23,410 nt of DNA from a virus. The position numbers and the translations under genes were made by a program. The stretch is from positions 1 to 23,410 of the IMG/VR virus record IMGVR_UViG_3300034198_009991, one strand, 5' to 3'. Below are positions 1 through 23,410 of the stretch, in pieces. Positions within the stretch are counted from its first letter, which is position 1; each line of letters begins with the position of its first letter. Below the pieces are notes generated by a model. The model had not been told where the DNA came from. It did not search any database and saw only the letters and a list, made by a program, of their open reading frames with translations.

Positions 1-372
1 AATGATTGCTTTAACTTCAGTATCTTTCCGAAGTTGTCTAATCGCCCGTGACACAAACCAAGAAGTGATGTTATATTCGCATGACTGTGTGTTAGGTTCG
101 ATGCAAAGTCTTGAAAGTTCAAAAATTCCTTGTTGTTCATCACGATTTAATCCAAATGCTCCTACTGCGATTTCAGGTACTGGTAGACCAGTAAAGACGC
201 AAGCACCAAGACAGGGCCCCAATCTAAGAACATCTGTAAATGACTTGCGGTAGAGTCCATAATTGAAACCAGATTTAAAATCTTTTGATTCGTCTTTTAG
301 ATAATGGTGAGTATAAAGGAGATCTTTGATATCATCTTTACTCACCCTATCTATGTAATAATCAGACTTCAT
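1..372 (-). CDS. Mom-like DNA-modification/acyltransferase-type protein (C-terminus cut off by window edge)
   Basis: I read 124 residues from an ATG at 372; the frame stays open to base 1, so the C-terminus lies outside the window. The protein has an early H-H-Y-L motif (residues 22-25), a hydrophobic core strand ending in VPEIAVGAFG (about 65-74) and the block FELSRLCI...NITSWFVSRAI (84-111). This is the layout I associate with the Mom-type acetyltransferase-fold proteins of phages; in phage Mu, Mom converts adenines in DNA to a methylcarbamoyl form that resists restriction. The start overlaps the upstream stop as ATGA, so it is translationally coupled to the 57-aa gene. The family call is by recognition only. 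The diagnostic C-terminal part is not visible, so a general GNAT-like protein remains possible. Confidence 0.55.
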   Translation of the reverse strand, partial: MKSDYYIDRVSKDDIKDLLYTHHYLKDESKDFKSGFNYGLYRKSFTDVLRLGPCLGACVFTGLPVPEIAVGAFGLNRDEQQGIFELSRLCIEPNTQSCEYNITSWFVSRAIRQLRKDTEVKAII

Positions 373-542
373 TCAGGTTGTTTACATCCCATCATATATT
401 CTACAGTATTTGCCACGTCGTTCATAGCATCACGAAGAAATGGTTGTTGTCCGCTCTCTTGCCTTACGATAGGACGTGAATCGTCAGTCAAGGTCCAACG
501 CCATTGTTTCATGTCTTTACAATACCACAGATTAATCTTCAT
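369..542 (-). CDS. Conserved cyanophage hypothetical protein, 57 aa
   Basis: Small acidic/aromatic protein beginning MKINLWYCKDMKQWRW and ending with a helix-like segment DAMNDVANTVEYMMG. I chose the ATG at 542 over an in-frame ATG 31 codons upstream because a GGAG sits about 10 bases before it and because the recognisable conserved part begins here. The start overlaps the end of the preceding 52-aa gene by 11 bases, and the stop overlaps the next ATG as ATGA. I recognise the sequence style from other T4-like cyanophages but know no function for it. Confidence 0.7.
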   Translation of the reverse strand: MKINLWYCKDMKQWRWTLTDDSRPIVRQESGQQPFLRDAMNDVANTVEYMMGCKQPE

Positions 543-690
543 GCTTGAAATACTCCAGTCGGATCCAATTGAGGAGGGTATTGTAGGAATAAATTGCTGC
601 TTCATTGCAGTTGTTTTTTTCCATATCATAGACATAGTATTCTAATGCTTCAATGACCATTTGGCGGTCTTTTTGTGAAATTAATGACAT
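532..690 (-). CDS. Hypothetical small protein, 52 aa
   Basis: Reads MSLISQKDRQMVIEALEYYV and continues as an amphipathic, mainly helical protein with aromatic residues (EALEYYVYDME, YSYNTLLNWI). An in-frame ATG at 720 would start inside the tRNA-Thr gene, so I take the ATG at 690, although its ribosome-binding site is weak. It lies just downstream of tRNA-Thr and overlaps the next gene. Function unknown. Confidence 0.6.
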   Translation of the reverse strand: MSLISQKDRQMVIEALEYYVYDMEKNNCNEAAIYSYNTLLNWIRLEYFKHED

Positions 691-708
691 TGGAGTTAAG
701 AAACTCAG

Positions 709-780
709 AGCCTCCGACAAGATTTGAACTTGCGACCAGCGGTTTACAAAACCGCTGCTCTACCACTGAGCTACAGAGGC
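709..780 (-). tRNA. tRNA-Thr (anticodon UGU)
   Basis: The minus strand folds as a full cloverleaf. The acceptor GCCTCTG pairs with CGGAGGC (one U-G pair). The D arm is GCTC/GAGC around AGTGGTA. The anticodon arm GCGGT/ACCGC carries loop TTTGTAA with anticodon TGT, and the T arm GCAAG/CTTGT encloses TTCAAAT. No CCA is encoded and the discriminator is U. The tRNA reads ACA codons, which an AT-rich phage would favour. Confidence 0.93.
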
Positions 781-782
781 AA

Positions 783-1052
783 TTAATCAGCAGGTAACAT
801 TTCTGGATTTTCCAGTTCAAGTTCGAACAGCATTGGATGACATTGTTCATCAATCAAATAGAATGATGTTTTGTACAGATCTTCTGGTTCGTAACGTCTT
901 TCTTTGTCTGCTACTGATATGAGTTCCAGATCAAATATGCATTCATCTGGAAGTTCGTCAAAAGTAAACGGAATGCCTTCTATAAAATACATTAGAACAA
1001 TTTGTGTTCCTTCATTATACCAAACGTATCTGGCATCAAGGCGGTACTTCAT
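783..1052 (-). CDS. Hypothetical protein, 89 aa
   Basis: An acidic protein starting MKYRLDARYVWYNEG, with hydrophobic beta-like stretches (TQIVLMYFIEG) and an acidic C-terminus (ELELENPEMLPAD). The ATG at 1052 has AGGA about 8 bases upstream, and a CTAAATA late-promoter-like box lies 22 bases upstream (1080-1074). It sits between the two tRNA genes. I do not recognise a family. It could be a small host-takeover protein, but the sequence gives no direct clue. Confidence 0.7.
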   Translation of the reverse strand: MKYRLDARYVWYNEGTQIVLMYFIEGIPFTFDELPDECIFDLELISVADKERRYEPEDLYKTSFYLIDEQCHPMLFELELENPEMLPAD

Positions 1053-1073
1053 AGGATAATTCCTACTTTTGTG

Positions 1074-1080
1074 TATTTAG
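1074..1080 (-). promoter_or_regulatory. Late-promoter-like box CTAAATA
   Basis: The minus strand reads CTAAATA 22 bases before the ATG of the 89-aa gene. The same heptamer lies at similar spacing before gp26 and before the FmdB-like gene in this window. It resembles the T4 late -10 box TATAAATA. Inferred from sequence and spacing only. Confidence 0.4.
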
Positions 1081-1095
1081 GGTTAATTAAACCCA

Positions 1096-1179
1096 TAGGG
1101 CGAGCGGGAATCGAACCCGCACGGGAATACTCCCAGCAGATTTTAAGTCTGATACGGCTACCAGTTACGTCACCGCCCC
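1096..1179 (-). tRNA. tRNA-Leu (anticodon UAA)
   Basis: Class II tRNA on the minus strand. The acceptor GGGGCGG pairs with TCGCCCT (two wobble pairs). The anticodon loop is CTTAAAA with anticodon TAA, and a long variable arm (GGGA/TCCC) is present. The T arm GCGGG/CCCGC encloses TTCGATT and the discriminator is A. The top pair of the anticodon stem is a T-C mismatch. No CCA is encoded. Confidence 0.9.
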
Positions 1180-1181
1180 AT

Positions 1182-1205
1182 AAAAAACTCAGAACAAACT
1201 GAGTT
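1182..1205 (-). terminator. Rho-independent terminator overlapping the end of the 59-aa gene
   Basis: The minus strand reads AACTCAG, a 6-base loop, CTGAGTT, then a run of six T. This 7-bp stem plus U-tract is a typical intrinsic terminator. The stop codon of the 59-aa gene lies in the second arm. The 5' end of tRNA-Leu begins only 3 bases downstream, so the hairpin may alternatively be a processing signal. Confidence 0.65.
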
Positions 1206-1368
1206 GGTCTCTAGATTCTAGCACGTAAGTCTGCGGATGTAAACGGCAGTATTCATTAAACGTGATCTTCATCTCTTTGTTTGTAAGACCACAATTTTTT
1301 GCTGCAGTTGGAACATTCCACTTTGCTGCAAACAGCATTTCCATCGATTGTCTTGTTTCAGGTCTCAT
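1189..1368 (-). CDS. Small helix-turn-helix-like conserved cyanophage protein, 59 aa
   Basis: Reads MRPETRQSMEMLFAAKWNVP, then a run AAKNCGLTNKEMKITFNEYC and a C-terminus ending SRDQLSLF. The central part (helix, CGLT turn, helix) looks like a helix-turn-helix DNA-binding unit. The ATG overlaps the upstream stop as ATGA, so it is coupled to the 60-aa gene. Its stop codon lies inside a terminator hairpin. I recognise it as a conserved tiny cyanophage protein. A regulatory role is inference from the fold impression only. Confidence 0.75.
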   Translation of the reverse strand: MRPETRQSMEMLFAAKWNVPTAAKNCGLTNKEMKITFNEYCRLHPQTYVLESRDQLSLF

Positions 1369-1547
1369 AAAGGACTTGCATAAGAAAGAACGTCTTCTCC
1401 TACAGTATCACGAACAAAGTTCAATACATTCATGAACTCATCAACAGTGTCACACTTGACTTCTTTTTCAGAACCTTCAGTAGAATACAGATATACTGTA
1501 CGTTTAACTGGATCCACGACGCATCGTGACAGATACTCGTCTTTCAT
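1365..1547 (-). CDS. Hypothetical early-type protein, 60 aa
   Basis: Begins MKDEYLSRCVVDPVKRTVYL. A longer reading from a GTG at 1589 is possible, but that GTG falls inside the spacer of the sigma70-type promoter at 1600-1572, so a transcript from that promoter could only use the ATG at 1547. The visible pattern is beta strands (VKRTVYLYSTEG, EVKCDTV) followed by a helix (DEFMNVLNFVRDTV). It is the first gene of the leftward small-gene/tRNA cluster. Function unknown. Confidence 0.7.
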   Translation of the reverse strand: MKDEYLSRCVVDPVKRTVYLYSTEGSEKEVKCDTVDEFMNVLNFVRDTVGEDVLSYASPL

Positions 1548-1571
1548 TTGGGGTCGATTGATTACTTGGCT

Positions 1572-1600
1572 ATTATAGGTGAAACCCACTCACCCGTCAA
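1572..1600 (-). promoter_or_regulatory. Near-consensus sigma70-type (early) promoter
   Basis: The minus strand has TTGACG (1600-1595), a 17-base spacer and TATAAT (1577-1572). This is one mismatch from the bacterial consensus with ideal spacing. The TGA within TTGACG is the stop codon of the upstream structural gene. It would start transcription near 1565 and drive the small ORFs and tRNAs to the left. Confidence 0.8.
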
Positions 1601-2394
1601 TAGGGCCCACCATATGCAGGATTGTTCAGAATGTCTAAAATAATTTTATTAGCATCAATCTGAGCATTTGTGAGATTGACAACTTTGTTCAACGACCAAT
1701 AATCCAATTGTTGAGCGTGTTTGTAATTCTTTACGGAATTTACTGCGGTTACATACGTTGCAATTCCAGCTCTAAGAGTTGCAATTTCATTAATCAAACT
1801 AGTAATAGAACTTGCCCATCCAGTACAAGATCCACCTCCTCCTGTAATTGCAAATACGTTTCCAAGACTTGTTCCATTGTTTTGAGTAAAGGTTGTTATT
1901 TTGCCGATACCAGCGTTTGATGATGTAACAGAAACATTTGATGGACTTTCGATTGGATTATCTGTTGTATAATTTCCGTTTTCCAAATTTGGATACTGAT
2001 AAGCAACCAATGTATCGGCAAATACTGTACCAAAACCAACGATTGCAGTGGTTGCGAGACCTACATTTGTTCCAATATTTGTAGCGCCAATGGCAATCAC
2101 GCCATTAGACACACTATTATAAACTGCATCAACACCAGCAGCAGTCGTTGAAATTCCACATACGGCCGCTGCAGACGTTGCAATTGAAACAATTTGTTGT
2201 TTTTTTAAGTTAATACTTGTTAAAAATCCTACAAGAACGTTATCAATGTAAGCAGCAGGTACTTTCCATTTTTGTAATGTATCTGAGGAAATACCAATGA
2301 CCTCTGGAAGAACGCCAGTGGTTCCGATTCCCAGTGCTAGATTGCTGGTCGTTAATATTCCAATAACAGACAATGAAGTATTTGCAAATGCCAT
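1597..2394 (-). CDS. Virion structural protein of unknown role, 265 aa
   Basis: Low-charge protein rich in Ala, Gly, Ser, Thr, Val and Asn, from MAFANTSLSVIGILTTSNLA to LNNPAYGGPY. It has many short beta-type stretches, a Gly cluster (ITGGGGSCTGW) at about 180 and a helical C-terminus (KNYKHAQQLDYWSLNKVVNL). The ATG at 2394 has a good AGGAG about 7 bases upstream. It is the last gene of the tail/baseplate operon, one base after the preceding gene. Position and composition suggest a tail fibre or baseplate appendage protein. I recognise it only as a cyanophage structural-type protein. Confidence 0.7.
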   Translation of the reverse strand: MAFANTSLSVIGILTTSNLALGIGTTGVLPEVIGISSDTLQKWKVPAAYIDNVLVGFLTSINLKKQQIVSIATSAAAVCGISTTAAGVDAVYNSVSNGVIAIGATNIGTNVGLATTAIVGFGTVFADTLVAYQYPNLENGNYTTDNPIESPSNVSVTSSNAGIGKITTFTQNNGTSLGNVFAITGGGGSCTGWASSITSLINEIATLRAGIATYVTAVNSVKNYKHAQQLDYWSLNKVVNLTNAQIDANKIILDILNNPAYGGPY

Positions 2395-2395
2395 A

Positions 2396-3181
2396 TCACT
2401 CTCCTCTCATGTTTAACCAATCTTGTCCAGGATAATCCTTTGGAGATTGTCCTTCATATTCAACAATCAATTTATCCATATCTTTTCTTTCTGCATAAAC
2501 AGTATAGTTACAATAAATTTTTGTTAACTTTTCAGATCCAATGATAACTTCTTTTGATGTAATTTCTTTAACATATAAACTTGGATCTGGATATTTCCAC
2601 GCTGTCAACTGAACTGTGATTGAATCTTCATGAACCAGATCTTTCCAATAGTCTGGAAGTTTGATGATGTGCTCACCATCAAGTTTACCACGATAATAAA
2701 CCCCAATCTCAGGGCCTTCCAAAGATACATAACGTAATCGATACCCTTCTTTAGATGGATGGGGAATGTCAAATGGTTTTGCTGGTTGCGTTAATCCTAA
2801 ATTAACTTGCGTTGCAAGATTTCCGACTCCTGCAAGTGTTACGACACCATTCATCGCAATGTTGCCATTGGTAATGATGTCACCATTCGCAAGAATCTTT
2901 CCATTCACAATGCTATTATCTGCATTTACTCGAAGTGTTGGAATATTTCCATTGCTGTGAGCCAAGGTCATCAACTGCGTTGATGTTCCATTACAATAGA
3001 ATCCTACATAATCTCCAGTGCTGTGAAATAATACTGCAGCAAGATCTGATAATTTAAAAGAAGAATCACTTGGCAAATCTGTATACCAAAAATCTTCTTT
3101 TGAAACTTCGTCGTAATTATAATCTCCACTAGTACTATTCGGACCTGTAAAGGTTCCGTAGTCCTTATATGTAAATGTCAT
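2396..3181 (-). CDS. Virion structural protein with C-terminal LEGPE domain, 261 aa
   Basis: The N-terminal half includes a repetitive beta-helix-like run (ADNSIVNGKILANGDIITNG). The C-terminal half (about residues 137-244) begins KPFDIPHPSKEGYRLRYVSLEGPEIGVYYRG and continues LPDYWKDLVHEDSITVQLT. The same C-terminal domain occurs in the next gene upstream, so the two are paralogues. In T4-like cyanophages this domain belongs to predicted virion proteins, probably tail fibre or baseplate appendages. The start overlaps the upstream stop by 4 bases (ATGA). The exact place in the virion is not shown by sequence. Confidence 0.72.
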   Translation of the reverse strand: MTFTYKDYGTFTGPNSTSGDYNYDEVSKEDFWYTDLPSDSSFKLSDLAAVLFHSTGDYVGFYCNGTSTQLMTLAHSNGNIPTLRVNADNSIVNGKILANGDIITNGNIAMNGVVTLAGVGNLATQVNLGLTQPAKPFDIPHPSKEGYRLRYVSLEGPEIGVYYRGKLDGEHIIKLPDYWKDLVHEDSITVQLTAWKYPDPSLYVKEITSKEVIIGSEKLTKIYCNYTVYAERKDMDKLIVEYEGQSPKDYPGQDWLNMRGE

Positions 3182-3846
3182 GCATCTATCTCCGTCACCA
3201 ATCTTTCAACATCGATTCTTTCACCAAAGACATGATAGAAACAATCAATTGGCATACCACCATTTGCTTGTAGATGAATCTCTTGATTATCATATCTTTT
3301 AATCGTTACATTTTGATGAGAACCAACAGGAGTTAAACAGACAGTAATCGTTCTTGGGTCAACTAATCTTGCCCAATAGTCTGGTAATTCAATTTTGGTT
3401 GTATTTCTAACTCTTCCCCTTACATATACTGCATTCTCTGGACCTTCAAGACATGCATGAACCAATTTCTTATTTTCTTTTGTTGGATGATCAATAATGA
3501 AGTTTTTGGTTCTTGCCATTATAACTTCTGCGTAAATGATCTTTGATTTGATCAGTTCCACAGTCAAAAGTTTTTCAACTTTCAAAAAACTTTTAATTCT
3601 TGCATAGGTTTTTACAAACAACGAATAAAACGGAATAGGTTTCATATCACTATTCTTTGTTTCACCCAGCATCAATGTACCCAACTCTGTTGGTTGGGGC
3701 GTATTATAAACTGATGGATCTCCAACAATTTGTGGACCTTCTACATAGGCAGATCCACGAACTTCGGTTGGACCTCTTCCTAGAATTTCTGGGTTTCCCT
3801 CACCAACAAAAAGTCTTTTACCTACAGCAACGTCACTAAATTGCAT
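3178..3846 (-). CDS. Virion structural protein with C-terminal LEGPE domain, 222 aa
   Basis: The N-terminal half is unlike its neighbour and includes a beta-rich lead (VGKRLFVGEGNPEILGRGPT) and an oddly Lys/Ile-rich stretch (about 80-115). The C-terminal domain (about 115-213) reads KNFIIDHPTKENKKLVHACL then EGPENAVYVRG, LPDYWARLVDPRTITVCLTPVG and CFYHVFGERIDVERLV, paralogous to the downstream 261-aa protein. Likely a tail or baseplate appendage subunit. It lies 2 bases after the beta-helix gene and overlaps the next gene by 4 bases. Confidence 0.72.
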   Translation of the reverse strand: MQFSDVAVGKRLFVGEGNPEILGRGPTEVRGSAYVEGPQIVGDPSVYNTPQPTELGTLMLGETKNSDMKPIPFYSLFVKTYARIKSFLKVEKLLTVELIKSKIIYAEVIMARTKNFIIDHPTKENKKLVHACLEGPENAVYVRGRVRNTTKIELPDYWARLVDPRTITVCLTPVGSHQNVTIKRYDNQEIHLQANGGMPIDCFYHVFGERIDVERLVTEIDA

Positions 3847-3848
3847 AA

Positions 3849-4445
3849 TTAACCTCCAACTTTATTATTCTCAGTTTCTGCAGTTCCACCATATTTAGAC
3901 TTCTTAAGTTTATCTGCTCCCGTTGCACAAGCAGCTAAACCACCATAAATGTCTAGAATTGCATTGCCAATAACCTTTGTAGTTCCTGATGAAAAGAACT
4001 TTGCAACTGAAGAAGCATTGATCTCTACATTTTTTGATATAATCTCAACTTTTTCATTGGACTTCAGTGTAATCACACCATTCTTATTGTCTGATCCACT
4101 TGCAAGAAACTCTATATTCTCTGCTTGAAACTTAATTCTTCCGCGAGTTGCACTGAAAATAATATCACCATTTACACATTCAACATAAAATGCTGGTTTT
4201 CCATTTTCAGGATCGCTTGTTACATCATCGCCACATTTGATTTGATATGTTCCTGGGCATCGATTAATTGTTCCACCTTTTCTACCTTCGCCTCCAGTAG
4301 CATCCATAGACATGTAATGTCTGATATCAGAGCCACTTCTAACCATAAAGGCAGAAATTTGATTGTCATTGTGAATATGTCCAAACTTTATTTCACCATC
4401 TTTGGTGCCGTATCTTAAAGAGTCGGGATTTTTAACCTCTGACAT
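3849..4445 (-). CDS. Beta-helix spike-like baseplate protein, 198 aa
   Basis: The N-terminal region (1-70) has HIHNDNQISAFMVRSGSDIR, and residues about 80-165 form repeating short strands (DIIFSATRGRIKFQAENIEF, GVITLKSNEKVEIISKNVEI). This pattern is typical of the triple-stranded beta-helix at the end of gp5 or VgrG-type spikes. The gene starts at the last base of gp5 and directly follows it, so it may supply the spike shaft that T4 carries in its gp5 C-terminus. The role is inferred from repeat pattern and position. Confidence 0.62.
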   Translation of the reverse strand: MSEVKNPDSLRYGTKDGEIKFGHIHNDNQISAFMVRSGSDIRHYMSMDATGGEGRKGGTINRCPGTYQIKCGDDVTSDPENGKPAFYVECVNGDIIFSATRGRIKFQAENIEFLASGSDNKNGVITLKSNEKVEIISKNVEINASSVAKFFSSGTTKVIGNAILDIYGGLAACATGADKLKKSKYGGTAETENNKVGG

Positions 4446-6703
4446 TATACTTTACCTACACAATCGATGACTTGAAGAATTGATTCTCCTGGAGGAACAG
4501 TTGCTTCTGCTTCAGGAACATCTCCAACTCTATTTACACAGAACACTGGAAGTATCTTTGCATTATATCCTGTTTCTGATTCAATGTAAATTTCTGGCGC
4601 TACGGTATATCCAATTCCAGATGAAATGATCTTGACATTTTCTAAACTTCCAAACGCACCATATACTGGTTCAAGTACAGCTCCTTTATCTGGAGAAATA
4701 ATAATCTTATCAGTAGTGCTATAAGCAACTCCTGGATTTGTAACTATAGTATTGCAAAGATACAGAACTACAGGATATTGTGCTGTTGTAGAACTTGGTT
4801 GTATTGCAGTTTCAGATGATCCAGGATTTCCAACTTTTGGATCATCTGGTGGACAACCTGGGGCAGTGATTGATTGATCTTCAGTAGCGACATATTGTGG
4901 TTGTCCTGCAAGTTTCACAGTATCACCTGCTCTGATACTCATAATTTCTCCCCCATTATATGGAGTATCCCAGGTTCCGTTTGCTCTATAAATCGTTGAT
5001 TGACATCTTGTAGCCCATACTCTACCACTACCACCAAGATCTCCATTTGGGGACGATAGATATCCAGTTCCAGATTGTTCTATAACTGCATTGATAACAC
5101 CAGTTGTTGATTCGCCATTTGGACCGGTCACTGTTCCAATCAGTGCTGTAGCAACTGCACCTGTTCCTTGTCCACAAGCATCTTCAAATTGAATAAATGG
5201 TGGTTCAGTATAACCAAATCCAGATGCAATGATATCAACACCAAGAATATCTCCTGTAGCACTAATGATTGCATTAGCTTCTGCACCTTCACCTCCACCG
5301 CCATAAAACACAACATTTGGAGGACCACATTGAATTGCGTTCGTAGAACAACTATCTTGGAAAATATCAGAAAAATCTAAATTAAAATCAAAATTATTTG
5401 GATCGATTACCTCTTGTGCATTTGATGCAAAAGTTTCTACAGTATTGAAAAGATTATCAAAGTTTAATGTTGTATTGGCTCCCGCACCATCCCAAATACT
5501 CCATTCTTTCAGATTTCCGCAGGATGGTTTTTCATCACAAGTAAGAAGACCGAGCAGTTGGCCAACAAAATTTAAAATTTGACCCGCAATATCAAAAGCA
5601 CCACCAACAAGTGCTTCAAGTGGTTTTAAAATTTCATTGATTGTCGAAGAAATCAATCCAACAAGTTTTCCAAGCACTCCGCCGACAAAATTATTAACAA
5701 AACATTCAGTAACATTAATAACTTCGTTTACCATTGCCAAGAGTGCTTCTCCAATCATCTTCAAAAGATTGGAAATAATTTTATTAAACAGACAAGAGAG
5801 TGTGTCGTTAACTTGCTCTACTGCTTCTTTTGCTTTTGGTCTTTCGTTAGGATACAAATTATAATAAGTATCCTTCATAGTATTATTAATTTTTTCTGTT
5901 ACATATTTTCTAGTTCCATCAATAATGTCTTTGAAGAATTTACTTATGTCCTTTGCAGCATTATTAATCTTCATCTGAATATATTCAGATGAAGACATTT
6001 GCTGCCCATTATAATTAATTGGTTTTAAAACAGTATTTTTCCATTCTTTTTCTTGCTTTTTAGCGTTTTCAATATCTTTGATTAATTGTTGCAGTTTCTT
6101 TTGAACTGCAGATAACTCTGCAGGATCACACTTTGATTGAATTGGATTTGTTTGCTGCCCGTCTTCTTTTTGTTCAATATCGCAAGTATTATCCAAACAT
6201 GTTCTGGATCCCGAATTACCTTCTTGTGGCGAACCATAAGGAATTACTGGAATCGAATAATATGGAACTTCTTCGCCATTGTGTCCACTAAAGGGAACAA
6301 ATCCTTCTAGTGGAATGTTTCTTGATAGTGTTGTCTGATCATTATTTCCTAAGCAACCAAAAATAATCGGTTCGGTTGCATCAATTCCATCCTTATAAAA
6401 TCCAAATACATAAGTTCCATGATTTAAATTAGCACTCTGGTATCCACTTTTATGTCCAGATCCAGCAGTGACTGGATATAAAAGTTCTGCCATCTCCAGT
6501 TGATCATCTGGAGTATCTTTATTTGCACTATCTCTACCAAATATTCTTACCTTACATCTTGTCCCATAACCAGGAATTTGTGTTGCATCTTGAAACTTTT
6601 CTCTTTTCTCATTATCTTTCCAGGTTTTATCATCGACAACCTGCCCCAACCACCATTGGAGATCTGTCAGTCCTGAATGAGAATTGAAAAAGTTATTAGT
6701 CAT
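4445..6703 (-). CDS. 5: gp5 baseplate hub subunit (no lysozyme domain), 752 aa
   Basis: Residues about 12-120 form the gp5-type OB fold: WWLGQVVDD, GYGTRCKVRIFGRD, LEMAELLYPVTAGSGHKSGY, LNHGTYVFGFYKDG, EPIIFGCLGN. This N-terminal domain of the hub spike docks on gp27. T4 gp5 (575 aa) has its lysozyme next; here residues about 190-400 are a long, mostly helical and partly hydrophobic insert with no lysozyme motif. The C-terminal part holds four G-x-G-Y-type beta units at about 495, 545, 658 and 696 (GFGYTEPP, GTGYLSSP, GVAYSTTD, GIGYTVAP). I take the ATG at 6703, which overlaps the upstream stop as TGATG; a TTG codon precedes it. A 28-bp palindrome lies in the coding sequence at 5968-5995. Confidence 0.85.
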   Translation of the reverse strand: MTNNFFNSHSGLTDLQWWLGQVVDDKTWKDNEKREKFQDATQIPGYGTRCKVRIFGRDSANKDTPDDQLEMAELLYPVTAGSGHKSGYQSANLNHGTYVFGFYKDGIDATEPIIFGCLGNNDQTTLSRNIPLEGFVPFSGHNGEEVPYYSIPVIPYGSPQEGNSGSRTCLDNTCDIEQKEDGQQTNPIQSKCDPAELSAVQKKLQQLIKDIENAKKQEKEWKNTVLKPINYNGQQMSSSEYIQMKINNAAKDISKFFKDIIDGTRKYVTEKINNTMKDTYYNLYPNERPKAKEAVEQVNDTLSCLFNKIISNLLKMIGEALLAMVNEVINVTECFVNNFVGGVLGKLVGLISSTINEILKPLEALVGGAFDIAGQILNFVGQLLGLLTCDEKPSCGNLKEWSIWDGAGANTTLNFDNLFNTVETFASNAQEVIDPNNFDFNLDFSDIFQDSCSTNAIQCGPPNVVFYGGGGEGAEANAIISATGDILGVDIIASGFGYTEPPFIQFEDACGQGTGAVATALIGTVTGPNGESTTGVINAVIEQSGTGYLSSPNGDLGGSGRVWATRCQSTIYRANGTWDTPYNGGEIMSIRAGDTVKLAGQPQYVATEDQSITAPGCPPDDPKVGNPGSSETAIQPSSTTAQYPVVLYLCNTIVTNPGVAYSTTDKIIISPDKGAVLEPVYGAFGSLENVKIISSGIGYTVAPEIYIESETGYNAKILPVFCVNRVGDVPEAEATVPPGESILQVIDCVGKV
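5968..5995. repeat. 28-bp perfect palindrome inside gp5
   Basis: The 14-base half TCTTCATCTGAATA is followed directly by its exact reverse complement. In RNA it would form a 12-bp stem with a UAUA loop. On the gp5 strand it encodes SSSEYIQMK (around residues 238-246). No U-tract follows, so it is not a standard terminator. Confidence 0.9.
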
Positions 6704-6918
6704 CAATCGTCGTATACTCTACATTCCAGAGCATCTGGATGCATATCACAATACAGCTCTAATGCTGTTGGATCATGATCATCATCAGGATGATTCATTT
6801 GATACTGTTCTAATGCATCAAGTTCATCTTCAATGTGACGACGGCGTTGAGAACTTGTATTGGGATTGTCTAATTCATCCCGATCATCATTGATGTGTTG
6901 TTGAAGTGATTTGTCCAT
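6703..6918 (-). CDS. Small acidic conserved cyanophage protein, 71 aa
   Basis: Reads MDKSLQQHINDDRDELDNPN and is strongly helical and acidic, with Asp/His-rich stretches (NHPDDDHDPTALELYCDMHP) and the end ECRVYDD. An upstream in-frame start at 6975 would overlap the gp27-like gene by 55 bases. The ATG at 6918 fits the operon spacing, 2 bases after that gene's stop. It lies between the gp27-like hub and gp5 genes, so a role as a hub-assembly factor is possible but unproven. Confidence 0.72.
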   Translation of the reverse strand: MDKSLQQHINDDRDELDNPNTSSQRRRHIEDELDALEQYQMNHPDDDHDPTALELYCDMHPDALECRVYDD

Positions 6919-6920
6919 AG

Positions 6921-8243
6921 TTACAAAGGTTTCCTTCCGATAGATTCTCTCACTAAATTCAGAGTTGTATAACACCCATTTTTTGTTATACGATGACCAA
7001 CATCCGATACCATATATATGCCACTTTTCTTGTAACTATAAGTGGTATTGGTTTTTGCAGATACCTCTGGAAAATCGCAGTGAATGATATCGCCAGCACG
7101 AATACTAAAATCTCCTGCAATTGTCAATGAAAGTTTGATAGCAAAAAGACTATTATATCTTGTTGCTGATTGAATCAAAATTTCATCAACATTAAAATTA
7201 AGTTCTTTTGATTTATTTAATTGCTGATTAAGATTCGTTCCTCGGGGCAATGTTCCAGTATCTAAGATTTTAACATATCTTTTTGTTGTTTTATTTTGAT
7301 CGTCACCATACTTAATTTTTTCAAGTCCACCAGTGTTATTTTCATTGAATTGGTTGCTTGAATTTATAGCATTTTTATCATTGTATTTGTTTGTATATGG
7401 ATCAAATGTTCTTGTTTCTGCTTGGCCAATCGCACCAGTCAAACGTAATCGCTTTAAATTGAAGGTGGCATCAAACGAATACGTTAAAATCTTTCCATTA
7501 TATCCTGGTGGTATTTTTCCAATCAAGTTGTTAAATATAAGTTTTCTCTTTGGTTGTTGTTGAAATAACTTATCAATGGATTTAAATTGAAATCCTTCTG
7601 CAGTTTCATAGAAGAAGTATCCTGCAAGATTTCCCTTTGCTCCTTGAATATCAGGAACACATCTTTTCGCTAACCAAGTGCAAAGATAAAATGGTTTTTG
7701 ACTTTTTCCAGTGAAACTAAAATCATTTAATGCCGAGTCAACACTAATTGATTTCTTTGTCTTAAGTGTGCTTTGCAGTATACTCTTTACACTATCAGTA
7801 ATTTTTCCATCATATCTTTTTGTAACAACACTTTCCAGATTATCATTATCATGATATTCTGTCGATGTCATGTCAATTGTATAAACAATCTTATTAGTGC
7901 TTTCATCAATGTTTCGTGTTTCCAAAACTCTCAATTGATTATTATTTTCTACATCAAAATATAATTGAGTCCCATAACCATCAGTGAACTTTATGTTTAC
8001 AAATTCGCCAGTGTTTAGATTTACATCACCACTTTCAAGAACTGTAGATCCTTCTGCGTTTCTTCTGTATCCAGTATCAGTTAATGTTGCTGTGGCACGA
8101 ATTGTATGATCTAAAACACTTTCATGATAAGTGAATTCAATAATACCATTGGATATATCCGTGGGTTTTTTGGTATAGTGAGATACTATCTCAAATAGAT
8201 TAATTTGACCTTCGCCGCCTTGGGCTTGAATATTTGCTGCCAT
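6921..8243 (-). CDS. gp27-like baseplate hub protein, 440 aa
   Basis: The N-terminus is beta-rich (GIIEFTYHESVLDHTIRATA). The centre has the hub signature FYLCTWLAKRCVPDIQG...YFFYETAEGFQFKSIDKLF (about 185-227), which resembles the T4 gp27 segment where a one-residue-per-strand domain presents a 'full/field' site. The C-terminal domain ends GIYMVSDVGHRITKNGCYTT then LNLVRESIGR, typical of gp27/VgrG-N hub domains. Its length is close to T4 gp27 (391 aa). Position next to gp5, its known binding partner in the central hub, supports the call. The similarity is remote, so the name is a structural assignment rather than strict homology by sequence. Confidence 0.72.
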   Translation of the reverse strand: MAANIQAQGGEGQINLFEIVSHYTKKPTDISNGIIEFTYHESVLDHTIRATATLTDTGYRRNAEGSTVLESGDVNLNTGEFVNIKFTDGYGTQLYFDVENNNQLRVLETRNIDESTNKIVYTIDMTSTEYHDNDNLESVVTKRYDGKITDSVKSILQSTLKTKKSISVDSALNDFSFTGKSQKPFYLCTWLAKRCVPDIQGAKGNLAGYFFYETAEGFQFKSIDKLFQQQPKRKLIFNNLIGKIPPGYNGKILTYSFDATFNLKRLRLTGAIGQAETRTFDPYTNKYNDKNAINSSNQFNENNTGGLEKIKYGDDQNKTTKRYVKILDTGTLPRGTNLNQQLNKSKELNFNVDEILIQSATRYNSLFAIKLSLTIAGDFSIRAGDIIHCDFPEVSAKTNTTYSYKKSGIYMVSDVGHRITKNGCYTTLNLVRESIGRKPL

Positions 8244-8244
8244 A

Positions 8245-10335
8245 TTATGCTCTACCCAAACTTGCCATATTATTATTTACACTCATAGGAATTGGAAATG
8301 CTATTGTTGAACTTCCTCCTGAAGGAACTGGAACTGGTTTTTCAAAAATAATTGGTTGAATTGCAACTGTTGTACCACCAGAATCATAAGAAGGATATCT
8401 GTAAATGGAAGAAACTTTTTGTGGTTTTGGAGTTTTAAGTTTTGCTGGATTCTCCGCTTCTTTTGGAGAATACATGAATGGAGGAATAAATGGTATGCCA
8501 CTACCAACTTTCTTTTCGCCAACTTTTTTAGCACCTACTTTTTTTACACCTGCTTTTTTGATAAACTTTTTCCATCTTGGTTGAGACCAACCTCTTGGTG
8601 GTGAAGATCCTGGTCCCGACTGCCATGAATAATGATAGAAATTTCCTCTTGCATCAACCATTGGGTCTTCGGTGGAAACTCGGTTTCCCAACATGGTTTG
8701 TCCTTTGAAGTCTGTTCTTCCCTGAAGTCGATACAATGCTGCTGCAATTTTTGCTTGTCCTTCTGGAGACTGTAAATGTTTTTCAATGTCTGGAGAAAAT
8801 CCTGCAGTTCCTTTTGTAATAGCTTCATATTGACCTGGTGATAGCACAACTTTTTTAACAGATCCTCTTCCTTCAGCAACTCGATTCAAAATTGATGCAG
8901 CTACAGCATACATATCATCGCCAGGACCTGCTTCTCCACTTATACCATATGCAAGATATTTGTAATCTTCATTACTAAGTCCTGTTAACGTAGCACCACT
9001 CATTGGTGTCAATGGATCAGAACCAGGACTTGAAACTGCTGGGCCTCCGCCGCCACGACGACCTCCTCCCGTGCTTGGTGCCCCTTTACTTGGAGCTCCA
9101 GAATCTCCTGATGGTTGTTTATCCTCATCAATTTTGATAAGTTCATCAGTTACATTTTTTAATGCATCATTAACTCGACTTTGAATTAATGTTGCAAGAA
9201 GATTGCCTACAATTTTAGTATTTTGTTCAGTTGATAGAACCATTCCACCATCAGCAAATCCTAAAATTGAACTGCTTATAAGATTTAATCCTCGTCCCTG
9301 TTGAATATTTGCTTGAGATAAGGAACCAACTCCACTTGCAACAGATGTTGCAATTCTCTTACTATCTACTTTTTGTCCCAGTGCAATCTTAACACCAGCA
9401 GCCATCAGAGCGCCAATCCAACCACCTTTATCTAAAGAATCGGAAACCCCAGTTAAAGCTTTATAAGGATTTGGTTGTCTCTTGCCAGTAGTTGGTTTTG
9501 GATCTGGAAATAATTTTTGAATCTTTAATTTGCCACCAACATCTTTACCAGGATTTGTTTTTTCTGGTTGAACTTTCTTTGGTATTTGAAGTTTTCGTTC
9601 TTGTTTTAAAGTTCTTCCAATTGCTCCACCAACAATCTTACCACCTCTTGTTTCTCGTCCTCCATTTGCATAACCACGAACCATTCCTCCAACAGATTTT
9701 TTCTCAGGTGGTTTTTGATTTCCTCTTCCAAGTTCAGATAAACCGAATGTTAAAACAGCATTTAAAAATCGATTGAAGTTTTCTCCAAATTGATCAAATG
9801 TTTTTTGTGCTTTATCTCCCCCAAGATCTTTGGACAAGGAACGCATTTGATCATAAGCTTTATATCCTGCATCAACAAAACCAACAACACCTTCAAAAAT
9901 ACCACCTACAATTTTTTCCGCGACATTTAAGACAGGAACTGTTTGTTTTAAAATACCTAAAAGTTTTGGAGTATCTCCTTGAAATTTAGTTAAAAGATAC
10001 CCTAAAAATGTATATGTTGCAAATCTTTGAACCGCATCAAGTATTCCAGTTTTTGGAAATAAAGACTTTAGTTTTTCTGCTCCCTTAATTCCTTTTGGCG
10101 TTTCTAAACTTTCCTCTTTTTTTTCTCTTTTCTTTTTTGTCGTCGTAAGTTTTCCTTTTATTGCTTTTCTTTTTTTCTCTTTGTTTTCATTTTTTAAAAA
10201 CTTATCAACATTAATAAGTTTTTCTTTGACCTGAAAATTAAGAACATCATCCACTCTTTTATCATAAGACGCTGCCATTCTTTCGGCAGTCGTTAATTTT
10301 GATGGTGGTAAAAGTTTTTGTGGATTGATAGCCAT
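8245..10335 (-). CDS. Tape-measure-like tail protein with SleB-type cell-wall hydrolase domain, 696 aa
   Basis: Order of parts: a Lys-rich coiled start (1-90); hydrophobic helices with FATYTFLGYLLTKF (105-118) followed by membrane-type helices (125-160); a Gly/Lys linker region (200-300); a second hydrophobic part (300-360); a Gly/Ser-rich linker (405-450); then residues about 452-585 with YLAYGISGEAGPGDD, YAVAASILNRVAEG and VKKVVLSPGQYEAI. The last block is the SleB/Hydrolase_2 peptidoglycan hydrolase pattern, with the likely catalytic Glu in SGEAG (E468). A VKKVGAKKVGEKKVG repeat follows (594-612), then a Pro-rich tail. It lies between a tape-measure-like gene and the gp27-like hub and probably acts as the tail's cell-wall-opening enzyme. 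Confidence 0.78.
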   Translation of the reverse strand: MAINPQKLLPPSKLTTAERMAASYDKRVDDVLNFQVKEKLINVDKFLKNENKEKKRKAIKGKLTTTKKKREKKEESLETPKGIKGAEKLKSLFPKTGILDAVQRFATYTFLGYLLTKFQGDTPKLLGILKQTVPVLNVAEKIVGGIFEGVVGFVDAGYKAYDQMRSLSKDLGGDKAQKTFDQFGENFNRFLNAVLTFGLSELGRGNQKPPEKKSVGGMVRGYANGGRETRGGKIVGGAIGRTLKQERKLQIPKKVQPEKTNPGKDVGGKLKIQKLFPDPKPTTGKRQPNPYKALTGVSDSLDKGGWIGALMAAGVKIALGQKVDSKRIATSVASGVGSLSQANIQQGRGLNLISSSILGFADGGMVLSTEQNTKIVGNLLATLIQSRVNDALKNVTDELIKIDEDKQPSGDSGAPSKGAPSTGGGRRGGGGPAVSSPGSDPLTPMSGATLTGLSNEDYKYLAYGISGEAGPGDDMYAVAASILNRVAEGRGSVKKVVLSPGQYEAITKGTAGFSPDIEKHLQSPEGQAKIAAALYRLQGRTDFKGQTMLGNRVSTEDPMVDARGNFYHYSWQSGPGSSPPRGWSQPRWKKFIKKAGVKKVGAKKVGEKKVGSGIPFIPPFMYSPKEAENPAKLKTPKPQKVSSIYRYPSYDSGGTTVAIQPIIFEKPVPVPSGGSSTIAFPIPMSVNNNMASLGRA
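8500..8556 (-). repeat. Short degenerate repeat encoding a K-K-V-G linker
   Basis: This stretch encodes tandem units of the form [AVE]KKVG (residues 594-612 of the SleB-domain protein). It is a basic, flexible linker between the hydrolase domain and the Pro-rich C-terminus. Confidence 0.6.
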
Positions 10336-10338
10336 TTA

Positions 10339-12237
10339 TCAAACTATCCCGTAAATGCTTGCATTCATTGCTCGATCTGAACTGCCACTTGGAGATACTG
10401 CAGAAAATGCAGGGACTTGAGTTCCAGAACCTGCAGCCATTCCAGCAGCAGCTCCAGTTTGTGTAATTGGTGGAAGATTAATAATGCGAGATCTTCCCTT
10501 GCTTGGAGGTGTGGGCATTGGACCCTTGTAATAACCTTTTTTATATGCTTCTTCAAGAGAACCTCCTGCAGGTTGAGGATCAAACATATCTCCAATTACA
10601 GGCGCATTTAATAATCCCATTGCCCTTCCCCCAAGTTTCATCAAACCTTTTCCAAATGCTTGTGCCATTGTTGGGGTTTCTCTCATTAACAATGGCATTA
10701 ATGATCTCGCTTTAGCGCCAGTATATTTTCCAGATAAAATTCCCTCAGCAATTCTCAATCCTCTATTTGCTTGTCGTTCTGATACAACTGTAGCACCTCT
10801 AAAAGTTCTTGCTGCTTGAGGAACCAACATATTAAGTCTTGGGCCCTGACCAGGAAGTATACCTTTCCAGTTTCCAGCACCTCTATAAGTATCAGCAACC
10901 CATCCTTTAATACTTCCATATACTCCTTTTCCAAGCATACCAGTTTGTCCTTTAAACCCACTTTGACGAATTAATTCTGGAATACCTTCTCCAGTTCCAT
11001 GCATTATTCTCATCAAATCAGCACCTCGCAATCCCATTGGTTTTCTGCCAATAAGACCTCCACCTTGAGCAAATTGAATATTATCTGCAAATCTTGGTTG
11101 ATTGGCATTTGATCCACCAAACATTGAGTTTAATGCAAGCAATTTTTTTGCACCAATCCCTTTTACTGCGGCACGATTCATTACGATTTCACCTGGTTGT
11201 AGCGCAGTCAATTGAGTATCCGGACCTGCTCCAGAAATTTTGATTCCAGTGTTCGGATTGATAAAGCCTCCAGATGAAACACCTTGTAATAATCCATATG
11301 GAGTTGTTGGTCCCAAATCTCCAACGCTAGGAGATTTATCAATCATCGTGTCTGTTCCACGAACTCCTAATCCCTTGCCGGTCTGTGCTTTTGCTTTGCT
11401 TTCTGTTTGGACTGCAGCTGCCTTTCTTTGTCCCGTTACTTCATTTGCAAGAGCCGCTAATCCAGCAAACGCTCCTGCTGGAGTAAAAATTAATTTTTGA
11501 GCTGCAAATCTTGCACTAAACCATGCAATTTGCCCAAGAGTTTTGAATATAAACCCTTTGAAAGGCATAAAGTATAAACCAAGTAAAGCAGGCCACCAAT
11601 CTTTTAAAAACCTACCAAGAACCTGAACTTTCTGAGCATTCTTAGGATCGCCCAACCAATTCATAAGTTGAGTAAATGCTCTACCAAGTAAAGTAAAAGT
11701 TATAAATTTCCAAATACGATCAAAAATGCCTTTAAATGGTTCAATAACTTTATCAATTATCTTTTTGCCAACTTTTTTTACTCCTTCAAGAGCGTCTTCC
11801 TTTTTACTTCTTTTCTCTTTTTCTTCATCTTTTCTTTTATCTTCTTCTGTCTTTTTGTCAAACTTCAGTCTATTCTTTAAAGTCTCAAAAATTGAGTTTA
11901 ATACTTTTAAAATTCCAAGTGATGGTTTTTTAACTTCTTGTTGAGGAACAATTTTTGCAAGAGCGCCACCGCGATCTTTTGTTCCAGGAAGAATATTAAT
12001 TTTTATTGGTTTGACTTTTGCAGTAGCGATTGCCTTTTTTTGCAATACTTTTTCTACAAAAGTTTTGAACTGAACTTTATTTGTTCTTTTCTTAAATGCT
12101 TCTTTTCTTTCAGAAGGAGTTAATTGTTCTCCCGCAATCGTTCCTTCTGCCGATAATTCTTGCAAATATTGATCGTATCTATCCTTACCTACTAAACTAA
12201 GGGCTGATATTCTTTTGTTGTTAGGGTTATCAGCCAT
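10339..12237 (-). CDS. Tape-measure-like tail protein with ADP-ribosyltransferase-like segment, 632 aa
   Basis: Parts in order: a Lys/Glu-rich N-terminus (1-150); hydrophobic helices beginning KFITFTLLGRAFTQL (177-191) and WWPALLGLYFMPFKGFIFKT (214-233); the tape-measure-style motif DTQLTALQPGEIVMNRAAV (340-358); a region with MHGTGEGIPELIRQSGF then GMLGKGVYGS and ADTY (412-451); and a Gly/Ser-rich end. The HGT/GKGVY/Y spacing matches PARP-type ADP-ribosyltransferases. It directly follows the gp26/gp51-like pair, where tape measures sit in tailed phages. It may be the functional gp29 analogue (T4 gp29 is 590 aa), but I see no clear gp29 sequence match. The start overlaps the preceding gene by 8 bases. 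Confidence 0.7.
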   Translation of the reverse strand: MADNPNNKRISALSLVGKDRYDQYLQELSAEGTIAGEQLTPSERKEAFKKRTNKVQFKTFVEKVLQKKAIATAKVKPIKINILPGTKDRGGALAKIVPQQEVKKPSLGILKVLNSIFETLKNRLKFDKKTEEDKRKDEEKEKRSKKEDALEGVKKVGKKIIDKVIEPFKGIFDRIWKFITFTLLGRAFTQLMNWLGDPKNAQKVQVLGRFLKDWWPALLGLYFMPFKGFIFKTLGQIAWFSARFAAQKLIFTPAGAFAGLAALANEVTGQRKAAAVQTESKAKAQTGKGLGVRGTDTMIDKSPSVGDLGPTTPYGLLQGVSSGGFINPNTGIKISGAGPDTQLTALQPGEIVMNRAAVKGIGAKKLLALNSMFGGSNANQPRFADNIQFAQGGGLIGRKPMGLRGADLMRIMHGTGEGIPELIRQSGFKGQTGMLGKGVYGSIKGWVADTYRGAGNWKGILPGQGPRLNMLVPQAARTFRGATVVSERQANRGLRIAEGILSGKYTGAKARSLMPLLMRETPTMAQAFGKGLMKLGGRAMGLLNAPVIGDMFDPQPAGGSLEEAYKKGYYKGPMPTPPSKGRSRIINLPPITQTGAAAGMAAGSGTQVPAFSAVSPSGSSDRAMNASIYGIV

Positions 12238-12397
12238 TAGTCTGTCGCTGTTTGAGTTCCTCTTCCTCTAAATGATTCTTAAGAAGAGCAACGTAAATGT
12301 CTCTTTCCCAAGGAATCATATTTTCAATCTCTGTTAATGAATATTTATGATACTGCATTAACGAAAAATTAAGTTGATAATAACTTTCTAGGTCCAT
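12230..12397 (-). CDS. gp51-like small baseplate hub assembly protein, 55 aa
   Basis: This ORF is short and reads MDLESYYQLNFSLMQYHKYS, then IENMIPWERDIYVALLKNHL and an acidic helix ending RQTNG. I recognise the MIPWERDIYVALL block from the small cyanophage proteins annotated as gp51, the baseplate-hub assembly catalyst. The ATG at 12397 has AGGA 9 bases upstream, overlapping the end of gp26; an ATG at 12406 is in frame but lacks room for a binding site. It lies between gp26 and a tape-measure-like gene, as tail-assembly chaperone partners do in other phages. It is much shorter than T4 gp51, so the symbol is withheld. Confidence 0.7.
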   Translation of the reverse strand: MDLESYYQLNFSLMQYHKYSLTEIENMIPWERDIYVALLKNHLEEEELKQRQTNG

Positions 12398-12408
12398 ATG
12401 GACCATTC

Positions 12409-13128
12409 CTATGCGAAAAAAGATGATAACCCTTCAAGAACAACTTCACTTTCTACTTCGGTTTTTGGATTTTTAACTTTGACCGTATGACTAAGTTTAG
12501 GCATGGTCTCGAAGAAGTTTTCAATTTGCTTAAATTGTGATGTATTCATCTGTTCTAAGAATTCAGTTAACTCTTTCTTAGTCACATCAGCAGTTGACCA
12601 CACTTCATCTTCAGTATAAATTTTATCAATGCAGGATGCAATCAAATCAAATGATTGGTCCATTGCATTATCGCCCGACAAATCAAAATTGGTCTTAATG
12701 AATTGATCTAATGATGGATACTTCATTTCCATCATAATTGAATCATCAACTTTGATTTTATTGGTATGCTTTGGATTTTTTTGAACCTGAATTTCATCAA
12801 CATTAATTTTTACAGAAACAGAAGTTTCTTCATCATCAGGACAAATAATATTCAGTTCAATTTCTTCACCAACTGATTTGCCACGAATATTCAGGAACAA
12901 ATATTCAATATCAAATGTAGGAAGAGTTTCTACTTTAATATTTTTTGTCTCAATACAGTTTTTGATAACTGCTTTGATGGCTGTTGTGATTTGTTTTGTA
13001 TCTTCGCTTTCGAGTGCCAAAACTAGAAGTTTTTCTTCTCTTACAAGAAAAGGTCTGTATTGAATTGTTTTTCCAGTTGATGGCAATTCCAACTCATATG
13101 TTGGTGTTGAGATCTTTGGTAAAGGCAT
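12409..13128 (-). CDS. 26: gp26 baseplate hub assembly protein, 239 aa
   Basis: The start MPLPKISTPTYELELPSTGK leads into YRPFLVREEKLLVLALESED, the diagnostic opening of the T4 gp26/T4_baseplate family. It continues with FDIEYLFLNIRGKSVGEEIE, a beta-rich centre (ELNIICPDDEETSVSVKI) and a helical C-terminus (ELTEFLEQMNTSQFKQIENF). T4 gp26 (208 aa) acts in assembly of the baseplate central hub and is thought to behave as a chaperone. AGGA lies 5 bases before the ATG, and a CTAAATA box lies 26 bases upstream. It heads the hub/tape-measure segment of the operon. Confidence 0.85.
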   Translation of the reverse strand: MPLPKISTPTYELELPSTGKTIQYRPFLVREEKLLVLALESEDTKQITTAIKAVIKNCIETKNIKVETLPTFDIEYLFLNIRGKSVGEEIELNIICPDDEETSVSVKINVDEIQVQKNPKHTNKIKVDDSIMMEMKYPSLDQFIKTNFDLSGDNAMDQSFDLIASCIDKIYTEDEVWSTADVTKKELTEFLEQMNTSQFKQIENFFETMPKLSHTVKVKNPKTEVESEVVLEGLSSFFA

Positions 13129-13153
13129 AATATCCTATAAAGTTCAGTGTGAT

Positions 13154-13160
13154 TATTTAG
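13154..13160 (-). promoter_or_regulatory. Late-promoter-like box CTAAATA before gp26
   Basis: The minus strand reads CTAAATA 26 bases before the gp26 ATG, in the 35-base gap after the gp54-like gene. Same motif as at 1080-1074 and 21504-21498. Confidence 0.4.
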
Positions 13161-13163
13161 TGC

Positions 13164-14006
13164 TTATGCGCCAATAACCGCTCCAGTTATACCCAGTTCA
13201 GTTTTGGTTCCTTGTGGTAATTGGACACCAAATTGATCCAATGCAGGATTACCGACTGGAGAACCACTTTTTGTTCTATTTGCATTTAAGAAATCATTAT
13301 AAACAGCACCTTCAGGAATTGTTCCTACCACTTCTTGATTTTCTGGTAAAGACTGAGGATTTATTTGTTTGGATTCTATCCAATAACGATTGTAGGAAAA
13401 GGATACAGTAAATTTTAAAAGTTCTGAAGAATCATAAGAAACTGGCATTGAATTAATGCTAGTTGGAAATGCTCTCACAAAATTATAAGTCAATAACCTT
13501 CCAGTTTTGGCATAATCTCTTTCAAATTTTGTGATCGATAAAGATCCTCCATTTTGACCACCAGTGCAATAATCATCAGGAAAGTTTACTCGATAGTGAT
13601 AATTATTTGCTCCAGGTTGATCTCCATATTGCTCATTTACTGCATATGCAATCCAAGATTCAAATAATCTAATTACATAGTAATCTTCGTTACCGACATA
13701 AAAAGTAAAATCTGCACGATCATCATACTGTCTACGATAAGCCTGTCTTTCAGTAACTCCAGTATGATCATCATTAATTTCATTTGTCATCAAAGATGAT
13801 CCAGGTAAAGATGCTTCAACGCAAGCCAATGACAATTTATCAAATCTTTGTTTAGAATCTTGAGAATTAATTTGCAAATGTTGATCTAAAAAACCACTTA
13901 TTGGTGGTTGAAAATCACAAATATAATGGGATGTTAAAGCAGGTTTTAACAACTTGCTTTTAATTTCACTCATTGAAATGCCAACTTTTGGATCTACGGT
14001 TGCCAT
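13164..14006 (-). CDS. gp54-like tail tube initiator, 280 aa
   Basis: Contains RFDKLSLACVEASLPGSSLM, ERQAYRRQYDDRADFTFYVG, VIRLFESWIAYAVNEQ, NYHYRVNFPDDYC and RAFPTSINSMPVSYDSSELL then KFTVSFSYNRYWIE. This is the tail-tube (gp19-like) fold pattern: small beta barrels with the 'expected result of a helix plus SWI.Y' segment. Its length is greater than the tube protein (T4 gp19 is 163 aa) and near T4 gp54 (320 aa), which starts the tube on the baseplate. It is divergent from gp4 and near gp48, the tube cap, which agrees with this role. A tail-tube paralogue of other function is the alternative. Confidence 0.65.
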   Translation of the reverse strand: MATVDPKVGISMSEIKSKLLKPALTSHYICDFQPPISGFLDQHLQINSQDSKQRFDKLSLACVEASLPGSSLMTNEINDDHTGVTERQAYRRQYDDRADFTFYVGNEDYYVIRLFESWIAYAVNEQYGDQPGANNYHYRVNFPDDYCTGGQNGGSLSITKFERDYAKTGRLLTYNFVRAFPTSINSMPVSYDSSELLKFTVSFSYNRYWIESKQINPQSLPENQEVVGTIPEGAVYNDFLNANRTKSGSPVGNPALDQFGVQLPQGTKTELGITGAVIGA

Positions 14007-14007
14007 T

Positions 14008-14015
14008 TATAAATA
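14008..14015 (+). promoter_or_regulatory. T4-type late promoter TATAAATA for gp4 operon
   Basis: A perfect TATAAATA on the plus strand, 29 bases before the gp4 ATG at 14045. In T4-like phages this -10 box is read by RNA polymerase with gp55 and the coactivator gp33, and gp33 is encoded in this window. Confidence 0.75.
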
Positions 14016-14030
14016 CTTTACCGGATATAT

Positions 14031-14038
14031 TATGTATA
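14031..14038 (-). promoter_or_regulatory. Possible late promoter TATACATA for the leftward tail operon
   Basis: The minus strand reads TATACATA, one base off the late consensus, 24 bases before the gp54-like ATG. It faces the plus-strand TATAAATA at 14008-14015 in the 38-base divergent gap. Confidence 0.5.
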
Positions 14039-14044
14039 TGGATA

Positions 14045-14488
14045 ATGGCAGAAAGTCTTAAGAGCATTTATAAACCATCCTATCCTCAAAAGTATCAAGG
14101 TGATCCCAACAATATAATTTGTAGAAGTAGTTGGGAAAGAATTTTCTGTCGTTGGTGTGATCTAAATGAAAATATAATCGCTTGGGGATCTGAAGAAATT
14201 CGTATCAAATACTATGATCCTGTGCGTAAAAAAGTTAGAACTTATTTTCCAGACTTTATCATCAAAGTAAAGGAAAGCAACGGACAAATCAAGAAGTATA
14301 TTATAGAAATCAAACCCAAAAAGCAAACTGAACCACCAAAACCCAGATCGAGAACTACAAAATCTTATGTGAATGAGGTTTATACATTTGCAACCAATCA
14401 AGCAAAGTGGAAGGCTGCAGAAGAATTTTGTAAAGATCATTTAATTGAGTTCAAGATTATAACAGAAGAAGAACTTGGAATCAAGTAA
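14045..14488 (+). CDS. 4: gp4 head completion protein, 147 aa
   Basis: Starts MAESLKSIYKPSYPQKYQGD, continues with CRSSWERIFCRWCDLNENII then AWGSEEIRIKYYDP, and has YFPDFIIKVKESNGQ and YIIEIKPKKQTEPP. This is the T4 gp4 head-completion family (150 aa in T4). E50, P69-D70 and E88-I-K90 form a PD-(D/E)XK nuclease-type arrangement like TnsA. In T4, gp4 joins filled heads before tail attachment. The ATG at 14045 is chosen because it matches the family start; a TTG at 13973 would extend into the opposite gene. It is followed by TAATG overlap with the next gene. Confidence 0.9.
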   Translation: MAESLKSIYKPSYPQKYQGDPNNIICRSSWERIFCRWCDLNENIIAWGSEEIRIKYYDPVRKKVRTYFPDFIIKVKESNGQIKKYIIEIKPKKQTEPPKPRSRTTKSYVNEVYTFATNQAKWKAAEEFCKDHLIEFKIITEEELGIK

Positions 14489-14838
14489 TGGCATCAACAA
14501 AAGTTGCAGAACTGCAGAAAAAATTAGATGGTTCTGAAGATGCAGAAACAATCATGATCAATATTCTTGAAATATTTCGTGACTCTGAATTAGTTCCAGA
14601 TGCAGGCAAATATTATACCTTTATATACATACCAAAAACAACAGGTATTACCTATGATGAACACCCATTAGTTGCCGTAACTGCTGTAGAACGATGGGGT
14701 TTCAAAGGTATTAATTTTCATTGGGGGCAAGTAAGAAATTATACATGGGAAGAAATTATAGGAAAACTGCATGTCATTGGTCAAAGTGAAATTGGATATC
14801 TTCGTTCTTTAAAATATGCCAAATTCGTCACTAAATAA
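14488..14838 (+). CDS. Conserved cyanophage protein of unknown function, 116 aa
   Basis: Reads MASTKVAELQKKLDGSEDAE, then YYTFIYIPKTTGITYDEHPL, VTAVERWGFKGINFHWGQVR and NYTWEEIIGKLHV. The central R-W-G-F-x-G-I-N-F-H-W block is distinctive and I have the impression it is conserved among T4-like cyanophages. It is inserted between gp4 and gp48/gp53; in T4, gp4 and gp53 are neighbours. A structural or tail-assembly role is inferred from position only. Confidence 0.72.
   Translation: MASTKVAELQKKLDGSEDAETIMINILEIFRDSELVPDAGKYYTFIYIPKTTGITYDEHPLVAVTAVERWGFKGINFHWGQVRNYTWEEIIGKLHVIGQSEIGYLRSLKYAKFVTK
14831..14837 (+). promoter_or_regulatory. Weak late-promoter-like box CTAAATA before gp48
   Basis: Plus-strand CTAAATA overlaps the stop codon region of the 116-aa gene and lies 14 bases before the gp48 ATG. 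The spacing is shorter than for the other boxes, so it may be chance. Confidence 0.2.
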
Positions 14839-14851
14839 TTAGAAAAAATAG

Positions 14852-15805
14852 ATGCCTAATAACGTAGCTATTGTCCCACCAGATCAGACATCTCAACCAA
14901 TAGCACCTTCTAATCGTCCTGCTAAAGGTCTTAAGGATGAGTCATATTTGGTGTATCCTCGTGATATGGCAGATGATCAAGATAGAATTAAATTTGTTGC
15001 ACTACAATATCCAAAACAATCTCTTGGAGAACTTCCCAACTTTTCTAATTTAGATATATTAAAAGAACCATCTAGTAAGAAGTCAGATTATACACCAGTT
15101 CCTGGAGAACCATACGTATATTTACCAATCCAAGCAGGAATATCTGATACTAATGGTGTTGAATGGGGCGGCGCAGAATTAAATGCAATACAAAAATATT
15201 TTGCAAATTTGTCAGTCAACATAATGAATGAAGGTGGCAATGCTGTTGAAACGGCATTAGCAAAAGCTATGAATGAAATTTATGCAAATAAGGGTGGCAT
15301 TTTTGGTCAACTTACAAATGCAGGAAAATTAGCTCTTGCAGAAATGGCAACAGGAACTCAAGGACTTCTTTCAAGGGCAACAGGTAACGTTCTTAATCCC
15401 AATTTAGAACTTCTTTTTAGAGGTCCAACTTTAAGACCATTCCAGTTCCAATTTAAATTATCTCCTAGAAGTAAAAAGGAATCGGAAAGCGTTAAAAAGA
15501 TAATAAGATTTTTCAAAAAAAATATGGCAGTTCAGAGAAACAATGATATATTTTTAAAAGCACCTTACATTTTTGGTATTGAATATCAAAAAGGAACTTC
15601 GAGTTTGCACGCATCAATCGGACAAATAAAACCATGTGCTTTACAAGCATTTAATGTTGATTATACACCTCTTGGATCATATATGACTTATAATGATGAT
15701 CGTACAACAATGGTCGCTTATAATTTATCTCTCACATTCCAAGAAATTATTCCAATTTATAATACAGATTATTCCGATACCAAATATAACGATATAGGAT
15801 ACTAA
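14852..15805 (+). CDS. 48: gp48 baseplate tail tube cap, 317 aa
   Basis: The C-terminal half has LFRGPTLRPFQFQFKLSPRS (188-207) and VKKIIRFFKKNMAVQ (214-228), the hallmark of T4 gp48, and then YIFGIEYQKG, CALQAFNVDYTPLGSYMTY and TTMVAYNLSLTFQEI. T4 gp48 (364 aa) caps the hub and, with gp54, nucleates the tail tube. The N-terminus is Pro-rich (PPDQTSQPIAPSNRP). It follows the 116-aa gene by 13 bases and precedes gp53 by 1 base. Confidence 0.9.
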   Translation: MPNNVAIVPPDQTSQPIAPSNRPAKGLKDESYLVYPRDMADDQDRIKFVALQYPKQSLGELPNFSNLDILKEPSSKKSDYTPVPGEPYVYLPIQAGISDTNGVEWGGAELNAIQKYFANLSVNIMNEGGNAVETALAKAMNEIYANKGGIFGQLTNAGKLALAEMATGTQGLLSRATGNVLNPNLELLFRGPTLRPFQFQFKLSPRSKKESESVKKIIRFFKKNMAVQRNNDIFLKAPYIFGIEYQKGTSSLHASIGQIKPCALQAFNVDYTPLGSYMTYNDDRTTMVAYNLSLTFQEIIPIYNTDYSDTKYNDIGY

Positions 15806-15806
15806 G

Positions 15807-16478
15807 ATGTCGAAACCATACTTCCGTCAAGTTCCTAATTTTGATTATGTCAGCAGAAGTGCTGATGAAAAACAGATCTCAAACTACTCAACTGTCAAAA
15901 ATCTTTTTAAACGAGGAAAACTCAGAGAAGATATATTTGGAGATCTAACCTTTTTCACAAAATATGACATTGTTGGAGATGATCGTCCAGATAATGTTGC
16001 TTATGAACTTTACAATGACTCAACATTAGATTGGGTGGTATTGCTTTCAAATAATATTCTGAATATTCAAACAGAATGGCCTATGAGTCAAGTTGCTTTT
16101 GATACTTATTTGATCGACAAGTATGGTTCTTATGAAAATTTATATGACACTCATCACTACGAAACTCAAGAAATCAAAGACAGCAATGGCATCATAATTG
16201 TTCCACAAGGATTAGAAGTTGATCAAAATTATTCTGTTACTTATTACGATTCTATCGCTGAAACAGAAGTAACAAGAACAAATATTACTGATGAAATTAC
16301 AAATTATCAATATGAAGAAAAAATTCAAGATGATAAGAGACACATCTTTGTCTTAAAACCAGCGTATCTAAATGTATTCTTCAATGACCTTGATAGTCTA
16401 ATGAAATACAAAAAAGGTGGAGATCAGTATGTGAACTCCACCTTAAAACAAGGAGATAATATCAGACTCTACGAGTGA
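15807..16478 (+). CDS. 53: gp53 baseplate wedge subunit, 223 aa
   Basis: N-terminus YFRQVPNFDYVSRSADE; then FKRGKLREDIFGDLTFFTKY, the signature PDNVAYELYNDSTLDWVVLL and LNIQTEWPM (gp53 wedge pattern 'A..LYG...LDWVLL..N'); then Y-rich text and the C-terminal helix VFFNDLDSLMKYKKG. T4 gp53 is 196 aa and links baseplate wedges around the hub. It is the last gene of the plus-strand block. Its stop touches the gp32 stop tail-to-tail, and its 3' end contains the gp32 terminator on the other strand. Confidence 0.9.
   Translation: MSKPYFRQVPNFDYVSRSADEKQISNYSTVKNLFKRGKLREDIFGDLTFFTKYDIVGDDRPDNVAYELYNDSTLDWVVLLSNNILNIQTEWPMSQVAFDTYLIDKYGSYENLYDTHHYETQEIKDSNGIIIVPQGLEVDQNYSVTYYDSIAETEVTRTNITDEITNYQYEEKIQDDKRHIFVLKPAYLNVFFNDLDSLMKYKKGGDQYVNSTLKQGDNIRLYE
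16409..16444 (-). terminator. gp32 terminator embedded antisense in the gp53 coding sequence
   Basis: The minus strand has AAGGTGGAG, a 13-base loop, CTCCACCTT, and the last arm runs into a T tract (TTTTTT, 16415-16410). The 9-bp GC-containing stem followed by T on the minus strand only marks it as the end of leftward gp32 transcription. It encodes KKGGDQYVNSTLK of gp53. Confidence 0.8.
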
Positions 16479-17423
16479 TCAATCATCCACCAGTTTTTGG
16501 AAGTATTTCATAGCGTCATCTTCATCATCATCATCTGAAGTCGAAAGATTCGGCAGAGAAGGAGCAGCCTTACTCTTACGATAAGACTCTTCCAGTTCTT
16601 CCATAACTTTAGTTTCCTGGGTCACAGGTTGAACATAGGACTCATACTCTTCTTCCTCAGCAGCAACAGCAGCACGAGGAGAAGTCTTCTGACCTAGAAC
16701 ATACTTCAGACGCTTCTCAAGTTCATCATAGGACTTGAACTGATCAGCAGCAACGATTGCCGACAGCGAATACTCTTTCTTCCAAAGAGCTTCCAGAGCA
16801 TCATCATCGTCCATCAGAGGAGAAGCAGAATCAAACTCCGACTTATCATAGTTCCAATAACCTTCAACCTTACGAATCTTCAGGCGGAAGTTGGCACCAC
16901 CCCAGAAGTCAAAGGGATTGATCGGTTCTTCATCTTCAAATTCTGGTTGCATTGCGTTCAGAATCTTATCGAAGATCTTCTTGCCAAACTTGAACAGGAA
17001 AACTTTACCTTCGTTCTGAGGATTGGCAGGATCCTTCACAACGTAGATGTTGCTGTAGTAGTTCAGTTTACGCTTCTGTTTACGAACCGTTTCCTTATCT
17101 TTCTCGCTACCGCTGTTCCACAGTTCACGATTGTGCTCAGACACAGGATCCTTCTGACCCAGAGTAGTCAGAGAGTTCTCAATGTACCAACCACCAGGGC
17201 CTTGGAAAGCATGGGAATACATTTTAACCCAAGGAAGTTCTTCACCTTCTGGAGCAGGAAGGAAGCGAATGACTGCAGAACCAACACCGGTCTTGTCCAT
17301 TTCTGGTTTCCAGAAACGTTCATCTGCACCACCAGAACCAGTGCTCATTTTCTCAACTTCTTTCACCAGTTTTTCGGTGAGCGAACCAAGTTTAGATTGC
17401 TTTTTAAGATTAGCAAAAGACAT
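16479..17423 (-). CDS. 32: gp32 single-stranded DNA-binding protein, 314 aa
   Basis: Start MSFANLKKQSKLGSLTEKLV, core FWKPEMDKTGVGSAVIRFLP, YSHAFQGPGGWYIENSLTT, KRKLNYYSNIYVVKDP and VFLFKFGKKIFDKI, then FDFWGGANFRLKIRKVEGYW and the acidic tail STSDDDDEDDAMKYF. This is T4 gp32 architecture: N-terminal cooperativity segment, OB-fold core and acidic C-terminus that recruits replication partners. T4 gp32 (301 aa) binds zinc through three Cys and one His; this protein has no cysteine at all. I choose the ATG at 17423 because it has GAGGT upstream and matches the family start. Convergent with gp53. Confidence 0.93.
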   Translation of the reverse strand: MSFANLKKQSKLGSLTEKLVKEVEKMSTGSGGADERFWKPEMDKTGVGSAVIRFLPAPEGEELPWVKMYSHAFQGPGGWYIENSLTTLGQKDPVSEHNRELWNSGSEKDKETVRKQKRKLNYYSNIYVVKDPANPQNEGKVFLFKFGKKIFDKILNAMQPEFEDEEPINPFDFWGGANFRLKIRKVEGYWNYDKSEFDSASPLMDDDDALEALWKKEYSLSAIVAADQFKSYDELEKRLKYVLGQKTSPRAAVAAEEEEYESYVQPVTQETKVMEELEESYRKSKAAPSLPNLSTSDDDDEDDAMKYFQKLVDD

Positions 17424-17469
17424 TTGTACCTCGTATGAATTGGATTTGGCCTTTGTGTACTTCGTTATT

Positions 17470-17814
17470 CTACAGGTCTGAACCTGTTTTGTCAATCTGC
17501 TCCTTCATCACATCAATCAATTTGGTCATATTGTTGAAAATAATGTTGATGTCAACATCGGGAGGCAGTCCCATCATCATTGCAGATTCATTGATTCTTT
17601 TCTTCATCTTTTTAGCTTCAGGATCATCTGAAAGACTTAGACGGGTGTAAAGAACCTTTTGTTTTTCAAGAAGTTTCTGCAGAAGATTTACATGATGCAT
17701 CTTGTCTTCCTTATTCATTCTATAAAAATTGAAGACATTATGATAGATTTCCTCTTGCAATTCGGAAATCTCAGTCATCTCAGCACGGACAACTTCAGAA
17801 TCAAAGAAACTCAT
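17470..17814 (-). CDS. DUF1825 family protein, 114 aa
   Basis: Starts MSFFDSEVVRAEMTEISELQ, then MNKEDKMHHVNLLQKLLEKQ, KVLYTRLSLSDDPEAKKMKK and a helical end VMKEQIDKTGSDL. This is the DUF1825 pattern known from cyanobacteria and their T4-like phages; the function is not known. It is all helical, probably a small cytoplasmic protein. AGGAG lies 5 bases upstream. It sits just before gp32, a place also occupied in related phages, which suggests a link to replication or late transcription, but that is inference. Confidence 0.85.
   Translation of the reverse strand: MSFFDSEVVRAEMTEISELQEEIYHNVFNFYRMNKEDKMHHVNLLQKLLEKQKVLYTRLSLSDDPEAKKMKKRINESAMMMGLPPDVDINIIFNNMTKLIDVMKEQIDKTGSDL
17472..17487 (-). 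promoter_or_regulatory. Hairpin in the gp32 mRNA leader
   Basis: The minus strand reads ACAGGT-TCAG-ACCTGT, a 6-bp stem with a 4-base loop, 49-64 bases before the gp32 ATG and overlapping the DUF1825 stop. T4 gp32 represses its own translation through a leader structure at a comparable distance; here the link is a guess. No T tract follows on the minus strand. Confidence 0.35.
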
Positions 17815-17844
17815 TTTTCTCCTACAATAACTTCTTTCAAAATA

Positions 17845-18249
17845 CTAAGTACTTTCATATTTATTTTTCTTTTTTTCATAATATTTTTTACTTATTTGTT
17901 TGATTTTTTCTTTATTTTCAATTCTATATTTTTGTATTTTTTCTTTATTATTTTGTCGGTACAACCGATCAATTTCTTTTTTCTTTTCTCTATTTTCTTC
18001 TCTCCATTTTCTTTGCTGTTCTAATCTTTTATCTCTACTTTTATCTCTACTTTCTTTCCATTTTTGTATTTTTTCTTCTGGAGAATATTTTGTATTTGCT
18101 ATAGAAATTGCGTTTTTTGCCTCATCTGTATGATTCCAGCCTCTCTTTCCCCATCCAGTATTAGCATATATTGGAGTATCATCTACATCCATGTATTCTG
18201 GACCATCAATGCAAAATAATTCATTTAAAGGTTTACAACTGAAGTTCAT
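17845..18249 (-). CDS. NUMOD-like, homing-associated basic coiled-coil protein, 134 aa
   Basis: Residues about 33-55 read GKRGWNHTDEAKNAISIANT, close to the NUMOD3-type DNA-binding motif of phage homing endonucleases (G-K-x-H-S-x-E-x-x-x-x-I-S). From about 57 onward it is a highly charged coiled coil with a degenerate repeat (EENREKKKE, NNKEKIQKYRIENKEKIKQ). No H-N-H or GIY-YIG catalytic motif is visible, so it may be a truncated homing endonuclease or a DNA-binding remnant. It lies between gp59 and DUF1825, with a perfect late promoter 22 bases upstream of the ATG, as for the LAGLIDADG gene. The base composition is even more AT-rich than its neighbours. Confidence 0.55.
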   Translation of the reverse strand: MNFSCKPLNELFCIDGPEYMDVDDTPIYANTGWGKRGWNHTDEAKNAISIANTKYSPEEKIQKWKESRDKSRDKRLEQQRKWREENREKKKEIDRLYRQNNKEKIQKYRIENKEKIKQISKKYYEKKKNKYEST

Positions 18250-18258
18250 ATTCTTTTA

Positions 18259-18317
18259 GTAGGGGTAATAATATTTATATTATAAAATGGGGACTTACGC
18301 AAGTCAAATACCCCTAC
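18259..18317. repeat. 9-bp inverted repeat flanking a late promoter, with inner hairpin
   Basis: GTAGGGGTA (18259-18267) and TACCCCTAC (18309-18317) are exact reverse complements. Between them lie the late promoter TATAAATA (minus) and a smaller hairpin GACTT-ACGC-AAGTC (18292-18305). This fills most of the 91-base gap between gp59 and the NUMOD-like gene. Confidence 0.6.
18272..18279 (-). promoter_or_regulatory. T4-type late promoter TATAAATA for the NUMOD-like gene
   Basis: Perfect late -10 box on the minus strand; 22 bases separate it from the ATG at 18249. Confidence 0.7.
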
Positions 18318-18340
18318 CCGACTTTGCCGCCCCAAATTGA

Positions 18341-18928
18341 CTATAAAATTATTTCCTTGAGGATTTTTTTGTATTTAAAAATGTCTATTTGAATAAATGG
18401 GCTATATTTTTTAATTTTTAAACTGACGGTTTCCCACACTGGGTCTAGCAGTTTTTTATCAAATTTATTCCCGAACATGAATATTCTATCATAAATCACC
18501 AAAGTTTCAATACTGATTTTACCACTCAGAAAACTTTTTAATACTGGAGGATGTCCTTTTGAGCAGTTAAAGACATCCTCAAATTTATGTTCTGAAAATA
18601 GTTTTTCAGATTCCTCTTTGAAGATGTAACTTAGCGACTGAATCTTTCTCTGCCAGTCTGTATAAGTTCGATCACCTTCCCGTATAATATTTCCAATCCA
18701 CAAATTAGAAGGATCAGAAGCCATAACAAAATTACTAACAAAGAACTCCTGAATTTCTTTATCAGTCTTATTGCGGGATAGTTTCTCAAACCAAAAGCGA
18801 TCTTTCCTTTTGTAGAACGACTGAAGATTCGCTTTGATCTTGCCACAATACTTCTGGTAATCATAATTTGGTTGCGTAAAATGATTTTTCAGAGCAAGAT
18901 AAGTTTTATAGGTGTCAAAGGGCATCAT
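18341..18928 (-). CDS. 59: gp59 loader of replicative helicase, 195 aa
   Basis: Starts MMPFDTYKTYLALKNHF and continues YDYQKYCGKIKANLQSFYKR, KDRFWFEKLSRNKTDKEI, LWIGNIIREGDRTY, WQRKIQSLSYIFKEESEKL, KSFLSGKISIETLVIYDRIF and LDPVWETVSLKIKKYSPF. These match T4 gp59 (217 aa) block by block, including Y-x-x-R-x-D-R-F/Y-x-F-x-K-L and V-W-x-x-x-S. The protein loads helicase gp41 onto gp32-coated fork DNA. A longer reading to 19120 overlaps the endonuclease gene in another frame and is not gp59-like there. Only 22 bases separate it from the homing endonuclease upstream. Confidence 0.9.
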   Translation of the reverse strand: MMPFDTYKTYLALKNHFTQPNYDYQKYCGKIKANLQSFYKRKDRFWFEKLSRNKTDKEIQEFFVSNFVMASDPSNLWIGNIIREGDRTYTDWQRKIQSLSYIFKEESEKLFSEHKFEDVFNCSKGHPPVLKSFLSGKISIETLVIYDRIFMFGNKFDKKLLDPVWETVSLKIKKYSPFIQIDIFKYKKILKEIIL

Positions 18929-18950
18929 TTCAAAGCACGGTAAAAATTTT

Positions 18951-19358
18951 TTAAAATGATAAATTATATGTTTTTGTTTTTTTGGGAACAGGTGTATATT
19001 TTTCTGAAGAATAACTTGTCTTACGAGATTGATTTTGACGAACATTTTGAATCTGTTCTTGTCTTCTTTTTGACAAATATGGTTCCATTTTTTCAGCAAT
19101 ATACATTGCTTTTGGACCACATATTGATAATCTATATTGAGTTTTGTATTCTTTACCCTTCACATTTTTTCCAGATGGAATAAATGTTCTATATTTTTCA
19201 TGTTGCAGAATTGATGCTAGTTTTTTAATAACATCTTCATCAGACATGCTAATAGACATATGTGGATAGTAATAAACTTTATTGTTGGTTGTTCTTTTTT
19301 TAAGACCTACCCACCCTTCTCCCTCAAAAATTCCTACTAACCAACTAAAATCGTCCAT
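18951..19358 (-). CDS. LAGLIDADG-type homing endonuclease, 135 aa
   Basis: The start MDDFSWLVGIFEGEGWVGLK holds the LAGLIDADG-type motif (WLVGIFEGEG, residues 6-15), where the acidic residue before the final Gly binds the catalytic metal. Then HMSISMSDEDVIKKLASILQ and YRLSICGPKAMYIAEKMEPY, LSKRRQEQI, the usual beta-alpha order of the fold. It has one motif and about 135 residues, so it should act as a homodimer. It is free-standing between gp33 and gp59, with its own late promoter (19388-19381) and a poor ribosome-binding site, as is common for phage homing genes. Confidence 0.88.
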   Translation of the reverse strand: MDDFSWLVGIFEGEGWVGLKKRTTNNKVYYYPHMSISMSDEDVIKKLASILQHEKYRTFIPSGKNVKGKEYKTQYRLSICGPKAMYIAEKMEPYLSKRRQEQIQNVRQNQSRKTSYSSEKYTPVPKKTKTYNLSF

Positions 19359-19380
19359 TGTAGTTTATGTTTTAAAATAT

Positions 19381-19388
19381 TATTTATA
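19381..19388 (-). promoter_or_regulatory. T4-type late promoter TATAAATA for the homing endonuclease
   Basis: Perfect late -10 box on the minus strand; 22 bases separate it from the ATG at 19358. The 102-base gap from 19359 to 19460 holds this promoter and otherwise only AT-rich sequence with no ORF. Confidence 0.75.
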
Positions 19389-19460
19389 TGGAGTAAATGT
19401 TTACCCAAAAAATGTTAATAAGTGCTTTTTTACCGGAATTTTTCTTTCACCAAAAATGGA

Positions 19461-19718
19461 TTAAAAGACCAATTTTGCTCGGCTGGTCTTTCTTAAGAAG
19501 TTAAGTTCCATTGCTTCGTACTTTAGTTTCTCCTTTAACGGTTTGGAGATTAACTTTGGCACGGATTCTAGATCAATACTATTGAGTTCACAGAAATGAA
19601 TGATTGCATCGATGTAATTCATGTCAGGATTATACCTAACAAGATTCTCAATCTCAATTGCAAACTTAGAAGGGCAGAAAAACTTGTTTTCAAGTGCTTT
19701 TTCTAATTCATTTTCCAT
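19461..19718 (-). CDS. 33: gp33 late promoter transcription coactivator, 85 aa
   Basis: Reads MENELEKALENKFFCPSKFA, then IEIENLVRYNPDMNYIDAII, HFCELNSIDLESVPKLISKP and LKEKLKYEAMELNFLRKTS. It lines up with T4 gp33 (IxxMVxExxMSYLEATxxFLEENSI...EAIDENLL). gp33 bridges the sliding clamp gp45 and RNA polymerase so that late promoters fire. I take the ATG at 19718: the longer GTG reading to 19760 starts at the expected transcript 5' end of the promoter at 19796-19768. It is shorter than T4 gp33 (112 aa) at both ends. The stop codon lies in the T tract of a terminator-like hairpin. Confidence 0.85.
   Translation of the reverse strand: MENELEKALENKFFCPSKFAIEIENLVRYNPDMNYIDAIIHFCELNSIDLESVPKLISKPLKEKLKYEAMELNFLRKTSRAKLVF
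19463..19491 (-). terminator. Terminator-like hairpin at the 3' end of gp33
   Basis: The minus strand reads AAAGACCA, a 12-base loop, TGGTCTTT, then TAATCC. The 8-bp stem and short T run include the final gp33 codons and stop. The T tract is short, so its strength is uncertain. Confidence 0.5.
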
Positions 19719-19767
19719 TTGACCTAGGACTGTTACGTACAACTTTGCACCTATAAACACTCACGTC

Positions 19768-19796
19768 ATTATAATCGTTAAAGATGAATAAGTCAA
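19768..19796 (-). promoter_or_regulatory. Near-consensus sigma70-type promoter for gp33
   Basis: The minus strand has TTGACT (19796-19791), 17 bases, TATAAT (19773-19768). The TGA in TTGACT is the stop codon of the RecB-like gene. It would give early/middle expression of gp33 before late genes need it. Confidence 0.78.
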
Positions 19797-20467
19797 GTGA
19801 GTTCTTGAAGTTTATCGTTTACAAATTTCTTGATATATTGAGTAAGTAGACGAAGATACTTCTGTTTATCTCTTTCCTCATAAACAACGCATTCACCGTT
19901 CTCACATGCCATAATAATCACGAACTTTTTGACGGATAAACCTGTCAATTCATGAAGCATACATGCATAAGCACAACACTGCACAAAATAGTGATCAATC
20001 CATTCTCTTGGTTTTGGTTTTTTTGATGTTTTAAAGTCAATTATTGCTAACTCACCATCATGTTCTGCAATGCAATCAACAGTCCCAGCAATTCCCAAGT
20101 ATTTGCTATAAAGAGGACCTTCTAGTGCATGGATATTATTTATACGTTTTAACTCTGGTTTAGAAATCTTGAATAATAATTCTGACAGTGGTTGAACCTC
20201 TGGAAGATCCTTATTATACAAATAGTTTTCAACCAGAGTATGCATGTCTGTACCACGACTTGTAGCTTGCCGTGTAATCTTATCTGCTTCTGCATCACCG
20301 ACTTTTTTACGCCATTTCGTAAAGATTTCTTTGTTGAAATGACTGATGACTGATGTAATGGAGACCAGTTTTAAAAGATCCTCTTCATCAGGAACTTTAT
20401 AATACCGAACTCCATCGATTGTCTCTCTTTCTATGTTAGAAAGATTAAGTTCTACATGATTAAACAT
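19793..20467 (-). CDS. RecB/MGME1-like PD-(D/E)XK exonuclease, 224 aa
   Basis: Motifs in order: TSRGTDMHTLVENYL (H76), LGIAGTVDCIAEHDG with D131, the core LAIIDFKTSKK (D144-F-K146) and the QxxxY helix at FVQCCAYACML (Q163, Y167). This is a single-domain RecB-family nuclease like mitochondrial MGME1, which trims single-stranded DNA ends. In the phage it probably serves replication, recombination or host-DNA breakdown. The start overlaps the PhoH stop by one base (TAATG). Its stop codon lies within the gp33 promoter. Confidence 0.85.
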   Translation of the reverse strand: MFNHVELNLSNIERETIDGVRYYKVPDEEDLLKLVSITSVISHFNKEIFTKWRKKVGDAEADKITRQATSRGTDMHTLVENYLYNKDLPEVQPLSELLFKISKPELKRINNIHALEGPLYSKYLGIAGTVDCIAEHDGELAIIDFKTSKKPKPREWIDHYFVQCCAYACMLHELTGLSVKKFVIIMACENGECVVYEERDKQKYLRLLTQYIKKFVNDKLQELT

Positions 20468-21228
20468 TACAATCCTAATTCAGTTTTGGCAATGATGTAT
20501 TCCTTACAGAGACCTGAGCGAACAATATCGGGAATACCAAACTCAATAATTTCAAACGATGGCATGTTACGAAGAATTCTCATGAAGTCAATGATGCCAT
20601 TTTTCTCATTTGTTTTGATGAGATCAGACTGAGTTGCATCACCACAGAACATAATCTTAGTGTTCTCACCAACACGAGTGATGATTGAATCAAGCTCGTG
20701 AAAGTTCAAGTTTTGAAACTCATCCACAATAATCACAGCATTATCAAGAGTTGTACCACGGATGAATGAGGTGCTCCAGAAAGAAATTGTTCCTTGTGCT
20801 TTCAGATTGCCATAAAGCATTTCAAAATCAGAATCCGTTGGCATTTGGAACATGTATTTCACCATGTTCTTGTAAGGAATCTGATAAAGTGAGGACTTGT
20901 CTTCATGATCGCCAGGAAGAAAACCAATTTCCCGAGTAGCGACAAGAGACCTAACGATATAAATCTTGTCGTAAGGAGATTTTTCGTCTAAGACATCTTG
21001 AAGTGCATTGTAGAGAGTAATGAAAGTTTTACCCGTTCCTGCTGCGCCATAAGCAACAATATTTTTTCCACTTTCATATGCATCAAACAATGTCTCCTGA
21101 TTGTCTGTCAGTGGATCAATTGCTTTCATGAAGTCCAAATTAATGGGCTTCTTTCTTTTCATCATTCTGTTGCTCATTCCAAAAGGAACTGGACTGGTAC
21201 TAATACCTGCTGATTTTTTCCTTGGCAT
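20467..21228 (-). CDS. phoH: PhoH-like ATPase, 253 aa
   Basis: Walker A GAAGTGKT (61-68), Walker B VIIVDEFQN (165-173), motif VRSLVATREIGFLPGD and the C-terminal GDATQSDL. This is the PhoH/PhoH2-type NTPase common in marine and freshwater phages. Its link to phosphate stress is by naming in E. coli; the phage role may be RNA-related. The Lys-rich start (MPRKKSAG, MMKRKKP) could bind nucleic acid. It lies in one run with the nuclease downstream and the FmdB-like gene upstream. Confidence 0.93.
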   Translation of the reverse strand: MPRKKSAGISTSPVPFGMSNRMMKRKKPINLDFMKAIDPLTDNQETLFDAYESGKNIVAYGAAGTGKTFITLYNALQDVLDEKSPYDKIYIVRSLVATREIGFLPGDHEDKSSLYQIPYKNMVKYMFQMPTDSDFEMLYGNLKAQGTISFWSTSFIRGTTLDNAVIIVDEFQNLNFHELDSIITRVGENTKIMFCGDATQSDLIKTNEKNGIIDFMRILRNMPSFEIIEFGIPDIVRSGLCKEYIIAKTELGL

Positions 21229-21230
21229 AC

Positions 21231-21476
21231 TTAACTAAATGGTTTAACTTTTGCACCAGGCATTTTGGATGCCTTTCTTAACACATCATTCCACCCTGGG
21301 TTCTTTTGAATGAGTTTATCTGCCCATTCACCCACTTCTCCTACTCCAGCACAACCCTGAGACCAATCTTTGTCCCAGTCTGGGTTGTCTTTTCTCCATT
21401 GCTCGTAAGCGTTCACTGACATTACAAGTTCTTGAGTTTCACCTGTTTTCAAATTCTTAACTGGATACGTTGGCAT
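21231..21476 (-). CDS. FmdB-like small conserved cyanophage protein, 81 aa
   Basis: Begins MPTYPVKNLKTGETQELVMS, which copies the opening strands of FmdB-type zinc-ribbon proteins (MPTY...), and continues AYEQWRKDNPDWDKDWSQGC. The zinc-binding Cys pairs of FmdB are absent; only one Cys is present. It ends in a helix (GWNDVLRKASKMPG). A late-type box CTAAATA that includes the thyX stop codon lies 22 bases upstream of the ATG. Function unknown; a role with PhoH is possible because they are adjacent. Confidence 0.7.
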   Translation of the reverse strand: MPTYPVKNLKTGETQELVMSVNAYEQWRKDNPDWDKDWSQGCAGVGEVGEWADKLIQKNPGWNDVLRKASKMPGAKVKPFS

Positions 21477-21497
21477 AATTATGATAATGTGTAGATT

Positions 21498-21504
21498 TAT
21501 TTAG
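21498..21504 (-). promoter_or_regulatory. Late-promoter-like box CTAAATA over the thyX stop
   Basis: The minus strand reads CTAAATA; its TAA is the thyX stop codon. It lies 22 bases before the ATG at 21476. Confidence 0.4.
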
Positions 21505-22136
21505 ACCCATTCTAGGGCTTCTGCAACTGAAGGAAACTGTTCAGTAAATACCTTTTTACATTCCAGAGCAATATCCATATGCTCTTTCTGGGTTCCGTTA
21601 GCCGAACGAAGATTAATGTAGTGAATCCAAGAACGACAGGAACCGCTCATATAGATGCGCGTAGGGGTCGCCAGAGGCAGCACAAAGCGAGCACACTCCT
21701 TAGCGACACCGTGATCTAGAAGTTCCTTGTAGAGGCGCATAGAGTGTGCAAAATGATCCTGAATCTTACTCTGCAATGTCAATTTTTCGTACTCAGGAAT
21801 ATCATCAATCGAGTTCTGGCGGTTCTTGGTATCTTGACGACGAAGATCAGGAACAGGAATATACTCAGAAATCAGTGAAGAATCTGCATACCGCTGCGAA
21901 AATTCTTGATAGGTAAAACTTCTATGTCGAAGTATCTGAGCTGCAATACCACGGTTTGTTTCAATCTCAAGAGTCATAAAACTCTGTTCAAAAACAGACC
22001 AATGATTATGCTTAATGCAATAAGCAAGCAACTTGGTATAGTTTTCGTTGTCTTGATTCGCAGGGTTGCTAACTCTAGCAACATATGCCATTGTTTTTTC
22101 TGCATCTGGTGTAATGCTAATAAGTTTAACTGTCAT
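21501..22136 (-). CDS. thyX: Flavin-dependent thymidylate synthase ThyX, 211 aa
   Basis: The ThyX signature RHRx7S is present as RHRSFTYQEFS (70-80), followed by QRY. Also visible are HWSVFEQSFMTLEIETNRGI (substrate region) and ECARFVLPLATPTRIYMSGS then RSWIHYINLR near the C-terminus. The enzyme makes dTMP from dUMP with methylene-tetrahydrofolate and FAD/NADPH, and supplies nucleotides for phage DNA. Its length is typical. GAGG lies 7 bases before the ATG and overlaps the stop of the preceding 56-aa gene. Confidence 0.95.
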   Translation of the reverse strand: MTVKLISITPDAEKTMAYVARVSNPANQDNENYTKLLAYCIKHNHWSVFEQSFMTLEIETNRGIAAQILRHRSFTYQEFSQRYADSSLISEYIPVPDLRRQDTKNRQNSIDDIPEYEKLTLQSKIQDHFAHSMRLYKELLDHGVAKECARFVLPLATPTRIYMSGSCRSWIHYINLRSANGTQKEHMDIALECKKVFTEQFPSVAEALEWV

Positions 22137-22145
22137 TAAATTTCC

Positions 22146-22316
22146 TCAATCAGGGTATCCATCATCGTCTTCAAAGATCTCATCATAATCTGAAAGAGCT
22201 GCTGTAATCTTATCGTATTCCATGTAACTTTGAGTATCGGAATATACTTCAGATTTCAGAGAATCGACAAGCAACTCAAGATTGCGAATAATTAGTTTAA
22301 GTTTATCTTTATCCAT
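22146..22316 (-). CDS. Conserved cyanophage hypothetical protein, 56 aa
   Basis: Reads MDKDKLKLIIRNLELLVDSL, then KSEVYSDTQSYMEYDKITAA and the acidic end YDEIFEDDDGYPD. It is a helical, acidic protein placed directly before thyX; its stop codon region provides the thyX ribosome-binding site. I recognise the style from other cyanophages (often next to thyX). No function can be given. Confidence 0.75.
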   Translation of the reverse strand: MDKDKLKLIIRNLELLVDSLKSEVYSDTQSYMEYDKITAALSDYDEIFEDDDGYPD

Positions 22317-22321
22317 AGTAA

Positions 22322-23110
22322 TTATTGAAATAATTTTCCAAGGGTTTTTCTGAAATTTTTATATGGACACTGACTAAGAGTTGAATCATGTGTTAAATGT
22401 AATTGTGATGAATTCAGGTTATTGATTTTTTCTTCAGAAATATAATTAATTTTTGATGAAAAAGTTTTCCTATAGAAGGGTATAATTAACATAAGTGGTT
22501 CACCTTTTGGAACAACCTGTTTTTCTGTATTAATGTTTTCCACATTCATTTTTGTTTCAATTTTATAATTCCACTCGAAAAACCATGGAATTTTAAAAGG
22601 CGAAACATCACTATGAACAATTCCTGTGGATGAAGTAAATGATTTATTTCTATGCCACCATGGATGTGTAATCAAACAAGAAACCCCAGGATCAGTTTTA
22701 ATTATCCAAGGCGTATATATTTTTCCAAAGTGTCCATAGATGGGTTTATTTGGCATATTTGAAAATTGTTCATCTGCATGAGATTCATATGAAGTTTCGC
22801 CAAAATAATCTTCCATCCAATTAATATATAATCCACCATTCTCTTCTTCTCTAAAAATAAAGTCACACCAAGAAGGAATAATATATCCAGTGCTTAAAAA
22901 TTCTTGAATTCCCAAACACTTTTTAATATTGACTTTATTAAAATCATTAATTAATTCATATTGATTTTCTGGGTTTGTTTGATATTTAAATTTTCTATTA
23001 TTTAAAGGTAATTCTGAAAACCATTTTGGATAACATTTCGCAGATGCAACAGGTTCTGGAACTGTATTACGGTATTTTTCATCACAATAAAAATTAATTT
23101 TTAAGCCCAT
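22322..23110 (-). CDS. Phage protein of unknown function, 262 aa (DUF6065-like impression)
   Basis: Features: VASAKCYPKWFSELPLNNRK near the start; KKCLGIQEFLSTGYIIPSWC then DFIFREE; KTDPGVSCLITHPWWHRNKS then GIVHSDVSPFKIPWFFEWNY; EKQVVPKGEPLMLIIPFYRK; and CPYKNFRKTLGK. This P-x-W(C)D-F, S-C-L-I-T-H-P, GIVHSD, PFF/WFFEW order is that of a widespread phage family which I associate with DUF6065-type proteins of unknown activity. A sigma70-type promoter lies upstream (23160-23132). More AT-rich than thyX and PhoH, so possibly a recent arrival. Confidence 0.6.
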   Translation of the reverse strand: MGLKINFYCDEKYRNTVPEPVASAKCYPKWFSELPLNNRKFKYQTNPENQYELINDFNKVNIKKCLGIQEFLSTGYIIPSWCDFIFREEENGGLYINWMEDYFGETSYESHADEQFSNMPNKPIYGHFGKIYTPWIIKTDPGVSCLITHPWWHRNKSFTSSTGIVHSDVSPFKIPWFFEWNYKIETKMNVENINTEKQVVPKGEPLMLIIPFYRKTFSSKINYISEEKINNLNSSQLHLTHDSTLSQCPYKNFRKTLGKLFQ

Positions 23111-23131
23111 GTCTTTAAAATATTTGTTCCA

Positions 23132-23160
23132 ATTATATCATAAAAAAAGGAGGGAATCAA
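23132..23160 (-). promoter_or_regulatory. Sigma70-type promoter overlapping a terminator
   Basis: The minus strand has TTGATT (23160-23155), 17 bases, TATAAT (23137-23132). The -35 is the terminator loop, the spacer contains the second stem arm and the T tract. It would drive the 262-aa gene and perhaps thyX and PhoH beyond. Confidence 0.7.
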
Positions 23161-23166
23161 CCCTCC
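23142..23166 (-). terminator. Strong rho-independent terminator after the Cys-rich gene
   Basis: GGAGGG, 6-base loop TTGATT, CCCTCC, then seven T on the minus strand, ending transcription of the 58-aa gene. Confidence 0.9.
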
Positions 23167-23173
23167 ATTTGTA

Positions 23174-23350
23174 TTAGGAATGAGTTAACATCGATCTACA
23201 TATCCTCTTACACGTTTGCGAATCATCGTCACATTCTGTCATACATTCAAAATAGGAATTCATTAATTCGTGTTCATCAATAAACTCATCTATGGTTTTT
23301 TCTAAACTAGTCCAAGCAGCCAATTGATTGTAAGAAATTAAGTTGTGCAT
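23174..23350 (-). CDS. Small Cys-rich hypothetical protein, 58 aa
   Basis: Reads MHNLISYNQLAAWTSLEKTI, then DEFIDEHELMNSYFECMTEC and DDDSQTCKRICRSMLTHS. It has a twin CX3C motif (C-x3-C-x6-C-x3-C), which may bind a metal or form disulfides. I chose the ATG at 23350 over one at 23368 because GGAGGT lies 4-5 bases before it. The ATG is in the 3' arm of an 8-bp hairpin whose loop holds the ribosome-binding site. A terminator follows 8 bases downstream. Function unknown. Confidence 0.75.
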   Translation of the reverse strand: MHNLISYNQLAAWTSLEKTIDEFIDEHELMNSYFECMTECDDDSQTCKRICRSMLTHS

Positions 23351-23399
23351 AATAACCTCCATGCACAAAGAACATCATAATAATGGAGTTTTCGCTCAT
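23307..23399 (-). CDS. Possible 30-aa leader peptide overlapping the Cys-rich gene
   Basis: An ATG at 23399 with AGGTGA upstream opens MSENSIIMMFFVHGGYYAQL and stops at 23307, in another frame than the 58-aa gene and passing through the hairpin at 23343-23368. It could be a coupling or attenuation leader. It may equally be chance, since the upstream context is cut by the window edge. Confidence 0.25.
   Translation of the reverse strand: MSENSIIMMFFVHGGYYAQLNFLQSIGCLD
23343..23368 (-). promoter_or_regulatory. Translation-initiation hairpin of the Cys-rich gene
   Basis: The minus strand reads TTGTGCAT, GGAGGTTATT, ATGCACAA: an exact 8-bp inverted repeat. The ribosome-binding site GGAGG is in the 10-base loop and the ATG begins the 3' arm. 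Confidence 0.6.
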
Positions 23400-23410
23400 T
23401 TGTATCACCT

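Follow-up and report, generated by a model that had tools for sequence, protein, structure and literature searches.

Tandem paralogous proteins with exchangeable loads as probable tape-measure-like carriers of T4-like cyanomyoviruses

In the window (the whole 23,410-nucleotide stretch of viral DNA that was analysed, IMG/VR record IMGVR_UViG_3300034198_009991), two open reading frames of a T4-like cyanomyovirus lie in tandem on the minus strand, 3 nt apart. The lengths of their products, A (632 residues) and B (696 residues), and the boundaries of the frames are as the first-pass annotation of this DNA had given them. The pair sits between gp51 and the gene for a gp27-like hub (Table 1). It had been placed between gp26/gp51-like genes and the hub, and the position had been likened to that of gp29 in T4; the gene order holds in the window, but gp29 of T4 is encoded after 27 and 28, and not between 51 and 27.

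Table 1. Genes and protein segments at the A/B locus, in coordinates of the window
Feature	Coordinates	Strand	Basis
Protein A, probable tape-measure-like carrier 1, 632 aa	10339..12237	-	ORF
A residues 103-195, Lys-rich coil and hydrophobic start, homologous to B	11653..11931	-	hhalign, HMM cross-hits
A residues 321-399, GG...DT..AL.PGE.VM module	11041..11277	-	regular expression; weak PHROG tape-measure hits
A residues 399-573, cargo block, claimed to be ART-like	10519..11043	-	63-76% identity among A-slot proteins
A residues 575-632, conserved A-type C-terminal tail	10342..10515	-	A-specific HMM
Protein B, probable paralogous carrier 2, 696 aa	8245..10335	-	ORF; second gene kept across cyanomyoviruses
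B residues 28-122, core homologous to A 103-195	9970..10254	-	hhalign, HMM
B residues 446-585, predicted SleB/Hydrolase_2-type wall hydrolase cargo	8581..9000	-	Pfam, PHROG, PDB profile
B residues 641-696, conserved B-type C-terminal tail	8248..8415	-	B-specific HMM
gp51-like small gene, 8 nt overlap with the start of A	12230..12406	-	ORF; position and size as in relatives' annotated gp51
gp27-like hub gene, directly downstream of B	6921..8243	-	phrog_350 tail protein, E 6e-70; synteny
gp5-like spike, no detectable lysozyme domain	4445..6706	-	phrog_1922, E 6e-90

By profile comparison, the cores of A and B are homologous and the two proteins are paralogues. Alignment of A100-262 with B25-215 (hhalign) has a probability of 99.0, an E value of 4.1e-18 and a score of 112.7, as against scores of at most 13.1 for column-shuffled controls (n=100). 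The two hydrophobic core starts that had been picked out as similar, KFITFTLLGRAFTQL (A 177-191) and RFATYTFLGYLLTKF (B 104-118), both lie inside the profile-aligned segments, and the proposed duplication of the core is borne out. An HMM of the A core, set against a background of 954 ORFs that includes the whole S-SM2 genome, matches only A and then B (1.8e-13 in S-SM2, 3.9e-10 in the window), the next ORF following at 0.011. This HMM signal drops when the Lys-rich coil is removed (~6e-4 vs 0.13); the hydrophobic segment taken alone lends the homology modest support only, and in phages of cluster C an HMM can hardly make out the cores. Convergence of Lys-rich coiled coils, with no duplication, is a very improbable source of the likeness: Lys and Arg make up about one third of the residues in both coils, and the signal does weaken without them, but composition-preserving column shuffles fail to reproduce it, 30 columns outside the coil still align with a probability of 95 (hhalign), no other ORF scores better than 0.0056, and A and B of the same genome match by BLAST in 13 genomes, with some of the matches inside the load region.

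Core, load and tail follow one another in the same order in both proteins. The load had been taken for the C-terminal end; it is an internal insert, lying between the core and a conserved C-terminal tail that is specific for its type, the HMM for A 575-632 matching A and that for B 641-696 matching B. The module GG...DT..AL.PGE.VM (the PGE module), which resembles modules seen in phage tape measure families, is found by regular expression in 28 of 30 A proteins and in none of 23 B proteins; weak PHROG tape-measure matches occur in the A protein of the window and in related A proteins. The SleB-type domain that the first reading of the sequence placed in B, a predicted wall hydrolase, is confirmed: the load matches phrog_12490 (E 4e-47), the solved SleB structures 4f55/4fet in a PDB profile search (E 2e-9, over 71 positions including an aligned Glu) and PF07486 (E 1.6e-4, below the curated cutoff in the window and above it in L001), and would be expected to cleave peptidoglycan.

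The notion of carriers for exchangeable enzymes is upheld in relatives of the window. Identity between loads indicates that these have moved between A and B: the SleB load of the A protein of SynMITS9220M01 is 65% identical to that of L038 B. Across relatives, peptidoglycan hydrolases are the most frequent loads in both slots. The division first suggested, with one activity for the wall and the other for the cytoplasm, is not the general pattern: wall hydrolases predominate at either position, and one and the same load may be found in A or in B. In T4, the wall is cut by the lysozyme domain of gp5. The cyanophage gp5-like spikes differ in that no lysozyme family was detected in them, in the window (Pfam) or in 9 relatives, while in some cyanophages a PF00959 lysozyme is found on B or on a single carrier.

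Nothing about the pair is peculiar to this window. Comparison with other cyanophages at the locus finds the tandem arrangement kept in ~20 viral contigs and 12 isolates, with an A orthologue in the same slot at every two-gene cyanomyovirus locus compared. A and B form separate clades across cyanomyoviruses (S-PM2 and L041 excepted); their duplication is therefore not recent, and the pair, of ancient origin, is standard in this group. The slot holds one gene in all three of the non-cyanobacterial relatives HTVC008M (Pelagibacter), phiN3 (Sinorhizobium) and Melnitz (Methylophilales). These are likewise large genes just downstream of gp26-gp51, and that of HTVC008M is annotated as a tape measure, but they are single, and comparison with the A and B profiles detects no resemblance between them and either core. 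S-CRM01 also has a single gene, which combines an A-type tail with a B-type lysozyme load.

A and B are, we consider likely, anciently duplicated tape-measure-like tail proteins, composed of a core, an exchangeable load and a C-terminal tail, and presumably ejected together with their loads, A being most likely the actual tape measure and B a second, duplicated carrier. Their tape-measure-like nature is argued from the predicted long N-terminal helix, the GG/PGE module in A, the syntenic slot and the fact that both proteins are longest in the longest-tailed phage. To this extent the original description of both as tape-measure-like stands; it does not extend to sequence homology with gp29 of T4 (PF25671, phrog_1283), to which neither protein has a Pfam or PHROG match and which hhalign aligns with a probability below 1. 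The likeness to T4 gp29 and gp5 lies in belonging to the same tail system and in a helical, non-enzymatic C-terminal end; sequence and gene order differ. Structure prediction places helices in both proteins (A 108-195 and 198-250; B 16-78 and 98-202, the latter including 98-117 in the core), but the models are of low confidence (mean pLDDT 47 and 50, pTM 0.21 and 0.26, for A and B respectively) and have no Foldseek match at E <= 0.001. At 1.5 Å per residue, the continuous helix of ~140 residues in the model of A would fall short of the length of a 100 nm tail. The best Foldseek match for A is the A protein of S-PM2 (E 0.009), which was not relied on.

An unlikely alternative is that A and B are virion lysins bound to the baseplate or hub, and that the true tape measure is encoded elsewhere in the genome. 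The want of gp29 homology and the limited extent of predicted helix would fit such proteins, and the records of relatives name A/B-type proteins endolysin, lysozyme or carboxypeptidase; set against this, both the slot and the PGE module resemble those of tape measures, the one gene in the slot of HTVC008M bears the tape-measure annotation, and the annotation of S-SM2 offers no better candidate. VrlC was considered as an alternative tape measure and is itself unlikely because its length is similar in S-SM2 (2519 aa) and in the 418 nm-tailed S-CREM2 (~2668 aa, ORF124, identified by position).

The load of A had been read as an ADP-ribosyltransferase-like segment. This block of 175 residues is well conserved in A-slot proteins (Table 1), several of which have unrecognisable cores, and contains a conserved motif, HGT...GF...GKGVYGS, that is found nowhere else among 1496 stretches and presumably resembles the PARP-type (H-Y type) pattern, the pattern having been fitted after the fact. 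In the A protein of S-PM2, Pfam recognises an ART domain (PF01129, E 1.3e-5), at a different position; an ART load therefore does occur in the A slot. That the A protein of the window carries a PARP-like ADP-ribosyltransferase destined for the cytoplasm, with B opening the wall, is improbable even so: the block has no family match in Pfam, PHROGs or a PDB profile search or with a PARP HMM, no similarity to the ART of S-PM2 and no fold in the predicted model; comparison of the block with bacterial genomes found nothing, and loads in either slot are mostly wall hydrolases. What is left of the original assignment is the short PARP-like motif.

Published mass spectrometry finds both proteins in the virions of S-CREM2 (73 and 71 unique peptides; PMC10665884) and of S-SCSM1 (PMC9602691 and record notes), but the virion proteome of S-SZBM1 lists the hub and neither A nor B. 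Among seven related phages, a sample in which tail lengths by TEM come from different papers and S-CREM2 weighs strongly, the correlation coefficient r between protein and tail length is 0.92 for A, 0.91 for B and 0.95 for A+B, as against -0.30 for the hub; for A+B without S-CREM2, r is 0.93. S-CREM2, with the longest tail (418 nm), has the longest A and the longest B, each with long low-complexity stretches that are missing in S-N03. A two-protein tape measure, with A and B both acting as rulers, stacked or in a mixed bundle, and their joint length setting that of the tail, would suit the superior correlation of A+B, the lengthening of both proteins in S-CREM2 and their similar peptide counts in its virions. 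It is nevertheless quite unlikely, as is its fuller version, in which the same two-protein measure also delivers two enzymes per infection, with loads swapped like cartridges: S-CRM01 has a tail of 140-170 nm with one such protein, loads inflate protein lengths, and S-CREM2 differs from the others in nm per residue (0.138 vs ~0.08).

With A as the tape measure proper and B as the second carrier, both proteins would lie inside the tail tube lumen of T4-like cyanomyoviruses, their long helical cores N-terminal, A acting as the ruler, and the conserved C-terminal tails probably anchored at the gp27/gp5-like hub, for which the tail of A is a possible binding segment. At infection, A and B would pass down the tube before the DNA does and set their loads free in the envelope; these, mainly peptidoglycan hydrolases, would take over the task of the gp5 lysozyme domain in T4. 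In the case of the window, B would deliver its SleB-type hydrolase and A its conserved 175-residue module, which matches no family in the searches above.

Tape measures carrying one wall-cutting enzyme are well known: Tmp of mycobacteriophage TM4 has a peptidoglycan hydrolase domain (PMC1796659) and gp95 of phiCbK a CHAP domain (PMC3556154). As tape-measure-like virion proteins with a wall-cutting domain, proposed for DNA entry, A and B resemble these, but here each genome has two of them, paralogous and with loads that pass from one to the other, and the pairing of two such carriers seems undescribed as such in the literature. An analogy may also be drawn with the Sle1-type effectors of actinobacterial contractile injection systems, tape-measure-related, reconfigurable carriers of varied domains (PMC13277306), which likewise have changeable functional domains but belong, as a Sle1/Sle2 pair, to a bacterial nanomachine. 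The literature found on abundant ocean cyanophages names no tape measure and leaves the cutting of the wall on entry unexplained. Should A and B prove to be tape-measure carriers that work as a pair, they would provide concrete candidates for tail assembly and wall entry and would explain why gp5 has lost its lysozyme; a natural system of cartridges, delivering enzymes through a contractile tail, would become testable, with S-CREM2 (418 nm tail) and S-CRM01 (single carrier) as ready-made comparisons.

Two adjacent genes of the fragment encode tape-measure-like carrier proteins, A (632 aa) and B (696 aa), with paralogous cores, as the first-pass annotation had proposed. Profiles built from 30 relatives of A and 23 of B align residues 103-195 of A with 28-122 of B (probability 99, E = 4e-18), and the top score among 100 column-shuffled B profiles of unchanged composition is 13.1, as against 112.7 for the real one. 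With the Lys-rich coil removed, 30 columns (about 166-195 of A and 93-122 of B) still align at probability 95. Among 954 ORFs, those of the complete S-SM2 genome included, an A-core HMM retrieves A first and B next (B at 1.8e-13 in S-SM2 and 3.9e-10 in the window), with nothing beyond them below 0.011; BLAST matches A to B within one genome in 13 genomes (best core E = 3e-11, at locus L034). The A and B rows of the core tree separate, except for the long branches of S-PM2 and locus L041, so the duplication is old. Outside the core the proteins differ: a PGE module and an A-type C-terminal tail are confined to A, and a B-type tail to B. The second carrier of L041 is only 511 aa long; its core groups with that of its partner, close to the A clade. 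Predicted structure models of A and B are both of low confidence. A description of the pair is absent from the open-access literature searched, an absence that does not prove novelty.

Spanning 23.4 kb, the window is a fragment of a T4-like cyanomyovirus, with gp26 (T4_baseplate match, E = 8e-78), gp53- and gp48-like genes and a gp19/gp54-type tube protein, in the gene order of Kyanoviridae isolates. A and B, 3 nt apart, do lie between a gp51-like gene and the gp27-like hub, but the equivalence to the place of T4 gp29 does not stand, since in T4 29 comes after 27 and 28. Two genes occupy this slot in every cyanomyovirus locus with both flanks readable, the sole exception being S-CRM01, with one. 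Relatives with other bacterial hosts (HTVC008M, phiN3, Melnitz) have a single large gene there, which in none of the three detectably resembles A or B; the HTVC008M annotation calls it a putative tape measure. Between the hub and the gp5-like spike, the window and several other cyanomyoviruses carry a gene for CP12, the Calvin cycle regulator. The gp48-like tube cap is 317 aa long, as against about 440-480 aa in many relatives, whose N-terminal extension it lacks. The gp59 helicase loader gene is overlapped at its start by a LAGLIDADG-like ORF (PF14528, E = 5e-4), possibly a homing endonuclease insertion.

Coordinates of the carriers and of neighbouring features
Feature	Source	Coordinates	Strand
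Carrier A	window	10339-12237	-
Carrier B	window	8245-10335	-
gp51-like gene	window	12230-12406	
CP12 gene	window	6703-6975	-
gp48-like tube cap	window	14852-15805	+
LAGLIDADG-like ORF	window	18951-19358	-
gp59 helicase loader gene	window	18341-19120	
Second carrier	L041	4482-6017	
Single carrier	S-CRM01 (L062)	12919-15513	
Both carriers	S-CREM2 (L059)	6484-15555	
A-type carrier	S-PM2 (L006)	7272-10775	

Along both proteins the core and the end are conserved and the middle, which holds the load, is variable. Pfam finds Phage_lysozyme2, GH19, Glucosaminidase and Hydrolase_2 in the middle of A relatives, Hydrolase_2, VanY, Glucosaminidase, M23 and Phage_lysozyme2 in that of B relatives, and GH19 in A with a T4-type Phage_lysozyme in B in cluster C phages; between them, A and B usually present two wall enzymes of different kinds. 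That loads change slot is seen in SynMITS9220M01, whose SleB load in A shares 65% identity with the B load of locus L038. In the window, the B load is, judged by its profile, of SleB type, as annotated: it matches solved SleB (E = 2e-9), with the Glu of 'GE' aligned. The ADP-ribosyltransferase-like segment that had been assigned to A fares less well, in that no family match was found for the A load. This block of about 175 residues occurs only in cyanophage contigs, and its 63-76% identity even in carriers that are otherwise unrecognisable points to horizontal exchange; in loci L051 and L055 it recurs in the first gene after gp26. Its HGT...GKGVYGS motif, rare in the sequence collection, we take to look PARP-like, a resemblance that gives a lead rather than a test. 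An ADP-ribosyltransferase load in the A slot is nevertheless real in another phage, because S-PM2 A has such a domain on its N-terminal side (PF01129, E = 1.3e-5, residues 66-218). The same carrier has Phage_lysozyme2 near its C-terminus.

For seven phages with published TEM tail lengths, a small and related sample dominated by S-CREM2, tail length correlates with the length of A (r = 0.92), of B (0.91) and of A+B (0.95), as against -0.30 for the hub control. The single carrier of S-CRM01 (864 aa; virion tail 140-170 nm) combines an A-type C-terminal tail (39% to S-N03 A) with a lysozyme load resembling that of S-N03 B (33%). One carrier thus suffices and is A-like; the favoured reading is therefore that A is the tape measure and B a further carrier, with a two-part ruler of A with B kept as the rival. 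The S-CRM01 combination looks as if B had been lost after cargo transfer. Long stretches of low complexity occur in both carriers of S-CREM2, whose tail measures 418 nm: Ser/Thr/Asn runs in A and QSMGSV-type repeats in B.

The two genes in the A/B slot of S-CREM2 are ORF208 (1565 aa) and ORF209 (1456 aa), represented in virions by 73 and 71 unique peptides (PMC10665884). Both ORF213 and ORF214 of S-SCSM1 (A and B) were detected in virions (PMC9602691); the S-SZBM1 virion list includes the hub and neither A nor B (PMC9146016). The authors of the S-CREM2 study proposed possible packing of the two endolysins in the capsid; both slot and homology speak for the tail instead.

T4 gp5 carries a lysozyme domain, whereas none is seen in the gp5-like spikes of the window and of nine relatives. 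On the simplest account, the tape-measure carriers took over wall cutting from the spike. Their loads may be delivered through the tube, by analogy with the tape measures of TM4 and phiCbK.

What the first reader, a model, noticed from the sequence alone, without database searches (positions are those of the whole stretch)
10723..11046. PARP/ART-like H-Y signature inside a tail tape-measure-like protein
Residues 412-451 read MHGTGEGIPELIRQSGF...GMLGKGVY...ADTY. In PARP-type ADP-ribosyltransferases the NAD-binding His lies in (W)HG(S/T), followed by GL/GF, then GKGIY, with a second Tyr 11 residues after the first. Here H413, Y440 and Y451 keep this order and the 11-residue Tyr spacing is identical. 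A later VVSE (E487) is a candidate for the catalytic Glu but is uncertain. T4 injects the Alt ADP-ribosyltransferase from its head; an enzyme delivered from the tail tube would be a different route to modify host proteins at once.
Basis: partly seen in the sequence, partly recalled or inferred. Interest (0 to 1): 0.7.

Follow-up and report, generated by a model that had tools for sequence, protein, structure and literature searches.

The report
ADP-ribosyltransferase-like cassette in cyanophage tail protein
A virus of marine cyanobacteria appears to carry, inside one of its tail proteins, a swappable enzyme-like module that resembles proteins which tag host molecules with ADP-ribose, hinting that the tail itself may deliver a host-modifying tool; activity is unproven.

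Summary
The H413-Y440-Y451 signature is real. Residues ~397-527 of a 632-aa tail-cluster protein form a mobile module found in 13 virus contigs including the window (10 distinct sequences). His, both Tyr and their 11-residue spacing are kept in 10 of 10. The proposed catalytic E487 is not (E,S,E,A,S,P,P,A,A,D). The module is 74-79% identical between carriers with unrelated N-terminal parts, is under purifying selection, and lies in the gp26/gp27 tail-hub gene cluster of T4-like phages, in slots where relatives keep peptidoglycan hydrolases. In one phage the next gene is a protein kinase. ART fold: supported, not proven. One AlphaFold model (pLDDT 62.6) matched only ART-superfamily chains at Z>=2 (22 of 22 entries, Z 2.5-3.7). 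A second, worse model matched nothing. No Pfam, NCBIfam or PDB profile finds the module directly. Profile comparison links it to PARP-like domains in podovirus internal virion proteins. Best reading: an ART-like (H-Y, no conserved Glu) effector cassette in a tail cargo slot, probably ejected at infection. Enzymatic activity and delivery are inferred. New variant of a known kind (virion-borne phage ARTs).

The parts
10339..12237 (-). Carrier tail protein A (632 aa): N-terminal part (res 15-400) matches phrog_35029; the ART-like module and a C-terminal tail follow
   Evidence: lies between the gp26-like and B/gp27-like genes
10657..11049 (-). ART-like mobile module (residues 397-527); a conserved hydrophobic stretch continues to about residue 560
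   Evidence: 74-79% identity to modules in eight other distinct carriers, 47-50% to L070
10999..11001 (-). H413 of the HGT motif (NAD-binding His position of ARTs)
   Evidence: invariant 10 of 10; in strand 7-13 of model 1
10918..10920 (-). Y440 of G-x-G-V-Y (second ART motif)
   Evidence: invariant 10 of 10
10885..10887 (-). Y451, 11 residues after Y440
   Evidence: invariant 10 of 10; same spacing in the P60 and S-CBP42 domains
10777..10779 (-). E487, proposed catalytic Glu: not conserved
   Evidence: column ESEASPPAAD
8245..10335 (-). Protein B (696 aa), locally related to A, with a cell-wall-hydrolase-like domain at res 474-545
   Evidence: PF07486 E 1.6e-4, below cut-off; local match of A to B
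12409..13128 (-). gp26-like baseplate hub protein
   Evidence: PF12322 E 7.7e-78; phrog_150
6921..8243 (-). gp27-like tail protein
   Evidence: phrog_350 E 5.9e-70
4445..6706 (-). gp5-like baseplate hub protein
   Evidence: phrog_1922 E 5.9e-90
13164..14006 (-). tail tube-like protein
   Evidence: PF23849 E 5.3e-10; phrog_45

Best explanation
The module is a reduced ADP-ribosyltransferase-fold domain of the H-Y (PARP/Tpt1-like) kind, without the conserved catalytic Glu. It rides as an exchangeable cassette in the cargo slot of tail-cluster proteins A or B of T4-like cyanophages. Shown: the conserved signature, mobility between unrelated carriers, purifying selection, tail-cluster location, and co-occurrence with peptidoglycan hydrolase domains in the same slots. 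Inferred: that A/B sit in the tail hub or tube and are ejected with or before the DNA; that the hydrolases open the wall while the ART-like domain enters the host; that it binds NAD+ and transfers ADP-ribose to a host protein or nucleic acid, or consumes NAD+.
For: H/Y/Y and HGT..GF..GxGVY are invariant in 10 distinct modules. VIA-align of model 1: 22 of 22 entries with Z>=2 are ART superfamily (Tpt1/KptA, TreTu, PARP10/12/14, diphtheria toxin, exotoxin A), Z 2.5-3.7, of 214 chains aligned. hhalign to the P60/S-CBP42 internal-virion domains: prob 88.6, score 42.2 against at most 23.8 in 150 column shuffles. The A4 profile of such podovirus-type domains hits only PARP chains in the PDB at E<=1, 13 of 13, best 0.0018. 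Module 74-79% identical (50% L070) while N-parts show only short noise-level matches in 6 of 9 comparisons and 39-45% identity in 3; dN/dS 0.15-0.33 in 8 pairs. Contigs with held flanks place it beside gp26-like and/or gp27-like genes. Partner genes hold Hydrolase_2, VanY, DPBB, SLT, M23 or Phage_lysozyme. A kinase is next door in L046. In S-CREM2, two large 'endolysins' just before the central-spike genes were found in virions (PMC10665884 Table 3).
Against: No Pfam, NCBIfam or PHROG family convincingly finds the module; a profile search of the PDB with A3 gave 0 hits at E<=10. Model 1 has low confidence and four of its five models were <=43.3 pLDDT. Model 2, with ten sequences, was worse (48.6) and gave no match at Z>=2. 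Foldseek had no hit at E<=0.001. The third catalytic position is not conserved. The database-level E-value of the link to P60/S-CBP42 is only 0.1-0.4, and three of the five A4 rows were found through the motif, so one search is partly circular. Delivery and activity are untested.
Confidence: 0.58

Rival explanations
1. The module keeps the ART fold but is a non-catalytic binder (pseudo-ART) that recognises NAD, ADP-ribose, nucleic acid or a host protein, for example as a decoy or an anchoring piece of the tail tip.
For: Third catalytic position variable (ESEASPPAAD) and no strictly invariant acidic residue; few strands after the second motif in model 1.
Against: His and both Tyr are strictly kept. 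Some ART lineages have no acidic third residue (H-H-h, passage of PMC13285283); that PARP10-14-type mono-ARTs lack the Glu is recalled.
Confidence: 0.22
2. The module is not an ART but a small structural or assembly domain of tail proteins with a coincidental HGT-GVY signature.
For: No curated profile hit; low-confidence models, one without any match.
Against: Signature with exact spacing never seen in 5.58 million shuffled residues; all structural matches of model 1 at Z>=2 are ART folds; profile link well above column shuffles. Only 4 of the 29 A-type proteins in A5 carry it, so it is not needed for assembly in general.
Confidence: 0.15
3. It is an unusual peptidoglycan- or envelope-acting domain, as are other fillers of this slot.
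For: The same slot holds GH19 (4 of 29), glucosaminidase (3 of 29), tail lysozyme (2 of 29) or amidase (1 of 29) domains in relatives.
Against: Complete partner genes carry recognisable hydrolases in addition to the module, so it is extra rather than a replacement; no hydrolase profile hit; a protein kinase can also occupy the neighbouring protein.
Confidence: 0.05

Closest known systems
Phage T4 Alt and MuF/portal-fused or polyvalent-protein ARTs (PMC9503650, PMC5512222; abstract listing and passages seen)
   Same: Phage-encoded ART-superfamily domains predicted to be carried in the virion and injected early; often exchanged between phages; enriched in myoviruses
   Different: Those are head/portal-associated by the contexts in the passages seen. 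Here the carrier genes lie in the tail hub cluster. T4 Alt is of the RSE clade, this signature is H-Y. The catalytic Glu is not conserved here.
PARP-type mono-ARTs and Tpt1/KptA (PDB 2pqf, 8xpx, 9rls, 6fzm, 8tg4, 9ld6)
   Same: HG[ST] His, GxG[VI]Y, second Tyr at +11 (recalled for PARPs); among the best structural matches
   Different: About 130 aa, no conserved third residue, no detectable profile match to PARP itself, no Tpt1 N-terminal lobe
Rhs-linked ART toxin TreTu of type VI secretion (PDB 7zhl/7zhm)
   Same: Small ART-fold cargo attached to a contractile tail-like injection machine
   Different: Here the carrier is in a phage tail cluster; no immunity gene was looked for; 6-9% identity over the structural alignment
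Tape-measure-related effectors such as Sle1 (PMC13277306, abstract and passages seen); tape measure proteins with peptidoglycan hydrolase motif (phage TM4, seen only as a cited title)
   Same: Tail-lumen cargo protein with an exchangeable C-terminal functional domain
   Different: Those are bacterial contractile systems or wall hydrolases; 'ADP-ribos' occurs 0 times in the Sle1 paper
Internal virion proteins of Synechococcus podoviruses P60 and S-CBP42
   Same: Same H-[AG]-T..GF..GxGVY..Y layout and +11 Tyr, hhalign prob 88.6
   Different: Longer domain with a late ETFLFDPS/EVFLFDPS strand (a candidate Glu strand); podovirus ejection-protein context

Membership tests
ART superfamily, H-Y-[EDQ] clade (PARP-like) | His in HG[ST] on beta-1 | tested here: met
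   HGT in 10 of 10 modules; strand 7-13 of model 1
ART superfamily, H-Y-[EDQ] clade (PARP-like) | Tyr in GxG[VI]Y and second Tyr at +11 | tested here: met
   Y440 and Y451 in 10 of 10
ART superfamily, H-Y-[EDQ] clade (PARP-like) | Acidic or amide third residue on beta-5 | tested here: not met
   Position 487 reads ESEASPPAAD and no acidic column is strictly invariant; Q of 'RQAN' is kept in 9 of 10 only; the strand that would bear it cannot be assigned from model 1
ART superfamily, H-Y-[EDQ] clade (PARP-like) | Split beta-sheet ART fold | tested here: inconclusive
   Model 1: only ART chains at Z>=2, but Z 2.5-3.7 and pLDDT 62.6; model 2: none
ART superfamily, H-Y-[EDQ] clade (PARP-like) | Match to a curated ART profile | tested here: not met
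   No Pfam ART family for the window, L007, L036 or L070 modules; no NCBIfam family for window, L036, L070; A3 against PDB: 0 hits at E<=10
ART superfamily, H-Y-[EDQ] clade (PARP-like) | NAD+-dependent ADP-ribose transfer | not testable with these tools
   needs purified protein
ART-PolyVal (polyvalent proteins) | PF18760 profile match | tested here: not met
   No match for the window, L007, L036 and L070 modules or in the records of L033, L042 and L049; weak match only in the podovirus-like L058 record
Tpt1/KptA RNA 2'-phosphotransferase | N-terminal lobe with its catalytic residues plus the ART lobe (recalled) | tested here: inconclusive
   Only the ART lobe aligns (model 7-97 to residues 91-177); no PTS_2-RNA hit for the module
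T4 Alt (RSE clade) ARTs | R-S-E motif set | not tested
   The conserved motif set here is H-Y-Y; no alignment to Alt was made
A/B slot proteins of T4-like cyanophage tail clusters | Gene between gp26 (phrog_150) and gp27-like (phrog_350) | tested here: met
   Both sides by PHROG for the window, L040 and the L042/L054 contig; both sides by synteny judged by eye for L050 (L007 contig), L047, L048; one side only for L043, L044 (L035), L045, L046 and L070
A/B slot proteins of T4-like cyanophage tail clusters | Present in the virion | not testable with these tools
   Indirect only: S-CREM2 ORF208/209 in a like position, 73 and 71 unique peptides (PMC10665884 Table 3); homology of these ORFs to A/B was not tested

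The most novel reading that the evidence does not exclude
T4-like cyanophage tails work as effector injectors: a mobile ART cassette (and in one phage a protein kinase beside it) is loaded into exchangeable slots of tail-lumen proteins together with wall hydrolases. It is fired into the cell with or ahead of the DNA, ADP-ribosylating a host target before any phage gene is expressed, by a tail route distinct from T4's head-packaged Alt and with an ART site that dispenses with the catalytic Glu.
Probability: 0.35. Interest if true: 0.78.

Novelty: new variant of a known kind. Interest (0 to 1): 0.55.

Why it matters
Virion-borne ARTs of phages are known from heads. A tail-slot ART cassette would tie contractile phage tails to the effector logic of type VI secretion and other contractile injection systems, and would be a candidate for an enzyme acting on a marine cyanobacterium at the moment of infection. 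The exchangeable fillers of the slot give a way to find more such effectors by position alone, as the kinase in L046 suggests.

Tried and rejected
E487 as catalytic Glu: rejected on conservation. Direct family assignment by Pfam, PHROGs, NCBIfam and PDB profile: nothing convincing. A second AlphaFold job with ten sequences gave a worse model and no structural match. Host-genome homologues: 52 stretches in genome contigs matched a pattern, none encoded a relative. Annotated phage homologues of the module: none at a significant E-value. Relatives of P60's domain in the phage collection at E<=0.01: only P60 and S-CBP42. Relatives of the L046 kinase: two loci, one of them the same contig. The first pattern scan had a spacing error of mine and returned 0; the corrected one gave 18 stretches, of which 12 hold this module, 3 a podovirus-like protein (L058, L059, L067), 1 a standalone ORF (L053), and 2 (L060, L064) look unlike phage proteins and were left out. 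The same 12 contigs came back with an independent downstream pattern. Papers: seven searches listed no paper whose title or shown abstract describes an ART in a cyanophage tail protein; six papers were opened, as outline/abstract or passages only (PMC9503650, PMC3037559, PMC5512222, PMC10665884, PMC13277306, PMC13285283).

Rows dropped before counts: identical modules (L034, L045, L049, and overlapping fetches of the same contigs) were collapsed to 10 distinct sequences; the second L013 ORF was left out of A5. A5 holds the 26 distinct ORFs of the 32 loci plus P0001, L048 and L035. One search compared the window with the nine other distinct modules; dN/dS was computed for eight of them (L070 left out because gapped).

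Full report
WHAT IS THERE. The window is a fragment (23,410-base virus record) of a T4-like cyanophage: gp32-like and PhoH-like genes match Synechococcus phages, and tail genes match gp26, gp27-like, gp5-like and tail-tube families. The next gene, B (8245-10335), is locally related to A and has a weak cell-wall-hydrolase match (PF07486 E 1.6e-4, below the cut-off). Upstream is gp26 (PF12322, E 7.7e-78); downstream of B is the gp27-like gene (phrog_350).

OBSERVATION. The strict pattern appears 0 times in 5.58 million shuffled residues, and in the fetched sequences only in this module family. I treat it as more than chance.

THE MODULE IS MOBILE. Scans of viral contigs found the module in 12 contigs besides the window; two DNA patterns laid on different parts of it returned the same 12. 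After collapsing identical copies there are 10 distinct sequences. Against the window they are 73-77% identical in the alignment, and L070 is 47%. Local alignment gives 74-79% for eight and 50% for L070. The carriers differ. L007, L035 and L048 share A's N-terminal family at 39-45% identity. L033, L036, L042, L043, L047 and L070 have N-terminal parts with only short, noise-level matches to A. L033/L040 and L047 carry an M23 peptidase upstream of the module (L040: PF01551 E 1.1e-24; L047: endopeptidase-type PHROG families). The L042-type carrier is related to a gene of phage S-CAM1 two places downstream of gp26. Eight pairwise dN/dS values lie between 0.15 and 0.33, so the module is under purifying selection while its carriers change.

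THE SLOT. Of 29 A-type proteins scanned, Pfam (E<=0.01) found GH19 in 4, glucosaminidase in 3, tail lysozyme in 2 and Amidase_3 in 1; the ART-like module is in 4 of these 29 (window, L007, L035, L048). Where the module is present and a complete partner gene was scanned, the partner holds wall-active domains: Hydrolase_2 (window, weak), Hydrolase_2 plus VanY (L050, the contig of L007), VanY plus DPBB (L048), Phage_lysozyme (L040), SLT (L047), M23 and a weak SLT (L042, L043): 7 of 7 distinct contigs. The contigs of L035, L045 and L070 are cut there, and in L046 the partner, cut by the contig end, begins with a protein kinase domain (PF00069 E 3.8e-13, over its cut-off). So the module is added to, not substituted for, wall hydrolysis.

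IS IT AN ART? For: the H..Y..Y signature is invariant in 10 of 10. Model 1 (five sequences, pLDDT 62.6, pTM 0.63) gave 28 of 214 aligned chains with Z>=2, shown as 22 entries, all ART superfamily. In the Foldseek PDB list the first row is Tpt1 and 12 of the 50 rows shown are ART folds, though no E-value is <=0.001. In BFVD, rows 2, 4 and 43 are named PARP-like or ADP-ribosyltransferase, again none significant. tblastn with the L070 module pointed to internal virion proteins of podoviruses P60 and S-CBP42 (E 0.1-0.4). Profile comparison of the module family with these two gives prob 88.6 and score 42.2; 150 column shuffles reach at most 23.8. The A4 profile (P60, S-CBP42, L053, L058, L067 domains) hits only PARP chains in the PDB (13 of 13 at E<=1, best E 0.0018), and single members have weak, sub-cut-off Pfam matches to PARP, exotoxin-A-catalytic, ART-PolyVal, DUF3990 and Tpt1 families. 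Three A4 rows were found through the motif, so A3 against A4 is partly circular; A3 against A6 is not, apart from the choice of the best hit in a database.

Against: no family library finds the module itself; PDB profile search 0 hits; four of five models of job 1 were poor; job 2, with more sequences, was worse and matched nothing. The proposed catalytic Glu is E in 2 of 10, D in 1, and S, A or P in 7. My own estimate is about 0.75-0.8 for an ART-like fold and about 0.6 for catalysis given the fold.

HOW IT MOST LIKELY WORKS. Protein A sits in the hub or tube (inferred from gene order). Relatives in this position have wall hydrolase domains, and in S-CREM2, with a ~418-nm tail, two large 'endolysins' (ORF208 and 209, about 1,565 and 1,456 codons by their coordinates) just before the central spike genes were found in purified virions with 73 and 71 unique peptides (PMC10665884, passages seen). 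The authors propose encapsulation and caution that some such proteins might be carried along in purification. I did not test homology of these ORFs to A. On contraction A and B would be ejected; hydrolases open the wall; the ART-like domain reaches periplasm or cytoplasm and modifies a target with ADP-ribose from host NAD+. The lack of a conserved acidic third residue points to mono-ADP-ribosylation by an unusual site, to a site more like the H-H-h lineage (lineages as listed in PMC13285283), or to a binding-only domain.

WHAT IS KNOWN. A survey of 21,191 viral proteomes (PMC9503650, abstract and passages seen) reports ARTs packaged in virions, most in myoviruses, with fusions to MuF or portal and contexts near head genes; in its main text 'tape' and 'cyanophage' occur 0 times, 'baseplate' 0 times and 'tail' 3 times. 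PMC5512222 (passages) describes polyvalent proteins with ARTs. PMC13277306 (abstract, passages) describes tape-measure-related effectors with exchangeable functional domains in bacterial contractile systems, with no mention of ADP-ribosylation in the text held. My seven paper searches listed no report of an ART in a cyanophage tail protein; that is not proof of absence.

VERDICT. Observation confirmed; interpretation partly supported. New variant of a known kind: an H-Y ART-like cassette in a phage tail cargo slot. Activity and delivery remain to be shown.

Noticed in passing
L046:6757-7758 (+): Gene directly behind an ART-module carrier encodes a protein kinase domain (PF00069 E 3.8e-13, over cut-off), cut by the contig end: two possible effectors side by side in tail slots.
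   Followed up: partly
L071:4813-9732 and L072:4930-9762: Internal virion proteins of Synechococcus podoviruses P60 and S-CBP42 hold a PARP-like domain (HAT..GxGVYTA..Y and a late ETFLFDPS/EVFLFDPS strand), annotated only as internal virion protein.
   Followed up: partly
L058:7753-14544, L067:1-1650 (-): Podovirus-like large proteins carry an HGT..GxGIY domain with a weak ART-PolyVal match (E 0.005, tested for L058 only).
   Followed up: partly
window 17845-18249 and 18341-19358: Minus-strand ORFs that read like homing-endonuclease or intron-associated genes among replication genes; judged by eye from the ORF list only.
   Followed up: no
window 2396-3181 and 3178-3846: Two neighbouring ORFs share a block like HPxKExxxLxxxxLEGPExxVYxRG, perhaps a duplicated domain; by eye only.
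   Followed up: no
L009, L011, L016, L017, L019, L021, L023 (C-terminal halves of A): Slot fillers that I could not name by eye in A-type proteins; possible further cargo domains.
   Followed up: no
window 12238-12408: 171-base gap between gp26 and A where related phages annotate a very short 'baseplate hub assembly catalyst' gene; 12294-12358 is 91% identical to phage DSL-LC02.
   Followed up: no
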